A DNA stretch of 64,000 nucleotides from Alphaproteobacteria bacterium. Its GTDB lineage: Bacteria; Pseudomonadota; Alphaproteobacteria; DSM-16000; Inquilinaceae. Location: positions 1-64,000 of the forward strand of contig JANQGH010000017.1 of NCBI GenBank assembly GCA_028277405.1, in the 5' to 3' direction. The notes below the pieces were generated by a model. It searched no databases and was not told the origin of the DNA. It saw only the letters and a list, made by a program, of their open reading frames with translations. The translations under genes were made by a program, and so were the position numbers. This document shows, one piece after another, positions 1-64,000 of this stretch (the first letter of the stretch is position 1; the number at the start of each line of letters is the position of its first letter).

Positions 1-1116
1 AGCCTGGTTGGCCTGGCTGCCGTCTTGGTCGCCGTGGCGGCCTTCTTCAATCCGGAGGCCTACGGCATCGGTCAGCGCGGCGACATCGCTATCGGCAGCC
101 TGATTGAGATGGCGATCGGCGCCGCCATCGGCGCAATCACGTTCACTGGCTCTGTCGTGGCCTTCGCGAAGCTTCAGGGCCTGGTTTCCGGCAAGCCGCT
201 GCAGTTTCCCGGCCAGCATCTGCTCAATCTGGCGCTGGGCATCCTGATCGTTCTGCTGGTGATCTGGATGTGCGCGGCGCAGTCGGGCGTGGCCTTCTTC
301 CTGCTGATCATTGTCGCGCTGGCGCTGGGCTTCCTGTTGATCCTGCCAATCGGCGGGGCCGACATGCCGGTCGTCATCTCGATGCTGAACAGCTATTCCG
401 GCTGGGCGGCCTGCGGCATCGGCTTCACCTTGCAGAACAACCTGCTGATCGTCACCGGCGCCCTGGTCGGCTCGTCCGGCGCGATCCTCAGCTACATCAT
501 GTGCAAGGGCATGAACCGCTCGATCTTCAACGTGATCCTGGGCGGCTTTGGCGGCGAGACGGCGGCGACAGCGGACCAGATCGGCGACCGCACGGTCAAG
601 CAGGGCTCGGCCGAGGACGCCTCGTTCATCATGGGCAATGCGCAGAGCGTGATCATCGTTCCGGGCTACGGCATGGCCGTCGCCCAGGCCCAGCACGCCC
701 TGCGCGAAATGGCCGATCTGTTGAAGGAGCAGGGGGTGGATGTGAAGTACGCTATTCACCCCGTCGCGGGCCGCATGCCGGGGCACATGAACGTGCTGTT
801 GGCCGAGGCCAACGTGCCGTATGACGAGGTGTTCGAGCTGGACGACATCAACCGGGACTTCTCTCAGGCGGATGTCGCCTTCGTCATCGGCGCCAACGAC
901 GTCACCAACCCGTCGGCCAAGACCGACCCGTCCAGCCCGATCTACGGCATGCCCGTCTTGGACGTGGAGAAGGCCAAGACGGTGCTGTTCGTCAAACGCT
1001 CGCTCGGCTCCGGCTATGCCGGTGTGGAGAACCCGCTGTTCTTCCGCGACAACACCATGATGCTGTTCGGCGACGCCAAGGCGATGTGCGAACAGATCGT
1101 CAAGGCGATGGGCTGA
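1..1116 (+). CDS. pntB: NAD(P) transhydrogenase subunit beta (5' truncated by window)
   Basis: Beta subunit of the proton-translocating transhydrogenase, which uses the proton motive force to reduce NADP+ with NADH in the inner membrane. The frame is open from base 1, so the N-terminus lies outside the window; 371 residues are visible against about 460-480 in the family. Residues 1 to about 170 are hydrophobic membrane helices. The rest is the NADP-binding domain III, recognisable by [13 protein letters not shown], the [13 protein letters not shown] stretch, DDINRDF and [13 protein letters not shown]. The pntA subunits are expected just upstream, outside the window. Confidence 0.97.
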
Positions 1117-1151
1117 CCGGGGGCTCGCTGCGGTTCTAAAGGCAAAACGTC

Positions 1152-1181
1152 AAAAACCGCCCTGTCAGCCGACGGGGCGGT
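1152..1181 (-). terminator. Rho-independent terminator of rpsU
   Basis: On the minus strand a 7-bp stem ACCGCCC/GGGCGGT (1175-1181 with 1156-1162) is followed by a T-run at 1152-1156. It lies about 50 bp past the rpsU stop, between two convergent genes, so it may also help stop pntB transcription. Confidence 0.7.
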
Positions 1182-1230
1182 CTGGACGTTCCAGCATGGG
1201 ATGGCGCCGGCTGGTTCGGCGCCGAGAAGG

Positions 1231-1434
1231 CTAGTAGCCCTCGCGCTCCAGCCGCTTGCGCAGCAGCTTGCGGGCGCGGCGCACGGCCTCGGCCTTTTCG
1301 CGGGCACGCTTTTCCGACGGCTTTTCGTAGTTCCGGCGAAGCTTCATCTCGCGGAAGATCCCCTCGCGCTGCATCTTCTTTTTCAGCGCGCGCAGGGCTT
1401 GGTCGACATTGTTGTCACGAACATGGACTTGCAC
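1231..1434 (-). CDS. rpsU: 30S ribosomal protein S21
   Basis: Small-subunit ribosomal protein bS21, 67 residues, the usual length. The N-terminus [20 protein letters not shown] and the very basic C-terminal half ([16 protein letters not shown] end) are typical. The start is GTG at 1432-1434, with an AAGGAGT Shine-Dalgarno about 13 nt upstream (1447-1453). It is monocistronic and convergent with pntB. In this genome it is not next to dnaG-rpoD, as it is in enterics. Confidence 0.95.
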
Positions 1435-1622
1435 GGTCGTCCATCACTCCTTGTCTTGTTGGGTCCGAGCCCGATAGATAGTCCATCCGTGGCCCGAGGC
1501 CAGGGCAATCGCCGTCCCGACCCATTGGGGCGCGGTGCTTATCACGGATTGTGCCGGCTTGCCAAGGGCTAGTGGAGCCTAACGGGCCGGAATTCGAAGA
1601 AAAGTCAGGACTTGTAGCGGCC

Positions 1623-2177
1623 ATGACCCTGTTGAAGATCACCCAGATCGGCCACCCCGTCTTGCGCGAAGTGGCGGAAGCAGTGGACGATGTTGCCGAT
1701 CCCGACATCCAGATGCTGATGGGTGACATGGCCGCCACCATGGCAGACGCGCCCGGCATTGGCCTGGCCGCGCCCCAGGTCTACCGGTCGATCCGCGTGA
1801 TCGTTTTCTCCGTTCCGGCGGAACGGTTGGGTCCTGACGACCACCCCGGACCTGAAGGCATCACCGCCTTGGCAAACCCCAGCTTCGAGCCCTTGGATGA
1901 CGAGATGGTGACGGGGGTCGAGGGCTGTCTTTCGATCCCGCAACTGCGCGGTCTGGTGCCGCGCCATCGCCGGATCGTCTATCGCGGCATCGCCCCGGAC
2001 GGTAGCCTGGTCGAAGAGCGTGCCGAAGGCATCGTGGCACGGGTCCTTCAGCACGAAATCGACCATCTGGACGGGGTGCTGTTCCTGGACCGCATGTGCG
2101 ACCTTAAGGCCCTGGCCATCGATGAAGAGCTGCATCACCTGTTGAAGACCGAAACCTCGGAAGACCCGCCGCAATGA
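1623..2177 (+). CDS. def: Peptide deformylase
   Basis: Removes the formyl group from N-terminal formyl-methionine of new proteins; a metal-dependent cytosolic enzyme. It has 184 residues from the ATG at 1623; in-frame codons further upstream look non-coding, and this start gives the typical MTLLKITQIGHPVLREVA N-terminus. All three family motifs are present: GIGLAAPQ (45-52), EGCLS with metal ligand Cys102, and QHEIDHLDG with His144, Glu145 and His148. It overlaps the following COQ9 gene by 4 nt (ATGA), so the two are probably translationally coupled. The usual partner fmt is not here. Confidence 0.95.
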   Translation: MTLLKITQIGHPVLREVAEAVDDVADPDIQMLMGDMAATMADAPGIGLAAPQVYRSIRVIVFSVPAERLGPDDHPGPEGITALANPSFEPLDDEMVTGVEGCLSIPQLRGLVPRHRRIVYRGIAPDGSLVEERAEGIVARVLQHEIDHLDGVLFLDRMCDLKALAIDEELHHLLKTETSEDPPQ

Positions 2178-2845
2178 CCCAAAGTGATCGTGAACAGTTG
2201 CTGCAGACCATTCTGGCCAATGTCGCGTTCGACGGTTGGACCCGGCGCAGCCTCGAGGACGCCGCGCGCCAGCACGGCATTTCGATCGGCGAGCTTGACG
2301 TCGTGTTCCCGGGCGGCGCCCGCGCCGTGCTGGAGGCCTTCAGCGACTGGGCGGACGAACAGATGCTGGCGGCGGTCGCGGCCGATCAGAAGCGGTTCGA
2401 GGATTTGCGCGTGCGCGAGAAGATCGCCTTCGTCGTCGAGGCGCGATTGCGCGCGCTGGAGCCGCACAAGGAGGCGGTCCGACGGTCTCTGGCCGTGGTC
2501 GCCGCCCCTCAGAACGCCGGCCTCGCCGGCCGGCTGCTGTGTCGCACCGTCGACAAGATGTGGCGGGCGGCCGGCGATACCTCGACGGACTACAATTTCT
2601 ACACCAAGCGCGGGCTGCTGGCGGGCGTTTATTCGACCACCCAGCTCTACTGGCTGAACGACCGGTCGGAGGACCATGCCGACAGCTGGGCCTTCCTTGA
2701 GCGGCGGATCGGCGAGGTCTTGCAGGTCGGACGCCGGTTTGGCGGGGTGGTGAAGCAGGCCGGCAAGGTGAGCGAAGCACCCTTCCGCATTGCGGCCAGA
2801 CTGCGCGAGGGTTTGGGCGGGTTGCGGCGCGGGGCGGAGACCTAA
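2174..2845 (+). CDS. COQ9 family protein (ubiquinone biosynthesis)
   Basis: COQ9-family protein of 223 residues. In mitochondria and alphaproteobacteria this family binds lipid and assists hydroxylation of the ubiquinone ring (COQ7 partner). A TetR-like helix-turn-helix fold occupies the N-terminal part (DGWTRRSLEDAARQHGIS). The family-specific C-terminal region includes DKMWRAAGDTSTDYNFYTKR, LLAGVYSTTQLYWLNDRS and a final amphipathic segment. It starts within the stop of def. Presence of COQ9 supports an alphaproteobacterial origin. Confidence 0.9.
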   Translation: MTQSDREQLLQTILANVAFDGWTRRSLEDAARQHGISIGELDVVFPGGARAVLEAFSDWADEQMLAAVAADQKRFEDLRVREKIAFVVEARLRALEPHKEAVRRSLAVVAAPQNAGLAGRLLCRTVDKMWRAAGDTSTDYNFYTKRGLLAGVYSTTQLYWLNDRSEDHADSWAFLERRIGEVLQVGRRFGGVVKQAGKVSEAPFRIAARLREGLGGLRRGAET

Positions 2846-2859
2846 GCTACCGGCCGGAC

Positions 2860-3366
2860 CTATTTCTTCCGAAAAGTGTCCAGCGTGACGACGTTGGCCG
2901 ACTCTTCGCGATCCGGCTTGTCCTCGCCGTCGCTGTTGTCGGCCTCGGCAACCGGGGCGATGGCACGGGTCTTGGCGTCGTCCTCGCCGCCCTCTTCATC
3001 TTCCTGATGGGGCAGGGCCTGGAACTGTAGCGCGAAGTTGACCGACGGATCGGCAAAGGTCGTGATCGCCGCCAGCGGGATCGACAGCCGCTCGTTCTTG
3101 TTGTTGAAGCTGAGCGTGACCTTGAAACCGGTGTCCGTGACCTCCAGCCCATAAAACTGGTACTGCAGAACGATCGTCATCTCCCCAGGATACTGTTCCT
3201 TCAGATAGTCGGGGATGTCGACGCCGGGATAGTCGGTCGCGAACGTCAGATAGAAATGGTGGTCGCCCGGCAGGCCCTGTTCCGCCGCGCGTTGCAAGGC
3301 GTCGCGAACCACGTTTCGCAACGCCTTCTCGACCATCTGGTCGTATCGCAATCGATCATCGCTCAT
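2860..3366 (-). CDS. sspB: SspB-family ClpXP adaptor (alpha type)
   Basis: Stringent starvation protein B homologue, an adaptor that tethers ssrA-tagged proteins to the ClpXP protease. The start is placed at the ATG at 3366 (MSDDRLRYDQMVEKALR); a GTG at 3378 would add four residues. The N-terminal 110 or so residues form the substrate-binding domain (HFYLTFAT, YPGVDIPDYLKEQYPGEMTIVLQYQF). After an acidic linker (about 125-155) it ends in a short VVTLDTFRKK-type motif that in relatives docks on ClpX. The gene lies 83 bp downstream of the tmRNA gene on the same strand. Confidence 0.92.
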   Translation of the reverse strand: MSDDRLRYDQMVEKALRNVVRDALQRAAEQGLPGDHHFYLTFATDYPGVDIPDYLKEQYPGEMTIVLQYQFYGLEVTDTGFKVTLSFNNKNERLSIPLAAITTFADPSVNFALQFQALPHQEDEEGGEDDAKTRAIAPVAEADNSDGEDKPDREESANVVTLDTFRKK

Positions 3367-3449
3367 GGCATCGAACACTAGCCGCCGACTGACGCCTTGG
3401 GAAGGGGGGCCTTCTGCGTCTGGTTGAAAACTTCGTCGCTTTGGTGAAG

Positions 3450-3772
3450 ACGGGGCGTTCTGTTGCTAGGTGCCCCACCCCCCACCTGACACGGCTAGGC
3501 GTCAGGGATTAAGTTCAGGTTGTTTGAACCGCATTAAGCGGCCGCACGAACCTCAGCAACGTTGTCGTTGGCAACTATTGCAATTGGCCCGATAACGGCG
3601 GAACCATGCCGAGCGAAAACAACATCTTTACCACGCGCGTCGATCCTGTTTCGCCCCCTTAGACCCAGTCGATTGCTCGACCGGGAAGGATTTGGTGGAG
3701 GCGCCGGGTACTGCCCCCGGGTCCGCTACGCTTATTCCATGCTGCGTTTATCGCCATAGTCGGTTGCCCGAC
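3450..3772 (-). ncRNA. ssrA: Two-piece (circularly permuted) tmRNA
   Basis: Alphaproteobacterial permuted tmRNA, which rescues stalled ribosomes and tags nascent proteins. Read leftward, the acceptor piece (about 3772-3693) comes first and ends in an encoded CCA at 3693-3695. An intervening segment (3692-3659) follows, then the coding piece from GGGGGCG at 3658 to about 3450. The 7-bp acceptor stem GGGGGCG/CGCCTCC forms between the two pieces with one G-U pair. A GGATCGACG element, close to the tmRNA consensus, follows the 5' end. The tag reading frame (3572-3534) starts at GCC and encodes ANDNVAEVRAAA then TAA. The conserved ACCTAGCAACAGAA element sits in a GGGGC/GCCCC hairpin near the end. 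Outer boundaries are estimates. Confidence 0.93.
3534..3572 (-). other. tmRNA tag-peptide reading frame
   Basis: Resume codon GCC at 3572-3570, then codons for ANDNVAEVRAAA and a TAA stop at 3536-3534. The upstream context AATAGTT and the ANDN start match alphaproteobacterial tags, where the ANDN-type part is bound by SspB and the C-terminal alanines by ClpX. The last four residues are RAAA rather than the more usual hydrophobic residue plus AA. Confidence 0.9.
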
Positions 3773-3778
3773 GCTGCT

Positions 3779-3784
3779 AATATA
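3779..3784 (-). promoter_or_regulatory. Candidate -10 box of the tmRNA gene
   Basis: TATATT on the minus strand, 6 nt upstream of the first predicted nucleotide of the permuted precursor (about 3772). The precursor would open with a GTCGG-GCAA-CCGAC hairpin (3772-3759) carrying a GNRA-type loop. No good -35 box was seen at 16-18 bp. Confidence 0.4.
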
Positions 3785-3885
3785 GGCGGCCTTGCGCCGA
3801 TTGCATAGGGCGCGGAATGCCGTTCGCTTAAACCGCGCCGCGGGATACACTTCCGTCCCATCCCGATTCTCGACGGCCGACGCCC

Positions 3886-4824
3886 ATGTCCCTGAACGAA
3901 GCCCAACGCGCGGAGATCGACCAGCTTAAGGCCCAGACCAGCCAAACACGGCGGGTGACCGTGCCGGCGTTGGAGGAGATCCTTTACGACCCCTTGCCCG
4001 TTCTCGACCACGGCTTCGTGCGCGTCATCGACTATATGGGCGACGACGCTGCCATCGTGCAGGCGGCGCGCGTGTCCTACGGCAAGGGCACCAAACAGGT
4101 CCGCCAGGACGCCGGGCTGATCCGCTATCTGATGCGGCACTGGCACACCACGCCGTTTGAGATGTGTGAAATAAAGTACCACATCAAGCTGCCGATCTTC
4201 GTCGCCCGCCAGTGGATTCGGCACCGTACGGCCAACGTCAACGAGTACTCCGCTCGCTACTCGATTCTGGACCGGGAATTCTACCTGCCGGCGCCGCAGC
4301 ATCTGGCCGTCCAGTCAAAGGCCAACCGACAGGGCAGGGGCGACGCGCTGGAAGGCGATGAGGCGGCACGGGTGCTCGACCTGTTGCGCCAGGATGCGGA
4401 GCGCAACTACGCCCACTATACCGAGATGATGAACGAGGGCGCGGACGGCGAACCCCTGGACACCGGCCGCGAGGGGCTGGCGCGCGAACTGGCGCGCATG
4501 AACCTGACCTTGAACACTTACACGCAATGGTACTGGAAGTGCGACCTGCACAACCTGCTGCACTTTCTGCGTCTGCGCGCCGACGACCATGCCCAATACG
4601 AGATCCGCGCCTTTGCTGACGTCATGCTCGACACGGTCCAGCGTTGGACACCGGCCGCCTATCAGGCCTTCGTGGATTACCGACTGGGCTCGGCGGAAAT
4701 CTCGGCCCAGGGCATGGACGTGATCAAGCGGCTGTTAGCCGGCGAGGCGGTGACCGCGGAGACGGCCGGCATGAGCCCGCGCGAATGGCGGGAACTGATG
4801 GCCTTGCTGGGGCGTGAGGGGTAG
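3886..4824 (+). CDS. thyX: FAD-dependent thymidylate synthase
   Basis: Flavin-dependent thymidylate synthase ThyX, which makes dTMP from dUMP with methylene-tetrahydrofolate and NADPH. The protein has 312 residues. The ThyX signature RHRxxxxNExSxRY is intact as [14 protein letters not shown] (112-125). [19 protein letters not shown] precedes it and the nucleotide-binding region [16 protein letters not shown] follows. It is monocistronic, with the tmRNA divergent on the left. Confidence 0.96.
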
Positions 4825-4972
4825 CGGTTGAAACCTGTTCGTGTTCGGACAGGGCAGGCATAGTTGCCAAAGGCCTTAGTTGCCGAGATCGTTCAGGACA
4901 ACTCACGTCGCCCCAAGGCGAGCCCACAGAGAAACCCAAAATCAAGCGTAGCGAACTGCAAGAAATCGATTC

Positions 4973-5665
4973 TCATAATCGTTCGAAAATGAAGAAATCG
5001 GCGAACGAGGTGTTGTCAGGGTTCTTGGTGTCGAATGGAAACCGGTTGGGTAGATGGGCAGTTAGCCGGAAATCCTTGCGTTTTTGGTCCACCCAATCGG
5101 TGAATCTTCGGTGCCGCACATGCTCAGCTTCGTGTTGTTCGTTCTTGTTCGATGTGTAAACGATCACAAAGCGGTTCGCGGCATCATAAAGCGTTTCCAT
5201 ATAGTTTTCATAAGTGGCGTCTTCGACGAGGTGATAGATAACGTCCAACGACAGCGCCAGATCGGCTTTTTGTCCTTCGTACGCCGCGAGAGTAACGAAG
5301 GTCTTGCTAGTGTCTTCAGCAAATCGTGCTTGACAGTCGAGCACAGCCTTCTTCGAAACATCGACGCCTGTATAAGCCGGGTACTTCGCATAGTTCAACT
5401 GATTGCCATCGCCTGAGCCAAACTCGATAACGCTGTCGATTTCATGCTGCGCAACAAAATCGTTCAGCACCTCTGCTTTGTACAAGGCAAGCCGACCGTA
5501 ACTGCCTGCACCGGAGTTACCGCCATCCAAATACCGTTGTTCCCAGTAGTCACTTGAAGTTGTGAAGTCGAATTTTCCTCGCTGTGAGAATTGCTTGTAT
5601 ATGGACCGCGCAATTGGCTCTAACGGCGTGCCGATCAGCGTGTTTTTGATCCGATTCTTAAGCAT
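4973..5665 (-). CDS. Class I SAM-dependent methyltransferase
   Basis: A 230-residue protein with a Rossmann-type methyltransferase core. Motif I is VIEFGSGDGNQL (around 79-90), an acidic position follows in TGVDVSKKAVLD, and LALSLDVIYHLVED is the post-II motif. The substrate is unknown. The N-terminal FDFTTSSDYWEQRYLDGG resembles methyltransferases of polysaccharide or natural-product clusters, but no such cluster is adjacent. The gene and its flanks (about 4.83-5.88 kb) are visibly AT-richer than neighbouring genes and use many A/T-ending codons, which suggests recent transfer. An AGAGGC Shine-Dalgarno precedes the ATG. Confidence 0.82.
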   Translation of the reverse strand: MLKNRIKNTLIGTPLEPIARSIYKQFSQRGKFDFTTSSDYWEQRYLDGGNSGAGSYGRLALYKAEVLNDFVAQHEIDSVIEFGSGDGNQLNYAKYPAYTGVDVSKKAVLDCQARFAEDTSKTFVTLAAYEGQKADLALSLDVIYHLVEDATYENYMETLYDAANRFVIVYTSNKNEQHEAEHVRHRRFTDWVDQKRKDFRLTAHLPNRFPFDTKNPDNTSFADFFIFERL

Positions 5666-5886
5666 CTAACGCCTCTCGCGTTCCGTTCTGCCGACACAGG
5701 GTATGGTTGCCTATACGAAAGGATATAATAACTTCTTGGAGTCTTCGCGGCAACCACGGAATCGATGCAATGCGTCAGCTTGGGTCAACTGCGTCCTTGG
5801 CGAGAACCGGCTTTGGGTCCGCTTGACGGCTGATGCGGAGAAACAGCGAAGCGCCGCCGACGAGACCCCCGCTTTGCCTATATCTC

Positions 5887-7107
5887 TTAAGGTGTCGACC
5901 CGTCCACCCGGCGCACCACCAACGCCGCGTTCAATCCGCCGAAGGCGAAGCTGTTGGATAGGGCCGTGCGGATTTCCATCGGCCGCGCCTCGTTCGGCGC
6001 GTAGTCCAGATCGCATTCCGGGTCCGGCTCGGTGAAGTTGGCCGTGGGCGGCGCGAGGTTCTCCCGCATTCCCATGATCGTGGCGATCATCTCCAAGGCG
6101 CCTGAGGCGCCCAGGCAGTGGCCGTGCATGCTTTTGGTCGCGGAGATCACCAGCCTATCGGCGTGATCGCCGAAGACCTGGCGGATCGCCCGTGTCTCGT
6201 TGACGTCGTTGAGCTGCGTTCCCGTGCCGTGGGCGCTGATATAGTCGATCTCCTCCGGCGCCACGCCGCCATCGCTCAAGGCCCGTTCCATCGACATGAT
6301 CGCGCCGTCGGCGGCCGGCTGCACCAGATCGTCGGCGTCGGCACAGAAGCCGAAGCCCAGCAGCTCGGCCAGGATGGGAACGCCGCGTTGCTCGGCCGAC
6401 TCGAAGGTTTCCAGGACCAGGATGCCGGCGCCCTCACCGACGATCATGCCCTTGCGGTCGCGGCTGAACGGGCGGCAAGTGTCCGGCGCCACTACGCGCA
6501 GCGCCTCCCAGGCCTTCATCGCGCCGATCGAAAAGCTGGTTTCCGATCCGCCGGCCAAGACGATGCGCGACTGGCCGGTGCGCAGCATCATCATGGCGAC
6601 GCCAAGCGCGTGGTTGCTGGTGGAACACGCGCTTGAGACCGAAAAGCACGCCCCCCTGATGCCGAGATCCATACTGATCTGGCTCGCCGCCGCGCTGACC
6701 ATGAAGCGCGGTATCGTCAACGGGTGCAGCCGCGCATTGCGGGCGTAGAGCCTGTGGTAGGCCTCGTCCAGCGTAGTGAGGCCGGCGGCCCCCGTGCCGG
6801 CCACGACCGCCGTTTCCGTCGCCAGCGCGCCGGACAGGTCCAGGGCGGCGCTGGCCACCGCCTCGCGCGCCGCGATGATCGAGAATTGCGAGAACCGGTC
6901 GAGCATGTTGGCCTGCCGATTGGCGAAATGGTCGGCCGGCTGATAGTCGCGCACCTCCGCCGCCATCTTGTAGGTGAGATGGTCGTAGAGTTCCGGGCTG
7001 ACCTGACCGATGCCCGGTCGCCCGGCCTTGGCGTTCGACCAGAAGGTCGGAACGTCGTGTCCCATGGCGCTGATTTGGCCGAAGCCTGTTACTGCAATTC
7101 TGGTCAT
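5887..7107 (-). CDS. Beta-ketoacyl-ACP synthase (FabF/NodE-like), second ketosynthase of the acyl locus
   Basis: Condensing enzyme of 406 residues that would elongate an ACP-bound acyl chain with malonyl-ACP. The Cys-His-His triad is complete: SSACSTSNHA with Cys161, HGTGT, and KSMHGH. It also carries the GEGAG and NSFAFGGLNA landmarks. It is closer to the KS at 11772-12983 (shared SAAASQ, DTCRPF, RKGM, PPTANF and PDPECDLDY) than to a housekeeping FabF, so the two look like paralogues with related jobs. It is divergent from the LptF-type gene. A 60-codon frame ends 3 bp upstream. Substrate is inferred from neighbours only. Confidence 0.9.
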   Translation of the reverse strand: MTRIAVTGFGQISAMGHDVPTFWSNAKAGRPGIGQVSPELYDHLTYKMAAEVRDYQPADHFANRQANMLDRFSQFSIIAAREAVASAALDLSGALATETAVVAGTGAAGLTTLDEAYHRLYARNARLHPLTIPRFMVSAAASQISMDLGIRGACFSVSSACSTSNHALGVAMMMLRTGQSRIVLAGGSETSFSIGAMKAWEALRVVAPDTCRPFSRDRKGMIVGEGAGILVLETFESAEQRGVPILAELLGFGFCADADDLVQPAADGAIMSMERALSDGGVAPEEIDYISAHGTGTQLNDVNETRAIRQVFGDHADRLVISATKSMHGHCLGASGALEMIATIMGMRENLAPPTANFTEPDPECDLDYAPNEARPMEIRTALSNSFAFGGLNAALVVRRVDGSTP

Positions 7108-7110
7108 GGC

Positions 7111-7293
7111 CTATCGAGCGGGAAGAGCAAGCTTGTGTCCGGGGTGGTTGACGGCGGGAACCTCGATCGCGCCGGGCGACCGGCGCTCGCGTTTTAGCAC
7201 GGCACGGGGGGACGGCAAGGGCGATGCCCGATACTTGATGTCAATCAGGCGGTTGGCCAACCGCTCGACCAGTAATGTGCCCAGGCCGATCAT
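7111..7293 (-). CDS. Possible small protein upstream of ketosynthase
   Basis: A 60-codon frame from ATG (7293) ending 3 bp before the ketosynthase start. The N-terminal part reads MIGLGTLLVERLANRLIDIK, a plausible amphipathic helix, and the rest is basic and proline-rich. There is no clear Shine-Dalgarno and I recognise no family. Its tight spacing to the ketosynthase is the only argument that it is real. It could equally be a chance frame in a GC-rich promoter region. Confidence 0.22.
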   Translation of the reverse strand: MIGLGTLLVERLANRLIDIKYRASPLPSPRAVLKRERRSPGAIEVPAVNHPGHKLALPAR

Positions 7294-7382
7294 GCATTGC
7301 GCAAAGCTGTGATATGGCGGAGACGGCCGGCTGTGCTACATGGACCGGGAACTTGGAAGGCAAGGGCCTTGGCGGCGCGTTG

Positions 7383-8534
7383 ATGCTTCGCACACGACTG
7401 TACATTTTGAAGATGCTGGCCAAGTCGCTGGTCATCACCTCGCTGGTGGCGACGGCGGTGGCTTGCCTAGTCTATTCCCAGCGCTATCTGGACGAAATCG
7501 TCGAACGGTCGTTTCCGGTGATCATGTTCTTCGAGATCATCGTGACGCTGATGCCATTCCTGCTTGTCGTCGCGATCCCGGTCACGCTGTCGATCAGCAT
7601 CGTGTTCATCTACAACAAGCTGATCACGGACAGCGAGATCCTGGTCTTGCGCGCCGCGGGGGTCAGCCAGTTCGGCCTTGCGACGCCGGCGATCTGGCTG
7701 GCGCTGTTGGCGACGGGCCTGTCCTATCTGATGACGCTCTATTTCGTGCCGCTGTCCTATGAGCGCTTCAAGGACATCGAGACCATGGTGCGCAGCGGGC
7801 AGGTCGAGATCTCCCTGCCGGCGCGGACGTTCAACACGTTGGAGCGGAACCTGACCGTCTATTACAGCGAAGAGCTTGAGGACGGCACGATGCAGTCGAT
7901 TCTGGTGCAGGACAACCGCAATCGGGCGGAGCCGATTACGGTGATCGCCGAGAGCGCCAGGGTTTCGCCGGAGGATGGCGAGTTTCGGATCTTCTTTTGG
8001 AACGGGGTCCTGCAACGGTTCGATCGCGAACAGTCTCAAATCACGTCCATCAGCTTCGATCAGTATGTCCTGACCTTGAACATCCTCGCGAACGGCCGAT
8101 CGCTGGATGACCGGCCGCTGGAACCAAGAGAGATGGGCCTGGCCCAGGTCATCGCCGAGCAAAGCAATCCGGACATCGGCGAACGGCAGCGCAACGAGGC
8201 GACGGTCGAGGTCTATACCAGGCTGGTCAGCCCGCTCCTGTGCTTCACCGTGGCCATGATTGCCGTGACGGTCATGTTCGTCGGCGAACAGGTGCGCACG
8301 CGTTTTGCCAAACGCGTTTTTGCCGTCGGTGTGTGCATTGCCGCCCTGCTGTTGCTGTTTCAGTGGCTGATGGCCCTGACGCGCGGCAACCCGATGTTTG
8401 GGCCCTTACTGCCGGTCGCGGCGATCTTGCCGGGCGTCATTGCCACCATTGTTCTGTGGCTCAGCAACCGCCGCGCGCCCCGACCGTGGAGAGCCCGCCG
8501 CCGGGACCGGCTGGTGCAAGCCTCCGGCGCCTGA
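7383..8534 (+). CDS. LptF/LptG-family (YjgP/YjgQ) permease, lone copy
   Basis: Inner-membrane permease of the lipopolysaccharide export family, 383 residues from the ATG at 7383 (MLRTRLYILKMLAKS). Family layout is intact: two N-terminal transmembrane segments with EILVLRAAGVS between them, a periplasmic jellyroll-like region (about 130-270), then three C-terminal helices including MFGPLLPVAAILPGVIATIVLWL. In canonical LPS export LptF and LptG work as a pair with LptB and LptC and are normally adjacent; here only one is present. Its 3' end overlaps the convergent acyltransferase gene by 129 bp. The context suggests export of a modified lipid rather than the bulk LPS route, but that is inference. 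Confidence 0.88.
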   Translation: MLRTRLYILKMLAKSLVITSLVATAVACLVYSQRYLDEIVERSFPVIMFFEIIVTLMPFLLVVAIPVTLSISIVFIYNKLITDSEILVLRAAGVSQFGLATPAIWLALLATGLSYLMTLYFVPLSYERFKDIETMVRSGQVEISLPARTFNTLERNLTVYYSEELEDGTMQSILVQDNRNRAEPITVIAESARVSPEDGEFRIFFWNGVLQRFDREQSQITSISFDQYVLTLNILANGRSLDDRPLEPREMGLAQVIAEQSNPDIGERQRNEATVEVYTRLVSPLLCFTVAMIAVTVMFVGEQVRTRFAKRVFAVGVCIAALLLLFQWLMALTRGNPMFGPLLPVAAILPGVIATIVLWLSNRRAPRPWRARRRDRLVQASGA

Positions 8535-9440
8535 GGTTGTCGCCGGCTGCTGGGGCCGGCCCCAGAACTGCAGCCAGACCCATTGTTCCGGCGTTTCGCG
8601 CACCCACCGCTCCGCGATTGCGTCCACCCGGTCCGCCAGCCACGCCTCGTCGGCATCCGGGTCGCCTGTGTTGCGCGGCTCGATCGGGTCATCCAGGACA
8701 AGCTCGAAGCGGGCACCGTTGAGGCGCTTCATGCGGGCGGGTAAGACCACGCAAGGCTCGCGCTGGCTGATTCGGATGACGCTGTGCAGGGCCGACGACC
8801 GCATTCTCCGGTGGCCGAAACTGGGCACCATGATCCAACCGGACAGGCGCTCGTCCATCAACATGCCGAGGCGCGCGCCAGGCAGGGCGAAATGCGTCAG
8901 CGCCTCGCGCGTGCCGGTCGTGTTCTTGGCAAACTGGTTGACGCCGGCGCCGTTACGGATCCGGGTCAGAATGTCGGAGATGTAGCGGTTGTTCGGCGGC
9001 TTGAAAAAGACCGGCGTCGGCGCCCCCCAGCCGGCCGACATGATCGGCGCCAGCTCGAAGTGCGCCAGGTGCAGGCTGACCATCAGGATGCGCTTGCCTT
9101 CGGAGATCGCGTCCAGGGACGGCTGAATGTTGACGACATCGACGCGGCCGGACGGGATCATCCGGTGCAACACGGCATATTCGGCGATGATGCGGCCAAG
9201 ATTCTCCCAGGCCAGCCGCTCCAGCCGATCCAACTCCGGTCCGTCCGCCTCAGGTCTCAGATAGGCCAGGTTCGCGCGCAGGCGGTCCCGCTTGTGGCCG
9301 GCGAACCGGCGCGCGATGCGCCCCAGCGCCGCGCCGAAGCCGGACACAGCGCTTATGGGCCAGGGCCGCAAGGCGGCGAGGAACAGTCGCAGCCCTGCCC
9401 CCTCAAGCCATTCGCGTCGCGGATTGCGTTTTGCCGCCAC
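8406..9440 (-). CDS. LpxL/HtrB-family acyltransferase (second copy)
   Basis: Late lipid A acyltransferase-like protein of 344 residues. The catalytic HX4E motif is SLHLAHFE (His124, Glu129), with FFKPPNNRYISDILTRIR and MLMDERLSGWIMVPSFG as the other family blocks and ETPEQWVWLQFWGRP near the end. It starts 2 bp after the preceding paralogue stops, so the two are probably co-transcribed. The last 43 codons (8406-8534) run antisense through the 3' end of the LptF-type gene and are low-complexity, so this tail may be a recent extension. Acyl donor and acceptor are unknown; the neighbouring ACP is the obvious donor candidate. Confidence 0.88.
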   Translation of the reverse strand: MAAKRNPRREWLEGAGLRLFLAALRPWPISAVSGFGAALGRIARRFAGHKRDRLRANLAYLRPEADGPELDRLERLAWENLGRIIAEYAVLHRMIPSGRVDVVNIQPSLDAISEGKRILMVSLHLAHFELAPIMSAGWGAPTPVFFKPPNNRYISDILTRIRNGAGVNQFAKNTTGTREALTHFALPGARLGMLMDERLSGWIMVPSFGHRRMRSSALHSVIRISQREPCVVLPARMKRLNGARFELVLDDPIEPRNTGDPDADEAWLADRVDAIAERWVRETPEQWVWLQFWGRPQQPATTSGAGGLHQPVPAAGSPRSGRAAVAEPQNNGGNDARQDRRDRQ

Positions 9441-9442
9441 GC

Positions 9443-10339
9443 CTAGAGGTCCCAGCGCCTATGGGGCCACAGCCACTGTTCGGGCGTGTCGCGAAGCCAG
9501 CGCTCCAGCACCTCGTTCATGCGCTCCAGCAGCCAGTCGACATCGGCCTCCTGGTCGCCGGAAGGGGTTCGTTCGATCGGCGGCTCGCAGATCACGTCGA
9601 AGCGGGCGCCGTCGGTGCGCTTGACCCGGACGGGGATGATCTTGGCGCCGTAGCGCAGGGCCATCTCCGCCGCTGTCGGTGCGGTTTTGACCGGATGGCC
9701 GAAAAAGGGCACGAGCTTGCCGCGCAGGCTGCGCTGGTCGATCAACATCGCCAGGTTGCCGCCGGTCGCCAAAACCTTCATGGCACTGCGAATCGATTCG
9801 GTGCCGCGCGGCAGCAAGGTCATGCCGCAATCGACCCTCAGCCCCCTGATGATACGGTCGACGAAGCGGTTGTTGGGCGGCCGGTAGATGCCGGTCATGG
9901 TCATGCCGTGCCGTTTGGCGACGATCGGCGAGATCTCCCAATGGCCGATATGGCCGCTGACCAGCAACAGCGGGTGCTTGCCATAAAGCTCGCGGATGTA
10001 GTCGTCGCCGTAGATCGTGATGCGTTCGCTGTTCGCGATGCGTCCCAACGAGGCATACTCCGTGGCCACGCGCCCCAGATGGCCCCACATGTCGCGCATG
10101 ATCTGGTGGCGTTCCTCGTCGGATTTCTCCGGAAACGCGATCGCCAGGTTCGACAGCGACTTCTCGGTCGGCTTGCGGATGCGCGGGCCGATCAGCCGGC
10201 CCAGCCGGTTGCCGAGGCCCGACGCCCAGTCCACCGGCAGCAGCCCCAGCGCCTTGAACGTCAGGTACATCGGCAGTGCCTGAAGGGGGTGCCAGATCCA
10301 ATGCTGTCGCCAGGCCTGCCGGGGTGTGTACCGGCTCAT
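9443..10339 (-). CDS. LpxL/HtrB-family acyltransferase (first copy)
   Basis: A 298-residue membrane-associated acyltransferase of the lipid A secondary acylation family. An N-terminal hydrophobic segment (about 20-40) anchors it. The HX4E motif is SGHIGHWE (His130, Glu135), followed by YRPPNNRFVDRIIRGLR and MLIDQRSLRGKLVPFFGHP, the blocks that bind the acyl donor and the phospho-sugar acceptor in the family. The C-terminus has the typical DTPEQWLWPHRRW. It overlaps the P450 gene by 4 nt (ATGA), strong evidence for a joint operon. Confidence 0.92.
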   Translation of the reverse strand: MSRYTPRQAWRQHWIWHPLQALPMYLTFKALGLLPVDWASGLGNRLGRLIGPRIRKPTEKSLSNLAIAFPEKSDEERHQIMRDMWGHLGRVATEYASLGRIANSERITIYGDDYIRELYGKHPLLLVSGHIGHWEISPIVAKRHGMTMTGIYRPPNNRFVDRIIRGLRVDCGMTLLPRGTESIRSAMKVLATGGNLAMLIDQRSLRGKLVPFFGHPVKTAPTAAEMALRYGAKIIPVRVKRTDGARFDVICEPPIERTPSGDQEADVDWLLERMNEVLERWLRDTPEQWLWPHRRWDL

Positions 10340-11739
10340 CTGCGTTCGATGGTCATCGGCAGGCCGTGGCGGGGGCGCAAGGTCAGACGCGATTGCGGCT
10401 CCACCGGATGGCCTGGCCGCAGCCTCAGTCTGTATCGCTGGCCCAAGGTGGCGAGGATCAACACCGCTTCGGTGCGCGCGAACGACGCCCCGATACAGGT
10501 CCGGGGGCCGGCGCCAAAGGGCACGTAGGCCAGCTTGTGGCGTGGCTTGGGCGGCTCCATGCCCGCCGGCGGTTCTACCTTCTCATAGTAGAAGCGATCC
10601 GGGTCGAAATGGTCCGGGTTGCGCCACAGGCCGCGATGCCGGTGCAATAGCCATGGGCAGACGGCGACGAAGCTGCCCGCCGGTATCGTCTTGCCGGCGA
10701 TCTTGTCCTCTGCCCTGGCCTTGCGGGTCAGGATCGGGATCGGCGGATAGAGCCGCATCGCCTCCTCGAACACCGACAGCACGTAGGGCAGGCGGGCGAC
10801 GTCCGCGTAGGCGGGTTGCCGGCCCTCCAGGACGCGATCGATTTCGTCGTGAAACCGCTTCTCGACCGATGGCGCCTGCGACAGCAGATACCAGGTCCAG
10901 GCCAGCGCGTTGGCCGTGGTTTCGTGGCCGGCAAAGAAGAACACCGACAGCTCGTCGCGGATTTCGTCATGCGGCCGGTCGCCGCCCGTGTCCTCGTCGG
11001 GTACGGCCAACAGGATCGACAGCAGGTCCTGGTACTCGTCCTCGTGACCCCGGCGGGCGTGGATCATCGCGTCCAGGACCTGGTTGATGCGTGCCAACGC
11101 GCGGCGGGCCCTCGGGCGCGGCCGCTTGGGCAGCCAGGTCGGCAGCCCCATGAACTCATCGAACTCCACCTGCCGCAGGGCGTCGATGTATTCGGTGAAG
11201 CTCTGGTAGATGACCTCCGCCTTGTCACCGAGATCGGACGAAAACATGGTGCGGCAAATCACCTCGGCCGTGACCTGGGCCATCTGCTCGCCCATCTCCA
11301 GCTCGATCTGGCCGCCGCCCTGATCGATCTCCTGGCCCCAGCGCTCGGCCTGTTCGGCGGCCGTCGCCGCCATGGTCTCGGAGAACTGCTTGATGCGCGA
11401 GACGTGGAATGCCGGGGTCGCGTTGCGGCGCTGGCGCCGCCAGGTGCCGCCATCGCTCAACAGCATGGAGTTGCCGATCAGCGGTCCCAGCGCGTTCTTC
11501 ATCTCGTCGGACTTGGGATAGTTCTCGACGTTGGAGAACAGCACGTGGCGCACGGTGCGCGGGCTGTTGGCGATGAACAGCCAGCGCAGAAAGAACTTCT
11601 GCGCCAGGAAGCTGGCGAAATAGGCCTCCTCGGGCCAGACCGCGATGACGTTACGCCTGGCCTGCAGGATCGCCTTGATCGGCGATAGCCGCTTGCTCAG
11701 GCGCGGCGGCATCGCCGGGATGAAGGTATCGGTGGTCAT
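10336..11739 (-). CDS. Cytochrome P450 (fatty-acid-hydroxylase type)
   Basis: Haem-thiolate mono-oxygenase, 467 residues. The I-helix oxygen-activation motif FAGHETTAN, the K-helix EAMR (ExxR) in VFEEAMRLYPPIPIL, and the haem loop FGAGPRTCIGASFA with Cys415 are all intact. Length, the WRRQRRNATPAFH C-helix block and the ExxR context resemble the CYP4/CYP102-like group that oxidises fatty acids rather than the short soluble camphor type. No reductase or ferredoxin gene is adjacent. It sits between a ketosynthase and two lipid acyltransferases and is overlapped by the latter, so the likely substrate is an acyl chain on ACP or lipid; this is inference. Confidence 0.93.
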   Translation of the reverse strand: MTTDTFIPAMPPRLSKRLSPIKAILQARRNVIAVWPEEAYFASFLAQKFFLRWLFIANSPRTVRHVLFSNVENYPKSDEMKNALGPLIGNSMLLSDGGTWRRQRRNATPAFHVSRIKQFSETMAATAAEQAERWGQEIDQGGGQIELEMGEQMAQVTAEVICRTMFSSDLGDKAEVIYQSFTEYIDALRQVEFDEFMGLPTWLPKRPRPRARRALARINQVLDAMIHARRGHEDEYQDLLSILLAVPDEDTGGDRPHDEIRDELSVFFFAGHETTANALAWTWYLLSQAPSVEKRFHDEIDRVLEGRQPAYADVARLPYVLSVFEEAMRLYPPIPILTRKARAEDKIAGKTIPAGSFVAVCPWLLHRHRGLWRNPDHFDPDRFYYEKVEPPAGMEPPKPRHKLAYVPFGAGPRTCIGASFARTEAVLILATLGQRYRLRLRPGHPVEPQSRLTLRPRHGLPMTIERR

Positions 11740-11771
11740 GCGCGTCTACCTGGCCGCGACCGGCGGCGCCA

Positions 11772-12983
11772 TCAATGCAGCCGGCGAAAGGCCAGGACCG
11801 CATTCAGCCCGCCGAACGCGAACGAGTTGGACAGCGCCGTGTCGATCGTCATGCTGCGCGCGGCGTTCGGAATGTAGTCCAGGTCGCATTCGGGATCGGC
11901 CATGGTGAAGTTCGCGGTCGGCGGCGCGATCTGGTCCGCGATCGCACGTGCCGTGATCACGGCCTCCAGCGCGCCGGCGGCGCCCAGACCGTGGCCATGC
12001 ATCGATTTGGTCGACGATACCGCAACCTGGCTCGCCGCCTCGCCGAGCGCCAGGTGGATGGCCTTGGTTTCAGCGACGTCGTTCTGCCCCGTGCCGGTGC
12101 CATGGGCGTTGATGTAGTGCAGACCCTCCGGCGCTATCTCGGCTTCGTCCAACGCTTGTCGGATGGCACGCGCGGCGCCCTCGGCCGAGGGGTCGGTCAA
12201 GCTGCCGGCGTCGGACGTCATGCCCATGCCGGCGATCTCGGCATAGATGCGGGCACCCCTGGCCTGGGCATCCTCCAGCCGCTCCAGCACCAAGACGCCG
12301 GCACCTTCGCCCAGCACCATGCCCTTGCGGTCAATGCAAAAGGGCCGGCAGGTGTCGACGGACAAAACGCGCAAGGCTTGCCAGCCGAGCATCGAGCCGA
12401 AGACGAGGCAGGCCTCGCTGCCGCCCGTGACCGCGGCGCGCGCCCGCCCGGACTTGATCATCCAGTAGGCTTCGCCGATGGCGTGATTGGCGGACGAACA
12501 GGCGCTGGTCACGCCGAAAGCGGGGCCGTTTAGCCCGTATTCCATCGTCACCTGGCTGGCCGCGGCGCTGGGCATCAGCTTAGGAATGCTCATCGGCGGT
12601 GTGCGGATCTTGCCCTGGCCAAAGATCCGCTCACTGTCCTCGTTGATCGTCTTGGCGCCGCCGATGCCGGTGCCGATGATCACCGCGGTATCGTCGTGCA
12701 GCCCATGATCGAATGTCAGGCCGCTGTCGGCGATGGCCTCGCGCGCCGCGACCAGGGCGTATTGCGAATAGGGGTCGATCACCGCCAGCTTTACGGGGTC
12801 GAAGTGTTTCTCCGCGTCGAAACCCTTGACCTCGGCGGCAACGTGGATCTTCAGCTTCTCCGGCGGGATCGCCGTGATCGGCCCGATACCGGACACCCCT
12901 TCCACCGCTGAGCGCCAATGGCTGTTGGCATCATGGCCCAGCGCGGAAATGCACCCAAGCCCTGTGATGGCGACACGATGCAT
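11772..12983 (-). CDS. Beta-ketoacyl-ACP synthase (FabF/NodE-like), first ketosynthase of the acyl locus
   Basis: Condensing enzyme of 403 residues with a full catalytic set: Cys162 in VTSACSSANHA, HGTGT and KSMHGH, plus GEGAG and NSFAFGGLNA. The start MHRVAITGLGCISALG is typical. It lies 43 bp after the ACP gene and 32 bp before the P450, on the same strand. Because both ketosynthases of this locus keep their active-site cysteine, neither looks like a chain-length-factor partner. It is probably dedicated to elongating a chain on the adjacent ACP. Confidence 0.92.
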   Translation of the reverse strand: MHRVAITGLGCISALGHDANSHWRSAVEGVSGIGPITAIPPEKLKIHVAAEVKGFDAEKHFDPVKLAVIDPYSQYALVAAREAIADSGLTFDHGLHDDTAVIIGTGIGGAKTINEDSERIFGQGKIRTPPMSIPKLMPSAAASQVTMEYGLNGPAFGVTSACSSANHAIGEAYWMIKSGRARAAVTGGSEACLVFGSMLGWQALRVLSVDTCRPFCIDRKGMVLGEGAGVLVLERLEDAQARGARIYAEIAGMGMTSDAGSLTDPSAEGAARAIRQALDEAEIAPEGLHYINAHGTGTGQNDVAETKAIHLALGEAASQVAVSSTKSMHGHGLGAAGALEAVITARAIADQIAPPTANFTMADPECDLDYIPNAARSMTIDTALSNSFAFGGLNAVLAFRRLH

Positions 12984-13026
12984 GCTGCTACTCTCGACAG
13001 GAAAGGCCCGGCCAAGCGGGCGTCGG

Positions 13027-13293
13027 TCAGGCGGCGTTCTTTTCGTTGATCAGCCGCTGCACGCCGTCCACGACATCCTGTAGGGTGTCCAGCTTCATGG
13101 CGTCGCGGTCCTGCGGCACATCGATGTCGAATTCGTCCTCGATGGCAAAGATGATCTCGACCAGATCGATGGACTCAATCTCGATATCTTCCAGGCGATC
13201 GCTCAGCGACAGTCCCGCGGGATCGACCCGCCGTTGATTGGCGACGATTTCGACGATCTTGCTTTCGACGGTTTTGGTGTCGACTTCACTCAC
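13027..13293 (-). CDS. Acyl carrier protein (specialised)
   Basis: An 88-residue acidic ACP. The phosphopantetheine site is Ser41 in IEIESIDLVEIIFAIEDEF, slightly different from the DSLDxVE of housekeeping AcpP, and the protein is longer than usual AcpP. It is the first gene of the leftward ACP-KS-P450-acyltransferase-acyltransferase operon. By analogy with AcpXL of rhizobia it may carry an unusual long or modified chain for transfer to lipid A, but sequence identity to AcpXL is not evident by eye. Confidence 0.93.
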   Translation of the reverse strand: MSEVDTKTVESKIVEIVANQRRVDPAGLSLSDRLEDIEIESIDLVEIIFAIEDEFDIDVPQDRDAMKLDTLQDVVDGVQRLINEKNAA

Positions 13294-13480
13294 CGCTGCT
13301 ACCTCGGCTTACTGTTCGTTCGATGGCCGCCACGCGGAAGGGCCCGGCGATCGGCCAGCGTGACGGGGGTTCTACAGGGTATCGTTTCGGAAACCTAGTG
13401 GAAACAGGCACTCCGGGCCGCGCTGAACGCCGGGCCGACCTGCGGCCGGCGCGGGCCTGGAACGTCTCTCGGTTTTGCGC

Positions 13481-13840
13481 TCAGCGATGGTCCAGATTCG
13501 GCCGGGCGCAAAGATTGACCCCCCAATACTGAAACACCTGCCCAGAGGCATCGCCGATCTGCACGTCGAAAAAGCAGTCGGGTCCGAAATCGGGCAGCCG
13601 AATGGTCTGATCCTGGCCCGGGTCGACCGCCCCATCCAGCCGGTTGGCGCCCCAGCGCGTGCTGTAGTCTGGAGAGACCTGCACGCTTTCCAGCGTCATC
13701 GTGCTGTTGTTGTTGACCGAAATGACCAGCGTTTCGGCACGCGCCGTACCATTGCCAATCGCCGCCACCAATAAATACAGCGCGACGAGCATCAGAGCGC
13801 CAAGGGCCAGCTGGCGCAGCACAGGAGCAGAAAGTACCAA
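13481..13840 (-). CDS. Small secreted protein with two cysteines, unknown function
   Basis: A 119-residue frame (TTG start at 13840; a GTG at about 13822 is possible). A hydrophobic segment LALGALMLVALYLLVAAI ends near GNGTARAETL, a likely signal-peptidase site. The mature part is a small beta-rich domain with VNNNSTMTLESVQVSP, a WGANRLDG turn, a proline/glycine turn before QTIRLPDFG, and conserved-looking cysteines in CFFDVQI and VNLC. This layout resembles small periplasmic proteins that are often misannotated as argininosuccinate lyase in alphaproteobacteria. Function unknown. Confidence 0.6.
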   Translation of the reverse strand: MVLSAPVLRQLALGALMLVALYLLVAAIGNGTARAETLVISVNNNSTMTLESVQVSPDYSTRWGANRLDGAVDPGQDQTIRLPDFGPDCFFDVQIGDASGQVFQYWGVNLCARPNLDHR

Positions 13841-14098
13841 AGTGCCTGATCCTAAAGTCTGATCCCAAGACTATTGCTTCGACCTCATGGGGCCCGTTCA
13901 GACGCGTACAGCTTCGGTGCTTCGCGTCGTCTCGCGCCGTCTTGTGCCTAAACGCACCGTCCCAGCGCCTTTCAAGGTCCCCAACAAGGCAACGAAGGAT
14001 CGATCGACGACCTGTCTATGATCCGTCAATGTGGCCGCCGTAAGGCGCCGCTTGCCGCAAGAGCGGCGGCGCTTGGGCGCCGGTGGCGTGCTGGCGGC

Positions 14099-15217
14099 CT
14101 ACTGAACGACGATCCGGGGGGCCGCCCGCGGCTTCTCGGTGGTCAGCTTTTCCGCGACCCTTCCGGCGATGGCCTGGTAAGCGGCCGCCTGCGGGCCGTC
14201 GGGTGCGGCGATCGTGATCGGACGGCCTCCGTCCGAGGTTTCCCTGATGGCGATGTCCAGCGGAACCTCGCCCAGGAAGTCGACGCCGCGCTTCTGGGCC
14301 TCTTCCTTCGCCCCGCCATGTCCGAATATGTGGCTCTCATGGCCGCAGTTCGGGCAGACGAAGGTCGACATGTTCTCCACGATGCCGAGGACGGGAACGT
14401 CGACCTTGCGGAACATGTTCAGGCCCTTACGCGCGTCCAGCAGGGCGATGTCCTGCGGCGTCGACACGATGACCGCGCCGGCCAGCGGCACCTGCTGGGC
14501 CATGGTCAGCTGCGCATCGCCGGTGCCCGGGGGCATGTCGACGACCATGATGTCGAGTTGACCCCAATCGACGTCCCGCAGCATCTGTACCAGGGCGCTT
14601 TGAACCATGGGGCCGCGCCAGATCATCGGCGTTTCCTCGTCGATCAGGAAGCCGATCGACATGACGGCCAGCCCATGGTTGCGCATCGGTTCCAGGCGTT
14701 TGCCGTCGGGCGAGGACGGCTTGCCGGACAGGCCCAGCATGCGCGGCATGGACGGCCCGTAGATGTCGGCATCCAACAGGCCGACGCGCTTGCCCTGCGA
14801 TGCCAGCGCAACGGCCAGATTGATGGCCAGCGTCGATTTGCCCACCCCGCCCTTGCCGGACGCAACGGCGATGATGGCGCCGATACCGTCGATCACGATC
14901 TGCCGTCCGGCACCGCCCGACGGCGCCGGGGCAGGCGGAGACGGTTGGGGGCTGGCCGCCGGCGCGGCGCGTTCGGCCGTCAAGACCGCTGTTACCGACA
15001 AAACACCCGGCAGCGCCTCGACGGCCTTCTCCGCCTCCTGGCGCAGGGGTTCCAGCGCGGGGCCCTGCCTGGGGTCGACGTCGATCGAAAACAGCACGTG
15101 GCCGTCTCGAACCGTCAGGCCGGAAATCATGTCAGACGACACGATGTCACTGCTACTCCCTGGATTCTGTATCGTGCGCAGACGGTCGAGGACGGCCTCT
15201 CGGTCGATCGCGGCCAT
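14099..15217 (-). CDS. apbC: Mrp/NBP35-family iron-sulfur cluster carrier ATPase
   Basis: A 372-residue P-loop ATPase that assembles or transfers iron-sulfur clusters. An N-terminal MIP18-like domain (1-90; NPGSSSDIVSSDMISGLTV) is joined by a proline-rich linker to the ParA/MinD-like ATPase. The deviant Walker A is SGKGGVGKST, with DADIYGPSMPRMLG and DMPPGTGDAQLT following. The cluster-binding CxxC is FVCPNCGHES. It is transcribed away from hflK. Confidence 0.95.
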   Translation of the reverse strand: MAAIDREAVLDRLRTIQNPGSSSDIVSSDMISGLTVRDGHVLFSIDVDPRQGPALEPLRQEAEKAVEALPGVLSVTAVLTAERAAPAASPQPSPPAPAPSGGAGRQIVIDGIGAIIAVASGKGGVGKSTLAINLAVALASQGKRVGLLDADIYGPSMPRMLGLSGKPSSPDGKRLEPMRNHGLAVMSIGFLIDEETPMIWRGPMVQSALVQMLRDVDWGQLDIMVVDMPPGTGDAQLTMAQQVPLAGAVIVSTPQDIALLDARKGLNMFRKVDVPVLGIVENMSTFVCPNCGHESHIFGHGGAKEEAQKRGVDFLGEVPLDIAIRETSDGGRPITIAAPDGPQAAAYQAIAGRVAEKLTTEKPRAAPRIVVQ

Positions 15218-15402
15218 GGTTGAAAACTCCGGGCTGTGGCCAATATTTCGGAAACTCGTGCCGGCCGGGCATTTTGTTGTGTATTAAACCCCGGCCGGCA
15301 TCACAAATAGGCACGGCAGGCTGGTACTGCCAGCTTGATGGTTTAGAACAGTGCCGGACGGCGAACGGTTAACGGCGAAAGCGCGAGCGGGGTAACTATC
15401 GA

Positions 15403-16557
15403 ATGCCTTGGAGCAATCAAGGTGGGGGCGGCGGTCCTTGGGGATCGGGCGGTTCCAGTGGGTCGGGCGGCTCTGGCGGTGGGGGTAACAACCCCTGGGG
15501 AGGGCGCGGCTCAGGCGGCGGCGGTGGCCCCCAACCCCCGGATTTCGAGGATATGCTGCGCCGTGGCCAGGATCAGGTAAGAAAGATCCTGCCGCGCAAT
15601 CTCGGTGGCGGCCGCGCGGTGATCATCATCATCGTCTTGATCATCATCGGCTGGGCCCTGACCGGCTTCTATCGCGTCCAACCCGACGAACAAGGCGTTG
15701 TGCTGCGGTTCGGCGAGTATTCGAGAACCACCGGCCCCGGCCTCAGGTATCATCTGCCATGGCCGATCGAGGCGGTGGAACTGCCATCGGTCACAACCAT
15801 CAACCGCATCGATATCGGTTTTCGCGGGGCGTCTGATGCGCGCACCGCCAGCCGGGACATCCCGGAAGAGAGCCTGATGTTGACCGGTGACGAGAACATC
15901 ATCGACATCGATTTCACCGTGCTGTGGCGGATCAACGACGCCCGTGCGTTTCTGTTCAACATTCGCGACCCCGAGGCGACGGTCCAGGTGGTGGCGGAAA
16001 GCGCCATGCGCGAAATCATCGGCCAGACCGACATTCAGCCGGCGCTGACCGAGGCGCGTCAGGAAATCGAGCAGCGAACGCGCGTTTTGACGCAGGAGAC
16101 GCTGGACGAGTACGGCGCCGGCATCTTGATCGAAGAAGTCCAGCTGCAAAGCGTCGACCCGCCCGAGCAGGTTGTTGACGCGTTCAACGACGTGTTGCGT
16201 GCGCGGCAGGACGAACAGCGCCTCCGGAACCTCGCTGAAGCGTATGCCAACGACGTATTGCCGCGGGCGCGCGGTGATGCGGAACGGTTGGTTCAAGAAG
16301 CAAATGCGTACCGCGAGCAGGTGGTATCGCTGGCCCAAGGTGACGCGGACCGGTTCTTGTCGGTCTTGGAATCCTATCGTCTGTCGCCCGAGGTCACCGT
16401 CGAGCGGCTTTATCTCGAAACAATCGAGGAAGTGTTCGGTGGCGCCAACATGGTGATCATTGAAAATGAAGAGGCGGGCGGCGGCAGCGGGGTCGTGCCC
16501 TATCTGCCCCTGAACGAATTGCGGCAGTCGACGGCCATACGGGGGCAATCACAATGA
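15403..16557 (+). CDS. hflK: HflK, FtsH protease modulator
   Basis: SPFH/band-7 membrane protein that forms the HflKC complex surrounding FtsH and controlling its access to membrane substrates. It has 384 residues: a glycine-rich N-terminal tail (about 5-45), one transmembrane helix (VIIIIVLIIIGWAL, about 70-85), the band-7 domain starting GFYRVQPDEQGVVLRFGEY, and a long alanine/glutamate-rich helix to the C-terminus. It overlaps hflC by 4 nt. Confidence 0.96.
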   Translation: MPWSNQGGGGGPWGSGGSSGSGGSGGGGNNPWGGRGSGGGGGPQPPDFEDMLRRGQDQVRKILPRNLGGGRAVIIIIVLIIIGWALTGFYRVQPDEQGVVLRFGEYSRTTGPGLRYHLPWPIEAVELPSVTTINRIDIGFRGASDARTASRDIPEESLMLTGDENIIDIDFTVLWRINDARAFLFNIRDPEATVQVVAESAMREIIGQTDIQPALTEARQEIEQRTRVLTQETLDEYGAGILIEEVQLQSVDPPEQVVDAFNDVLRARQDEQRLRNLAEAYANDVLPRARGDAERLVQEANAYREQVVSLAQGDADRFLSVLESYRLSPEVTVERLYLETIEEVFGGANMVIIENEEAGGGSGVVPYLPLNELRQSTAIRGQSQ

Positions 16558-17522
16558 GCAAGAAACTGATCCTCGGCATCGTAGTCCTGGTCGTCGCCAT
16601 CGTCGCGACCCAGTCCTTCTTCATCGTGCGCGAAACCGAACAGGTCTTGGTGCTGCAGTTCGGTGAGCCTGTGCGTGAGATTCGCGAACCGGGTCTGGAG
16701 TTCCTGGTTCCGTTCATCCAGAACACCCAGGTCTACGAGAAGCGCATTCTGCCAGTCGATCCGCCCGTTGAGCAGGTCTTGCTGTCCGACCAGCGGCGAT
16801 TGGATGTCGATGCCTTCGTGCGCTACCGCATCATCAATCCGTTGCTGTTCTTCCAGGCGGTCAGGGACGAGCAAACGGCAGCGGCACGGATCTCGACGAT
16901 CACGAATGCCGCACTGCGCCGGGTCTTGGGCAACACCACCCAGACCCAGGTTCTGTCCGAGGCGCGGGCCGACATCATGGACGACATCCTGTCCGAGGTC
17001 GCGTTGCAGACCGCCCGCTTCGGCATCGAGATTATCGATGTGCGTATCGGACGCGCGGACGTGCCGGAAGGGACCGTTCAGTCCGTCTACGACCGGATGC
17101 GGTCGGAGCGTGAGCGCGAGGCGGCCGAGTTCCGTGCCCAAGGTGAGGAGCAGGCGCAGCTGATTCGCTCCCGCGCCGATCGTGACCGCACCGTTATTCT
17201 GGCCAACGCCGAACGGGATTCGCAGATTCTGCGCGGTGAGGGCGACGGCGAGGCGATTACGATTCGCGGCGATGCCTTCGGCCAGGACGCGGAATTCTAC
17301 AGCTTCTACCGCAGCCTGGAGGCCTATCGCACGTCCATCGCGGACCAGGGCACCACCATGGTGGTCTCGCCGACCGGCGATTTCTTCCGGTTCTTCCGGG
17401 ATTCGACGGGCGGCCTGTCGGCGCTGAGCGATGGGCCGGCCGAACAGCCGCAGGCCGAACTGACGGAGGACGACACGGCGCAGAACGACCCAGACGACAC
17501 CGAACCGGTGGTGACGCAGTAG
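16554..17522 (+). CDS. hflC: HflC, FtsH protease modulator
   Basis: Partner of HflK, 322 residues. An N-terminal signal anchor (LILGIVVLVVAIVATQSFF) precedes a band-7 domain (IVRETEQVLVLQFGEPVREI, EPGLEFLVPFIQNTQVYEKR). The coiled-coil region RMRSEREREAAEFRAQGEEQ is typical of HflC. A low-complexity acidic tail (last 35 or so residues) is longer than in E. coli. The ATG overlaps the hflK stop. Confidence 0.96.
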   Translation: MSKKLILGIVVLVVAIVATQSFFIVRETEQVLVLQFGEPVREIREPGLEFLVPFIQNTQVYEKRILPVDPPVEQVLLSDQRRLDVDAFVRYRIINPLLFFQAVRDEQTAAARISTITNAALRRVLGNTTQTQVLSEARADIMDDILSEVALQTARFGIEIIDVRIGRADVPEGTVQSVYDRMRSEREREAAEFRAQGEEQAQLIRSRADRDRTVILANAERDSQILRGEGDGEAITIRGDAFGQDAEFYSFYRSLEAYRTSIADQGTTMVVSPTGDFFRFFRDSTGGLSALSDGPAEQPQAELTEDDTAQNDPDDTEPVVTQ

Positions 17523-17550
17523 CCGGGCCAGAGCGCCGACTCTCCCCCCC

Positions 17551-17736
17551 GTGTCGGATCTCTGGACGGCCCTGGCCCTTGTTCTCGTCATCGAGGGCGT
17601 GATATACGCCGCATTTCCGGGACCCATGAAGCGGGCAGTTGCCAGCGTGCTGGCACTGCCCGATAATGTGCTTCGAACAACCGGCCTGATTGTCGCCGCC
17701 GTGGGGCTGTTGCTGGTCTGGTTGATTCGCGGATGA
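17551..17736 (+). CDS. DUF2065 family small membrane protein
   Basis: A 61-residue protein starting with GTG at 17551, 28 bp after hflC. It has two predicted transmembrane helices (ALALVLVIEGVIYAAFP and TTGLIVAAVGLLLVWLI). DUF2065 (YjeT-like) proteins are commonly found next to hflKC and degP in proteobacteria, as here. The molecular role is not known. Confidence 0.85.
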   Translation: MSDLWTALALVLVIEGVIYAAFPGPMKRAVASVLALPDNVLRTTGLIVAAVGLLLVWLIRG

Positions 17737-17944
17737 TAATGCCGGCCTTCGCGACATGATCATCTTATTGTGACCGATAGTTGCGCCCTAAAGGCACCAT
17801 ATTTGGTGCGAAGATCCTTTGACGGCAGCGCTGGCGATTGCCGGGCTGGCGCATAGCTTTCAATCATGGAAGGGGTCGGACCCCGAGATCATGGCCTCCC
17901 GGTCTTATGCGCCGGTCGAGGATGAGGAGGAGAAACACAAGTCC

Positions 17945-19471
17945 ATGCGCAGATTTACACACTCATGCGCGCGTGCCCATGCGGATGCCTCCGCTATTCC
18001 GGCGATGTGCGTGAAACCATTGGTCTGGATGATGGCGACGCTCGCCATGGCCGTCATCCTCTTGGCCGCGCAGGCAACCAAGGCCCAAGAGCGGCCCGAT
18101 AGCTTCGCCGATTTGGCGGAAAGACTGCTGCCGTCGGTCGTCAACATCTCGACCACGCAGTTGATCGAAGGATCGGATCTGCAAGGCCCGGCCATCCCGC
18201 AATTTCCGCCGGGATCGCCCTTTGAGGACTTCTTCGAGGACTTCCAGAACCGTCGGGGTGAGGATGGCGACCTGCCGCCGCGCCACGCCAGTGCGCTTGG
18301 CTCGGGCTTCATCATCGACGAGACGGGCATCATCATCACCAACAACCACGTGATTGCCGGTGCCGACGAGATCACGGTCATCCTGCAGAACGAGGACACC
18401 TACGAGGCGGAACTGATCGGCGCGGATGCCGAGACCGACCTCGCGGTTTTGCGTGTCGAGGCGGACGAGCCGCTGCCGGCCGTGCCGTGGGGCGACAGTG
18501 ACGCCTTGCGCGTTGGTGATTGGGTGATGGCCATCGGCAACCCGTTCGGACTGGGTGGATCGGTTTCGGCCGGCATCGTCTCGGCCCGTGGCCGGGACAT
18601 CAATTCCGGCCGGTACGACAACTTCATCCAGACGGATGCTGCGATCAATCGCGGCAACTCCGGCGGTCCGCTGTTCGACCTGGACGGTCAGGTCGTCGGC
18701 ATCAACTCCGCGATCTACTCGCCGACGGGTGCGTCGGTCGGCATCGGCTTCGCCATTCCGGCCAATCTGGCCCAAGGCGTGATCGGCCAGATCATCGAGT
18801 TCGGTCGCACCCGGCGCGGCTGGCTGGGTGTGCGCATCCAGACGGTGACGGACGACATCGCCGAGAGCCTGGGGCTGGACGACGCGCGCGGCGCCCTGGT
18901 GGCCAGCGTGACGCCCGGCGGGCCGGCCGAGGCCGCCGGCATCGTGCCCGGCGACGTGATCATCGAGTTCGACGAGCGCGATGTCGAGGATATGCGGGGT
19001 CTGCCGCGCATCGTCGCCGACACCGAGGTGGGCTCGACGGTCGATGTCGATGTCTTCCGTGGCGGCGAGATGGTCACGGTTCAGGTCGAGCTGGGCGAGC
19101 TTGAGGTCGCCGAGGAGCAAGGCCTGCTGGCCGCGCTGCCGTCCGAAGAGGCGCTGGGCATCGAGGAGGAGCTGTCGGATCTGGGCCTCACGGTGTCGCC
19201 CGTCACCGACCCGCTTCGCAGTGAGTTCAACCTGAGCGCGGGTACCGAGGGGGTCGTGATCCTCTCCGTCGATCCCGAGTCCCAGGCGGCAAGCGAAGGC
19301 CTGCAGCCCGGCGAGGTGATCGTCGAGGTTGGCCAGGAGGCGGTGACGTCGCCTGAGGAGGTTGCCGAGCGCGTTGAGGCGGCACGCGATGCCGGCCGGC
19401 GTTCGGTCCTGCTGCTGATCGACCGCGACGGCGAACTGCGCTTCGTGGCGTTGAACGTCTCGGAGAGCTGA
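17945..19471 (+). CDS. degP: Periplasmic serine protease DegP/HtrA family (Do)
   Basis: Envelope quality-control protease and chaperone, 508 residues from the ATG at 17945, chosen for the upstream GAGGAGG. A longish N-terminus leads into a signal peptide ending AQATKAQ. The catalytic triad is His135 (TNNHVIAG), Asp165 (ETDLAVLR) and Ser239 (RGNSGGPLFD). Two PDZ domains follow, one around 285-375 (GWLGVRIQ, GDVIIEFDERDV) and a second at the C-terminus (GVVILSVDPESQAASEGLQPGEVIVEV). It is downstream of hflKC and ends at a strong terminator. Confidence 0.96.
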   Translation: MRRFTHSCARAHADASAIPAMCVKPLVWMMATLAMAVILLAAQATKAQERPDSFADLAERLLPSVVNISTTQLIEGSDLQGPAIPQFPPGSPFEDFFEDFQNRRGEDGDLPPRHASALGSGFIIDETGIIITNNHVIAGADEITVILQNEDTYEAELIGADAETDLAVLRVEADEPLPAVPWGDSDALRVGDWVMAIGNPFGLGGSVSAGIVSARGRDINSGRYDNFIQTDAAINRGNSGGPLFDLDGQVVGINSAIYSPTGASVGIGFAIPANLAQGVIGQIIEFGRTRRGWLGVRIQTVTDDIAESLGLDDARGALVASVTPGGPAEAAGIVPGDVIIEFDERDVEDMRGLPRIVADTEVGSTVDVDVFRGGEMVTVQVELGELEVAEEQGLLAALPSEEALGIEEELSDLGLTVSPVTDPLRSEFNLSAGTEGVVILSVDPESQAASEGLQPGEVIVEVGQEAVTSPEEVAERVEAARDAGRRSVLLLIDRDGELRFVALNVSES

Positions 19472-19502
19472 TAGACCAGTTCTTCGAAACAACAGTTGGA
19501 AA

Positions 19503-19531
19503 GGGCGTCCCTTCTTCGGGGCGCCCTTTTT
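19503..19531 (+). terminator. Rho-independent terminator of degP
   Basis: A 9-bp stem GGGCGTCCC/GGGGCGCCC with one G-U pair and a TTCTTC loop, followed directly by TTTTT. It sits 32 bp after the degP stop and before the convergent serB. Confidence 0.9.
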
Positions 19532-19542
19532 GATGACCGCCT

Positions 19543-20454
19543 TCAGGTCGGGCTGAATTCGTCCAGTCGATAGCCCTGATAGTAGAGCAGCGTGGTCAGG
19601 TCACCGTGATCGACGGCGAAGCGGGCTGCTGCACGCACCGCCGGCTTTGCCTTGAACGCGACGCCCATGCCGGCGGCCTCGATCATGTCCAGATCGTTGG
19701 CGCCGTCGCCAACGGCAAGTGCTGCGCCATGCGGGATGTCCAGCCGGTGGCATAGCGTCATCAGCGTCGCGCGTTTCGCGTCGCGATCGCGAATCGGTTC
19801 GACGATCTTGCCCGTCAGCCGGCCGTCCGCGATTTCCAGATCGTTGGCGCTGTCCTCGTCGAAACCCAGCCTGTCCCTCACGCGCGACGTGAAGTGGATG
19901 AAACCGCCGGAGACGAGCGCGGCGTAGGCGCCCGTGCTCTTCATGGTCGCGACCAGGGTTGCGGCGCCCGGCATCACTTCCAGCCGCTCGTAGGTCTCCG
20001 CAAGCGCGGTTTCTCTCAAACCAGCGAGCAGGGAGATCCGTTCGCGCAGAGCGCCCTTGAACTCCAACTCGCCGCGCATGGCGCGGGCGGTGATCTCGGC
20101 GATCTTGGGTTTCAGGCCGGCATGGGCGGCCAGATCGTCCAAGGTCTCGCCGACCACGATGGTCGAGTCCATATCGGCGATCAGCAGCCGCTTGCGCCTG
20201 CCCTCGGGCGGTTGAACGGCGACGTCGATCGGGCGACCGTCGAGCTGTTCACGCAAGGCCCTTTGCAGGTCTCGCTGAGCGTCATCCGCCATAGGCCCAA
20301 CGAACCGAATGTCGCAGACTTGGCGCGGCGCCAGCCAGTCCGGGGGTTCGGCGCCGGGTAGGCGATCGGCGATGTCAGCCAGAACACTTTCGTCGAGCCC
20401 TTCGAGATCGGCGCTCACCAATGTCAGGACCAGGTTTCCGATGTTTTCGGCCAT
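19543..20454 (-). CDS. serB: Phosphoserine phosphatase
   Basis: Last step of serine biosynthesis, hydrolysing phosphoserine. It has 303 residues from the ATG at 20454 (MAENIGNLVLTLVSADL); upstream in-frame codons overlap the miaA 5' end and look non-coding. An N-terminal ACT-like regulatory part (1-85) precedes the HAD phosphatase core with nucleophile motif LLIADMDSTIV (Asp94, Asp96), LVSGGF, and GDGANDLDMI. It is divergent from miaA with a 106-bp gap. Confidence 0.95.
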   Translation of the reverse strand: MAENIGNLVLTLVSADLEGLDESVLADIADRLPGAEPPDWLAPRQVCDIRFVGPMADDAQRDLQRALREQLDGRPIDVAVQPPEGRRKRLLIADMDSTIVVGETLDDLAAHAGLKPKIAEITARAMRGELEFKGALRERISLLAGLRETALAETYERLEVMPGAATLVATMKSTGAYAALVSGGFIHFTSRVRDRLGFDEDSANDLEIADGRLTGKIVEPIRDRDAKRATLMTLCHRLDIPHGAALAVGDGANDLDMIEAAGMGVAFKAKPAVRAAARFAVDHGDLTTLLYYQGYRLDEFSPT

Positions 20455-20560
20455 GCTGCGTCGGGTCTTGGGGTCGGATGGTGGGGTTGGGGACGGCGCC
20501 GGTTTATGCCGGACGGCACGGCCGCTTGTCCAGCGGGCGCCTTTGATCCAGTTTGCGCCC

Positions 20561-21532
20561 ATGTCCACTGAGAAGAACATGCCGCCGGTCATCGTGATCG
20601 CGGGTCCGACTGCTTCCGGCAAGTCGGGTGTGGCGCTGGCCTTGGCCCAGGAGCTTGACGGCGTGGTGATCAACGCGGACAGCATGCAGGTCTATGCCGA
20701 TCTGCGCATCCTGACCGCCCGGCCGACCGCGGAAGACGAGGCGGCCGCGCCCCACCGCCTGTACGGCGTGCTGCCGGCCGAACAGCCCTGTTCGGCCGCG
20801 GCCTGGGTCGACATGGCGCTCGCCGAGATCGCGGTGGCACAGGCCGACGGACGGCAACCAATCCTGGTCGGCGGCACCGGTCTGTATCTGAAGGCGCTGA
20901 CCGAAGGCCTGAACCAGATCCCGGCCATTCCCGCGCATGTCCGTCAGGCTACCCGCGACATGCATGCAGAGCTTGGCGGGGAGGCCTTTCACGAGCAACT
21001 CTCGCGCTGGGACCCGGCCATGGCACGGCGCTTGGAGCCCGGAGACACCCAGCGCCTGATCCGCGCCTGGGAGGTCATGGCCGCGACCAACCGATCGCTG
21101 GCCGACTGGCAGGCGGACGAAATTGCCGGCCCGCCGCCTGAGATGCGGTTCGATCTGCATATTCTCATGCCGCCGCGCGAACAGCTCTATGCGGTCTGCG
21201 ACGCCCGCTTCTTGACCATGATTGAGCTGGGTGCGTTGAACGAGGTTGCTGCCTTAGCGGCACGCGGCCTCAGCCCGGACCTGCCGGCCATGAAGGCAGT
21301 GGGCGTGCCGGAACTGCTGGCCCATCTGGGCGGCACGATCGACTTGCCGACGGCGATTTCGAAGGCCCAGCAGGCGACGCGGAACCTCGCCAAGCGGCAG
21401 TTCACCTGGTTTCGCAATCAAGTTGCGCCGGAGCGGCTGGCGCCGTCGGTGCATGCCAGCCATGTTTATAGCGCGCAACATTCGGAAAGTTTGGTGGCAG
21501 AAATCTTGCAGAAAATTCGAAAATCCCGTTGA
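20561..21532 (+). CDS. miaA: tRNA dimethylallyltransferase
   Basis: Adds the isopentenyl group to A37 of tRNAs reading UNN codons. It has 323 residues from the ATG at 20561; an alternative ATG at 20579 gives MPPVIVIAGPTASGKS and has a GAGAAG just upstream. The P-loop GPTASGKS, the NADSMQVYADL block, GGTGLYLKAL and the C-terminal KAQQATRNLAKRQFTWFRNQ are all diagnostic. It is not followed by hfq-hflX as in many proteobacteria. Confidence 0.95.
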   Translation: MSTEKNMPPVIVIAGPTASGKSGVALALAQELDGVVINADSMQVYADLRILTARPTAEDEAAAPHRLYGVLPAEQPCSAAAWVDMALAEIAVAQADGRQPILVGGTGLYLKALTEGLNQIPAIPAHVRQATRDMHAELGGEAFHEQLSRWDPAMARRLEPGDTQRLIRAWEVMAATNRSLADWQADEIAGPPPEMRFDLHILMPPREQLYAVCDARFLTMIELGALNEVAALAARGLSPDLPAMKAVGVPELLAHLGGTIDLPTAISKAQQATRNLAKRQFTWFRNQVAPERLAPSVHASHVYSAQHSESLVAEILQKIRKSR

Positions 21533-21673
21533 CCTCGCTCAGCATCCCGTCTAGCTTGCCGCTCCCGCACTGCGGCAAAACCAGCTTCGGTGCGAAAACA
21601 ACTGATAGAACAAGGTGTTAGTGAAGCCGTTCAGCTTCCCGCTGTGCGGCACAAAAGGCGGATGAAAGACCCC

Positions 21674-23446
21674 ATGTCCGAGAAGATGCTGACTGGTGCC
21701 GAAATCGTGTTGAAAGCCCTGACCGACCAGGGCGTGGAAGTCATTTTCGGCTATCCCGGCGGCGCTGTCCTGCCGCTCTACGACGCGCTGTTTCAGCAGA
21801 ACCATATCCGCCACATTCTTGTCCGGCATGAGCAAGGCGCCGTCCACGCGGCGGAGGGCTATGCGCGGTCGACCGGCAAGGTCGGTGTCGTGCTGGTCAC
21901 GTCGGGGCCGGGGGCAACCAACGCGGTTACCGGCTTAACCGACGCGTTGATGGATTCGATCCCGATCCTGTGTCTGACCGGGCAGGTGCCGACCCATCTG
22001 ATCGGCAATGACGCGTTTCAGGAGTGCGACACGACCGGCATCACCCGGCCGTGCACCAAGCACAACTATCTGGCCAAGGACATCAACCAGCTGGCCCGCA
22101 CGGTCCATGAAGCCTTCCTGGTCGCGAAGTCCGGCCGGCCGGGGCCCGTCGTGCTGGACCTGCCAAAAGACGTCCAGTTCGCCACCGGGCCATACACCCC
22201 GCCGGAGGCGGTGGAACACCGCACCTACCGGCCGCAGCTTCAGCCCGATATGGCCCAGGTCGAGCGGGCAGTGGAGGCCATGGCCGAGGCGGAACGGCCG
22301 ATCTTCTACACCGGCGGCGGTGTGATCAATGCCGGACCGGAGGCCTCGAAGGTCCTGACCGAATTCGTCGCCCTTACGGGCTATCCCATCACCAACACGC
22401 TGATGGGCCTGGGTGCGTTTCCGGCCTCGGACAAGAGGTTCCTGGGCATGCTGGGCATGCACGGGACCTACGAGGCCAATCTGGCGATGTATCATTGCGA
22501 TGTGATGATCAATATCGGCGCCCGGTTCGACGATCGCGTCACCGGCCTGCTGACCGAGTTCTCGCCGGGCTCGAAGAAGATCCATGTCGACATCGACCCC
22601 AGCTCGATCAACAAGAACGTGGCTGTCGACATCCCCATCGTCGGCGACGCGCTGGCCACCATGCAGGCGATGATCAAGGTCTGGAAGGATCGCGGCTACA
22701 AGCCCAACGCGCAGGCGCTCAGCAAATGGTGGCAGCAGATCGATCAATGGCGCGCGCGCGACAGTCTGCGCTTTAACCAGCCGACCGAACCCGGCTCGAT
22801 CATCAAGCCGCAATACGCCATCACGCGGCTGGTCGAGGCGACCAAGGACCGCGATGACGTCTACATCACGACCGAGGTCGGCCAGCACCAGATGTGGGCC
22901 GCACAGCTGATCCCGTTCGAGAGGCCGAACCGCTGGATGACCTCTGGCGGCCTGGGCACCATGGGCTACGGCCTGCCGGCGGCCATGGGCGTGCAGATCG
23001 CCCATCCCGACGCGCTGGTGGTCGATGTTGCCGGCGAGGCGTCGGCGATGATGAACATCCAGGAACTGTCGACCATCAAGCAGTACGACCTGCCGGTGAA
23101 GCTGTTCCTGATCAACAATCAGTGGATGGGCATGGTGCGCCAGTGGCAGGAACTGCTGCATGGCGAGCGCTATTCCCACAGCTATTCCGAGGCCTTGCCA
23201 GATTTCGTGAAGCTGGCCGAGGCGTTCGGCTGCGTCGGCCTGCGCGCCACCAAGGTCGAGGAGGTCGACGACGTCATCGCCGAGATGATCGCCACCAAGC
23301 GGCCGGTCGTCGTCGACATGTGTGTCGACCAGCGCGAGAACTGCTTCCCGATGATCCCGGGCGGTCACGCGCACTACGACATGCTGCTGGGCCCGGAAGA
23401 CCAGGCCGAGCAGCCCGCTTCCGAAGAGGGCATGGTTCTGGTATAG
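21674..23446 (+). CDS. ilvB: Acetolactate synthase, large (catalytic) subunit
   Basis: Thiamine-diphosphate enzyme condensing pyruvate (or pyruvate with 2-ketobutyrate) in branched-chain amino acid synthesis. The start is set at the ATG at 21674 (MSEKMLTGAEIVLKAL), with an ATG at 21662 as alternative. The N-terminal PYR domain contains FGYPGGAVLPLYDAL and the catalytic Glu in RHEQGAVHAAEGYAR. The central FAD-binding domain and the C-terminal PP domain (VDVAGEASAMMNIQEL, QWMGMVRQWQELLHG) follow. The GDG usually seen in the PP motif is AGE here, a variant also found in alphaproteobacterial IlvB as I recall. First gene of ilvB-ilvN-ilvC. Confidence 0.96.
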   Translation: MSEKMLTGAEIVLKALTDQGVEVIFGYPGGAVLPLYDALFQQNHIRHILVRHEQGAVHAAEGYARSTGKVGVVLVTSGPGATNAVTGLTDALMDSIPILCLTGQVPTHLIGNDAFQECDTTGITRPCTKHNYLAKDINQLARTVHEAFLVAKSGRPGPVVLDLPKDVQFATGPYTPPEAVEHRTYRPQLQPDMAQVERAVEAMAEAERPIFYTGGGVINAGPEASKVLTEFVALTGYPITNTLMGLGAFPASDKRFLGMLGMHGTYEANLAMYHCDVMINIGARFDDRVTGLLTEFSPGSKKIHVDIDPSSINKNVAVDIPIVGDALATMQAMIKVWKDRGYKPNAQALSKWWQQIDQWRARDSLRFNQPTEPGSIIKPQYAITRLVEATKDRDDVYITTEVGQHQMWAAQLIPFERPNRWMTSGGLGTMGYGLPAAMGVQIAHPDALVVDVAGEASAMMNIQELSTIKQYDLPVKLFLINNQWMGMVRQWQELLHGERYSHSYSEALPDFVKLAEAFGCVGLRATKVEEVDDVIAEMIATKRPVVVDMCVDQRENCFPMIPGGHAHYDMLLGPEDQAEQPASEEGMVLV

Positions 23447-23546
23447 CCTGCCGGCCCTTACCGGCTGACGCGGCCGGCGGCCTTCCGCGCCGCCGTTCCG
23501 CGTCGCCTTTCATCGATCGCTTCCCACCGACAATCGGGCGCCCCCA

Positions 23547-25140
<1,594 letters not shown>

Positions 25141-25162
25141 TCGACGGTACTTTGTTGCCGCG

Positions 25163-25205
25163 AGAGGCCGGCCCGCCCGATCAGGCAGCCGGCCTTTCTC
25201 TTTTG
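25163..25205 (+). terminator. Terminator of ilvBNC
   Basis: 8-bp stem AGGCCGGC (25165-25172) / GCCGGCCT (25188-25195) followed by TTCTCTTTT. The right arm and T-tract lie inside the last codons of the convergent ndh gene. Confidence 0.8.
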
Positions 25206-26506
25206 CGCTTATCCTCCGTGGCCATCACGCTGGACCGGGTGATCAGCCGGGCGCCGAGGCCGTAGGTGAAATAGGCCCAGACCCAATTCACAAAGACCAT
25301 CATGCGGTTGCGGGCGCCGATCAGGAAATAGATGTGGATCAGGCCCCAGAACATCCAGGCGAACCAGCCGGCCATCTTGATCCAGCGCAGATTGGCCACG
25401 GCGGCGTGGCGGCCGATCGTGGCCAGCATACCGTCGTCGCGATAGCGAAACGGCCGTGGTCTTGATGCCGCGTCGAGCCGGTCGCGGATGACCTTCGCCA
25501 GATGGGCGCCCTGCTGCTTGGCGACCGGCGCCACGGCGGGCACGGGCTTGCCGCCTTCCGGTGCATAGCTGGCCGCATCGCCAATGACGAAGATGTTCGG
25601 GTGGCCGGGTACGGTAAGGTCCGGGGCGACGATCACGCGCCCTTGCCGATCCGTCCCCGCGCCTAGCCAGTCGCCGACCGCAGGGGCCCTGGTGCCGGCC
25701 GCCCACAGGATGTTCGCCGCCGGAATCGTCCGCCCGTCCTGCAGGGTCACGCCATACCCGTCGACCTGGTCGACGGCCGTGTTCAGATGCACGGTGACGC
25801 CCAGCTTGGTCAGGGCGCGCCTGGCGAAGTCGGTCAGCTTTGGCGGAAATCCCGAAAGCAGGGATGGGCCCGCCTCCAGCAGGATGATCTCCGCCTCGCG
25901 CGGCACGATATGGCGGAAATCCCGGGCCAGCGCCTTCTTGGCCAACTCGGCCAGGGCGCCCGCCAACTCGACGCCGGTTGCGCCGCCGCCGACGATGACG
26001 AAGGTCATCAGGCGCTCGCGTTCGGCCGCGTCATCCGTCGTCTCGGCATATTCGAACGCCAGCAAGACCTTCTCACGGATGTCCAGCGCGTCCTTCAGGG
26101 ATTTCAGCGACGGCGCGTGCGGGCGCCAGTCATCATGGCCGAAGTAACTGTACTCCGACCCCGTCGCCAGGATCAGCGTGTCGAACGGATGATCGGCCCG
26201 CTCGCCGCGCACCATGCCAGCGTCGACGTCGACGTCGACCACCGTATCCATCAGGATGGTGGCGTTTTTCTGGTTGCGGAACAGGCTGCGGATCGGCACC
26301 GCGACGTCGGCCGGTGAGACGCCGGCCGTGGCCACCTGATAGAGCAGGGGCTGAAACAGATGGTGGTTCTTGCGGTCGATGATGGTGACATGGACCGGTG
26401 CGCCGGCGAGCCCTCTGGCCGCTGCCAGTCCCCCGAAGCCGGCGCCAACGATTACGACCTCGTGCGGTCGGGCAACCTCTGTGGCCATCGCCGTGTCTCC
26501 ATTCAT
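25181..26506 (-). CDS. ndh: Type II NADH dehydrogenase (NAD(P)/FAD-dependent oxidoreductase)
   Basis: Single-subunit, non-proton-pumping NADH:quinone oxidoreductase. It has 441 residues from the ATG at 26506, preceded by GAGGGG; an ATG at 26488 is an alternative. The FAD-binding VVIVGAGFGGLAAARGL (about 17-33), the NADH-binding FVIVGGGATGVELAGALAEL, and the FAD motif NIFVIGDAA are intact. The C-terminal region (KMAGWFAWMFWGLIHIYFL) is the membrane-anchoring part. Convergent with ilvC. Confidence 0.93.
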   Translation of the reverse strand: MNGDTAMATEVARPHEVVIVGAGFGGLAAARGLAGAPVHVTIIDRKNHHLFQPLLYQVATAGVSPADVAVPIRSLFRNQKNATILMDTVVDVDVDAGMVRGERADHPFDTLILATGSEYSYFGHDDWRPHAPSLKSLKDALDIREKVLLAFEYAETTDDAAERERLMTFVIVGGGATGVELAGALAELAKKALARDFRHIVPREAEIILLEAGPSLLSGFPPKLTDFARRALTKLGVTVHLNTAVDQVDGYGVTLQDGRTIPAANILWAAGTRAPAVGDWLGAGTDRQGRVIVAPDLTVPGHPNIFVIGDAASYAPEGGKPVPAVAPVAKQQGAHLAKVIRDRLDAASRPRPFRYRDDGMLATIGRHAAVANLRWIKMAGWFAWMFWGLIHIYFLIGARNRMMVFVNWVWAYFTYGLGARLITRSSVMATEDKRKRERPAA

Positions 26507-26535
26507 TTGCCCCTCAAGGTGGGTATGGCGGCCGG

Positions 26536-27162
26536 CTAGCCAAGCGGGGCTTGGTCATGGGCGCCTTGCAGCGGCTTTGTCGCGACCATTGAGGGGCGCG
26601 TTCGGCGGTCGCCAAGCCAGGTGGCCAGTGCCGGGTGCTCGGCTGGCCAACCAGGCATAAGCTCGTTGAGGTCGGCGATGTCTAGGGCACAGGCCAGGGC
26701 CATGTGCCCAAAGTCCCAGGCGGGCGGGCCGCTCAGATCCGCCCAGATGGCCTCGAAATGGTCGAGACATCGTTTGGCACGCTTCGTCTCTACTTCCAGC
26801 AGGAAGTCCGAGCGGCGCGGTTCCGACCGCCGCAACTCGCGCACCCAGACCGCGATGCCGTCCAGAAAGCCTGTCATCATGCTTTCTAGCGCGCGGGCGG
26901 GCCAGTCGTTGGGATCCGGCAGCAACGGCGCCGCACCGGCCACCCGGCCGAAATAATCACAGATGTTCCGCGCCTCGCCGAGCACCAGGTCACCCTCCAC
27001 CAGGGTCGGCACGCGGCATACCGGGCTGTAGGCCAGCAGCGGACTGTCCGGTGCCCGGTTGCGGACCTTGACCCAAATAATCCGCGAGTCGAGGCCGGCG
27101 TCCCGCGCGGCGATGCGGACAATGCGGGCATAGGGCGAGTTGTCGGAGTAGTAGATCTGCAT
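26536..27162 (-). CDS. Glutathione S-transferase family protein
   Basis: A 208-residue protein with an N-terminal thioredoxin-like domain (MQIYYSDNSPYARIVRIAARDAG; the SPYAR block is the glutathione-site region) containing the cis-proline VPTL motif, and a helical C-terminal domain. It resembles the broad YfcG/YibF-like group. Substrate unknown. It sits 29 bp downstream of the ndh start on the same strand (26507-26535 between them), so it may be co-transcribed with ndh. Confidence 0.85.
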   Translation of the reverse strand: MQIYYSDNSPYARIVRIAARDAGLDSRIIWVKVRNRAPDSPLLAYSPVCRVPTLVEGDLVLGEARNICDYFGRVAGAAPLLPDPNDWPARALESMMTGFLDGIAVWVRELRRSEPRRSDFLLEVETKRAKRCLDHFEAIWADLSGPPAWDFGHMALACALDIADLNELMPGWPAEHPALATWLGDRRTRPSMVATKPLQGAHDQAPLG

Positions 27163-27379
27163 CGCGCGGTTCCAAAATCACATCGGTGTGGGGCGCCAGC
27201 GGCCTTGCCGCGACAATCGAGAAAACAGCGCGCCAAGTCTGGTCGCGCCGGGGGTGTTGCCTCAGGCAGCCAGGTTCTGTCTCGATTTGAGAATAGTATT
27301 TAAGCTATTGATATCAAGCGATAAACTTTGCTCCGACGACCTCGGTTGCTGATCGTCGCGCCATGCATTTCCGAGTTTC

Positions 27380-27408
27380 TTGACAATATGGAAAACCCGG
27401 CGCATGCT
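27380..27408 (+). promoter_or_regulatory. Candidate promoter of the lacI-ABC transporter operon
   Basis: A consensus -35 TTGACA at 27380-27385, a 17-bp spacer, and a weak -10 CATGCT at 27403-27408. The palindromic operator starts one base after the -10 begins to end (27409), so a bound repressor would block it. Confidence 0.55.
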
Positions 27409-27426
27409 TTCCAAAACGTTTTGGAA
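27409..27426. promoter_or_regulatory. Perfect 18-bp palindromic operator (LacI family)
   Basis: TTCCAAAACGTTTTGGAA reads identically on both strands and has the central CG typical of LacI/GalR-family sites. It overlaps the -10/+1 zone of the promoter and lies 44 bp before the regulator's start codon, pointing to autoregulation and control of the downstream transporter genes. Confidence 0.8.
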
Positions 27427-27469
27427 GCGGCCCAAACCAAGCGCCGCAGGAATGGGGGACCCGCCACTC

Positions 27470-28540
27470 ATGGCTATAAAGGGTCGCCGGCAGCCGCGTC
27501 TGAAGGAACTGTCTTCGGAGCTGGGGTTGTCGATCACCACGGTCTCACGGGCGTTGGCTGGCTATTCGGATGTCAGTGCGGCGACGCGCGAGCGGGTGCG
27601 CGAGATGGCCGCGCGACGCGGCTATGTGCCCAGCCGGGCCGGTCGGATGCTGGTGTCCGGCAACAGCGGCTTTGTCGGTTTGGTCGTGCCCTTGCGCGAC
27701 TCCCACTTTATCGACGCCTTTCTGGGGGAGTTCATCGTCGGCCTGAGTGAGGCCTTCACCGACAGTGGCCGCGACCTGACGATCACGACCGCTGCCAGAG
27801 ACCGTCGAGAGGTCGACGTCCTGCGCCACCTCGTGAACGGCCAGCAGGCCGACGGTGTGGTGCTCACCAGGGCCTTGAGCGCGGACGACCGGGTGACCTA
27901 TCTGCTGGATCAGCAAGTGCCCTTCGTCCTGCACGGCCGGGTCCTGGGTGAGGGCCGGCCTTACGTCTGGTTCGACACCGACGGCGAGGCGGCGTTCGGC
28001 GAAGCGGCGCGTATGCTGATTGATCTCGGGCATAGAGACTTCGGCTATCTGACGTTTACCGAACCGTTGACCTTCGCGCATTTTCGCCGCATCGGGCTGG
28101 AAGGCGCGTTGCGCGACCACGGGCTGCAGTTGCCCGATCGGGCGATTGCCAGCGTCAGCCGGTTTGACGAGGCCGAGGTTGAACGCGCCGCCGACAGACT
28201 TCTGAGCCTCGACCCGCGACCCACGGCGATCCTGTGCGCCACGGACGGGCTTGCCATCAAGCTGTTGGAAGTGGCCGCCAAGCGCGCGATCAACGTGCCC
28301 GCCGATCTCTCCATCATCGGCTTCGACAATTTGCCCGTCTCCGCCTACGCCTCGCCGGGCATCACGACGTTCGACCAAAGCATTCAGGACAGTGCGATCC
28401 ACGTCGCCGAGATGCTGGTCAAACTGATCGACGAAGGGATCGACGCGGTGGAGCCGCGTCTGGTGAAAGCCGACTTCATTGCCCGTGGCAGCCACGGGCC
28501 GGCCCCGCCGGCCCGGCCATCGGTGCGTGCGGTCGGCTGA
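27470..28540 (+). CDS. LacI-family transcriptional regulator
   Basis: A 356-residue repressor-type protein from the ATG at 27470 (MAIKGRRQPRLKELSSELG). The N-terminal helix-turn-helix and hinge helix are clear: LGLSITTVSRALAGYSDVSAATRERV, then AARRGYVPSRAGRML. The periplasmic-binding-like effector domain follows (FVGLVVPLRDSHFIDAFLGEF, and ILCATDGLAIKLLE with DLSIIGFDNLPVS near the C-terminal end). It most likely binds the palindrome at 27409-27426 and senses the sugar imported by the adjoining ABC system. Confidence 0.94.
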   Translation: MAIKGRRQPRLKELSSELGLSITTVSRALAGYSDVSAATRERVREMAARRGYVPSRAGRMLVSGNSGFVGLVVPLRDSHFIDAFLGEFIVGLSEAFTDSGRDLTITTAARDRREVDVLRHLVNGQQADGVVLTRALSADDRVTYLLDQQVPFVLHGRVLGEGRPYVWFDTDGEAAFGEAARMLIDLGHRDFGYLTFTEPLTFAHFRRIGLEGALRDHGLQLPDRAIASVSRFDEAEVERAADRLLSLDPRPTAILCATDGLAIKLLEVAAKRAINVPADLSIIGFDNLPVSAYASPGITTFDQSIQDSAIHVAEMLVKLIDEGIDAVEPRLVKADFIARGSHGPAPPARPSVRAVG

Positions 28541-28579
28541 TCGTTTTTGCAAACCCACGTGTCAACAAGGGAGGATCTC

Positions 28580-29875
28580 ATGACACGAATGACCAAGTCC
28601 GTTCTTCTGGCCTCTGCCGCTGCGTTCCTGTCCACCGGCCTGGCGGCGACGCCGGGCCTGGCGCAAGAGGAGATTCTGTTCTGGTCGACCCAGGCACGCC
28701 CGGTGGAAGAGGCGCAGGCCATGCGCGACGACGTGCTGGCCGCCTTCGATGGCGCCGGCGCGGTGAACTATCAGCCGCAAGATCCGGGTCCGTTCCTCAC
28801 CAGGCTTGAGGCGGAATTCGCCACGGACACGGGCACCATCGGCCTGATCGGTGCCTTGCACGGCGACTTTACCGCACTCGGCAACGACAATCTGGTGGAC
28901 CTCTCCAGCATCGATACGGCCAGCCTGGGCATCAGCGACGCGCTGCTGGAGCTAGGCCGCATGGGGTCGGACGAGCAGCTTTACATGCCGTGGATGCAGG
29001 CGACCTACATCATGGCCGCAAACCGCGAGGCGCTGCCCTACCTGCCGGACGGCGCCGACATCAACGCGCTGACCTACGACCAGCTGATCGCGTGGGGCCA
29101 GGCCATGGAAGAGGCCACCGGTTCGCCCAAGATCGGCATTCCGGCCGGCCCCAGCGGCCTGATCCATCGGTTCTTCCAAGGCTATCTCTACCCGTCCTTC
29201 ACGGACTCGATGGTGACCGAGTTCCGGTCGGCCGAGGCGGAGTCGATGTGGGAGACCTTCCTGGACCTGTGGGCCGTCACCAGCCCGGCCTCGCCCAACT
29301 ACAACTTCATGCAAGAACAGCTCTTGACCGGTGAGGTCTGGGTCGCGTTCGACCACACCGCCCGGCTGGCCGAGGCCTTTAACGAGCGGCCCGAGGATTT
29401 CGTGGCCTTCCCGGCCCCGGCGGGCCCGACCGGTCGTGGCTTCATGCCCGTGCTGGCCGGTGTCGCCATTCCGCGTACAGCGCCCGACCAGACCGTATCG
29501 ATGGATCTAACGGAGTTCCTGCTGGAGCCCAACACGCAGATCGCGACCCTGCGGGCGACGAACTTCTTCCCCGTGGTCGACGTTGAGTTGCCGGCCCAGA
29601 TGCCAGCGTCGGTGCGTGCGTCGAGTGCTGCCATCGCCGCGCAGTCCGGTTCACCCGACGCCAATCCGGGCCTGCTGCCGGTTGGCCTTGGGGACCTGGG
29701 TGGCCAGTTCAACCAGGTCTACGTCGATACCTTCCAACGCATCGCGCTTGCCGGTCAGGACATCAGGACCGTTCTGGACGACCAGGCAGACACGCTGCGC
29801 TCGATCATGGATGAGGCCGGCGCGCCGTGTTGGGCACCCGACCCGCCATCGGACGGGCCGTGCCCGGTCAACTAA
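28580..29875 (+). CDS. ABC transporter sugar-binding protein (family 1-like)
   Basis: Periplasmic solute-binding protein of 431 residues starting at the ATG at 28580, with a good GGGAGGA Shine-Dalgarno. The signal peptide ends TPGLAQ. The mature protein has the carbohydrate-binding pattern EILFWSTQARPVEEAQ, and two cysteines near the C-terminus (GAPCWAPDPPSDGPCPVN). Together with the two permeases, the ATPase and the glycosidase it forms a sugar uptake operon. The exact ligand cannot be read from sequence. Confidence 0.92.
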   Translation: MTRMTKSVLLASAAAFLSTGLAATPGLAQEEILFWSTQARPVEEAQAMRDDVLAAFDGAGAVNYQPQDPGPFLTRLEAEFATDTGTIGLIGALHGDFTALGNDNLVDLSSIDTASLGISDALLELGRMGSDEQLYMPWMQATYIMAANREALPYLPDGADINALTYDQLIAWGQAMEEATGSPKIGIPAGPSGLIHRFFQGYLYPSFTDSMVTEFRSAEAESMWETFLDLWAVTSPASPNYNFMQEQLLTGEVWVAFDHTARLAEAFNERPEDFVAFPAPAGPTGRGFMPVLAGVAIPRTAPDQTVSMDLTEFLLEPNTQIATLRATNFFPVVDVELPAQMPASVRASSAAIAAQSGSPDANPGLLPVGLGDLGGQFNQVYVDTFQRIALAGQDIRTVLDDQADTLRSIMDEAGAPCWAPDPPSDGPCPVN

Positions 29876-29931
29876 GCCCGTGAAAACGCCGGCGGCGCGG
29901 AGCCGCCGGCGTCCATCCTGGGGGAAATCCG

Positions 29932-30777
29932 ATGCAAGTAAGGGCGCTGCCATATCTGCTGCTCGCGCCGGCCGCCGTGTTTCTGGTCATCTTCTTCCTG
30001 TATCCGGCCGTCGACGTCGCGATCCAGGCCTTCACCAGCGATGGTGAGTGGACCTGGGCGAACTTCGATCAGATGGTCAGCCACTGGAAGTTCAATACGG
30101 CTCTGCGGAATACGCTGCTGCTGGCCCTGATCGTCGTGCCGCTTCAGTTGGCGCTGTCGCTGTTCATGGCGACGATGGTGACCAAGATGAAGCGGGGGCG
30201 GGATCTGATCCTGTACATCTGGACCATACCGCTCGGCATTTCCGATCTGGCGGCCGGCATCATCTGGCTGGCGATTCTTGAGCAGAACGGGTTTCTCAAC
30301 AGTGCCCTCTATGGCCTCGGCGTGATCGACAGCCCGGCGACCTATCTCAGTTACCAGAACCCGTTCGTGCTGCTGATCGCGGTCGCCATCGCGGAGATTT
30401 GGCGCTCGACGGCGATCGTGCTGGTCATCCTGGTCGCGGGCATGGGCCTGATCCCCAAGGAGTACTATGAGGCAGCGGAAGTGTTTGGCGCCGGGCCGTG
30501 GAAGCGGTTCGTCAAGATCACCTTGCCGATGATGCGGCCAAGCCTGCAAACGGCGCTGATCCTGCGGACCATCCTGGCGTTCGAGGTGTTCGCCGTGGTC
30601 ATCGCCCTTGCCGGCGTCCAGATGCCGATTCTCATGGGCGAGGTCTACGAGTGGGAGTTCCGGCTGCGCGAAAGCGGTGTCGCGGCGGCCTACGCGCTGG
30701 TCATTCTCGGCATCTCCATCGCCTTCACGATCTTCTTCCTGTGGGTCTTGCGCACACCGAAGGAGGCACGGGTATGA
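29932..30777 (+). CDS. ABC sugar transporter permease (MalF/UgpA type)
   Basis: Inner-membrane permease of 281 residues with six predicted helices. The cytoplasmic EAA loop is YYEAAEVFGAGPWKRFVKITLPMMRPSL, which docks the ATPase. It overlaps the next permease by 4 nt (ATGA). Confidence 0.93.
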   Translation: MQVRALPYLLLAPAAVFLVIFFLYPAVDVAIQAFTSDGEWTWANFDQMVSHWKFNTALRNTLLLALIVVPLQLALSLFMATMVTKMKRGRDLILYIWTIPLGISDLAAGIIWLAILEQNGFLNSALYGLGVIDSPATYLSYQNPFVLLIAVAIAEIWRSTAIVLVILVAGMGLIPKEYYEAAEVFGAGPWKRFVKITLPMMRPSLQTALILRTILAFEVFAVVIALAGVQMPILMGEVYEWEFRLRESGVAAAYALVILGISIAFTIFFLWVLRTPKEARV

Positions 30778-31628
30778 CCGCCGCCGACATTGCCGTATCG
30801 GCCAAAAAGGTACGGCCCACCGACCACAGAAGCGCGTCGCGCTGGTTGATGGCGGCTACGATCACCATCCTGTGCCTCTGGGTGCTGGTGCCGATCTATC
30901 TGATCCTGGTCAACACCCTGTCGAGCCCGGAGGAGGTCACCAGTTGGCCGCGGCAGTTTTTCCCCTCGTTTGACTTGGGCAGTGTGACGTTTTTCGCCAA
31001 CTATCAAGGTGTCGCGCGGGCGCTGTTGAACTCGGTAATCGTTGCCGTGATGACCATGGTCTTCTCGATCGGTCTGGGTGCGCCGGCGGGCTACGCGCTG
31101 GCCCGGTTCGACTTTCCGGGCAAGAACGTGTTCCGTGTCGTCGTGCTGATGACCAGGGCGTTCCCGCTGCCGCTGTTGGCGTTGCCGCTGGCCATCATGT
31201 TCATTCAGATCGGGCTGGACGATACGCGCTTCGGGCTTGCCCTGGTACACACCATGCTGGCGATGCCGTTTGCCATCCTGATCACGGCGTCCTTGTTCAT
31301 GGGCATTCCGTACGAGCTTGAAGAAGCGGCCTGGACGCTGGGCTGCAACCGTTTCACTGCCTTCGTGAAGGTGGTGCTGCCGCTGGTGATGCCTGGCATC
31401 GCGGCGTCGGCGGTTTTCGCCTTCGTGATCTCGTGGAACGAGGTGTTCGCCGCGGCGGTGCTGACGATCCAGAACCGGACGCTGACGGCGTTCCTGCTGA
31501 CCAGCCTGAACGAGGCGCCGCTCGCCTTGAAGTTCGCCGGCGGCGCGGTGCTGGTTCTGCCGGCCCTGTTCTTTCTCTTCGCCGTACGCAAGTACCTGTT
31601 CGCCATGTGGGGCATAGCCAACCGCTAG
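30774..31628 (+). CDS. ABC sugar transporter permease (MalG/UgpE type)
   Basis: Second permease, 284 residues, starting at the ATG at 30774 directly after AAGGAGG. It has the MalG-type layout: an N-terminal helix (ATITILCLWVLVPIYLIL), then YALARFDFPGK, and the EAA loop ELEEAAWTLGCNRFTAFVKVVLPL. It is co-translated with the preceding permease. Confidence 0.93.
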   Translation: MTAADIAVSAKKVRPTDHRSASRWLMAATITILCLWVLVPIYLILVNTLSSPEEVTSWPRQFFPSFDLGSVTFFANYQGVARALLNSVIVAVMTMVFSIGLGAPAGYALARFDFPGKNVFRVVVLMTRAFPLPLLALPLAIMFIQIGLDDTRFGLALVHTMLAMPFAILITASLFMGIPYELEEAAWTLGCNRFTAFVKVVLPLVMPGIAASAVFAFVISWNEVFAAAVLTIQNRTLTAFLLTSLNEAPLALKFAGGAVLVLPALFFLFAVRKYLFAMWGIANR

Positions 31629-31652
31629 GCCGCACCGGTAGGGAGCAATCAT

Positions 31653-32693
31653 ATGGCTGAAATCAAGATCAAAGGTGTCGAGAAGCGCTTCGCCTCGTTC
31701 ACCGCCCTGCATTCCATCGACCTGACGGTAAAGGATCAGGAATTCCTGGTGCTGCTGGGCGCGTCCGGCTGCGGCAAGACGACCCTGCTGCGTCTGATCG
31801 CCGGGCTGGATTTCGCCACCGAGGGCGAGATCCAGATCGGCGGCAAGCGGGTCAACGAGTTGCCGCCGCGCTCGCGCGAGATCGCCATGGTGTTCCAGAA
31901 CTACGCCGTGTTCCCGCACCTGACCGTGTTCGACAATATCGGCTTCGGCCTGCGCATGAAGAAGATGCCCAGCGACCAGATCCGGCAGAAGGTCACCAAA
32001 GCCGCAGAGATGATGCATATCGAACAGTTGCTGGAGCGCTATTCCGGACAGCTTTCCGGCGGCCAACGTCAGCGCGTGGCGGTCGCCCGCGCGTTGGCGA
32101 TGGAGCCGGAGGTCCTGTTGATGGATGAGCCGCTGTCCAATCTCGATGCCCTGCTGCGGATGGAGATGCGGGCGGAGTTGAAGGGCGTCCTGCAGGAAAG
32201 CAAGACCACCACCATCTACGTCACCCATGACCAGGTTGAGGCCATGAGCATGGCCGACCGGATCGCGGTCATGCATGGCGGGCACATCATCCAGGCGGCA
32301 TCCCCGATCAGCGTCTATCGCGACCCGGCCTCACGGTTCGTCGGCGGCTTCATCGGCAACCCGCCCATGAACTTCCTGCCGGCCAAGCGGTCCAACGGCC
32401 ACTGGACGGCGGCGGGCGTGGCCTTCGACGGCCCGTCGGTCGACAAGGAGACGATCGAGTTCGCCATCCGGCCGGAGGATCTCGATCCGTCGGACACCGG
32501 TCTGTCCGGCCGGGTCAGGGTCGTCGAACCGCTCGGCGCCCATCAGCTCGTCACCATGGATGTGGATGGCCATTTGTTCCGCGCCGTGCTGGAAAGTGAT
32601 TTGCCGATTGGCTCTGGCGAGACCATCACGCTGGCGCCGAAGCCTGATCGTATCCGCTGGTTCGACCCTGACTCGGAGAACGCCCTGCAATGA
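31653..32693 (+). CDS. ABC sugar transporter ATP-binding protein (UgpC/MalK type)
   Basis: ATPase of 346 residues. Walker A GASGCGKTT, signature LSGGQRQR, Walker B VLLMDEPLSNLDA and the switch histidine in YVTHDQVEAMSMADR are intact. The C-terminal third is the OB-fold regulatory domain found in MalK/UgpC. It overlaps the glycosidase gene by 4 nt. Confidence 0.95.
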   Translation: MAEIKIKGVEKRFASFTALHSIDLTVKDQEFLVLLGASGCGKTTLLRLIAGLDFATEGEIQIGGKRVNELPPRSREIAMVFQNYAVFPHLTVFDNIGFGLRMKKMPSDQIRQKVTKAAEMMHIEQLLERYSGQLSGGQRQRVAVARALAMEPEVLLMDEPLSNLDALLRMEMRAELKGVLQESKTTTIYVTHDQVEAMSMADRIAVMHGGHIIQAASPISVYRDPASRFVGGFIGNPPMNFLPAKRSNGHWTAAGVAFDGPSVDKETIEFAIRPEDLDPSDTGLSGRVRVVEPLGAHQLVTMDVDGHLFRAVLESDLPIGSGETITLAPKPDRIRWFDPDSENALQ

Positions 32694-33991
32694 GCGCGGT
32701 CGGAGCAGGCGCCAGCCCACCGCCGGATCTGTCCGCGCTGGCCTGGACCATTCTTGAGGATAACGACCGCGGCCAATACTCCGTGCCGACCGGCGGGCTC
32801 TATCCCTTTCAATGGAACTGGGACTCGTGCCTGACCGCGCTGGGTCAAGCCCGGCGGCACGAGGCGCGGGCCTGGACCGAGATCGCCACGCTGATGGAGC
32901 ATCAATGGCCCGACGGCATGGTCCCCCACATCATCTTCCACCAGCAAGATGACAGCTACTTTCCGGGACCCGACGTCTGGGGTACGGGCCGGCCGGTGGC
33001 AACTTCCGGCATCACCCAGCCGCCGATCGCCGGCTTCGTGATGCGCAGACTGTTCGAGCGGGCGCGCGACCAGGGGCTGGCCCAGGAACACGCGCGTGCG
33101 TTGCTGCCCAAGGTCGCCGCCTGGCATGACTGGTTTTATGCCAACCGGGACCCGGCCGGCACGGGCCTGGTCGCCATCGTGCACCCCTGGGAATCCGGCC
33201 GCGACAATTCGATCGACTGGGACGAGGCGCTTGCCCGCGTGCCGGACGAGGGCGTGGCGCCCTATGTGCGCAAGGACACCTCCCATGTCGATCATGCGCA
33301 GCGCCCGACGAAGGCGGAGTACGACCGCTATCTCTGGCTCGTGCAGCACTTTCGAAGCCTCGGCTGGGACAACGCGAAGATCCATGACGCCTCGCCATTC
33401 CAGGTCGTCGATCCGGGACTGAATGCCATTCTCATCCGGTCGGCCGACGATCTTGCCTGGCTTGCCGAAACTCTGGGCGAACCGGCGCTAGCCGACCGGC
33501 AGAAACACCACGCGGAGAAGGGCCGCGCGGCGCTCGAGAGCCTGTGGAGCGAGGATCACGGCCAGTATGTCTGCTTCGACCGCGTATCGTCCGCCCCGGT
33601 CGACAGCGCCGCGATCGGCGGCATCCTGCCCATCTTCGCCGGCATCCCCGACCCGGCCCGCTTCTCAGCCCTGGTCGCCCGGTTGCGCTTGCTGCTCTCC
33701 CGCGCCCGCTTTGCGACCGCCAGCCACGACCCCGCTGACCCGCGCTTCGACGGGCTGCGCTACTGGCGTGGCCCCGCATGGCTGATCGTGAACTACCTGC
33801 TGGTTGACGGCTTGTTGCGAGCGGGCGAGGGCGATTTGGCCCGGCGGATCATCGACAGCAGTCTGGCGCTGACCAAGAACGGCGACCTGTCGGAGTATTA
33901 CGACCCGCATACCGGCCAGGGCCTCGGCGGCGGCCATTTCTCTTGGACCGCCGCGATGGTGCTCGAGTTCCTGGAGCTGCAAGAAGGTTGA
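32690..33991 (+). CDS. Glycoside hydrolase, (alpha/alpha)6 type, GH63-like (mannosylglycerate/glucosylglycerate hydrolase-like)
   Basis: A 433-residue cytoplasmic enzyme without signal peptide, coupled by ATGA overlap to the transporter ATPase. Landmarks are FQWNWDSCL (about 40-48), VHPWESGRDNSIDWD (about 165-178), YDRYLWLVQHF, and RYWRGPAWLIVNYL (about 357-370). These match the trehalase-like superfamily and look closest to bacterial GH63 enzymes that split mannosyl- or glucosyl-glycerate. The operon therefore probably imports a glycoside and cleaves it in the cytoplasm. The substrate assignment is tentative; another alpha-glucoside is possible. Confidence 0.75.
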   Translation: MSAVGAGASPPPDLSALAWTILEDNDRGQYSVPTGGLYPFQWNWDSCLTALGQARRHEARAWTEIATLMEHQWPDGMVPHIIFHQQDDSYFPGPDVWGTGRPVATSGITQPPIAGFVMRRLFERARDQGLAQEHARALLPKVAAWHDWFYANRDPAGTGLVAIVHPWESGRDNSIDWDEALARVPDEGVAPYVRKDTSHVDHAQRPTKAEYDRYLWLVQHFRSLGWDNAKIHDASPFQVVDPGLNAILIRSADDLAWLAETLGEPALADRQKHHAEKGRAALESLWSEDHGQYVCFDRVSSAPVDSAAIGGILPIFAGIPDPARFSALVARLRLLLSRARFATASHDPADPRFDGLRYWRGPAWLIVNYLLVDGLLRAGEGDLARRIIDSSLALTKNGDLSEYYDPHTGQGLGGGHFSWTAAMVLEFLELQEG

Positions 33992-34124
33992 CATCCATCG
34001 GCGGGGTGCGCGGGACAAACGTTCGGACCCGTCCAACCGCGACGGATTTCTGAGTGGCGCGTGCGGCCTATTCGACTAGTATGCCGCGCCAACAGCGACA
34101 GGTTCCAGGCAAGGGTTCAAGCGC

Positions 34125-35807
34125 ATGGCGGATCGGGTATCGAACGTAACCATTGTCGGCGGCGGTACGGCAGGCTGGCTGACGGCCTGCATCGTCCATA
34201 CCTTTCTTAATCGCCGCACCGATCAACGGCCGGTCAAGGTGACATTGATCGAATCACCGAACACCCCGACCATCGGTGTCGGCGAGGCGACCGTGCCCGG
34301 CATGGTCCGGCTTTTGAGCCAGCTCAAGATCGACGAGTCCCGGTTCTTCCGCGAATGCAACAGCTCGTTCAAGCTGGGCGTTCGCTTTCAGGATTGGAAC
34401 CGCTCGAAGAAAGGCACACCACAGAGCTTCGTGCACCCGTTTCAGGCCGCGCCCTACATCGACGGCTTTCCGGTCGCCTATTATTACCACGCCTTTGCCA
34501 AGGGCGACTTCGTCGACGCCACCCTGCCGCAGATGACGGCAATCGACAATCTGAAGGCGCCGCGTGAGATGGGCGCGAAGGACTATGAATCGAGCATGTC
34601 CTACGCCTATCACCTCGACGCCGGAAAGTTTGCCGGCTTCCTGCGCGATGTGTGCGTCGAGCGCGGCGTGGAGCACATTCTGGACGATCTGCAGGACGTT
34701 GAGGTCGGCGAGGATGGCCGCATCACGTCCCTGCAGTTCGAACGCACGGGGCGGCGCGAGGTCGAACTCGTCATCGATTGCACCGGCTTCCGCGGCGTGA
34801 TCATGCGCCAAGCCTTGAAGGAGCCCAGAATCCCCTGGACCAACCATCTGCTGAACGATCGCGCCTTGGCCGTGCAGATCGACCATGACGACCAAACCCA
34901 CCTGGAACCGTTCACGCGCTCAACGGCGCTCAGCGCCGGTTGGGTCTGGAACGTGCCGCTCTACCACCGGATCGGTACCGGCTATGTCTACTCCAGCGCG
35001 TTTAAGACCGAAGACCAGGCGATGGAGGAATTTCTGGCCCATCTCGGCCCCCGCGCCCAGGGCAAGACGCCGCGCGGCATCAAGATGGAGGTCGGGCGGA
35101 CGGAGCGCAGTTGGGTCGGCAACTGCATCGCCGTCGGGCTGTCGGGCGGGTTTATCGAGCCGCTGGAATCGACCGCGATCTATCTGATCGAGATGTCGGC
35201 CCGCTGGATCGTCGACCTGTTCCCCGATGCGGGCATCTCCGAACCCCTGGCGCGCCGCTATAACCAGCGGATGGAGCGGCTGTACGCCGAAGTGCGCGAC
35301 TTCGTCATGCTGCACTATCTGCTATCCAACCGGACCGGCGACTATTGGGAGGCGGCGCGCAACGAGGTCGACGTGTCGGATTGGCTGAAGAACAATCTGG
35401 ACATCTGGCAATACACCTTGCCCTACGCCCTCGACGTTGCCGGCAACAGCCTGTTCAACGAGTGGAACTTCATCTTCGTGCTGATGGGCAAGCGGTTCTA
35501 CGCCGATCGCGAACTGTCGATGGACAGCCTGCTACAGCAAGACCGCTGGCGCGAATACAGCGCGACGATCGACAGGAAGAAACAGGCCGTCCTGACCAAA
35601 CTTCCGACCCATTACGAGCTCTTGGCGAAGGTTCACGGCGACCTGGCCGAAAAGCCCAAGCAAACCGCCAAGGGCGAGGGTGCCGACGAACTGCTCTCGG
35701 CCTTTCTTTCTGCGCAGCCTTCGTTCACCGGATCAACCACGGCGGCTGTAACCCCCACCGGTTTCGACCCCGGCCGGTTCAAGCGGGGGCCAACCGTTAA
35801 ACACTAA
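34125..35807 (+). CDS. Flavin-dependent tryptophan-halogenase-family enzyme
   Basis: A 560-residue protein with all PrnA/RebH-type landmarks. The FAD motif GGGTAGW (12-18) is present, with Lys83 in SFKLGVRFQDW at the catalytic lysine position and the diagnostic WxWxIP-type motif WVWNVP (273-278). FIEPLEST has Glu348 at the catalytic glutamate position. Such enzymes use FADH2, oxygen and chloride or bromide to halogenate an aromatic substrate. No flavin reductase, peptide synthetase or polyketide gene lies nearby, so the substrate could be free tryptophan, a peptide or another indole. It stands alone between the sugar operon and cfa. Confidence 0.9.
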   Translation: MADRVSNVTIVGGGTAGWLTACIVHTFLNRRTDQRPVKVTLIESPNTPTIGVGEATVPGMVRLLSQLKIDESRFFRECNSSFKLGVRFQDWNRSKKGTPQSFVHPFQAAPYIDGFPVAYYYHAFAKGDFVDATLPQMTAIDNLKAPREMGAKDYESSMSYAYHLDAGKFAGFLRDVCVERGVEHILDDLQDVEVGEDGRITSLQFERTGRREVELVIDCTGFRGVIMRQALKEPRIPWTNHLLNDRALAVQIDHDDQTHLEPFTRSTALSAGWVWNVPLYHRIGTGYVYSSAFKTEDQAMEEFLAHLGPRAQGKTPRGIKMEVGRTERSWVGNCIAVGLSGGFIEPLESTAIYLIEMSARWIVDLFPDAGISEPLARRYNQRMERLYAEVRDFVMLHYLLSNRTGDYWEAARNEVDVSDWLKNNLDIWQYTLPYALDVAGNSLFNEWNFIFVLMGKRFYADRELSMDSLLQQDRWREYSATIDRKKQAVLTKLPTHYELLAKVHGDLAEKPKQTAKGEGADELLSAFLSAQPSFTGSTTAAVTPTGFDPGRFKRGPTVKH

Positions 35808-35815
35808 GCGGCCTG

Positions 35816-37072
35816 TTACTCAGCCGCGTCGTGCCTCGGTACCGGTTCGCGCGTCCGGGCCTGGTCCAGCAGGCGCCGCTCGGCCTCGGCCATGTAGTCG
35901 CGGGTTTGCGGCACGGCGGATCGGTCGCGGGTTAGTTGCATCTGGAAGACTTCCCCGGCCTCCAGCCGGAAGTTCAGCTCGCAGATCACCAGATAGAATT
36001 CCCACATCCGGCAAAATCGCTCGTCCAGCAGCGCGACGACGCGGTCACGGTTGGCCATGAAACGGTGCCGCCAGTGGCGCAGCGTCTCGGCATAATGCAG
36101 GCGCCAGATCTCGATATCCGTGACCCACAGCTCGGTCCGCTCGACCGAGGCCATCGTCTCGGACAGGGCCGGGGTGTAGCCGCCAGGGAAGATGTACTTG
36201 CGCAGCCAGGCGTTCGTGCCGCCGGGTGGGTCGCAGCGGCCGATGGAATGCAACAGCGCGACGCCATCGTCGGTCAGCAGCTCCTGCACTTTGGTGAAGA
36301 AGGTATCGTAGTGCGCCACGCCGACATGTTCGAACATGCCGACGGAGACGATGCGGTCGAAGGGCCCGGTGACCGCGCGATAGTCCATCGCCTCGATACG
36401 TACGCGATCGTCCAGGCCGCGCTCGGCGACCCGCTGGCGCGCCAGATTGAGCTGCTCGTTCGACAGTGTGATGCCGAGGACCTCGACGCCAGTCAGCTCC
36501 GCCAAGGTCATCGCCATGCCGCCCCAGCCGCAACCGATATCCAGCACCCGCTGCCCGGGCTTAAGGTCAAGCTTGGATGCGATGTGCAGTTTCTTCTGTA
36601 GCTGCGCCTGTTCCAGCGTGTCGTCCGGCGATCGGAAATAGGCGCAGGAATACTGCATGTCCTCGTCCAGGAACATGCGGTAAAGCTCGTTCGACATGTC
36701 GTAATGATGGGCCACATTGGCCTTCGCACGGCGCATCGAATTGTGCTGATGGACGCGGCGCAACAGCTTGTTCGCCTGCATCAGCACAGACTGCCAGCCG
36801 CTAAGGCGCAGGTTGCTGCGATTGCTCATCAGCAACTCCAGCACCTCGTAGAGGCTGCAATCGACCGGCTGCAACGTGCCGTCCATAACGGCCTCGCCGA
36901 CAGCCAGTTCCGGGTTCAACGCCAGGCGGCGATGAAGTGCCGGATCGGTGATCTTGAAGGCGGCGGTAGGGCCAGGCCGGCCCTGAAAGACGTGCGTCTG
37001 GCCGTCCGCGTCGGTCACGGTCAGGGTGCCGACACGGATTACGGTCTTCAGCAATCGCGACAGCAGCTTCAT
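35816..37072 (-). CDS. cfa: Cyclopropane-fatty-acyl-phospholipid synthase
   Basis: SAM-dependent enzyme that adds a methylene bridge across double bonds of membrane phospholipid acyl chains. It has 418 residues. The N-terminal region (TVTDADGQTHVFQG, PELAVGEAVMDG) matches the Cfa lipid-binding domain. The methyltransferase core has VLDIGCGWGGMAM, preceded by the substrate-gating MQYSCAYF. GMFEHVGVAHYDTFF and IFPGGYTPALSE complete the active-site region. Convergent with the halogenase, divergent from leuA. Confidence 0.95.
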   Translation of the reverse strand: MKLLSRLLKTVIRVGTLTVTDADGQTHVFQGRPGPTAAFKITDPALHRRLALNPELAVGEAVMDGTLQPVDCSLYEVLELLMSNRSNLRLSGWQSVLMQANKLLRRVHQHNSMRRAKANVAHHYDMSNELYRMFLDEDMQYSCAYFRSPDDTLEQAQLQKKLHIASKLDLKPGQRVLDIGCGWGGMAMTLAELTGVEVLGITLSNEQLNLARQRVAERGLDDRVRIEAMDYRAVTGPFDRIVSVGMFEHVGVAHYDTFFTKVQELLTDDGVALLHSIGRCDPPGGTNAWLRKYIFPGGYTPALSETMASVERTELWVTDIEIWRLHYAETLRHWRHRFMANRDRVVALLDERFCRMWEFYLVICELNFRLEAGEVFQMQLTRDRSAVPQTRDYMAEAERRLLDQARTREPVPRHDAAE

Positions 37073-37200
37073 GGTTCTTGTCTCGACCGTTTCCTTTCAA
37101 GCGCGAGTCGGGATGTAAATGATGCCGCGTCGTTGAGAAAAACGAAAGCAAAACGCTTGCCCGTCCAAAAAGCCGTCTGGCTAGTGGTTCGACAAATCAG

Positions 37201-37230
37201 TTGCCTCACGCCGGCAAATCCGCATATTAA
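37201..37230 (+). promoter_or_regulatory. Candidate leuA leader promoter
   Basis: -35 TTGCCT at 37201-37206, an 18-bp spacer, and -10 TATTAA at 37225-37230. This would start an mRNA with a leader of roughly 300 nt before leuA, enough for an attenuator. Confidence 0.5.
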
Positions 37231-37283
37231 GGCGCCAGTAGACGTGCTGTGGCGCGTCCCAGCGAAGAGAAAGCTGCTCCAGA

Positions 37284-37403
37284 ATGGGTCGTGAACGCCA
37301 GATGACGAAGCTGATTATCGGCCGGCCGGGGATTGCCCGGGCCGACGCCGGCCTGCTTCTTCTCGGCCTCGACCTGCGACTTAGCCGCCCCCGGGCGCGC
37401 TGA
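37284..37403 (+). CDS. leuL: Leucine-rich leader peptide of leuA (attenuator peptide)
   Basis: A 39-codon frame from the ATG at 37284, or 33 codons from the in-frame ATG at 37302, ending TGA at 37401-37403. Its second half reads LLLLGLDLRL, seven leucines in ten residues, encoded by a mix of CTG, CTT and CTC. A purine-rich GAAGAGAAAG lies about 11 nt before the first ATG. The position, about 140 bp upstream of leuA, and the codon run are what a transcription-attenuation leader sensing leucyl-tRNA should look like. GC-rich segments downstream can pair (CCCCCGGG with CCCGGGGG), but a textbook terminator with a T-run was not identified. Confidence 0.75.
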   Translation: MGRERQMTKLIIGRPGIARADAGLLLLGLDLRLSRPRAR

Positions 37404-37543
37404 CCACCGGCCCACGCCTGACACATCGAGACAGCCTGGGTCGGATCGCCCCGGGGGATTATGGTGACTGACCACACGTCGGCGATTTCGCCTGCGCCCG
37501 TCAGAAACAACGTCTCGCCAATCAGGCTTGAAGGACGCCCGTG

Positions 37544-39106
37544 ATGAGTAGCGACAAAGACCATATCAGGATATTCGACACCACCTTGCGCGACGGCGAG
37601 CAGTCGCCGGGCGCCTCGATGAACCTCGAGGAAAAGGTGGCCATCGCCAAATTGCTGGAGGAGATGGGCGTCGACATCATCGAGGCCGGCTTCCCGATCG
37701 CGTCGAACGGCGATTTCGAGGCGGTTCAGCACATCGCGCGGACGGTGAAGACCTCTGTGGTGGCCGGCTTGGCCCGTGCGGCGCAACGGGATATCGACCG
37801 CGCGGCGGAGGCGTTGCGTGACGCCGAACGGCCGCGCATCCACACCTTCATCTCCACCAGCCCGCTGCACATGAAGCACAAGCTGCAGATGGAGCCGACG
37901 GAGGTGCTGGACGCGATCACCGACAGTGTCAGCCGGGCGCGCAACTACACCGACGATGTCGAATGGAGCCCGGAAGACGGCAGCCGGACCGAGCCGGACT
38001 TTCTCTGCCGCGCGGTCGAACTGGCCATCCGGGCAGGCGCCACGACGATCAACATCCCCGACACGGTCGGCTATGCCACGCCGGAGGATTATGCCGGCAT
38101 CTTCCGCATGGTCCGCGAACGGGTGCCGGGGGCGGAGGATGTCATCCTGTCGGCCCATACGCACAATGATCTCGGTTTGGCCGTTGCCAATGCGCTGGCG
38201 GCCGTCAATGCCGGCGTGCGCCAGATCGAATGTACGATCAATGGCATCGGCGAACGGGCGGGCAACGCCTCGCTGGAAGAGGTCGTCATGGCTGTGCGCA
38301 CGCGGCCCGACGCCTACCCCTACATGCACAAGATCCAGACCGAGCTGATCATGCGGGCCTCGCGCCTGCTGGCGAGCACGATCGGTTTTCAGGTGCAGCC
38401 GAACAAGGCCATCGTCGGTGCCAACGCCTTTGCGCACGAGGCGGGCATTCATCAGGACGGCATGCTGAAACATGCCGGTACCTACGAGATCATGACGCCG
38501 GAATCGGTCGGACTGGTCCGCTCGACCCTGGTCATGGGCAAGCATTCCGGGCGCAACGCCTTCCGCAGCAAACTCGTCGAGCTGGGCTTCGATGACATCG
38601 GCGACAACGCGTTCCAGGATGCGTTCCAGCGGTTCAAGGCCTTGGCCGACCATAAGAAGGACATCTTCGACGAGGACATCGTCGCCCTGGTCGATGACCA
38701 GTTGGCCACCGCCAACGAGCGCATCAAGTTCGTATCGCTGGGCGTCATGGCCGGGTCGATCGGCAAGCAGTCGGCGCAGATCGTCCTGGAGATCGATGGC
38801 GAGACGAAATGGTCGCAAACCGGCGGGTCCGGCCCGGTGGACGCGATTTTCAACGCGATTACCGAACTGGTGCCTCACCAGGCCAACCTGCAGCTCTATC
38901 AGGTGCACGCGGTGACCGGCGGCACCGACGCCCAGGCCGAGGTCACGGTGCGGCTTGAGGAGGATGGTAAGAGCGTGAACGGGCTGGGCGCGGATCACGA
39001 CACGTTGGTCGCCTCGGCGCGGGCCTACATCCACGCCCTGAACAAGCTGATGGTCAAGCGCCAGAAGTCCGCTCCGCCCGAGGTCGATACTCAGCTCACG
39101 GCTTGA
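37544..39106 (+). CDS. leuA: 2-isopropylmalate synthase
   Basis: First committed step of leucine synthesis, joining acetyl-CoA and 2-ketoisovalerate. It has 520 residues from the ATG at 37544, with AAGGA upstream; a GTG one codon earlier is possible. Catalytic domain landmarks are IFDTTLRDGEQSPGASM, HTHNDLGLAVANAL with metal-binding histidines, and INGIGERAGNASLEE. The C-terminal 130 or so residues form the LeuA regulatory domain for leucine feedback inhibition. A 27-codon frame (37461-37544) ends in TGATG overlap with the start and may aid coupling. Confidence 0.96.
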   Translation: MSSDKDHIRIFDTTLRDGEQSPGASMNLEEKVAIAKLLEEMGVDIIEAGFPIASNGDFEAVQHIARTVKTSVVAGLARAAQRDIDRAAEALRDAERPRIHTFISTSPLHMKHKLQMEPTEVLDAITDSVSRARNYTDDVEWSPEDGSRTEPDFLCRAVELAIRAGATTINIPDTVGYATPEDYAGIFRMVRERVPGAEDVILSAHTHNDLGLAVANALAAVNAGVRQIECTINGIGERAGNASLEEVVMAVRTRPDAYPYMHKIQTELIMRASRLLASTIGFQVQPNKAIVGANAFAHEAGIHQDGMLKHAGTYEIMTPESVGLVRSTLVMGKHSGRNAFRSKLVELGFDDIGDNAFQDAFQRFKALADHKKDIFDEDIVALVDDQLATANERIKFVSLGVMAGSIGKQSAQIVLEIDGETKWSQTGGSGPVDAIFNAITELVPHQANLQLYQVHAVTGGTDAQAEVTVRLEEDGKSVNGLGADHDTLVASARAYIHALNKLMVKRQKSAPPEVDTQLTA

Positions 39107-39131
39107 ATCTCGGACAGGTGGCTGGTTCGTG

Positions 39132-39168
39132 GGGCCGAGGGTCGCAAGACCTTCGGCCCTTGGTTCTT
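39132..39168 (+). terminator. Terminator of leuA
   Basis: A 12-bp stem GGGCCGAGGGTC/GACCTTCGGCCC (one G-U pair) closed by a GCAA tetraloop, followed by the T-rich TTGGTTCTTGG. It lies 26 bp after the leuA stop. Confidence 0.85.
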
Positions 39169-39224
39169 GGGGACATAGGCGTCTCCGCGCTTGTGGCGGG
39201 GTGATCGCGCCTATTCGGGCGGGC

Positions 39225-39400
39225 ATGGAGTTTGCGATGCGACAACCCTTGAATGCCCGCGTCCTCGCGGTCGTCGCGGCGGGAAGCGCGTTGGAATGGT
39301 ACGATTTCGCGATCTACGCCTTTTCCTTATGGCCCTGTCGGTCGTCGGCCTCGTCGCGCTCATCCTCACGCCGGAGACCAAGGGCCGCGCGCTCAACTAA
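39225..39400 (+). pseudogene. Remnant of an MHS-family MFS transporter
   Basis: The first 33 codons from the ATG at 39225 read like the start of a metabolite:H+ symporter, including AAGSALEWYDFAIYAF, the first transmembrane helix signature. Near 39325 the sequence jumps, in another frame, to ALSVVGLVALILTPETKGRALN, the typical last helix and C-terminus of the same family, ending TAA at 39398. About 400 internal codons are missing and the frames disagree, so this is an internal deletion scar and not a functional gene. Confidence 0.85.
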
Positions 39401-39607
39401 TCAGGGCTCGACCCAAACCGGCGTCGGGCAGACGGGCCTGCGGTCGTCAGTCGGCGTTCCGTCCGGGCAGACGCGGTTGCAGCGGCTGCTGTCCTCGCAA
39501 TAGTTCGACAGCATGTTGCCGGCCAGATCGACCGTGAAATCCTCGATCTCGGTTCGGCTGCATGCCGCTGCGGTCAGCAGCGCCGCGATCGCCAAGGCTC
39601 TAGCCAT
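39401..39607 (-). CDS. Small cysteine-rich secreted or lipoprotein-like protein, unknown
   Basis: A 68-residue protein starting at the ATG at 39607, overlapping the stop of the HTH gene by 8 nt. A short hydrophobic signal (ALAIAALLTAAAC) ends at a cysteine that could be lipidated, although the lipobox is not ideal because it lacks Leu at -3. Four further cysteines follow (NYCEDSSRCNRVCPDGTP and a later one). No family recognised. Co-transcription with the HTH/DUF2975 pair is likely from the overlap. Confidence 0.55.
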   Translation of the reverse strand: MARALAIAALLTAAACSRTEIEDFTVDLAGNMLSNYCEDSSRCNRVCPDGTPTDDRRPVCPTPVWVEP

Positions 39608-39821
39608 TTTCCGCGTCTTCCGGCTCGTAGGCCAAGAGGTCGCCGGGCTGGCAGTCCAACACCTGGCAGATCTGCTCCAGCGTCTGGAACCGCACACCCT
39701 TGACCTTGCCGGACTTCAGCAACGACAGGTTCTGTTCGGTGATGCCGATCCGCGCCGCCAGCTCCTTGGACCGCATCTTGCGCCGCGCCAGCATGACATC
39801 CAGGGTCACGATGATGGCCAT
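39600..39821 (-). CDS. XRE-family (YozG-like) small HTH regulator
   Basis: A 73-residue Cro/CI-type helix-turn-helix protein (MAIIVTLDVMLARRKMRSKE, then LAARIGITEQNLSLLKSGK). The C-terminal ICQVLDCQPGDLLAYEP is the usual end of single-domain XRE regulators. It lies 11 bp downstream of the DUF2975 membrane gene, a pairing seen in many bacteria. Confidence 0.9.
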   Translation of the reverse strand: MAIIVTLDVMLARRKMRSKELAARIGITEQNLSLLKSGKVKGVRFQTLEQICQVLDCQPGDLLAYEPEDAENG

Positions 39822-39832
39822 GATGCGCGGCC

Positions 39833-40363
39833 CTAGACGAACTGGGCGTTTTCGTCGGCGACGCGGCTGGCCTCGCCCATCACCCAGGCGATGACCAGGA
39901 TCAGCAGTCCAAACAGGAGAGTACCGAGCATGTTCGAATCGAGCGTGATCGCCAGCATGCGTTCCCCGGGCGGGTTGTGCCAACTGATGATGACACTGAG
40001 CGCGGCGCCAATGACGGGCTGCAGCAGGCCGGAGATGATCTGGGTCCAGGCAAACATCTTCAGACACCGGCTGTTGGCAACCGCGAAGACCTTGCCGGCG
40101 CGATACAGGGCGAACAATCGTTGCAACCAGTAAAGACCGTAAACGCCCAGCCCGATCGGGATCATGGCGACGACCAGGGCCAGTATCCGGGCCGGCAACG
40201 GTATCGCGTCGATCGTGGTGATGCCCGCGCGCACGCCCAGGAAGCCGGTAACGTCGCTCGTCCAGAACTCGATCAGGACCAGGACGGGCAGGGCAACCAT
40301 CCCGATGGCGCAAGCGATTCTCAGGATGCCAGCTAGTCTGGCGACGCGGGCGAGAGCGGACAT
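39833..40363 (-). CDS. DUF2975 family membrane protein
   Basis: A 176-residue protein from the ATG at 40363 with four predicted transmembrane helices (GILRIACAIGMVALPVLVLI; ILALVVAMIPIGLGVYGLYW; FAWTQIISGLLQPVIGAALS; MLGTLLFGLLILVIAWVMG). The central block LQRLFALYRAGKVF is characteristic of DUF2975. Paired with the XRE regulator downstream; presumably the membrane partner in a small regulatory module. Function unknown. Confidence 0.85.
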   Translation of the reverse strand: MSALARVARLAGILRIACAIGMVALPVLVLIEFWTSDVTGFLGVRAGITTIDAIPLPARILALVVAMIPIGLGVYGLYWLQRLFALYRAGKVFAVANSRCLKMFAWTQIISGLLQPVIGAALSVIISWHNPPGERMLAITLDSNMLGTLLFGLLILVIAWVMGEASRVADENAQFV

Positions 40364-40461
40364 GGTAACCTCTTGTTCTGCGACCATAATCGGTATGTGG
40401 GGCAAGGCGGCCGTGTGACGACGGTGAATCGGCGCTTGGGCAAAATCCGCAAGCCACGCGA

Positions 40462-41388
40462 TCATTGTTGAAGCTGGCCCGATATCCAGTCGGCGACCGA
40501 GTCGAGCACGCGGCCCATCTGAGAGGTGCCGGACGTATCGACCATTTGATGATCGAGCCCTTGCAACTCCCAATAGGTCAGGCGGTCGTCGCCGGCTGCG
40601 GCAAACGCATCGCGCGTCGCACGGGCCGAGGTGACGGGGGACGATTCGTCCAATGTGCCATGCACGAGCAAAACTGGCGCCGTTGCGGCCAACAGATCGT
40701 CGGCGGGCCGGTGATCCATGATGTCCGCCCACCAGCGGAACGAGTTCCCGCTCATGACCTCAAGGCTGTCGGGCTCCTGCCTGATGCGATCAAACTGCTC
40801 TTGGATCGCCGCCGCGACAGGCGGGGGCACGACCTCGGGAATGGTCTCCGCAAGCGTCAGTCCCGCCCCGGCCGAAAACACGACGATGGCATCGGTTTCG
40901 GGCAGTCTGGCGCCCAGCATGGCGACCACGGGGCCGCCCGACGACCCGCCGAACAGGGCCAGATCTCCGTTCCAGATCCCTTGGGCGCGCAGTTCCGCCA
41001 ACACCTGTTCGGCGTCGTCGACCCGCTGGGAGATCGTATTGTTGGCATAGTACGCGGCCGAACAGTCCTCGATCGGGTCGGCCGGCGCGTCCCACGGCTC
41101 AACGCCGTACTTCTCGATCGTCAGGACGGCCAGGTCGGCAAACTTCGATGCCAGCAGTTCGATGTTGGGGTTGGCCAGCGTCGAAGCACAGCCGGAACCC
41201 TGGGAAACGAGCACCAGGGCCTCCGGTCGATCGCCGGACATGTTGTCGAGGTGCCAGTGGATCGTGCTGCCATCGGCGCGAATGCTGGTGCCTGAGAAGC
41301 CGTCGTCGTCTGGCCCCCCCGCAGAGCCGGCATAGGCGGGCTGAAAAGCGAGCAGGAGCGCAAAGGTTGCTGTGTGAATGGGTGTCAT
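40462..41388 (-). CDS. Secreted alpha/beta hydrolase
   Basis: A 308-residue protein with a signal peptide ending QPAYAG. The alpha/beta-hydrolase core has the nucleophile elbow FGGSSGG (Ser149), an acid in LLVHGTLDESSP and the histidine in QGLDHQMVD. The N-terminal LVLVSQGSGC would carry the oxyanion hole. Substrate unknown; the sequence resembles periplasmic peptidase-like or esterase-like hydrolases. It is monocistronic and divergent from mreB. Confidence 0.8.
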   Translation of the reverse strand: MTPIHTATFALLLAFQPAYAGSAGGPDDDGFSGTSIRADGSTIHWHLDNMSGDRPEALVLVSQGSGCASTLANPNIELLASKFADLAVLTIEKYGVEPWDAPADPIEDCSAAYYANNTISQRVDDAEQVLAELRAQGIWNGDLALFGGSSGGPVVAMLGARLPETDAIVVFSAGAGLTLAETIPEVVPPPVAAAIQEQFDRIRQEPDSLEVMSGNSFRWWADIMDHRPADDLLAATAPVLLVHGTLDESSPVTSARATRDAFAAAGDDRLTYWELQGLDHQMVDTSGTSQMGRVLDSVADWISGQLQQ

Positions 41389-42815
<1,427 letters not shown>

Positions 42816-42915
42816 ACCACCGCGTGTGGTAGCTTGTCGGAGGTCGGCGGCCACAGTCTGGATTCGGGGCGCAAACCGGCTGTGATGGTGACCCTGGGCG
42901 CAGGCAGGACAACGG

Positions 42916-43893
42916 GTGAAGGCGCGGACAAGATCCACGGTTCGACTGATAGCGCTCAAATCGTGGGCGCATCGCTTCTCCTTTGCGCTTCTTCTCTTGG
43001 CCGCCGTCGGCCTCATGATGTTGACCAAGATCGACACCCTGGTGGTCGAGGATGTTCGGGCCCGGGTGACCGATGCTGTGTCGCCGGTCCTGAACGCCGT
43101 CTCGCGGCCCGCCGCGACGGTGGCGACCGTCGTTGAGGATGTTCGTCAGCTGTCAGACCTGCGCGCTGAGAACGCCCGTCTTGAGGCTGAAAACCGCGCG
43201 CTGCTGCAGTATCAGGAAATCGCCTTCCGGCTTGAGGCGGAGAATCTCAGTCTAAGGGCCTTGACGAACTATCGGCCGGATTATCGCCACCGGTTCCTGA
43301 CCGCCCGGGTCATTGCCGACGGTGCCGGCGCGTTCGTGCGCAGCCTCGCCTTGAATGTCGGCACGGCGGACGGCATCGAGAGCGGTCAGGCGGTCCTTGG
43401 CGGCAATGGCCTGGCGGGCCGCGTCGTGCAGGCCGGCGAGCGCACGGCCCGTGTTTTGCTGATCACCGACTTCAACGCCCGCATCCCGGTCTTGCTGGAG
43501 CGCTCGCGCGACCGCGCCATGCTGGTCGGCGACAATACGGACCGCCCGCATCTGACCTATCTTGGCGAAGAGGCCTCCATCGCCGTCGGCGACCGGGTCG
43601 TCACCTCGGGTCATGGTGGCATGTTTCCGCCGGGCCTGCCGGTCGGCACGGTGGTCGGCCTGGATGATGGTTTGATCCGGGTCCAACCTTTCGAGCATCT
43701 GGACCGGTTGGAGTTCGTCAGGGTCGTCGGCTTTGAGACGGTCGACGAGACGGCCAGTATGCAGCGCGGCCTTGGCGGCCTGTCGTTCGAAGCCATGGGG
43801 GCGGTCGGTGTCGAACAGGCGCCGGACCCGGCCGTCATCGAGGCGCTGACCCGTTTTATCAGTTTTGGCGGCACACCGGCGGCGGCGCCGTGA
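42916..43893 (+). CDS. mreC: Rod-shape-determining protein MreC
   Basis: Periplasmic bitopic protein linking MreB to the wall synthases. It has 325 residues from a GTG start. One transmembrane helix (FSFALLLLAAVGLMML), a coiled coil (VRQLSDLRAENARLEAENRA) and the two-beta-barrel domain with NVGTADGIESGQAVLGG and VGDRVVTSGHGGMFPPGLPVG are typical. A GTG overlap joins it to mreD. Confidence 0.95.
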   Translation: MKARTRSTVRLIALKSWAHRFSFALLLLAAVGLMMLTKIDTLVVEDVRARVTDAVSPVLNAVSRPAATVATVVEDVRQLSDLRAENARLEAENRALLQYQEIAFRLEAENLSLRALTNYRPDYRHRFLTARVIADGAGAFVRSLALNVGTADGIESGQAVLGGNGLAGRVVQAGERTARVLLITDFNARIPVLLERSRDRAMLVGDNTDRPHLTYLGEEASIAVGDRVVTSGHGGMFPPGLPVGTVVGLDDGLIRVQPFEHLDRLEFVRVVGFETVDETASMQRGLGGLSFEAMGAVGVEQAPDPAVIEALTRFISFGGTPAAAP

Positions 43894-44420
43894 ACCCGTC
43901 GTTGCTGCAGCGGCTCGATCGCGGCCTGCGCAGCGCCGTGCCGGGCCTGTCGACGCTCGTCTTCGCGCTGCTCGGTGTTGTGCCGCTGCATTTGCCGGTG
44001 TTTGGACCGATCTCACCGCTTCTGGCGCTGATCCCGATCTACTATTGGGCGGTCCATCGGCCGGATCTGATGACGTTCAGCCTCGCTTTCGCCATCGGCC
44101 TTGTCCATGACGCGCTGGCCGGCGCCCCGCTGGGTGTGCATTCGCTGGTTTACCTGCTGTGCTATTGGGCCGCCTTCTCGCAACGGCGGTTCCTGGCCGG
44201 CAAAGGCTTCTTCGTGCTGTGGTGGGGCATGTTGCTGATCGCGGCATTGGGGGTCGGGTTGGAATGGCTGGTGTTCTCGGTCTTCTATGCCCGGCTGATG
44301 CCTGTCGAACCGCTGGCCTTCAGGGCCTTGCTGACGACGGCCCTGTTCCCGCTGGTCGGCGGCCTGATGATCCAGATCCATCGGCTGATGCTGTTCCAGC
44401 CGCGTAGCTGGCGGGCTTGA
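43890..44420 (+). CDS. mreD: Rod-shape-determining protein MreD
   Basis: A 176-residue integral membrane protein with five to six helices, including LALIPIYYWAVHRPDLMT and GLVHDALAGAPLGVHSLVYLL, which are MreD hallmarks. It starts with GTG overlapping the mreC stop and ends 11 bp before the PBP2 start codon. Confidence 0.92.
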   Translation: MNPSLLQRLDRGLRSAVPGLSTLVFALLGVVPLHLPVFGPISPLLALIPIYYWAVHRPDLMTFSLAFAIGLVHDALAGAPLGVHSLVYLLCYWAAFSQRRFLAGKGFFVLWWGMLLIAALGVGLEWLVFSVFYARLMPVEPLAFRALLTTALFPLVGGLMIQIHRLMLFQPRSWRA

Positions 44421-44431
44421 GGGACCGGCAT

Positions 44432-46312
44432 ATGGATCGCGATACCGACCGCCAGCGCAGCCTTACCCGCCGGACCTTGGTGCTGGGCGGCCTGCAGGTG
44501 GGCCTGTTCGGCGTGTTGGGGGCCCGGCTCTACGAGTTGCAGGTTACAGAAGCGGAGCGCTATGCGCGCCTGGCCGACGACAACCGCATCAACGTCCAGC
44601 TGATCGCGCCATCGCGCGGCCGCATTGTCGACCGGTTTGGCCAGGACCTGGCGGTCAACGATCAGGACTTCCGGCTGCTGATGGTCGCCGAGCAGGCCGG
44701 CGACGTCGAGGCGGTGCTGGATCGGTTGTCAGCCGTTCTGCCGCTGGAGGATGACGAGATAGAGCGCGTGTTGCGCGACGTTTCCAGCCGTCGCTCGTTC
44801 GTTCCTGTGACCGTGCGCGAGAACCTGTCATTCCGGCAGGTGGCCGAAATCGAGGTCAATGCGCCAGACCTACCGGGTCTCAGCATCGATGTCGGCGAAC
44901 TCCGTCGCTACCCGCATGCTCGGCTCACCACCCACGTGGTCGGCTATGTCGGTGCCGTGTCGGAAGAGGAGTTGACCGGAGATCCGGTTCTGGCGTTGCC
45001 CGGCTTCCGAATCGGCAAGTCGGGGGTCGAACGCGAGCACGATCTCACCCTGCGCGGCGAGGCCGGCGCCCGTCAGGTCGAGGTCAACGCCATCGGCCGC
45101 ATCATCCGCGAACTGTCGCGGGAGGAGGGCCAGCCCGGTGAGGACGTGCAACTGACCCTCGATCTGGGTCTGCAGCAATACGTCCAGGAACGGCTCAGCA
45201 CCGAGATCAGCGCCGCGGCGACCGTCATCGACACCGAGACCGGCGAGATCCTCGCGCTCGCCTCGCACCCGGGCTATGACGGCAACCTGTTCACCAACGG
45301 CATCGACCATGCCAATTGGCAGCGCTTGCTGAACGACCCGCACACACCGCTCGTCAACAAGGCTATCGCCGGCCAATACGCGCCCGGCTCCACCTTCAAG
45401 ATGGTGGTGGCGCTGGCCGGGCTGGAAGATGGCGTCATCGATCCGACCGAGCGGATCTTCTGCCCGGGCCATATGGATTTCGGCAATCACCGTTTCCACT
45501 GCTGGCGGCGCGGCGGTCATGGCAGCCTGGCGATGATCGAATCCATCGCACAGTCCTGCGACGTCTATTATTACGAGCTGGCGCGGCGGGTCGGCATGGA
45601 CCGGATTTCTCACTTCGCCAACCGTCTCGGGCTGGGCATCAATTTGCCGCTCGACATGCCGGGCCAGCGCGCGGGCCTGGTGCCGACCCGGGCCTGGAAG
45701 GAGGCGACACGGGGCGAGAGCTGGCTTCAGGGCGAGACCCTGATCGCTGGCATCGGCCAGGGCTATGTGCTGACCACACCGCTGCAACTGGCCGTGATGA
45801 CCGCACGCTTGGCCAATGGCGGCCGCGAGGTTACGCCCCACCTCACGCTCCGGGTCGGCGGGCCTGACGCGCCGCTGGTCGACCCGCCGGCGGAGCCGTT
45901 GGGCTTTGCGGAGGAGAACATGGCGGTGGTGCGCGAGGCCATGATCGCCGTGACCTCCGGCCGAACCGGCACGGCGCGCCGCTCCCAGATCGACGAGCCC
46001 GGCTTCGAAATGGCCGGCAAGACCGGCACCAGCCAGGTTCGGCGCATCACGGCGGCGGAGCGGGCGGCCGGCATCACCCGCAACCAGGATCTGCCCTGGG
46101 CCCGGCGCGACCACGCCCTGTTCGTCGGCTACGCGCCAATCGCTGCGCCGCGCTATGCCTGCTCCGTCGTCGTCGAACATGGCGGCGGCGGCAGCGCCGT
46201 GGCCGCGCCGATCGCCAGCGATATTCTGCGCGAGACCCAAAGGCGCGCGCCGGCGCGGCCGCTGATCCAGGCGAGTGATCTCGCGGACGGTCTAGAGGGC
46301 CAGGACGGATGA
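44432..46312 (+). CDS. mrdA: Penicillin-binding protein 2 (elongasome transpeptidase)
   Basis: Monofunctional transpeptidase of the Rod system, 626 residues from the ATG at 44432, which has GAGGGA upstream. An N-terminal anchor (LVLGGLQVGLFGVLGARL) and a pedestal domain with LIAPSRGRIVDRFGQDLA are followed by the transpeptidase domain. Its active-site motifs are SxxK in APGSTFKMV (Ser320), SCD in IAQSCDVYYYE, and KTGTS in AGKTGTSQV. It overlaps mrdB by 4 nt. Confidence 0.96.
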   Translation: MDRDTDRQRSLTRRTLVLGGLQVGLFGVLGARLYELQVTEAERYARLADDNRINVQLIAPSRGRIVDRFGQDLAVNDQDFRLLMVAEQAGDVEAVLDRLSAVLPLEDDEIERVLRDVSSRRSFVPVTVRENLSFRQVAEIEVNAPDLPGLSIDVGELRRYPHARLTTHVVGYVGAVSEEELTGDPVLALPGFRIGKSGVEREHDLTLRGEAGARQVEVNAIGRIIRELSREEGQPGEDVQLTLDLGLQQYVQERLSTEISAAATVIDTETGEILALASHPGYDGNLFTNGIDHANWQRLLNDPHTPLVNKAIAGQYAPGSTFKMVVALAGLEDGVIDPTERIFCPGHMDFGNHRFHCWRRGGHGSLAMIESIAQSCDVYYYELARRVGMDRISHFANRLGLGINLPLDMPGQRAGLVPTRAWKEATRGESWLQGETLIAGIGQGYVLTTPLQLAVMTARLANGGREVTPHLTLRVGGPDAPLVDPPAEPLGFAEENMAVVREAMIAVTSGRTGTARRSQIDEPGFEMAGKTGTSQVRRITAAERAAGITRNQDLPWARRDHALFVGYAPIAAPRYACSVVVEHGGGGSAVAAPIASDILRETQRRAPARPLIQASDLADGLEGQDG

Positions 46313-47484
46313 GCGCGGGTTTCGACAGCGCCGGCGTCGGCGGCACGCTGGCCAACGAACAGAAACTGTCGCTGGGCGACAAGCTGTTGCGGCTGAACTG
46401 GCTGGTGGCCTTGCTGATCTGCGTCTTGGGCGCGATCGGCTGCGCCATGCTCTATTCGGCCGGGGATGGCGGGTGGGACCCGTGGGCCCGCCGCCAGCTT
46501 GTCCGGTTTGCCGCCGGTTTTGTCGTCATGCTGGTGATCGCGCTGATCAGCATCCGCGTTTGGATGCGGCTTGCCTATGTCATCTATTTCGCCTCCTTCG
46601 CCCTCCTGGTTGCGGTCGAGGTCATGGGCCAAGTCGGCATGGGTGCGCAGCGCTGGATCAATCTGGGCTTCATGCAGTTGCAGCCGTCGGAGCTGATGAA
46701 AGTGGCCACGGTGCTCGCGCTCGCCCGCTACTTCCATGGCACCAGCTTGGAAGAGATCGGCCGCCTGACGCGATTGATCCTGCCATTGGCCCTGGTTCTC
46801 GCGCCGACGGCGCTGGTCTTGCAACAGCCGGATCTGGGCACGGCCCTGATGCTGTTGATGGTCGCCGGGGCCATCTTCTTCGTCGCCGGCGTGCGCTTGT
46901 GGAAGTTCGCCATCGTGATTGCCGGCGGCCTGGCGGCGATCCCGGTTGCCTGGCAGTTCCTGCATGGGTATCAGCGCGAACGGATTCTGACCTTTCTTGA
47001 CCCGTCGCGCGACCCGCTTGGCGCCGGCTATCACATCACCCAGTCGACCATCGCGCTGGGCTCCGGCGGCCTGTTCGGCCGCGGCTTCGGGCAGGGCACG
47101 CAAAGCCATCTCAACTTCCTGCCCGAACGCCAGACCGATTTCATCTTCACCATGCTGGCGGAGGAGTTCGGTTTGATCGGCGGCCTGACGCTGATCGGCC
47201 TGTTCGGCCTGTTGATCGCCGCCGGCATCATCATCGGCCTGCGCAGCTACAGCCAGTTTGGCCGGTTGCTGGCGATCGGCCTGGCGACCAACCTTTTCCT
47301 CTATGTCTTCATCAACATCGCCATGGTCACCGGGCGCATCCCGGTCGTCGGCGTGCCCTTGCCGCTGATCTCCTATGGCGGCACCGCCATGCTGACGGTC
47401 ATGGTTTCCGTCGGCCTGATCCTGTCGGTCTCGATCCACCGCGACCAGCGCATCTCCCGCCATACGCTTGACGGTGAGATGTAG
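46309..47484 (+). CDS. mrdB: Peptidoglycan glycosyltransferase RodA
   Basis: SEDS-family polymerase that works with PBP2, 391 residues with about ten transmembrane helices. SEDS landmarks include GAQRWINLGFMQLQPSELMKV, QQPDLGTALML, GAGYHITQSTIALGSGGLFG, GQGTQSHLNFLPERQTDFIF, and TGRIPVVGVPLPLISYGG. Last gene of the elongasome operon. Confidence 0.96.
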   Translation: MSAGFDSAGVGGTLANEQKLSLGDKLLRLNWLVALLICVLGAIGCAMLYSAGDGGWDPWARRQLVRFAAGFVVMLVIALISIRVWMRLAYVIYFASFALLVAVEVMGQVGMGAQRWINLGFMQLQPSELMKVATVLALARYFHGTSLEEIGRLTRLILPLALVLAPTALVLQQPDLGTALMLLMVAGAIFFVAGVRLWKFAIVIAGGLAAIPVAWQFLHGYQRERILTFLDPSRDPLGAGYHITQSTIALGSGGLFGRGFGQGTQSHLNFLPERQTDFIFTMLAEEFGLIGGLTLIGLFGLLIAAGIIIGLRSYSQFGRLLAIGLATNLFLYVFINIAMVTGRIPVVGVPLPLISYGGTAMLTVMVSVGLILSVSIHRDQRISRHTLDGEM

Positions 47485-47515
47485 GGGCGAGGCCTGTCCG
47501 GGAGCGGAGCTGGAC

Positions 47516-47544
47516 TTGCGGCCCCCCGACCGCTTTGCTATAAG
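47516..47544 (+). promoter_or_regulatory. Promoter of tRNA-Lys
   Basis: -35 TTGCGG (47516-47521), an exact 17-bp spacer, and -10 TATAAG (47539-47544), ending 17 bp before the tRNA. Confidence 0.7.
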
Positions 47545-47561
47545 CCGCCCCTCTCTGGTTA

Positions 47562-47637
<76 letters not shown>

Positions 47638-47668
47638 GAGATTTCAAGGAATTAGCCGACATTTAGTC

Positions 47669-47708
47669 GCAATCTGGAACCAGTTTTATACTGGGTTTTG
47701 CAGATTGC
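47669..47708. repeat. Nested inverted repeat 3' of tRNA-Lys
   Basis: An outer perfect 8-bp stem GCAATCTG (47669-47676)/CAGATTGC (47701-47708) encloses an inner 5-bp stem CCAGT/ACTGG (47680-47684, 47690-47694). It begins 32 bp past the tRNA and lies about 100 bp downstream of the convergent ABC operon. It may terminate transcription from either side, although no T-run follows on either strand. Confidence 0.55.
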
Positions 47709-47805
47709 CGTGCCCCGCTGTCAGCATTAGGAATGCGGACGAGACGGGGGGAGCGGCCGCGTGCGACCGCCCCCTCCACCCGTTCATCGCGCGTTTTGGC
47801 GGCGA

Positions 47806-49053
47806 TTACTGCATGTCCAGCCTGTCGCGCAGATCGTCGGCCAAGGTTGAGATCGTGCCTTCCACGTCCGCGCCCTCGGTCACTTCGACCAGGGCCGCGG
47901 CGATCAAGTCGGTGACGGCGACGCCCTCGGCGCCCGGATAGGCGTACCAGGGGCCGGCATACTGGGCGACCTGGGAATGGGCGACGCGGGCATTCTCGTT
48001 CGCGGCGTAATAGGCGCCGAGATAGGCCTCGTCATCCAGCACGATGGAATTCGCCGGGGCGTAGCCGGTGTTTTCCACGATGATGCGCTGGCCTTCCGGA
48101 CCGGTCACGAAGGCGATGTAGTCCCAGGCGGCCTGCTGCCGCTCGGCGTCGTCGGTCAGCAGCACGATGCCGGAACCGCCGGTCGGGAAATAGACGGTGG
48201 AGGGATCGTCGGCCACCACCGGCAGGGCGCGGACGGTCACGTTGAAACCATCACCGGCGCCTTCGACGAAACGCGTCAGCAACGAGGAGCTTTCAAACAT
48301 GATGCCCAGCGTGCCGGCCGGGAAGGCCTGGCGCGCATCGTCCTGCGACATGGAGGACATGCCGCCTTCCGACGCAAAACGCTGATAAAGGGCGGCGGCG
48401 GCAAGGCCTGCGTCATCGTCGAAAGTGATGTCGCTCTCGTCCGCGGTCATCGGACGGCCGCCATGGGAGCCGAGCAGGGACTGGAAACGCCAATCGTGCC
48501 GGTGGATCCAGACACCCTCGATGGTGTCGCCGAGCGCGTCGATCGCAGCCGCCAGTTCGATGATGCCGTCGAAGGTGGTCGGAAAATCATCCATGGAGCC
48601 GCCGGCCTGCTCAACCAGATCCGGGTTCACATACATGACCAGGGTCGAGGCGGAGGTGCCGAGCGAATGCTGCGTGTCCTCGAACTGGCCGAGGGACAGC
48701 AGGGCCGGGGTGTAGCCGGCGGCTGCCGGATCTTCCGGCATGAAACCGTCCAGCGGCTGGGTCAGGCCGCGATCCTCCAGGATGCGCCAGCGGTTCAGGC
48801 CGACATAGGCCACGTCCGGGGCGGTGCCGGCGACGGATTCGCGCAACAGGCGCTGCACGCCTTCAGCGTAGCCTTCGGCCGGGCCGTCGATGGTGATGGT
48901 GATGTCCGGATTTGCCTCCATGAAGGCTTCGGCGAGCGCCTCCTGGGTTTCGGCCCAGATCGTCGGAATGGCGTAATGAACCCGGATTTCGGTTTCGGCG
49001 GCGGCAGAGCCGGCGGCAAGGACGAGGCCGGCAGTAAGGAGAAGTCGTTTCAT
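47806..49053 (-). CDS. ABC transporter substrate-binding protein (UgpB-like)
   Basis: Periplasmic binding protein of 415 residues from the ATG at 49053, with a GAGGAAC Shine-Dalgarno. The signal peptide ends AAGSAAAE. The mature protein carries family-1 solute-binding features: VHYAIPTIWAETQEALAEAFME, then APDVAYVGLNRW and GTLGIMFESSSLL. Last gene of the leftward LOG-ATPase-permease-permease-SBP operon. Gene order and partner types resemble glycerol-phosphate or sugar uptake systems; ligand unknown. Confidence 0.92.
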   Translation of the reverse strand: MKRLLLTAGLVLAAGSAAAETEIRVHYAIPTIWAETQEALAEAFMEANPDITITIDGPAEGYAEGVQRLLRESVAGTAPDVAYVGLNRWRILEDRGLTQPLDGFMPEDPAAAGYTPALLSLGQFEDTQHSLGTSASTLVMYVNPDLVEQAGGSMDDFPTTFDGIIELAAAIDALGDTIEGVWIHRHDWRFQSLLGSHGGRPMTADESDITFDDDAGLAAAALYQRFASEGGMSSMSQDDARQAFPAGTLGIMFESSSLLTRFVEGAGDGFNVTVRALPVVADDPSTVYFPTGGSGIVLLTDDAERQQAAWDYIAFVTGPEGQRIIVENTGYAPANSIVLDDEAYLGAYYAANENARVAHSQVAQYAGPWYAYPGAEGVAVTDLIAAALVEVTEGADVEGTISTLADDLRDRLDMQ

Positions 49054-49118
49054 CTGTTCCTCACGCGTCAATCAGGTGGGTTGAGAGGGCGTTTTGCCTC
49101 TTGTTGGAGCGGGAGTGC

Positions 49119-49937
49119 TCATCTCTTCAGGCCCGCCCCGGCGAGGCCCTGGGTGAAGCGCCTCTGTGCCAGGAGAAAGCCGATAATCAGCGGTGCGGTG
49201 ATCAGTGTCGCCCCGGCCATCAAGGGGCCGATATCGTCGCCGCTCTCCTCGTCCCGGAAGAAGAGGATGCCGCGCGGAGGGGTCGCCAGTTCCGGCGACG
49301 TGGTCGCGACCAGCGGCCAGAACAGATCGTTCCAATGCGCTGTCACCGAGAAGATCGAAAAGGCAATCACCGTCGGCAGGCCGAGCGGGAAGGCCACGCG
49401 CCAAGCGATCCCCATCTCCGACATGCCGTCGACCCTGGCGGCGTCGATCAGCTGCGCCGGGATCTGGGCGAAGGCCTGTCGCAACAGGAACAGGCCGAAG
49501 GCGGTGGCGATGAAGGGCAGGATCAGCGCCGCGTAGGTATTGAGCAGCCCGACCTGGCTGAAGGCCAGAAAAATCGGGATCGCCGTGACATGGAACGGCA
49601 CCAGAAGGGCCGCGATCACGGCGCCGAACAGCAGGGCGCGCCCGGGAAAGCGCCGATGCGCCAGCGCATAGGCGCAGGGCACGGTGATTGCGAGTTGCAG
49701 CAGCAGGATGCCGCCGGTGACGATCACGCCGTTCAGCAGGTAGAGCGGGATGTCCGTCTCGGTGAGCGCCTGCCAATAGTTCGCTAACGTCGGCTGCTGT
49801 GGCAGCAGCGTCACCTCCGGCGTGAAGATCTCGTTGTGCGGTTTCAGGGAGACCGAGACCATCCAGACGAAGGGCAGCAGAACCATGGCCGCACCCAGGC
49901 TGACGAGCCCGAAGGAGAGGATCGTGCCGGGCCTCAT
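49119..49937 (-). CDS. ABC transporter permease (UgpE/MalG type)
   Basis: A 272-residue permease from the ATG at 49937, overlapping the upstream permease stop by 4 nt. Six predicted helices, YALAHRRFPGR and the EAA loop IPAQLIDAARVDGMSEMGIAWRVAFPL are present. The same frame stays open far upstream without a stop, but only this part has a permease sequence. Confidence 0.92.
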   Translation of the reverse strand: MRPGTILSFGLVSLGAAMVLLPFVWMVSVSLKPHNEIFTPEVTLLPQQPTLANYWQALTETDIPLYLLNGVIVTGGILLLQLAITVPCAYALAHRRFPGRALLFGAVIAALLVPFHVTAIPIFLAFSQVGLLNTYAALILPFIATAFGLFLLRQAFAQIPAQLIDAARVDGMSEMGIAWRVAFPLGLPTVIAFSIFSVTAHWNDLFWPLVATTSPELATPPRGILFFRDEESGDDIGPLMAGATLITAPLIIGFLLAQRRFTQGLAGAGLKR

Positions 49938-50818
49938 CGGTAGTGGACCTTCCGTTCCACGAGCGCGATCTGCAGGGCGGTCAGCAGCAGCAAGGCGGCG
50001 AAGAAGACGACGGTAATCGCGCTGGCGTAGCCTGCCTTGAAATAGACGAAGCCTTCCCGGTAGAGCGCATAGACGATGGTGTCCGAGGCAAAGGCGGGGC
50101 CGCCATCGGTCATGGTCGCCACGGTCTCGAACACGCGAAACGCGTTGGCCGCGGTGACGATCACGACGAACAGGGTGGTCGGGCCCAGCATCGGCCAGGT
50201 GACGCACCAAAAGCGGCTCCAGCCATGCTCGGCGCCATCGATCGTCGCCGCGTCGTAAAGGGTCGGCTGGATGGCGGAGAGGCCGGCCAGGAACAGCACC
50301 ATGTTGTAGCCGACGCCCTGCCAGATACCGATCGCCGCCAGGGAATAGAGCACGAGGCCGCGATCGGTCAGCCATTGCTGCGGCGTCAGGCCCAGGGCCG
50401 CGATCCAATGGTTCAACAGACCCAGCGAGGGGTGCATCAGCATCTGCCAGGCCACCGCCATCGCCACCAGGGTGGCGGCGACCGGCAGGAAGTAGACCGT
50501 GCGCAGCACCGCCGACACCCGTGGCATCCGCTTGGTGATGCCGTGCAGGCCCAGGGCGACGAGCAGGCCCAGGATCACCGAACTTGGGATCACGACGGCG
50601 GAGTAGATCAGCGTGTTGATCAGCGCGTTGCGGCCGAGCCTGGAGCCGAACAGCTCCTCGAAATTCTCCAGGCCCACCCAATCGGCGGTCGGGGCGCCGA
50701 CCAGATAGTCGGTGAAGGCCAGGACGAAGACGACCGCCACCGGCAAGAAGATGAACAGCACCACCGCCAGGGCCGCCGGCCCCGCGAGCAGTAGGTCGGT
50801 GGCCAGGCGGCGGATCAT
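49934..50818 (-). CDS. ABC transporter permease (UgpA/MalF type)
   Basis: A 294-residue permease with six helices. EAA-loop landmark: PTLYDAATIDGAEHGWSRFWCVTWPML. The ATG overlaps the ATPase stop and its own stop overlaps the next permease, both as ATGA. Confidence 0.92.
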   Translation of the reverse strand: MIRRLATDLLLAGPAALAVVLFIFLPVAVVFVLAFTDYLVGAPTADWVGLENFEELFGSRLGRNALINTLIYSAVVIPSSVILGLLVALGLHGITKRMPRVSAVLRTVYFLPVAATLVAMAVAWQMLMHPSLGLLNHWIAALGLTPQQWLTDRGLVLYSLAAIGIWQGVGYNMVLFLAGLSAIQPTLYDAATIDGAEHGWSRFWCVTWPMLGPTTLFVVIVTAANAFRVFETVATMTDGGPAFASDTIVYALYREGFVYFKAGYASAITVVFFAALLLLTALQIALVERKVHYR

Positions 50819-51894
50819 GATGGCAACTCCGCGCGATTGCCGTGCCGGTCGAACGGATGCAGCGCGGAGATGTCGGCGGATAACCGCACCTGATCGCCTG
50901 GCGCCGGGCGGGGCTGGCCGCCCCGCAGGATCGAGCGGAGGGCGAAACCGTCCGGATCGCGCAGCAGGACGACAGTCTCCTCGCCCTTGTAGAGCAGGCT
51001 CTCGACCGTGGCCGCAATCGGCCCCTCGGCGCCGATGATCAAATCGTCGGGCCGGACCCCAAGGTCCAAGGTCGCGCCGGCTTGGTGCAGCCGCGATGCA
51101 TGCCCCCGGTCCAGGATATTCATCCTGTGAAGGCCGATGAACTCGGCCACCGCGCGGCTTTGCGGCCGTTGGAACACCTCTTCGGGCACACCGATCTGGG
51201 CGATCCGACCGGCGATCATGACAGCCACCCGGTCCGCCATGGACAGGGCGTCCGCCTGGTCATGGGTGACCAGCAGGAACGGGTAGCCGGTGCGCGCGTG
51301 CAGCGCCCTGATCTCGTCCCGCGTGTCGGCCTTCAATTGGGTGTCCAGATTGGACAGCGGCTCGTCCAGGAAGAAGGCGGACGGTTCGCGGACCAGGGCG
51401 CGGGCCAGGGCAACACGCTGCTGCTGTCCGCCGGATAGCTGCCCCGGCCGGCGGGAAAGCAGCGTATCCAGGCGCAACATCGTTGCGACCCGTCGGACCT
51501 TGTCATCGATCTCGTGAAGCGCGGTCCGGGTCGGCCGGCTGACCATCCTGGCGCCGGGGAAGCGCTGGGGCACGGACAGGCCGCGCATGCGCAGCGGCAT
51601 CGCGATGTTCTGATAGACGCTCATATGCGGGTAGAGCGCGTAGGATTGGAACATCAAGGCGACATTGCGGGACGACGCGCTGTCCCGCGAGACGTCCCGG
51701 CCGCCCAGCAAAACGTGCCCCTCGGTCGCGGCTTCCAAGCCGGCGAACAGGCGCAGCGTCGTCGACTTGCCGCAGCCCGAGGCACCCAGCAACGCCAAGA
51801 ACTCCCCTTCGAACAGGTCGAGGGTGACGTCGTCGACCGCCACCACATCCCCGAACCGTTTGGTGACGCCCTCCAGGCGTAGCGCCGGAGTCAT
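50815..51894 (-). CDS. ABC transporter ATP-binding protein (UgpC type)
   Basis: A 359-residue ATPase with Walker A GASGCGKST, signature LSGGQQQR, Walker B FFLDEPLSNLD and the switch LLVTHDQADALSMADR. The stretch between the Q-loop and the signature is longer than usual, with an insert RFPGARMVSRPTRTALHEID around residues 107-127. The C-terminal OB-fold domain is present. It overlaps the LOG gene stop by 4 nt. Confidence 0.94.
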   Translation of the reverse strand: MTPALRLEGVTKRFGDVVAVDDVTLDLFEGEFLALLGASGCGKSTTLRLFAGLEAATEGHVLLGGRDVSRDSASSRNVALMFQSYALYPHMSVYQNIAMPLRMRGLSVPQRFPGARMVSRPTRTALHEIDDKVRRVATMLRLDTLLSRRPGQLSGGQQQRVALARALVREPSAFFLDEPLSNLDTQLKADTRDEIRALHARTGYPFLLVTHDQADALSMADRVAVMIAGRIAQIGVPEEVFQRPQSRAVAEFIGLHRMNILDRGHASRLHQAGATLDLGVRPDDLIIGAEGPIAATVESLLYKGEETVVLLRDPDGFALRSILRGGQPRPAPGDQVRLSADISALHPFDRHGNRAELPS

Positions 51895-52559
51895 GACGGA
51901 TTGATGTCAGATAATTTACAAGATTGTTTCGTTTTCTCCACGGCCGATCCTGCCAGCGCATCCAGCGCAAGGTTAACGGCCGTGGGCACGTCGGGCGCCT
52001 GCCGCACGCCGTCGACATCCGGCGCGCCTGCCAGGCCGATGACCGACTTGGAGAAATGCAGGCCGTAGGCCACCTCGCTCAGCGTGCCGTAAGAGCCGCC
52101 GATGGCGATCAGCACGCGGGCCGACTTCGCGATCACCATGTTGCGGGCTTCGCCCAATCCGGTCGGCAGGGGGACGCCGACGAACTCGTTCGCCTCTTCC
52201 GGATGACTGCCGGGCAAGATCCCGATCATCAGGCCGCCGACGGCGCTGCATCCCTTAGAAACGCTGCGCATAACGCCGGTTCGCCCGCCACAGATCAAGG
52301 TCAGGTCAAGCTGCCCCAACGCCTGGCCCACGGCCTCCGCCGCGGTTTCCTGAGCAGGCGTTGCTTCCCGCGGGCCAATGACTCCGACCACCAGATGGCG
52401 CAGGCTATTGGTCTCTGCGAGTGTCTGGAACGCCTCTATCGGGGATGTCTCCCGACCGGCCTCTGGCGCCTCGACGGGCCCGACGCACCAGAGCGCTGGA
52501 TCAAGCGGCGCGCCGTCCACACATACGGTATCATCGTCCAGCATGGAGAATCGGTGCAT
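51891..52559 (-). CDS. LOG/SLOG-family (TIGR00725-like) nucleotide-binding protein
   Basis: A 222-residue protein from the ATG at 52559 (MHRFSMLDDDTV), with AGGAAAGGG upstream. A Rossmann-like core has VVGVIGPREATPAQ, LICGGRTGVMRSVSKG and IGGSYGTLSEVAYGL. The last corresponds to the PGGxGTxxE signature of lonely-guy (LOG) proteins but lacks the proline. About 60 extra residues at the N-terminus precede the core. LOG enzymes release bases from nucleoside monophosphates; TIGR00725 members are uncharacterised. It is the first gene of, and translationally coupled to, the ABC transporter operon, and divergent from a DeoR regulator. Confidence 0.8.
   Translation of the reverse strand: MHRFSMLDDDTVCVDGAPLDPALWCVGPVEAPEAGRETSPIEAFQTLAETNSLRHLVVGVIGPREATPAQETAAEAVGQALGQLDLTLICGGRTGVMRSVSKGCSAVGGLMIGILPGSHPEEANEFVGVPLPTGLGEARNMVIAKSARVLIAIGGSYGTLSEVAYGLHFSKSVIGLAGAPDVDGVRQAPDVPTAVNLALDALAGSAVEKTKQSCKLSDINPS
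51905..51921. promoter_or_regulatory. AT-rich repeated site 1 (candidate DeoR operator)
   Basis: TGTCAGATAATTTACAA inside the 3' end of the LOG gene, 11 bp upstream of the ATPase start. It matches the site at 52599-52615 at 15 of 17 positions and is imperfectly palindromic (TGTCA-N6-TTACA). Confidence 0.5.
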
Positions 52560-52584
52560 CAATGCGACCCTTTCCTGATGACCA

Positions 52585-52594
52585 TGTCCGGACA
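52585..52594. promoter_or_regulatory. 10-bp palindrome in the LOG/deoR divergent region
   Basis: TGTCCGGACA is a perfect palindrome 26 bp upstream of the LOG start and 5 bp from the second AT-rich site. It may be part of the regulator's binding region. Confidence 0.35.
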
Positions 52595-52598
52595 AGTA

Positions 52599-52615
52599 TG
52601 TAAGATAATTTCCAA
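52599..52615. promoter_or_regulatory. AT-rich repeated site 2 (candidate DeoR operator)
   Basis: TGTAAGATAATTTCCAA in the 96-bp divergent region between the LOG gene and the DeoR regulator, differing at two positions from the site at 51905-51921. It sits where the divergent promoters should be. Confidence 0.5.
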
Positions 52616-52655
52616 ATAGCATACCCCAATCGGACGGGCAAGCGACCAAAGGCGG

Positions 52656-53399
52656 ATGATGACGATCGTGCACGCTCCCCAGCCCCTCTCTGAACGCCAG
52701 GCCGCGATCCTGGATCTGATCTCCAAGAACGGCTTCGTAACGATCGAGAGTTTGGCCGCGACGTTCGGCGTCTCGGCGCAGACCGTGCGGCGCGACATCA
52801 TCACCTTGTCAGGCGATGGCCGGGTGCAGCGTTTCCATGGCGGCGCCGGCCCGGCCGACGTGCCGGACCTGGCGCGCCTTGACTACAACGCCAAGCGCGA
52901 AATCGCGCGGCCGGAAAAGGCCATCGTTGGGGCGGAGGCGGCGAAACGGCTGCCGGATCGGGCAGCGCTCTTTCTCGATGTCGGCACCACCATCGAGGCC
53001 TGTGCCCACGAACTGGCGCGCCGCGACGGGTTCACCGTGTTCACCAACTCCATGCACTCGGCGATGGCGTTCGATCCCAAACGTCACAGTGTCCATGTGC
53101 TGGGCGGCCGGCTGGCGGGGAAAGACGGATCGTTGGTGGGGGAGGACGTTGTCCAGTACTTGCAATCGCTGCATTTGGACTATGCTCTGATCGCCTGTTC
53201 GGCCATCGACGAGACGGGGCGGGCGATGGACTTCGACATGTCGAAAATCGCGGTGAAGCGCGCCGCGATGGCGTGCTCGAAACACGCCTTGCTGCTGACC
53301 ACACGCAGCAAGCTGAACCGGACGGCCCTGGGCACGGTCGCGCCACTGGACCGGTTCGATGCCGTGGTAACCGAGACCGGCCTGCTTGAGCCCGGCTGA
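52656..53399 (+). CDS. DeoR/GlpR-family transcriptional regulator
   Basis: A 247-residue repressor-type protein. The N-terminal winged helix is QAAILDLISKNGFVTIESLA, then ATFGVSAQTVRRDIITLSGDG and the typical VQRFHGGAG wing end. The C-terminal DeoR sensor domain has LDVGTTIEACAHEL, VFTNSMHSAMAF, VLGGRL and ALIACSAIDETG, a fold that binds phosphorylated sugars. It is divergent from the LOG-ABC operon and presumably controls it. Two adjacent ATGs (52656, 52659) are possible starts. Confidence 0.94.
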   Translation: MMTIVHAPQPLSERQAAILDLISKNGFVTIESLAATFGVSAQTVRRDIITLSGDGRVQRFHGGAGPADVPDLARLDYNAKREIARPEKAIVGAEAAKRLPDRAALFLDVGTTIEACAHELARRDGFTVFTNSMHSAMAFDPKRHSVHVLGGRLAGKDGSLVGEDVVQYLQSLHLDYALIACSAIDETGRAMDFDMSKIAVKRAAMACSKHALLLTTRSKLNRTALGTVAPLDRFDAVVTETGLLEPG

Positions 53400-53562
53400 C
53401 TACGCGCGGCGCGCCAAGCGGCTTGTTCGGCAGCGCCGCAGTATCGCGAGGGCTTGGCGGCCCTTTGCCCACCGTCATGTCGCCGTTATTCCCAACTCCC
53501 TGCCGGGTTCGAACCATCAAGCTACGCTTGCCGCTCGGTTCGATGGTGTCGGGGGTATTCGG

Positions 53563-54126
53563 TCACCGGTTTGCGTCCTCCGGCGCTTCGGTGCGGACCA
53601 CCAGTGACGTGATCGCGACGATGAGGAAACCGCTCGCCGCGCCGATCAAGGTATCGCCGAACCGCAGGGCCGGGTTGACCCAAGGGGCCTGGTAGGTCGG
53701 GTTGCCGGCGTCGACCATGATGACGGCGATGGTGATCAGCGTGACGATCACCAGATCGTTGCGCCCCAGCCCCCGGCACAGCAGTGCGCCAACGAAAAGA
53801 CAGACCGCAAGCCCGATGACGTGGAAGGGGAAAAACGCCAGATAGACCAGCATGATGGCGATGCCGAAGACCGTGCCAAGCATACGGAAGATCGCCAGTT
53901 TGAGGGTTGCCGACCGGCTGCCATGGATCACGAAGACCGCGGCGATCACGCCCCACATGGCCCCCAACCTGGACAGCTCCAGGCCCAGTGGCCCCATGAG
54001 AAGATAGAGCTCGGCCAGATAGACGATCGGCGCGACCGCCGCGTATTGCAGCGCCGCGACGAGGTCGACCCCGCCAACCTTCGGCCGGCCGAATCGCAGG
54101 CTGTCTTTGATTGCGTCATGGCTCAT
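53563..54126 (-). CDS. FUSC/aromatic-acid-exporter-like membrane protein
   Basis: A 187-residue protein from the ATG at 54126 with about five transmembrane helices. The sequence VIHGSRSATLKLAIFRMLGT and the end TLIGAASGFLIVAITSLVV resemble the FUSC/ArAE membrane domain, where a conserved RxxGTxxG-type helix is expected (FRMLGTVFGIAIM here). It is only the membrane half; no cytoplasmic domain is present. Transported compound unknown. Confidence 0.7.
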   Translation of the reverse strand: MSHDAIKDSLRFGRPKVGGVDLVAALQYAAVAPIVYLAELYLLMGPLGLELSRLGAMWGVIAAVFVIHGSRSATLKLAIFRMLGTVFGIAIMLVYLAFFPFHVIGLAVCLFVGALLCRGLGRNDLVIVTLITIAVIMVDAGNPTYQAPWVNPALRFGDTLIGAASGFLIVAITSLVVRTEAPEDANR

Positions 54127-54404
54127 TGCTGGCTCCCATCCGTCGACCGGTGCAGCATTGTCCCAAATTCGCCGTGCAATCAATCGGTTACCGTGTTAGC
54201 AGCCGAGTGAATTGATTGTCACCGGGAAGCGAAGCATCACCACGCCAATCACCCGCCGGTCATGGTCGAGAGGCAGGTGGCGGCCATTTGCCCTGGTAGT
54301 GCGCTTTTGCAACTCATGGTATCACATCGCGCCGAATGTTGGCGCCGCGGCCCGGTTGGATCGACGGGGCCGGCAGCCGTTCGACCAACCCGATGATCTG
54401 GCCG

Positions 54405-56501
54405 ATGAAACTGCGACACCTCCTGGGCTTGTTCCTTGCCGCTACCTTGTTGATGTCCGCCGTGATCGTGTGGCTGGCCATCGAGTTGAGAGATGCCCTG
54501 AACAAGGCGGCGGCTGCGGAAGCGCGCCAGATACAATCGATTCTGTTGGCTGACGATTTGCGCCAATCGTCGAATGACCTGACAAGGTTGGCGCGGTTGT
54601 TCGTCCAATCGGGCGACGAGAGGTTTGCCGACTATTTCCATCAGGTCCTGGCGATCCGCAACGGTGAGCTGCCGATTCCCGACGACTATGGCAGCATTTT
54701 CTGGGACCGGGTGATCGTCGGGGATGCCTCCCCCGATGCGGGCGGCAACGGTGAAGCCATCTCGTTTCGGGACCGGATGGCGCGCCTCGGCTTCACGGAG
54801 GAAGAGTTCGCGCTGCTGGCCGAGGCCCAGCGGTTGTCCGACGAACTCACGGTTATCGAAGAACGGGCCTTCAATGCGGTGCGTGGCCTGTATGACGACG
54901 GGACCGGCACCTATTCCACGCCCGGGCCGGCGGACCTGGAGTTGGCGCAGGACCTTCTCTACGGCGAACCCTATCTGCGCGCGAAAGCAGCCATCATGGC
55001 GCCGATCGCGCGCTTTCAGCAGCGCGTCAGCGATCGAACCGAGGCCGCGCTGGCGGCGGCGCGCAGCGAGGCCGACCAAGAGCTTCTGAGCATATTCATC
55101 GCAACGGGTGTTCTGCTGATCCTGCTGATCGGCCTGACCTTCTTCGTTCATCGCCGCGTGCTGGTCCGGGCGCGCGACCTCGCCGATGCCGCAACAGACA
55201 TCGCGGCGGGTGACCTGACCAAGCGAAGCGGCGTGCGGGGCAGGGACGAGCTCGGCGTTCTCGGCAAGATATTCGACGACATGGTATCGCGGCTGGCCAA
55301 CTCCCTGGCGCTGGTAACGGCGGCAAAGGATCGCATGCAAAGCGAGCTCGATGTCGGTCACGAGATCCAGATGAGCATGGTGCCGCTGATCTTTCCGGCC
55401 TTCCCCGAGCGTCCGGAGTTCAACGTCTACGCGGTTTTGAAGCCGGCCCGCGAGGTCGGCGGCGACTTCTACGACTTCTTCTTCATCGACGATGAGCGGT
55501 TCTGCATCTGCATCGGCGACGTGTCGGGAAAGGGCGTACCGTCGGCCCTGTTCATGGCCGTTGCCAAGACCCTGATCAAGTCGCGATCGGTCGACGACTT
55601 CTCCACCGCCAGCATCCTCACCCATGTCAATGACGAGCTTAGCGCGAATAACAATGAAAGCATGTTCGTGACGCTGTTCGTCGCGATCGTCGACACCAAG
55701 ACGGGCGACACCGTGTTCACCAGTGCGGGCCACAACCCGCCCTTTGTGCGTCGCAAGGACGGCACGCTGTTGCGTCTGGACCAGCGGCACGGGCCGATCG
55801 TCGGGATCGTGCCGGATGTCGTTTACGGCGAGGATCGCGTCAGACTGAACGTCGCCGACATCATGTTCCTCTACACCGACGGCGTCACCGAGGCCATCGA
55901 CGGCGATCAGACGATCTTTACCGAGGAACGGCTGGCCGACCTGTTGGAAACGGCGGGTTTGGACAGCGCCGAGGCGCTGGTGGACGCGACCGTTAAGGCG
56001 GTCGAGGTCTTCGAAGGCGACGTCGAGCAAACGGACGATGTGACCATCCTGGCCTTTCAGTTCAACGGCGATCCCGAAGGGGCCGCACCCGTGGTGCGGC
56101 GCCTAGCGATCGGCAACGATCCGGCCGAGATCGCGAAAGTCGTCGATGCCTTCGACAGGTTTGCCGACGAAAACGACATCCCCACGGCCCTGGCGAGGAA
56201 GTTCGACATCGTCTTTGACGAGTTACTGAGCAACATCATCGCGTACGCCTACGGCGATGATGAGGACCACGAAATCGAGGTCAAGATCGAAAAGTCAGGC
56301 CGGCGGATCACCGTGATCATCTCCGATGACGGCAAGCCCTTTAATCCCGTGGCCGCCGACACGCCGGATATTGGTAAGCCCCTGGAAGACCGAGAGATTG
56401 GCGGCCTGGGCATTCACCTGGCGCGCAACCTGGTCGACGACATGGCGTATCAGCGCCGCATCGGCAGGAATGTGACAACCCTGACGGGCCATATCGGCTG
56501 A
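54405..56501 (+). CDS. Membrane sensor with HAMP, SpoIIE/PP2C phosphatase and HATPase domains
   Basis: A 698-residue protein if started at the ATG at 54405 (MKLRHLLGLFLAATLL); an ATG four codons earlier is possible. Transmembrane helix 1 (about 5-25), a periplasmic sensor region (about 30-225), transmembrane helix 2 (SIFIATGVLLILLIGLTFFV) and a HAMP linker (AATDIAAGDLTKRSG) are followed by the phosphatase core. Its metal-site motifs are EVGGDFYDFF, GDVSGKGVPSALFMA, FTSAGHNPPF, LYTDGVTEA and ETDDVTILAF-like. The last 130 or so residues are a GHKL ATPase of the RsbW type (FDELLSNIIAYAYGD, GGLGIHLARNLVDDM). It probably runs a partner-switching pathway on an anti-sigma-antagonist; no such protein is adjacent. 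Confidence 0.92.
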   Translation: MKLRHLLGLFLAATLLMSAVIVWLAIELRDALNKAAAAEARQIQSILLADDLRQSSNDLTRLARLFVQSGDERFADYFHQVLAIRNGELPIPDDYGSIFWDRVIVGDASPDAGGNGEAISFRDRMARLGFTEEEFALLAEAQRLSDELTVIEERAFNAVRGLYDDGTGTYSTPGPADLELAQDLLYGEPYLRAKAAIMAPIARFQQRVSDRTEAALAAARSEADQELLSIFIATGVLLILLIGLTFFVHRRVLVRARDLADAATDIAAGDLTKRSGVRGRDELGVLGKIFDDMVSRLANSLALVTAAKDRMQSELDVGHEIQMSMVPLIFPAFPERPEFNVYAVLKPAREVGGDFYDFFFIDDERFCICIGDVSGKGVPSALFMAVAKTLIKSRSVDDFSTASILTHVNDELSANNNESMFVTLFVAIVDTKTGDTVFTSAGHNPPFVRRKDGTLLRLDQRHGPIVGIVPDVVYGEDRVRLNVADIMFLYTDGVTEAIDGDQTIFTEERLADLLETAGLDSAEALVDATVKAVEVFEGDVEQTDDVTILAFQFNGDPEGAAPVVRRLAIGNDPAEIAKVVDAFDRFADENDIPTALARKFDIVFDELLSNIIAYAYGDDEDHEIEVKIEKSGRRITVIISDDGKPFNPVAADTPDIGKPLEDREIGGLGIHLARNLVDDMAYQRRIGRNVTTLTGHIG

Positions 56502-56747
56502 TCGGCGGCAATGTGCCTGGGGCGGCGGACGAGGGTAGTCGAGGCGTTCGAGATCGCGGCGCCGAAACGGTATCGCAATTTGATTAACCTCGGCCCCGCA
56601 ATCTCGCCCCGTGTCATGGCTCTTTCGCACGACGCTGATATACTTTGGCCGCGTGCTCATGCTGCGGCGCGATTTCTCGCGTTGAGCACCGGTCGGCCGT
56701 CGGCCAGTGCGAAGCGGACCGCCTGAAAAAGCCCCGGGGAGGCGACG

Positions 56748-59700
56748 ATGACGACGTTGAAAGTCAATCTAAGCGCGCAACTTCAAACGGCGCTGTCGAG
56801 CCAGGGCGTTTATGCCTACGCGGTCTATTTCGACCCCAACAACAATGGGACGCCGGTCTGGCACAATCTGGTCGTCGACGGCGCCGTCCAATCGTCCGGC
56901 ACGGTCGATATCCCCCTGCCGACGGAACTCAAGGGCGGCAAGATCTACTTCCTGGTTCAAAGCCGGGAGGCGGGCGAGCCGGCCAACCTGCCGACCGTGA
57001 TCACCCAGGAAAGCGATATCAGCTTCAAGAACGCGGCGGACCAGGACTTCCGCTACGACAGTTTCGAGGTAACCCTTGAAAGCACCGCGAATGACGTCGG
57101 GAACCTGACCTCGGTGAACGGCTTCGGCCTGCCGATGGAAGTGAGCGTCACCTACAGCGACGGCAGCACGGATACGCGCGGCTACAAGGTCTCGGCCAAT
57201 GACCTGTTCCAGGCCTTCGAGGATGCCGGCAACACGCCCGTGCTGTACACCGAAGGACCGCTGAACGGCCAGAACCGTGGCGTGATCTCGCCGTCGGAGG
57301 CATTGGCGCAGGTGCCGCCCAATACCACGTTCAAAGCCTCGGACTGGGACACGTACATCGCGTCGCTGCAAGTCGAAGACCCCGATGTCGAGATTGCCGG
57401 CTTCTTCAACGGCGCCGCTGACGCAAACGGCGTCTATCACAATGCCGGCTTTTTCTCCTACGCGCTGGAATGGGATAGTGCGGAGGCCGCCTTCTGGCTG
57501 AGCCCGGCCGCCAACAGCGAGATCAAGGGGTTCATCAAGATCACCCCGGCCGACCTTGCCAACAGCATCTATTCCACGTTGGGTGATGTCGGCATCTACG
57601 CCAGCAAGACCGACACAGAGCCCTATCGGATCTTGAACAACACCGACTTCGCCACCGGCGAGTACAGCATGAACACCGGTGAGAACAACCAGTGGGGCGC
57701 TGTACTGGCCAATTTCCTGACCGGGTTCACGGCCGGGTTCTACGGCACGTCGGGAAAGTCGCTCAATCCGCTCGATACGGCGCCGATCGACCTCAATGAC
57801 AATTGGAACTGGGATCCAAGCTATGCCTTCAGCAAAAACCTGACCGCACCGCCGGATCCCACCAGCCACTTTCAAGACGCCTATTCGGAGTTCTTTTTCT
57901 TCAACTCCAATTCCTACGGGTCCGGCTACTCCGACAATCTGATGCGGCAATACTCGGTCGGCGGGCCGTTGATCGACGTCTCGAACCCGACAGAGCCGGA
58001 CAAGGGCCAGAATGTCAGCGAAATCGGCATCACCCTGTTTGCCGACAACGAAACGCCCACCGGCTACGTCACGCCGGAGATCTACAACTACATCGCCCCG
58101 AACGGCGGGAAGTACGTCGCCATCGATGGCAACACCCCGACCGGCAACAACATCAAGTTCAACTTCGCCAATGCCCGCATGGTGATGTCGGAAGATACCG
58201 CGATATCGCTCGACATGATCACGGGCTGGACGACGGGCGGCGAGCCGATCTGGACGACCATTGCGTTCGATGCCCCCGCCGGCCAGTCGCCCTGGCAGAA
58301 CTGGACTCTGGTATACACGCCGGACGGGCAGGGCGGCGGGACCTGGTCGGCACAAATCGCGCCCAATACCTCACAAGGGCCCGGGAACCTGCTGATTTCG
58401 AACTTCCAGACGCCCGAGGAAGGCAAGTACTGGTATCGGCTGAACATCGGCGAGGGCGCGGACAAAAAGACCTATAATCTCTATTACGAGGCGGCCAACG
58501 ATCCGGACGGCAAGCCGCAATTCCTGAACCCTAACTTTGGGTCGCAGCAGGGTGGGCTGGCCATCGACGGGTTGGCGACCATCGCCGGACCGGCCGTGAC
58601 GACCCAAACGGTCACGACGTTTACCGTCAATCTGCTCTACGGCGCGACCAACACGCTCGATCCCGACGTGCTGGAACGAAACCCATCGGTGGCGGAAGGC
58701 ACGCACGGCAAGCCGTTTTCCGGATCGGTGCCGTTCGCGCCGGTGGCCGGCACGATTGCCACCGGCAACGTCTTCCAGGCCCTGGACGGTCAGACCGTGG
58801 CGGACACAAACACAATCACCACGTCGGAGGCGCAAATCGCCTTCGGCTGGACCGGGCTGAACGACGGCGCCGCCGCGTCCAAGGACTGGATCAAGCAATA
58901 CACCAACAAGATCGGCGCCCTGAACACGGCCAAGGTCGACCTCGTCTTGAACGGCCAGACGGTCCTGTCCCTGACCACGTCCGCCGACCTTGATGGCCAG
59001 TGGCGAACGCCCAGCCATCATCTGGGTAACGGTGAATACACCATCACCATGTCGGAGTTCGCGGCCGCCGACGCCGCCCATGCGGCGCTTCTCGGGCTGA
59101 AAAGTGAAGCGTTGACCCTAACCGTCGCGACCGCCGACCTGGATCTTGCCATCGTTGGCGGAGGATCGGGACCGGATCTCGACGGTCTCGGTCTGGTCGC
59201 GGCCGGGCCCGATGGTCCTTCCGGCAACTGGATCGAACTTCAAGTCGTGCGGTCCTCGCCCTTCTCCGACGGCGCCGTGATCTTGGTCTATGCCACGAAC
59301 GAGCAGGGGGATCTGGTCAGCCGCGACGGCCTCGAGGTCGGCCCTGGCGTGACCATTGAAGACGCCACCTTGGCAACGATCGGAACGGTTCGCGACGATG
59401 CGGGACGTGCGTTCCTGAAGGGCGCGCAAAGCGTTTATCTGCAAACCGGCCTGGAACTGCACTTCGCGGTTCTCAAGGACGACGAGGAGATCGACCGCGA
59501 CGCGGACGTGACCATCGCTGCGTTGCCCGATGGCAGGCACAAGGTCGTTATCGGCGGCTATACCCTGATCACCGAAACCGAAAACGACCACACCGACGAC
59601 GTGACGCTCGCCGCGGCCCAGCGGCTGCACAATCAGGAATTCGTCTATCTCGATCACGGCGCGACGGTCGATGTCGACGTTTTCGGCAGCGCGGCCAACA

Positions 59701-60377
59701 CGAATACGCTCGGCTTCGTCCGGATGGATCTCGATCCGACGACCGGCGACTGGAGCGTCGGCGGTGTCGACTATGGCAACACCGATGCGTTCAAGAACGC
59801 GGTTGTCGCCAATCTGGACGCCAACTTCCTGTTCACGAAGGGCGGCAATTTCTCAGAAACTCAGTCATGGACGATCGCCGGGGACAGCGGTTACTACGCC
59901 CCCGTTCTTCTGACCCAGAATGGCGACGTCTTCGTCGTCGGGTACGGCAATCCAGAGGGCAACGAGTATATCCGGACGTACGGGCATAACACGTTCGGCT
60001 TTGAGGATCTGACCGGGGCGCAGGGCTCGGACTTCGACTACAACGACATGGTCGTCCGCGTTTCGCCGGAGGGGACCGGCGGCGGCATCGAGGCGCCCGG
60101 CGGTTCGCATTTGCCAGACTTCTTGCGCTCTATTCTGGACCGTCTGGGAGACAGGTTCGACTTTGGGCACTTGTCGGACCGGACACGACCGATCGACGAG
60201 CCAGAGCCGATGGGCTTTGCAGGCTTGTCGTTCGGACCGGAGGACGATCCGGAGCCGCCTCGGCCCGATCCGCCGGCCTTTGAGGGCCTTGCGGCCACGT
60301 TTACCGATGGCCCGCTGGCCAACATCTTCGACACATTCGACCAGCCAGCCGTGAGCGACTTCTTTGACTTCTCGTAG
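56748..60377 (+). CDS. Large GH64-like / DUF4114 protein, probably secreted
   Basis: A 1209-residue protein with GGGAGG upstream of the ATG. No signal peptide is visible. Residues 1 to about 430 follow the layout of the thaumatin-like GH64 beta-1,3-glucanase fold: VYAYAVYFDP, LKGGKIYFLVQS, VNGFGLPMEVSV, SDWDTYIASL, DAYSEFFFFNSNSYGSGY. The middle is made of beta-sandwich-like, threonine-rich stretches. Residues about 970-1115 contain DUF4114, with its acidic signature GFEDLTGAQGSDFDYNDMVV. The tail is proline/acid-rich and ends VSDFFDFS, an ending compatible with a type I secretion signal. Enzymatic activity is uncertain. Confidence 0.7.
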   Translation: MTTLKVNLSAQLQTALSSQGVYAYAVYFDPNNNGTPVWHNLVVDGAVQSSGTVDIPLPTELKGGKIYFLVQSREAGEPANLPTVITQESDISFKNAADQDFRYDSFEVTLESTANDVGNLTSVNGFGLPMEVSVTYSDGSTDTRGYKVSANDLFQAFEDAGNTPVLYTEGPLNGQNRGVISPSEALAQVPPNTTFKASDWDTYIASLQVEDPDVEIAGFFNGAADANGVYHNAGFFSYALEWDSAEAAFWLSPAANSEIKGFIKITPADLANSIYSTLGDVGIYASKTDTEPYRILNNTDFATGEYSMNTGENNQWGAVLANFLTGFTAGFYGTSGKSLNPLDTAPIDLNDNWNWDPSYAFSKNLTAPPDPTSHFQDAYSEFFFFNSNSYGSGYSDNLMRQYSVGGPLIDVSNPTEPDKGQNVSEIGITLFADNETPTGYVTPEIYNYIAPNGGKYVAIDGNTPTGNNIKFNFANARMVMSEDTAISLDMITGWTTGGEPIWTTIAFDAPAGQSPWQNWTLVYTPDGQGGGTWSAQIAPNTSQGPGNLLISNFQTPEEGKYWYRLNIGEGADKKTYNLYYEAANDPDGKPQFLNPNFGSQQGGLAIDGLATIAGPAVTTQTVTTFTVNLLYGATNTLDPDVLERNPSVAEGTHGKPFSGSVPFAPVAGTIATGNVFQALDGQTVADTNTITTSEAQIAFGWTGLNDGAAASKDWIKQYTNKIGALNTAKVDLVLNGQTVLSLTTSADLDGQWRTPSHHLGNGEYTITMSEFAAADAAHAALLGLKSEALTLTVATADLDLAIVGGGSGPDLDGLGLVAAGPDGPSGNWIELQVVRSSPFSDGAVILVYATNEQGDLVSRDGLEVGPGVTIEDATLATIGTVRDDAGRAFLKGAQSVYLQTGLELHFAVLKDDEEIDRDADVTIAALPDGRHKVVIGGYTLITETENDHTDDVTLAAAQRLHNQEFVYLDHGATVDVDVFGSAANTNTLGFVRMDLDPTTGDWSVGGVDYGNTDAFKNAVVANLDANFLFTKGGNFSETQSWTIAGDSGYYAPVLLTQNGDVFVVGYGNPEGNEYIRTYGHNTFGFEDLTGAQGSDFDYNDMVVRVSPEGTGGGIEAPGGSHLPDFLRSILDRLGDRFDFGHLSDRTRPIDEPEPMGFAGLSFGPEDDPEPPRPDPPAFEGLAATFTDGPLANIFDTFDQPAVSDFFDFS

Positions 60378-60477
60378 CCGTTCCTGGACCGGCCGCTGCC
60401 AGGATCCATGCTAACCTGCTGATCTCCACACCCGGACAAAGCGGGCGATCGCTGCGATGGCCGCCCGCTTGACCACC

Positions 60478-60858
60478 TTACGAGCCCCTGTGAGACCCGA
60501 GTTTTTGCGACAGCATCAGAGGGTTGCCGTCCGGGTCGTAGAAGGTGGCGAACTTGGCCGTGTGGGGGATCTCGATTGTCGGGCCGTCGAACTTCACGCC
60601 TGCGGCCTCCAGCCGGCCGCGCTCGGCCTCCAGATCGTTCACGCCGAAGGTCGGCGTCCAGCCGCCTTGCGGGTTCGGCTTTTCCACCTGTGCCAGGCCG
60701 AGGGTGAAGCCCGCGATGGGCGTCGACAGGCTGGCCCAGCCCTTTGCCTCGTCCTTGAAGAACGCCATGCAGCCAAGCTGGGCCTCGTACCAGGCCACGG
60801 CGGCGGCCAGGTCCTTGACCCCGGTCGAACAGTTGATCTCGTCCTGGAAATCCAACAC
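60478..60858 (-). CDS. VOC-family (glyoxalase/bleomycin-resistance fold) protein
   Basis: A 126-residue single VOC domain with a GTG start at 60858. Two beta-alpha-beta-beta-beta halves are visible (VKDLAAAVAWYEAQLGCMAF, then FGVNDLEAERGRLEAAGVKF) with the terminal FYDPDGNPLMLSQ containing a metal-ligand-type position. Function unknown. It is divergent from an HxlR-type regulator that probably controls it. Confidence 0.88.
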   Translation of the reverse strand: MLDFQDEINCSTGVKDLAAAVAWYEAQLGCMAFFKDEAKGWASLSTPIAGFTLGLAQVEKPNPQGGWTPTFGVNDLEAERGRLEAAGVKFDGPTIEIPHTAKFATFYDPDGNPLMLSQKLGSHRGS

Positions 60859-60877
60859 GGGCTAGCCCCCTCGTTCT

Positions 60878-60923
60878 GTTGACATTTTCGATGTCAGTAC
60901 TAAAAGTATATCAAAATGTCAAC
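60878..60923. promoter_or_regulatory. Divergent operator/promoter between VOC gene and HxlR-type regulator
   Basis: An 11-bp perfect inverted repeat GTTGACATTTT (60878-60888)/AAAATGTCAAC (60913-60923). Each arm contains a consensus -35 TTGACA for one direction. A third half-site ATGTCA (60891-60896) pairs with TGACAT at 60880-60885. The right arm covers the ATG of the regulator (60916). With -35 at 60879-60884 and a weak -10 TAAAAG at 60901-60906, the regulator mRNA would be nearly leaderless. Confidence 0.65.
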
Positions 60924-61500
60924 GAGATTTCGGGGTCGGGATGTGACGGAGCCGGTGGGCCGTGCGGTGGCGTTTTGGGGCTATCGGTGGTGCGCGCCGA
61001 TCGCGGCCGCGCTGCACGACCACGACCGGTTCTCGACCCTGCTCAGCGCCACCGGGATCAGTCGAAACGCGCTGAGCCGCACACTGGCGCGCCTGGAGGC
61101 GCTTGGGATCATGGTGCGCAACACGGGCTACGGACATCCGCTGCGGCCCGAATATGCGCTCACAGACTATGGCAAGATCGTCAGCGCAGAATGCCGCGCA
61201 TTGCTCGGGCGGATACGGCCTTCGGAGCGCGACATCATCCTGAAGAAGTGGTCGATGCCCTGCATCTGCGTCGCCCGGCCCGACGGGTCGAGCTTTACCG
61301 ACATACGCCGAACCTTGCCGGCGATCACCCCGCGCGCGCTGAGCTTGGCGATCGGCGACCTTACGTCGGGCGAGATCATCGACGTGCGCCGAACAAGCGC
61401 ACGGTCGCACGCCTCTTATCATCTGACCGACCGCGCGCTGGTCTACCGAAACGCCGGCTTAGCGATCAACGGCCAAATCAACCGTTTCCTCGCCGTCTAG
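60916..61500 (+). CDS. HxlR-type regulator with two tandem winged-helix domains
   Basis: A 194-residue protein. The first half (about 10-100) is an HxlR-like winged helix: FWGYRWCAPIAAALHDHDRF, ISRNALSRTLARLEALGIMV and RPEYALTDYGK. The second half (about 103-190) repeats the same plan in degenerate form: LKKWSMPCICVARPDGSSFT, ITPRALSLAIGDLTSGEIID and HASYHLTDRALVY. HxlR proteins are normally about 110 residues with one domain acting as a dimer, so this looks like an internal duplication. The start codon lies inside its presumed operator. Confidence 0.8.
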   Translation: MSTRFRGRDVTEPVGRAVAFWGYRWCAPIAAALHDHDRFSTLLSATGISRNALSRTLARLEALGIMVRNTGYGHPLRPEYALTDYGKIVSAECRALLGRIRPSERDIILKKWSMPCICVARPDGSSFTDIRRTLPAITPRALSLAIGDLTSGEIIDVRRTSARSHASYHLTDRALVYRNAGLAINGQINRFLAV

Positions 61501-61505
61501 CGCCT

Positions 61506-62336
61506 TCAGAAGGCGTAGCGCACGCTGACGAAGACTTCGTGCAGGCGCAGGGGCGCCATCGTCTCGCCGACCGGGATGGTGAACTCTCGGGGTGGGCGGA
61601 TGACCAGGATGTCGCCTCGATCGGTGACCACCTCACCAAGGTCGCTGTACCGATAGGCAAGGCTCAACACCCAATCCTCGGCGATGTCGACATCGAGGCC
61701 GGCGCCCACGCTCCAGGCGAAATCCGTGTGCGAGCCGCCTTGGGTGATCGTGGCGCTGCCCGGCCCGAGGGTCGGGAACTCGTAGTCCATTGCGCTCGTG
61801 TGGTTGTAGGCCACGCCCAGGCCGGCGCTGACGAACGGGTTGACCGGCCCCAGGTCCCAGGCCAACAGCGGGGCCGGGTAGACATAGCCGGTCGCCATCA
61901 CCGACAGGCTCTCCACGTCCGACCTGACCGGTTCGGTATTGTTCGGCACGTTGGAGAAATTGGCCGCGCCGTCGAAGCCCAGATCGGGCCGATAGCTGAC
62001 GGTCGCTTCCGCCCGCAGCCAGTCTTGCAGCCAGACCCCAAGCCCGGCGTCGATCAGCACCGACGAGCCGAAATCGCCATAGGCGCCGAACGGCCGACCG
62101 TCGGAGCCGATGCCGCAGCCGAAATAGGCGGCCGGATCGACCGAGGCACAGTTTTCGTCGCTGAAGGCCGCGTTTTCGGAAAAGGCGGCCCCAATGCCCA
62201 GCCTGACATCGAGGAAGCGATTGGCCTCCTCGGCCATCGCCGCATCCCAACCGACGCTCGCCGCCAGAAAGGCTGCCAGCGCGGCGGTTCCGCTCGTGAA
62301 CGCGCGGCCAGCCTTGACCCTTGCCTCGTTTTTCAT
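61506..62336 (-). CDS. Outer-membrane beta-barrel protein (OmpW/opacity-like)
   Basis: A 276-residue protein from the ATG at 62336 with a signal peptide ending WDAAMA. The mature chain alternates in beta-strand fashion (RLGIGAAFSENAAF, FVSAGLGVAYNHTSAMDY, DFAWSVGAGLDVDIAEDW, VLSLAYRYSDLGEV) and ends in VSVRYAF, with the C-terminal phenylalanine required for outer-membrane assembly. An eight-strand barrel is likely. Function unknown. Confidence 0.88.
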   Translation of the reverse strand: MKNEARVKAGRAFTSGTAALAAFLAASVGWDAAMAEEANRFLDVRLGIGAAFSENAAFSDENCASVDPAAYFGCGIGSDGRPFGAYGDFGSSVLIDAGLGVWLQDWLRAEATVSYRPDLGFDGAANFSNVPNNTEPVRSDVESLSVMATGYVYPAPLLAWDLGPVNPFVSAGLGVAYNHTSAMDYEFPTLGPGSATITQGGSHTDFAWSVGAGLDVDIAEDWVLSLAYRYSDLGEVVTDRGDILVIRPPREFTIPVGETMAPLRLHEVFVSVRYAF

Positions 62337-62445
62337 GCCCAGCCCGGCCCCCAACGTGTAGACAGGTTTTGCGATTGATGGTGGCCGTACGGTCTGTGCC
62401 TCACCATACGCCGACCGGCCGCCTTCTGTGCCGAGGATAGTGACT

Positions 62446-63747
62446 GTGGACAGCCCCTCGGGCAAGCCATTGGACGCGGAGCGCCCCGACCGCCGCAGGA
62501 CCAGCATCGTGCTGAGTTCGGTGGGCGAGGTCGTCGAATGGTTCGACTTCATGATCTATCTGGCCTTGGCCCCGATCCTGGCCAAGGTGTTCTTCCCCAC
62601 CGGCGATCCGCTGACCAGCCTGTTTGCCACCCTCGGCATCTTCGCCGCCGCCTATCTGGCCCGGCCGCTGGGCGCGATCGTCTTTGGCGGGCTTGGTGAT
62701 CGGGTCGGCCGCAAGGCAACGCTGGTGATCTCGGCCCTGGTGATGGCCATCGCCAAGCTGATCGAGGGCTCTTTACCGAGTTATGACGCGGTGGGCATCG
62801 CGGCACCGATCCTGTTCGTTCTCGCGCGTATGCTGTCGGGCCTGTCGCTGGGCGGTGAGTTCACCGGCACCTTCATCATGCTGTTCGAAACCGCTAAGCC
62901 GGGACAGCGGGCGATGATGACCAGCCTCGGCAACGTGATGTCCGGCATCGGCGTTTTGCTGGCGTCCGGCCTGGTGGCTCTGCTGGTGGGCGCGCTGTCG
63001 GCCGAGGCGATGCAGGACTGGGGTTGGCGCATCCCGTTCTACGCCGGCGCGCTGGTCTGCTTCGCGGCCCTGGCGATCCGGCTCTGGGTGCGGGAAACGC
63101 CGCCCTTCCGCCGCCTGCAGGAGCGGGGCGAGGTGGTCAAACGGCCGTTGATCGAAGCGGTGCGCCGGCAGCCGCGCGGTATTGCGCTGACCTTCGCCAT
63201 GTCCGGCTTCAACGCGCTGACCTACTATCTGGTCATCGCTTTCGTTGCGACCTTCCTGCAAAGCGATGTCGGCATGGACCATGCCACGGCGCTGACCATC
63301 ACCACGGCGGCGGCCCTGTTCAACGTCGTCTTCATCCCCATCCCGGGTTGGATCTCCGACCGGATCGGACGCCGTCCGGTTCTGATCTTCGCCTGCCTGT
63401 TCTTCGCCATATTCGGCTATCCGCTGTTCACCATGCTGGCCAGCGGCGCCTTCGTTCCGACGCTGATCGCCGCGCTGATCTTCGTCATCCCGGCGGGCTG
63501 CTTCATGGGGCCCTCCAACGCCGCGACCGCCGAGCATTTGCCGACCCGGCTGCGCTACAGTGCCTTCGCGCTCGGCTACAACATCGGCACGGGCCTGTTC
63601 GGCGGCTTCACACCGCTCATCGCCATCTGGCTGATCCATGCCACCGGCAGCAACGTGGCCCCCAGCGTCTATCTGATCGCAGCGGCGCTGGTGATGCTGG
63701 TGGTCACCTGGCGCCTGCGCGAGACCTATCGGGTCGAGATCGTCTGA
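62446..63747 (+). CDS. MFS transporter, metabolite:H+ symporter (MHS) family
   Basis: A 433-residue permease with twelve helices. The GTG at 62446 is chosen as start because GAGGA lies 8 nt upstream; GTGs at 62428 and 62440 also exist. The MHS signature VGEVVEWFDFMIY in helix 1, the loop motif GGLGDRVGRKATL, RMLSGLSLGGEFTGT and the second-half WISDRIGRRPVL are intact. Likely substrates are organic acids or betaine-like compounds. It is divergent from the beta-barrel gene. Confidence 0.92.
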   Translation: MDSPSGKPLDAERPDRRRTSIVLSSVGEVVEWFDFMIYLALAPILAKVFFPTGDPLTSLFATLGIFAAAYLARPLGAIVFGGLGDRVGRKATLVISALVMAIAKLIEGSLPSYDAVGIAAPILFVLARMLSGLSLGGEFTGTFIMLFETAKPGQRAMMTSLGNVMSGIGVLLASGLVALLVGALSAEAMQDWGWRIPFYAGALVCFAALAIRLWVRETPPFRRLQERGEVVKRPLIEAVRRQPRGIALTFAMSGFNALTYYLVIAFVATFLQSDVGMDHATALTITTAAALFNVVFIPIPGWISDRIGRRPVLIFACLFFAIFGYPLFTMLASGAFVPTLIAALIFVIPAGCFMGPSNAATAEHLPTRLRYSAFALGYNIGTGLFGGFTPLIAIWLIHATGSNVAPSVYLIAAALVMLVVTWRLRETYRVEIV

Positions 63748-63836
63748 GGGCGAGGTTTACGCCTCAAACCTCCACAAGCATCGATCCGCGCCATGGCTGC
63801 CTGTCCAATACCGAGCGGCAGTCCTCGCATCGGTGT

Positions 63837-64000
63837 CTAGCTGCGCGAGGCGAAGTCGGCGTCGCTTGGATCGCCCAGTGTGGCGCTATTGAGATAGCCC
63901 TTCTTGATCTTGCCGCCTTCAAAGACGAAGAGCGCAATGGCGCGCGTTTCAAACGGATGACCCGATGCCAGCGACAGGCCGCGCGTCGTGTGCATGCTGA
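63837..64000 (-). CDS. SnoaL-like domain protein, C-terminal part (cut by window end)
   Basis: The minus-strand frame ending TAG at 63837-63839 encodes at least 53 residues. It contains SGHPFETRAIALFVFEGGKI and then KKGYLNS, the usual last strands of the SnoaL/NTF2-like fold. The start lies beyond the window, so the protein's size and role cannot be judged. Confidence 0.6.
   Translation of the reverse strand, partial: SMHTTRGLSLASGHPFETRAIALFVFEGGKIKKGYLNSATLGDPSDADFASRS

Follow-up and report, generated by a model that had tools for sequence, protein, structure and literature searches.

We analyzed a seven-gene region of the window, as we call the whole 64,000-nucleotide stretch of DNA under study, and found an acyl carrier protein (ACP), a ketosynthase (KS1), a cytochrome P450, and two LpxL-family acyltransferases encoded in one tight run. 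Our preferred reading, to which we give a probability of roughly 60%, is that a P450 has here been merged with the genes by which the organism adds secondary acyl chains to lipid A; that the region is a lipid A locus is very probable. The window genome is 97.7% complete at 6.2 Mb, and the only LpxL-family proteins (two) and the only LptF found in it are encoded here, with LpxC, LpxD, and LptD on other contigs; we therefore consider that the region encodes the housekeeping late acylation of lipid A, together with the LptF of the exporter, and not a side pathway with an exporter of its own. The initial annotation had proposed a system for making, hydroxylating, attaching, and exporting a special acyl chain. 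The parts of this proposal that held were a single lipid A/LPS acylation context and a P450 of the fatty-acyl-hydroxylase type, while a dedicated LptF had to be given up and the rhizobial system serves as an analogy only.

Gene layout and the LPS genes of the window genome

The coordinates and Pfam domains (Table 1) agreed with the layout described earlier, including the convergent LptF and the second ketosynthase (KS2). Recomputed from the coordinates, the intergenic gaps along ACP, KS1, P450, LpxLa, and LpxLb are 43, 32, –4, and 2 bp, the negative value reflecting a 4-bp overlap of the P450 stop with the LpxLa start (ATGA). The 3′ ends of LpxLb and LptF overlap convergently by 129 bp, and the Pfam domain of LpxLb does not reach into its last ~50 residues. 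Judged from its homolog in G390, a genome of the same family, LptF probably starts at 7383 (MLRTRLYILKML). Promoter and terminator scans of the locus gave matches at or near chance level. No dehydratase gene was found between 5.7 and 14 kb using the ORF list and Pfam, and no P450 redox partner was found in the locus. Downstream of KS2, a SAM methyltransferase-like gene (4973–5665) lies in a patch of lower GC content (57.5% in the 4- to 6-kb bin vs. about 63–66% in the flanks) and is possibly a recent import.

Table 1. Genes of the locus, with their positions in the window and the domain evidence
Gene	Position	Strand	Features
ACP	13027–13293	–	88 aa; Ser in ESID motif; heads the operon; PF00550 (PP-binding) 37 bits
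KS1, beta-ketoacyl-ACP synthase of the ACP-linked FabF-like clade	11772–12983	–	ketoacyl-synt N and C domains (Pfam/NCBIfam)
Cytochrome P450	10336–11739	–	PF00067 (p450) 267 bits; CYP184/CYP97/CYP4/CYP102-like fold
LpxLa, canonical lipid A late acyltransferase	9443–10339	–	PF03279 (Lip_A_acyltrans) 176 bits
LpxLb, second, divergent LpxL-family acyltransferase	8406–9440	–	PF03279 72 bits
LptF, LPS export permease, convergent	ORF 7275–8534, likely start 7383	+	PF03739 (LptF_LptG) 167 bits; TIGR04407 180 bits
KS2, second ketosynthase, KS1 clade	5887–7107	–	ketoacyl-synt N and C domains; active-site residues present

Both LpxL proteins exceed the PF03279 cutoff of 22.3 bits and retain an intact HX4E motif, and they thus share the domain and the motif of the LpxL/LpxM late acyltransferases. 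They differ from the usual members of that family in being encoded with an ACP, a ketosynthase, and a P450 of their own and in the divergence of LpxLb, which is 33% identical to LpxLa. LpxLa groups with the alphaproteobacterial lipid A LpxLs (97/92 clade). A mixture-model tree placed LpxLb between the canonical LpxLs and a clade of P450-linked LpxLs from other loci (100/99) that excludes both window proteins; a quick tree had placed LpxLb nearest to the latter clade, a result that the mixture model did not confirm.

The locus LptF belongs to the LptF/LptG family and scores higher as LptF (TIGR04407, 180 bits, below the curated cutoff of 230) than as LptG (TIGR04408, 71 bits). The genome encodes one further protein of the family, an LptG on contig C52 that passes its cutoff (TIGR04408, 257 bits). 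An LptF-type protein dedicated to exporting a special product, as suggested earlier, was therefore rejected: the protein is the sole LptF of the genome, its partner LptG is on C52 and LptD on C28, and we consider it an ordinary subunit of the LPS exporter. As LpxC, LpxD, LptD, and LptG are all present, the organism is expected to make LPS. Its other genes for lipid A and for LPS transport are dispersed (L284, L285, L289, and L129, on C8, C24, C28, and C52): lpxD is next to a fabZ-like gene on C8, C24 carries an lpxA-like gene and C28 lptD, and C52 has lptG–surA without lptF or lptD.

The P450 and its LpxL partners in other genomes

The P450 has the domain of a P450 monooxygenase and its motifs are intact (I-helix AGHETT, matching AGxxT; ExxR; and the heme-Cys motif FxxGxRxCxG). 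Its AlphaFold model has a pLDDT of 89.7, and the nearest neighbor in fold and sequence is CYP184A1, one structure of which contains oleic acid, followed by the carotenoid P450 CYP97, CYP4B1, and P450 BM3 (CYP102A1); identity to the fatty-acyl P450 neighbors is about 22–30%. The motifs and the fold neighbors bear out the earlier description of a CYP4/CYP102-like enzyme, in the sense of a fatty-acyl-hydroxylase type, and they fit a long-chain acyl substrate, although they do not prove it. In contrast to these best neighbors, the window P450 is a stand-alone enzyme in a lipid A operon.

We scanned genomes using the window P450 and four LpxL-paired P450s as the query and retrieved 80 loci, 35 of which have an LpxL-family neighbor on the strand of the P450. 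In a tree of 124 P450s, LpxL-linked sequences made up 40 of the 67 in the clade of the window P450 and none of the 57 outside it, a fraction that holds for the query's neighborhood of P450 space, with gene neighbors playing no part in the retrieval. An earlier search with the window P450 alone had found an LpxL neighbor in 2 of 29 other top loci within short flanks. The hosts of the 35 loci with an LpxL neighbor belong to Rhizobiaceae, Roseomonadaceae, Acetobacteraceae, Stappiaceae, Beijerinckiaceae, Devosiaceae, Methylobacteriaceae, Methylococcaceae, Halomonadaceae, and Legionellales. Most of the measured P450–LpxL junctions (n = 38) are within 15 bp, and 17 of them share the window's gap of exactly –4 bp; the HX4D/E motif is kept in all 39 P450-linked LpxLs. 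On a Shinella plasmid, the RefSeq annotation reads "cytochrome P450" and then "lipid A biosynthesis lauroyl acyltransferase". The co-occurrence with LpxL beyond this strain, which the initial annotation had proposed as a check, was thus seen as a recurrent and tightly coupled pair, often with a 4-bp overlap. The window has the layout of the pair, with an LpxL directly downstream on the same strand at a gap of –4, while its LpxLs, as described above, fall outside the partner clade.

Within the collection, which included no congener, a P450 between KS1 and LpxLa was found in the window genome only. The initial annotation had named a neighborhood not conserved beyond this strain as a sign against a joint pathway, and the outcome was divided: the five-gene order ACP–KS–P450–LpxL–LpxL was seen in this genome only, and the modules ACP–KS, dual LpxL–LptF, and P450–LpxL each recurred elsewhere. 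The P450 could be an unrelated gene for detoxification or for fatty acid or terpenoid oxidation, inserted in the lipid A operon by chance and sharing no pathway with it. The uniqueness of the order so far speaks for such an insertion, as do the unrelated gene neighbors of the closest P450 relatives; no LpxL adjoins the P450s of L092 and L131, the two nearest relatives of the window P450, which is itself basal in its clade. We nevertheless consider a chance insertion quite improbable, given the 4-bp overlap with LpxLa, the tight spacing on one strand throughout the five-gene run, and the clade-wide association with LpxL. In our judgment, the acyl chain transferred by LpxL is probably what the P450 acts on.

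The gene neighbors of the pairs in other genomes bear on the acceptor of that chain. Some pairs adjoin a type I FAS/PKS (KS-AT-DH-ER-KR-ACP), an AOS-like PLP enzyme, and Capsule_synth, and others an SDR and a Poly_export (Wza-like) protein; pairs beside capsule-lipid-like genes were seen in Halomonas, Legionellales, Beijerinckiaceae, Devosiaceae, and Rhizobium loci. The set of type I synthase, AOS-like, SDR, and Capsule_synth genes resembles the rkp/wcb capsule-lipid loci, and the acceptor of the P450–LpxL module may therefore differ between loci. For the P450-linked LpxLs themselves, the acceptor may be other than lipid A, since their clade excludes the window LpxLs and some of them lie in capsule-type loci.

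These neighborhoods support a reading in which the pair makes a non-LPS envelope lipid: an acyl or sphingoid-like chain is hydroxylated by the P450, and the LpxL-type enzyme acylates the lipid anchor of a capsule or exopolysaccharide (rkp/wcb-like) or another lipid, the P450 in the lipid A operon of the window being incidental. The presence of canonical LpxLs and a separate P450-linked LpxL in genomes such as G391 agrees with it. For the window we find it unlikely: neither LpxL is in the P450-linked clade, the gene that the P450 overlaps is a canonical lipid A LpxL, and the ORF and gene lists contain no PKS, AOS, or capsule gene around the locus. The locus differs from the rkp/wcb loci in having no type I FAS/PKS or AOS-like gene nearby in these lists, and its chain-building genes are of type II. 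We tentatively propose, at a little short of even odds, that P450 and LpxL form a widespread and undescribed module for hydroxylating an acyl chain and linking it to an envelope lipid, and that in the window genome a P450 of this kind has become part of the lipid A operon.

Our literature searches found nothing relevant on a P450 with lipid A or LpxL; a mono-modular PKS (swf) system was considered as a lead and dismissed, having no P450. The recurrent P450–LpxL cassette, sometimes beside rkp-like capsule-lipid genes, thus appears to be undescribed. At five loci (L181, L189, L153, L148, and L191), the pair lies by an rkpA-like type I FAS/PKS, an AOS-like PLP enzyme, and/or Capsule_synth, gene sets that suggest a hydroxylated, acylated lipid anchor for capsules. 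A Methylobacterium metagenome-assembled genome (L205, 9962–13091) has a tandem P450–LpxL–LpxL followed by Wza-like, SDR, and Capsule_synth-like genes; its layout of a P450 with two LpxLs matches that of the window but stands in an exopolysaccharide locus. In two Thiotrichaceae loci (L133 and L138), P450s of the clade have in their vicinity a ketosynthase grouping with type I PKS domains, and not an LpxL.

A candidate route to a hydroxylated lipid A chain

Under the preferred reading, KS1, perhaps with KS2, would extend an acyl chain on the dedicated ACP, while housekeeping fatty acid synthesis would supply the ketoreductase, dehydratase, and enoyl reductase. The P450 would hydroxylate the chain, either as acyl-ACP, free, or lipid-bound, and before or after the LpxL transfer. 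By analogy with the structural relatives, the omega or a near-omega position would be the most likely target, a placement that we offer with clear reservation. LpxLa and LpxLb would then, as we strongly infer, move two secondary acyl chains onto Kdo-lipid A, at least one of them from this pathway. LPS export by LptB2FG is established for the Lpt families, and the mature LPS would leave through this ordinary machine, whose sole LptF in the genome is encoded at the locus.

To our knowledge, hydroxylation of lipid A is attributed to non-heme dioxygenases (LpxO), and which enzyme places the (omega-1) hydroxyl on the lipid A chains of rhizobia is unsettled. The P450 found here within a lipid A operon offers a concrete candidate chemistry for hydroxylating lipid A chains and, if the tentative proposal of a widespread P450–LpxL module is true, it would be the first member of the P450 family known to modify lipid A. 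The P450–LpxL pair provides an entry point in genera with cultured species, namely Rhizobium, Ensifer, Shinella, Roseomonas, Halomonas, and Methylobacterium.

The ACP–ketosynthase pair and its link to LpxD

The ACP retains its serine, and both ketosynthases have the catalytic Cys and His and a KSMHGH motif in the alignment. KS1 and KS2 are 49% identical and fall in the same 13-row clade (SH-aLRT 99), in accordance with the close relationship noted earlier; KS2 has no adjacent ACP. The clade is separate from the housekeeping FabF on C52 and from the rhizobial FabF-XL proteins.

The rhizobial acpXL-fabZXL-fabF2XL-fabF1XL-(adh)-lpxXL locus for very-long-chain fatty acids (VLCFA) combines a dedicated ACP, two ketosynthases, and an LpxL-family transferase and yields a hydroxylated lipid A chain (PMC11901934, PMC5613085). 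The window shares the dedicated ACP, the two ketosynthases, and the LpxL-family transferase, but it has no dehydratase (fabZXL) or alcohol dehydrogenase and has instead a P450, two LpxLs, and LptF. Its ACP is not an AcpXL, scoring 26.5 bits against the model NF005079 with a cutoff of 83, compared with 168–190 bits for four Hyphomicrobiales AcpXLs, and its ketosynthases belong to another clade. Membership in the acpXL system was excluded on the ACP score and the separate ketosynthase clade: an AcpXL, a ketosynthase of the FabF1XL/FabF2XL lineage, and a clustered fabZXL were each found to be lacking in the window locus. The job related to that of rhizobia, as originally suggested, is retained as an analogy and not as homology in kind; most likely, the locus would work like the rhizobial VLCFA locus, whose characteristic product is a C26–C30 (omega-1)-hydroxy chain on lipid A, without being a member of its family.

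At least 10 alphaproteobacterial genomes have an orthologous ACP–KS1 pair, and in eight of them (G390, G065, G064, G247, G022, G100, G387, and G087), LpxD directly precedes the pair. In six of the eight (G022, which is listed as 100% complete, G064, G100, G247, G387, and G390), this LpxD is the only full LpxD found. The closest syntenic relative of the window is the locus of G390, which reads LpxLa–LpxLb, convergent LptF, LpxD, ACP, KS1, and then genes of LPS-core type; its ketosynthase is 61% identical to KS1. The G390 contig begins at LpxLa, placing the region upstream, and with it a possible P450, outside its view.

As the ACP–KS pair goes with LpxD in most relatives, the P450 and the ACP–KS set might modify a primary acyl chain, transferred by LpxA or LpxD, instead of a secondary one. 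The LpxD–ACP–KS order in eight genomes is the evidence for this; in the window genome, LpxD is far from the locus, with BamA- and OmpH-like genes before it and a FabZ-like gene after it, and ACP, KS, and P450 are placed with the LpxLs. For the window, we thus consider modification of a primary chain an unlikely alternative to the secondary acylation that we prefer.

No description of the LpxD–ACP–KS unit was found in the open-access literature, and the unit is apparently undescribed. It suggests a second dedicated system for building lipid A chains in Alphaproteobacteria, independent of acpXL. One genome listed as 99% complete (G080; L269 and L098) has ACP–KS1 and a P450–LpxL pair on one contig and no LpxD over the cutoff; there, the ACP–KS pair must have another role or LPS must be absent. 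The LpxD–ACP–KS unit itself was observed at L114, L265, L267, L268, L270, L271, L272, and L273, in diverse Alphaproteobacteria.

Follow-up and report, generated by a model that had tools for sequence, protein, structure and literature searches.

A cytochrome P450 gene overlapping a lipid A-type acyltransferase gene in an alphaproteobacterial operon, and a candidate route to oxidised surface lipids

The operon and its surroundings

The window, by which we mean the whole stretch of 64,000 nucleotides analysed here, carried a cytochrome P450 gene that a sequence-only reading had described as translationally coupled to a lipid A acyltransferase gene. The open reading frame was real and intact, and it lay on the minus strand, which that reading had not stated. 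The coupled pair was present too, but it was part of a larger unit: five minus-strand genes followed one another in the order acyl carrier protein (ACP), ketosynthase (KAS1), P450, LpxL1 and LpxL2, with gaps of 43, 32, -4 and 2 nt (Table 1), and from this layout they read as a single operon. The negative gap was the common ATGA of the P450 stop and the LpxL1 start, found as previously read, and LpxL2 started 2 nt past the LpxL1 stop. The ATGA overlap argues for co-expression of the two proteins, but it is no argument for the stoichiometric expression and the common substrate that had also been drawn from it.

A gene for an LPS export permease of the LptF/LptG family was convergent with the operon, the ends of the reading frames overlapping by 129 bp. 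A second FabF-like synthase gene (KAS2), which had no ACP of its own, is probably related to the operon. KAS2 was followed on its strand by a gene for a methyltransferase-fold protein (4973-5665). Elsewhere in the window we observed a tmRNA gene (3443-3785, tag ANDNVAEVRAAA), a tryptophan-halogenase family gene outside the operon region (34125-35807, Pfam 449 bits), and a minus-strand reading frame of 681 residues with no Pfam match (37181-39226). The PHROGs search returned no match.

Table 1. Features of the operon and its flanks (window positions)
Feature	Position	Strand	Evidence
Acyl carrier protein, dedicated	13027..13293	-	PF00550 36.9 bits vs 20.8; Ser41 in ESIDLV
FabF-like beta-ketoacyl-ACP synthase (KAS1)	11772..12983	-	Cys-His-His motifs; profile matches; KAS tree
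Cytochrome P450, 467 aa	10336..11739	-	PF00067; motifs; model; nearest structure CYP184A1
ATGA stop/start overlap, P450/LpxL1	10336..10339	-	sequence
LpxL1, lipid A late acyltransferase	9443..10339	-	PF03279 176 bits; HX4E 130-135; tree
LpxL2, second LpxL-family acyltransferase	8406..9440	-	PF03279 72 bits; HX4E 124-129; tree
LptF/LptG-family LPS export permease	7275..8534	+	PF03739 167 bits
Second FabF-like synthase (KAS2)	5887..7107	-	profile matches, motifs, KAS tree

Links of the operon to lipid A acylation

The acyl chains of lipid A set outer-membrane packing and immune recognition. LpxL1 and LpxL2 were the only PF03279 matches in the draft genome, which was 97.7% complete, and the HX4E motif was kept in LpxL1 (H130/E135), in LpxL2 and in eight other aligned sequences. 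In a tree built from 57 proteins, LpxL1 shared a clade (support 97) with E. coli LpxL and LpxM, with LpxXL of rhizobia and with LpxLs from its own family, adjoining the LpxL of the metagenome-assembled genome CAJQQJ01 (locus L142) and that of G011, a genome of the same family (99). The PF03279 match, the HX4[DE] motif and the clade with characterised members place LpxL1 among the LpxL/LpxM late acyltransferases, with scores under the NCBIfam equivalog cut-offs. LpxL2 stood on a long branch at the base of the clade of P450-partner LpxLs (97). The single LpxD match of the genome was on contig C8, between reading frames that by eye resembled Skp and FabZ, and of two LptF/G homologues one was in the window and the other on contig C52. 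The presence of LpxD and LptF/G homologues makes lipid A synthesis by this organism very probable. LpxL1 belongs with the genuine lipid A acyltransferases, and the genome search yielded just one other gene of its kind; on these grounds the P450 is tied to lipid A acylation.

The operon ACP scored 27 bits against the AcpXL profile (PRK06508, cut-off 83), and the search of the genome with that profile gave no match above the cut-off. Housekeeping AcpP and FabF were encoded on C52. The operon ACP was therefore neither AcpXL nor the housekeeping AcpP. On the ketosynthase tree, KAS1 stood apart from rhizobial FabF1XL and FabF2XL and from the housekeeping FabF of the genome. In 20 other alphaproteobacterial loci with a gene related to KAS1, that gene came after an LpxD-like hexapeptide gene 14 times, and in nearly all of these an ACP gene separated the two. 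The same LpxD-like, ACP, KAS order was found in G011 and G013, and in G011 a single contig carried LpxL1, LpxL2, (LptF), the LpxD-like gene, ACP and KAS. The LpxD-like profile kept the AHNV motif, which presumably surrounds the catalytic His; the window itself had no LpxD-like gene. Since the relatives of KAS1 follow LpxD-like genes, this type of ACP and KAS is tied to lipid A-type acylation. The combination of an LpxD-like gene, an ACP and a FabF-like synthase was a recurrent alphaproteobacterial module in its own right (L267-L286; L122, L139), of which we know of no description.

The P450 and the recurrence of its pairing

The P450 scored 267 bits against PF00067 (cut-off 22.8). Its motifs were intact, as the sequence-only reading had held (AGHETT from residue 270, EAMR at 326-329, and the haem-loop Cys415), and the AGxET I-helix, ExxR, haem-loop Cys and P450 fold place it in the cytochrome P450 superfamily. 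In the comparison of its AlphaFold model (mean pLDDT 93.2) with solved structures, rows less than 1 Z apart were counted as tied; Foldseek and VIA both ranked CYP184A1 of Streptomyces avermitilis first. CYP184A1, for which an oleic-acid complex exists (7wzl/7wzm), was nearest by sequence (200 bits) as well as by fold (Z 41.7, rmsd 2.5 over 427), the two proteins differing in that they shared only about 30% identity. We know of no LpxL context for CYP184A1, and the literature searched, which had partial coverage, contained no mention of it. CYP97, CYP4B1, CYP102 and CYP46A1 came next in the sequence and fold rankings, and the top NCBIfam profiles were pentalenene and albaflavenone oxidases, both far below cut-off (206 bits against 800 and 194 against 700).

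The P450 had been called fatty-acid-type. This is plausible from the model, as the nearest structure is of a fatty-acid-binding kind; the label is weakened by the CYP97 carotenoid hydroxylases that come next and by the terpene oxidases among the sub-cut-off profiles. A common fold by itself shows no function, and with hydroxylases of carotenoids and sterols among the nearest structures, this one gives no proof of chain specificity. Comparison with CYP102 was made through the structure and sequence rankings; membership in CYP102 of the BM3 type was rejected, as the reading frame ended at 467 residues without a fused reductase and the next gene started inside its stop. At the position of the haem-binding I-helix Glu of CYP4 (E310 of CYP4B1), the window P450 had Ala270, like the Ala of the E310A mutant (6c93), the residue correspondence being provisional. 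The best 60 PDB matches included no CYP153. A second, divergent P450 of the same genome (G000:C36:9433-9873; L002, L141) was on a very long tree branch.

P450 homologues were collected from 385 genomes of the class and from a scan of a species-genome collection, the scan being run with five aligned P450s that included, besides that of the window, three LpxL-paired ones. Gene calls and start codons in the compared loci were simple reading-frame calls, and one genome may count twice among the loci (L053 and L147 were identical). Among the matches listed, an LpxL-family gene was directly downstream in 33 of 125 P450s, the window included, a share that is no unbiased frequency because the query alignment included LpxL-paired P450s. 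Thirty-one of these 33 fell, among the matches listed, in one 47-row clade (SH-aLRT 100) that spanned Rhizobium, Roseomonas, Halomonas, Methylobacterium, Methylovulum and others, and thus alpha- and gammaproteobacteria. The LpxL-pairing label changed 11 times on the P450 tree of the listed matches, against a mean of 29 when shuffled, and 15 of the 32 listed pairs outside the window had an in-frame four-base overlap (ATGA or GTGA). On a tree with PDB outgroups, the window P450 was sister to that of L142 (97/86), where the order was ACP, KAS, P450, LpxL; all sampled pairs fell in one larger clade (99/99), with unpaired P450s also inside it. The window and L142 P450s stood beside the 47-row clade, and by order and overlap the window genes form a P450-LpxL pair of the same kind. 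One record titled as a Klebsiella pneumoniae metagenome-assembled genome (L177, CAMDWI010000001) had a P450 that grouped with alphaproteobacterial ones and is probably mislabelled.

Since the order of P450 then LpxL recurs in at least 32 other loci, with overlap in 15 of 32, the coupling of the two genes is beyond chance, and a lone coincidence was ruled out. The unpaired P450s nearest the paired clade adjoined other genes (beta-lactamase-like, ATP-grasp), so a pattern of an oxidase beside any neighbour is no explanation for the pairing.

The P450-LpxL pairs were found in two contexts. In most of the other genomes, the partner acyltransferase belonged to an LpxL clade separate from that of LpxL1. 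Among the matches listed, 6 of the 48 loci in the P450 clade, and 0 of the 72 outside it, had at least two genes from a set comprising PKS, AONS-like, KpsS-like and SDR genes nearby. Where the pair stood next to RkpA-like PKS genes (Halomonas, Rhizobium, Devosiaceae, Beijerinckiaceae), it resembled that of the window in having a related P450 followed by an LpxL-family gene, often with overlap, but its LpxL was of another clade and PKS or AONS genes took the place of the ACP and KAS genes of the window. Such neighbours suggest a capsule-type lipid at those loci. In the window and in L142, by contrast, the P450 gene had a lipid A-type LpxL gene and genes for an ACP and a KAS as its neighbours. 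As the partner LpxLs in most other genomes are of a different clade, the coupling of P450 and LpxL1 in the window could have a separate origin; the pairing may go back to one ancient association in which the partner was replaced, or to two. Directly upstream of a Halomonas pair (locus L160) we observed, at 6068-8796 of that locus, a CysN/CysC-type fusion gene (GTPase and APS kinase) and an inositol-monophosphatase-family gene, a hint of sulfate activation near that pair.

A predicted pathway to an oxidised acyl chain

Taken from gene content and order, the operon would make a special, oxidised secondary acyl chain and attach it to lipid A, a reading to which we gave a probability of roughly 0.55. 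Carriage and extension of the chain would fall to the dedicated ACP and to KAS1, perhaps helped by KAS2. Oxygen would be inserted by the P450, in the simplest case to give a hydroxyl, either on the ACP or just after the chain was released from it. LpxL1 would then pass the product to the Kdo2-lipid A precursor, and LpxL2 perhaps serves a second position. The favoured order is that the chain is oxidised on the ACP and afterwards transferred to lipid A; we infer this order, the substrate, and the chemistry and position of the oxidation. A broader proposal, held more tentatively and at somewhat less than even odds, is a widespread undescribed proteobacterial module in which the P450 oxidises a chain and the coupled LpxL-family partner attaches it to a surface lipid, with the module built into lipid A biosynthesis in the window lineage.

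The sequence-only reading had regarded a P450 as foreign to the standard lipid A pathway, and this was borne out, none being present in the published accounts of lipid A and VLCFA pathways that we examined. LpxO and other lipid A hydroxylases would also leave lipid A with an oxidised acyl chain, but LpxO belongs to the Fe/2-oxoglutarate dioxygenases and not to the P450s. In rhizobia, the lipid A VLCFA cluster has the order acpXL-fabZXL-fabF2XL-fabF1XL-adhlA2XL-lpxXL, and in Agrobacterium fabrum the oxidoreductase gene adhlA2XL overlaps lpxXL by 4 bp (PMC11901934). The window operon was similar in having a dedicated ACP and ketosynthase and then an oxidoreductase gene with a 4-bp overlap onto a lipid A acyltransferase gene. 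It differed in that its ACP and ketosynthases were non-orthologous, its oxidoreductase was a P450 and it had two LpxL genes, and no fabZ or adh gene was present among the window reading frames searched around the operon. Membership in the AcpXL/LpxXL system was therefore rejected, given the ACP score, the non-orthologous KAS1 and KAS2 and the lack of fabZXL. By analogy, the operon most likely works like the rhizobial pathway, not as a member of it.

It is unlikely that the operon serves an acceptor other than lipid A and so makes another surface glycolipid, for instance the lipid anchor of a capsule. Such a glycolipid is the probable product of those P450-LpxL pairs that have RkpA-like PKS genes next to them. 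In favour of this reading, clusters of the Rkp/wcb type, which combine a PKS with capsule export genes, have been described (PMC3908369), the PKS-associated set was confined to the P450 clade in the counts above, and LpxL2 of the window was nearer to the partner-type LpxLs. Around the window operon, however, the reading frames at 3-21 kb included no type I PKS, AONS-like or KpsS-like gene, so it is not an RkpA-type capsule cluster. LpxL1 is of the lipid A type, with no other late acyltransferase found for lipid A, and the ACP-KAS module is linked to LpxD-like genes in relatives.

Less probable still is a specific form of the lipid A reading, in which the chain is an omega-1-hydroxylated VLCFA like the 25-OH and 27-OH chains of rhizobia and the P450 is the terminal hydroxylase. 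The shared logic of dedicated ACP, ketosynthase and overlapping oxidoreductase and acyltransferase genes is consistent with it, as are the two ketosynthase genes close together, and the rhizobial literature searched named no enzyme for the penultimate hydroxyl and no hydroxylase for the cluster. The ACP far under the AcpXL cut-off, the ketosynthases that are not FabF1XL or FabF2XL orthologues and the cluster without FabZ and adh genes all stand against it, and the sequence does not reveal how long the chain would be or where it would be oxidised.

It is improbable that the P450 is no more than co-transcribed with the operon and acts on something unrelated (a terpenoid, sterol or xenobiotic): the closeness of CYP97 and CYP46A1 in the fold ranking and the terpene oxidases heading the NCBIfam profiles favour this reading, but those profiles were far below cut-off and the pairing with LpxL-family genes, in part with overlaps, recurs across two proteobacterial classes among the matches listed. 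A hopanoid-lipid A conjugate as the P450 target was rejected as unlikely, since no hopene cyclase match was found in the genome.

The literature searched contained no description of a P450-LpxL pair and no co-occurrence of "cytochrome P450" with "lauroyl acyltransferase", which is weak evidence of absence, as most subscription journals lay outside its coverage; the novelty of this P450-LpxL lipid A operon holds relative to that partial literature. The recurrence of a P450 with an acyltransferase in many bacteria suggests an undescribed way to make oxidised cell-surface fatty acids. Coupled to LpxL-family acyltransferases in many genera, the P450 offers a testable candidate route to oxidised surface lipids, and the pair predicts the genomes whose lipids are worth mass spectrometry.
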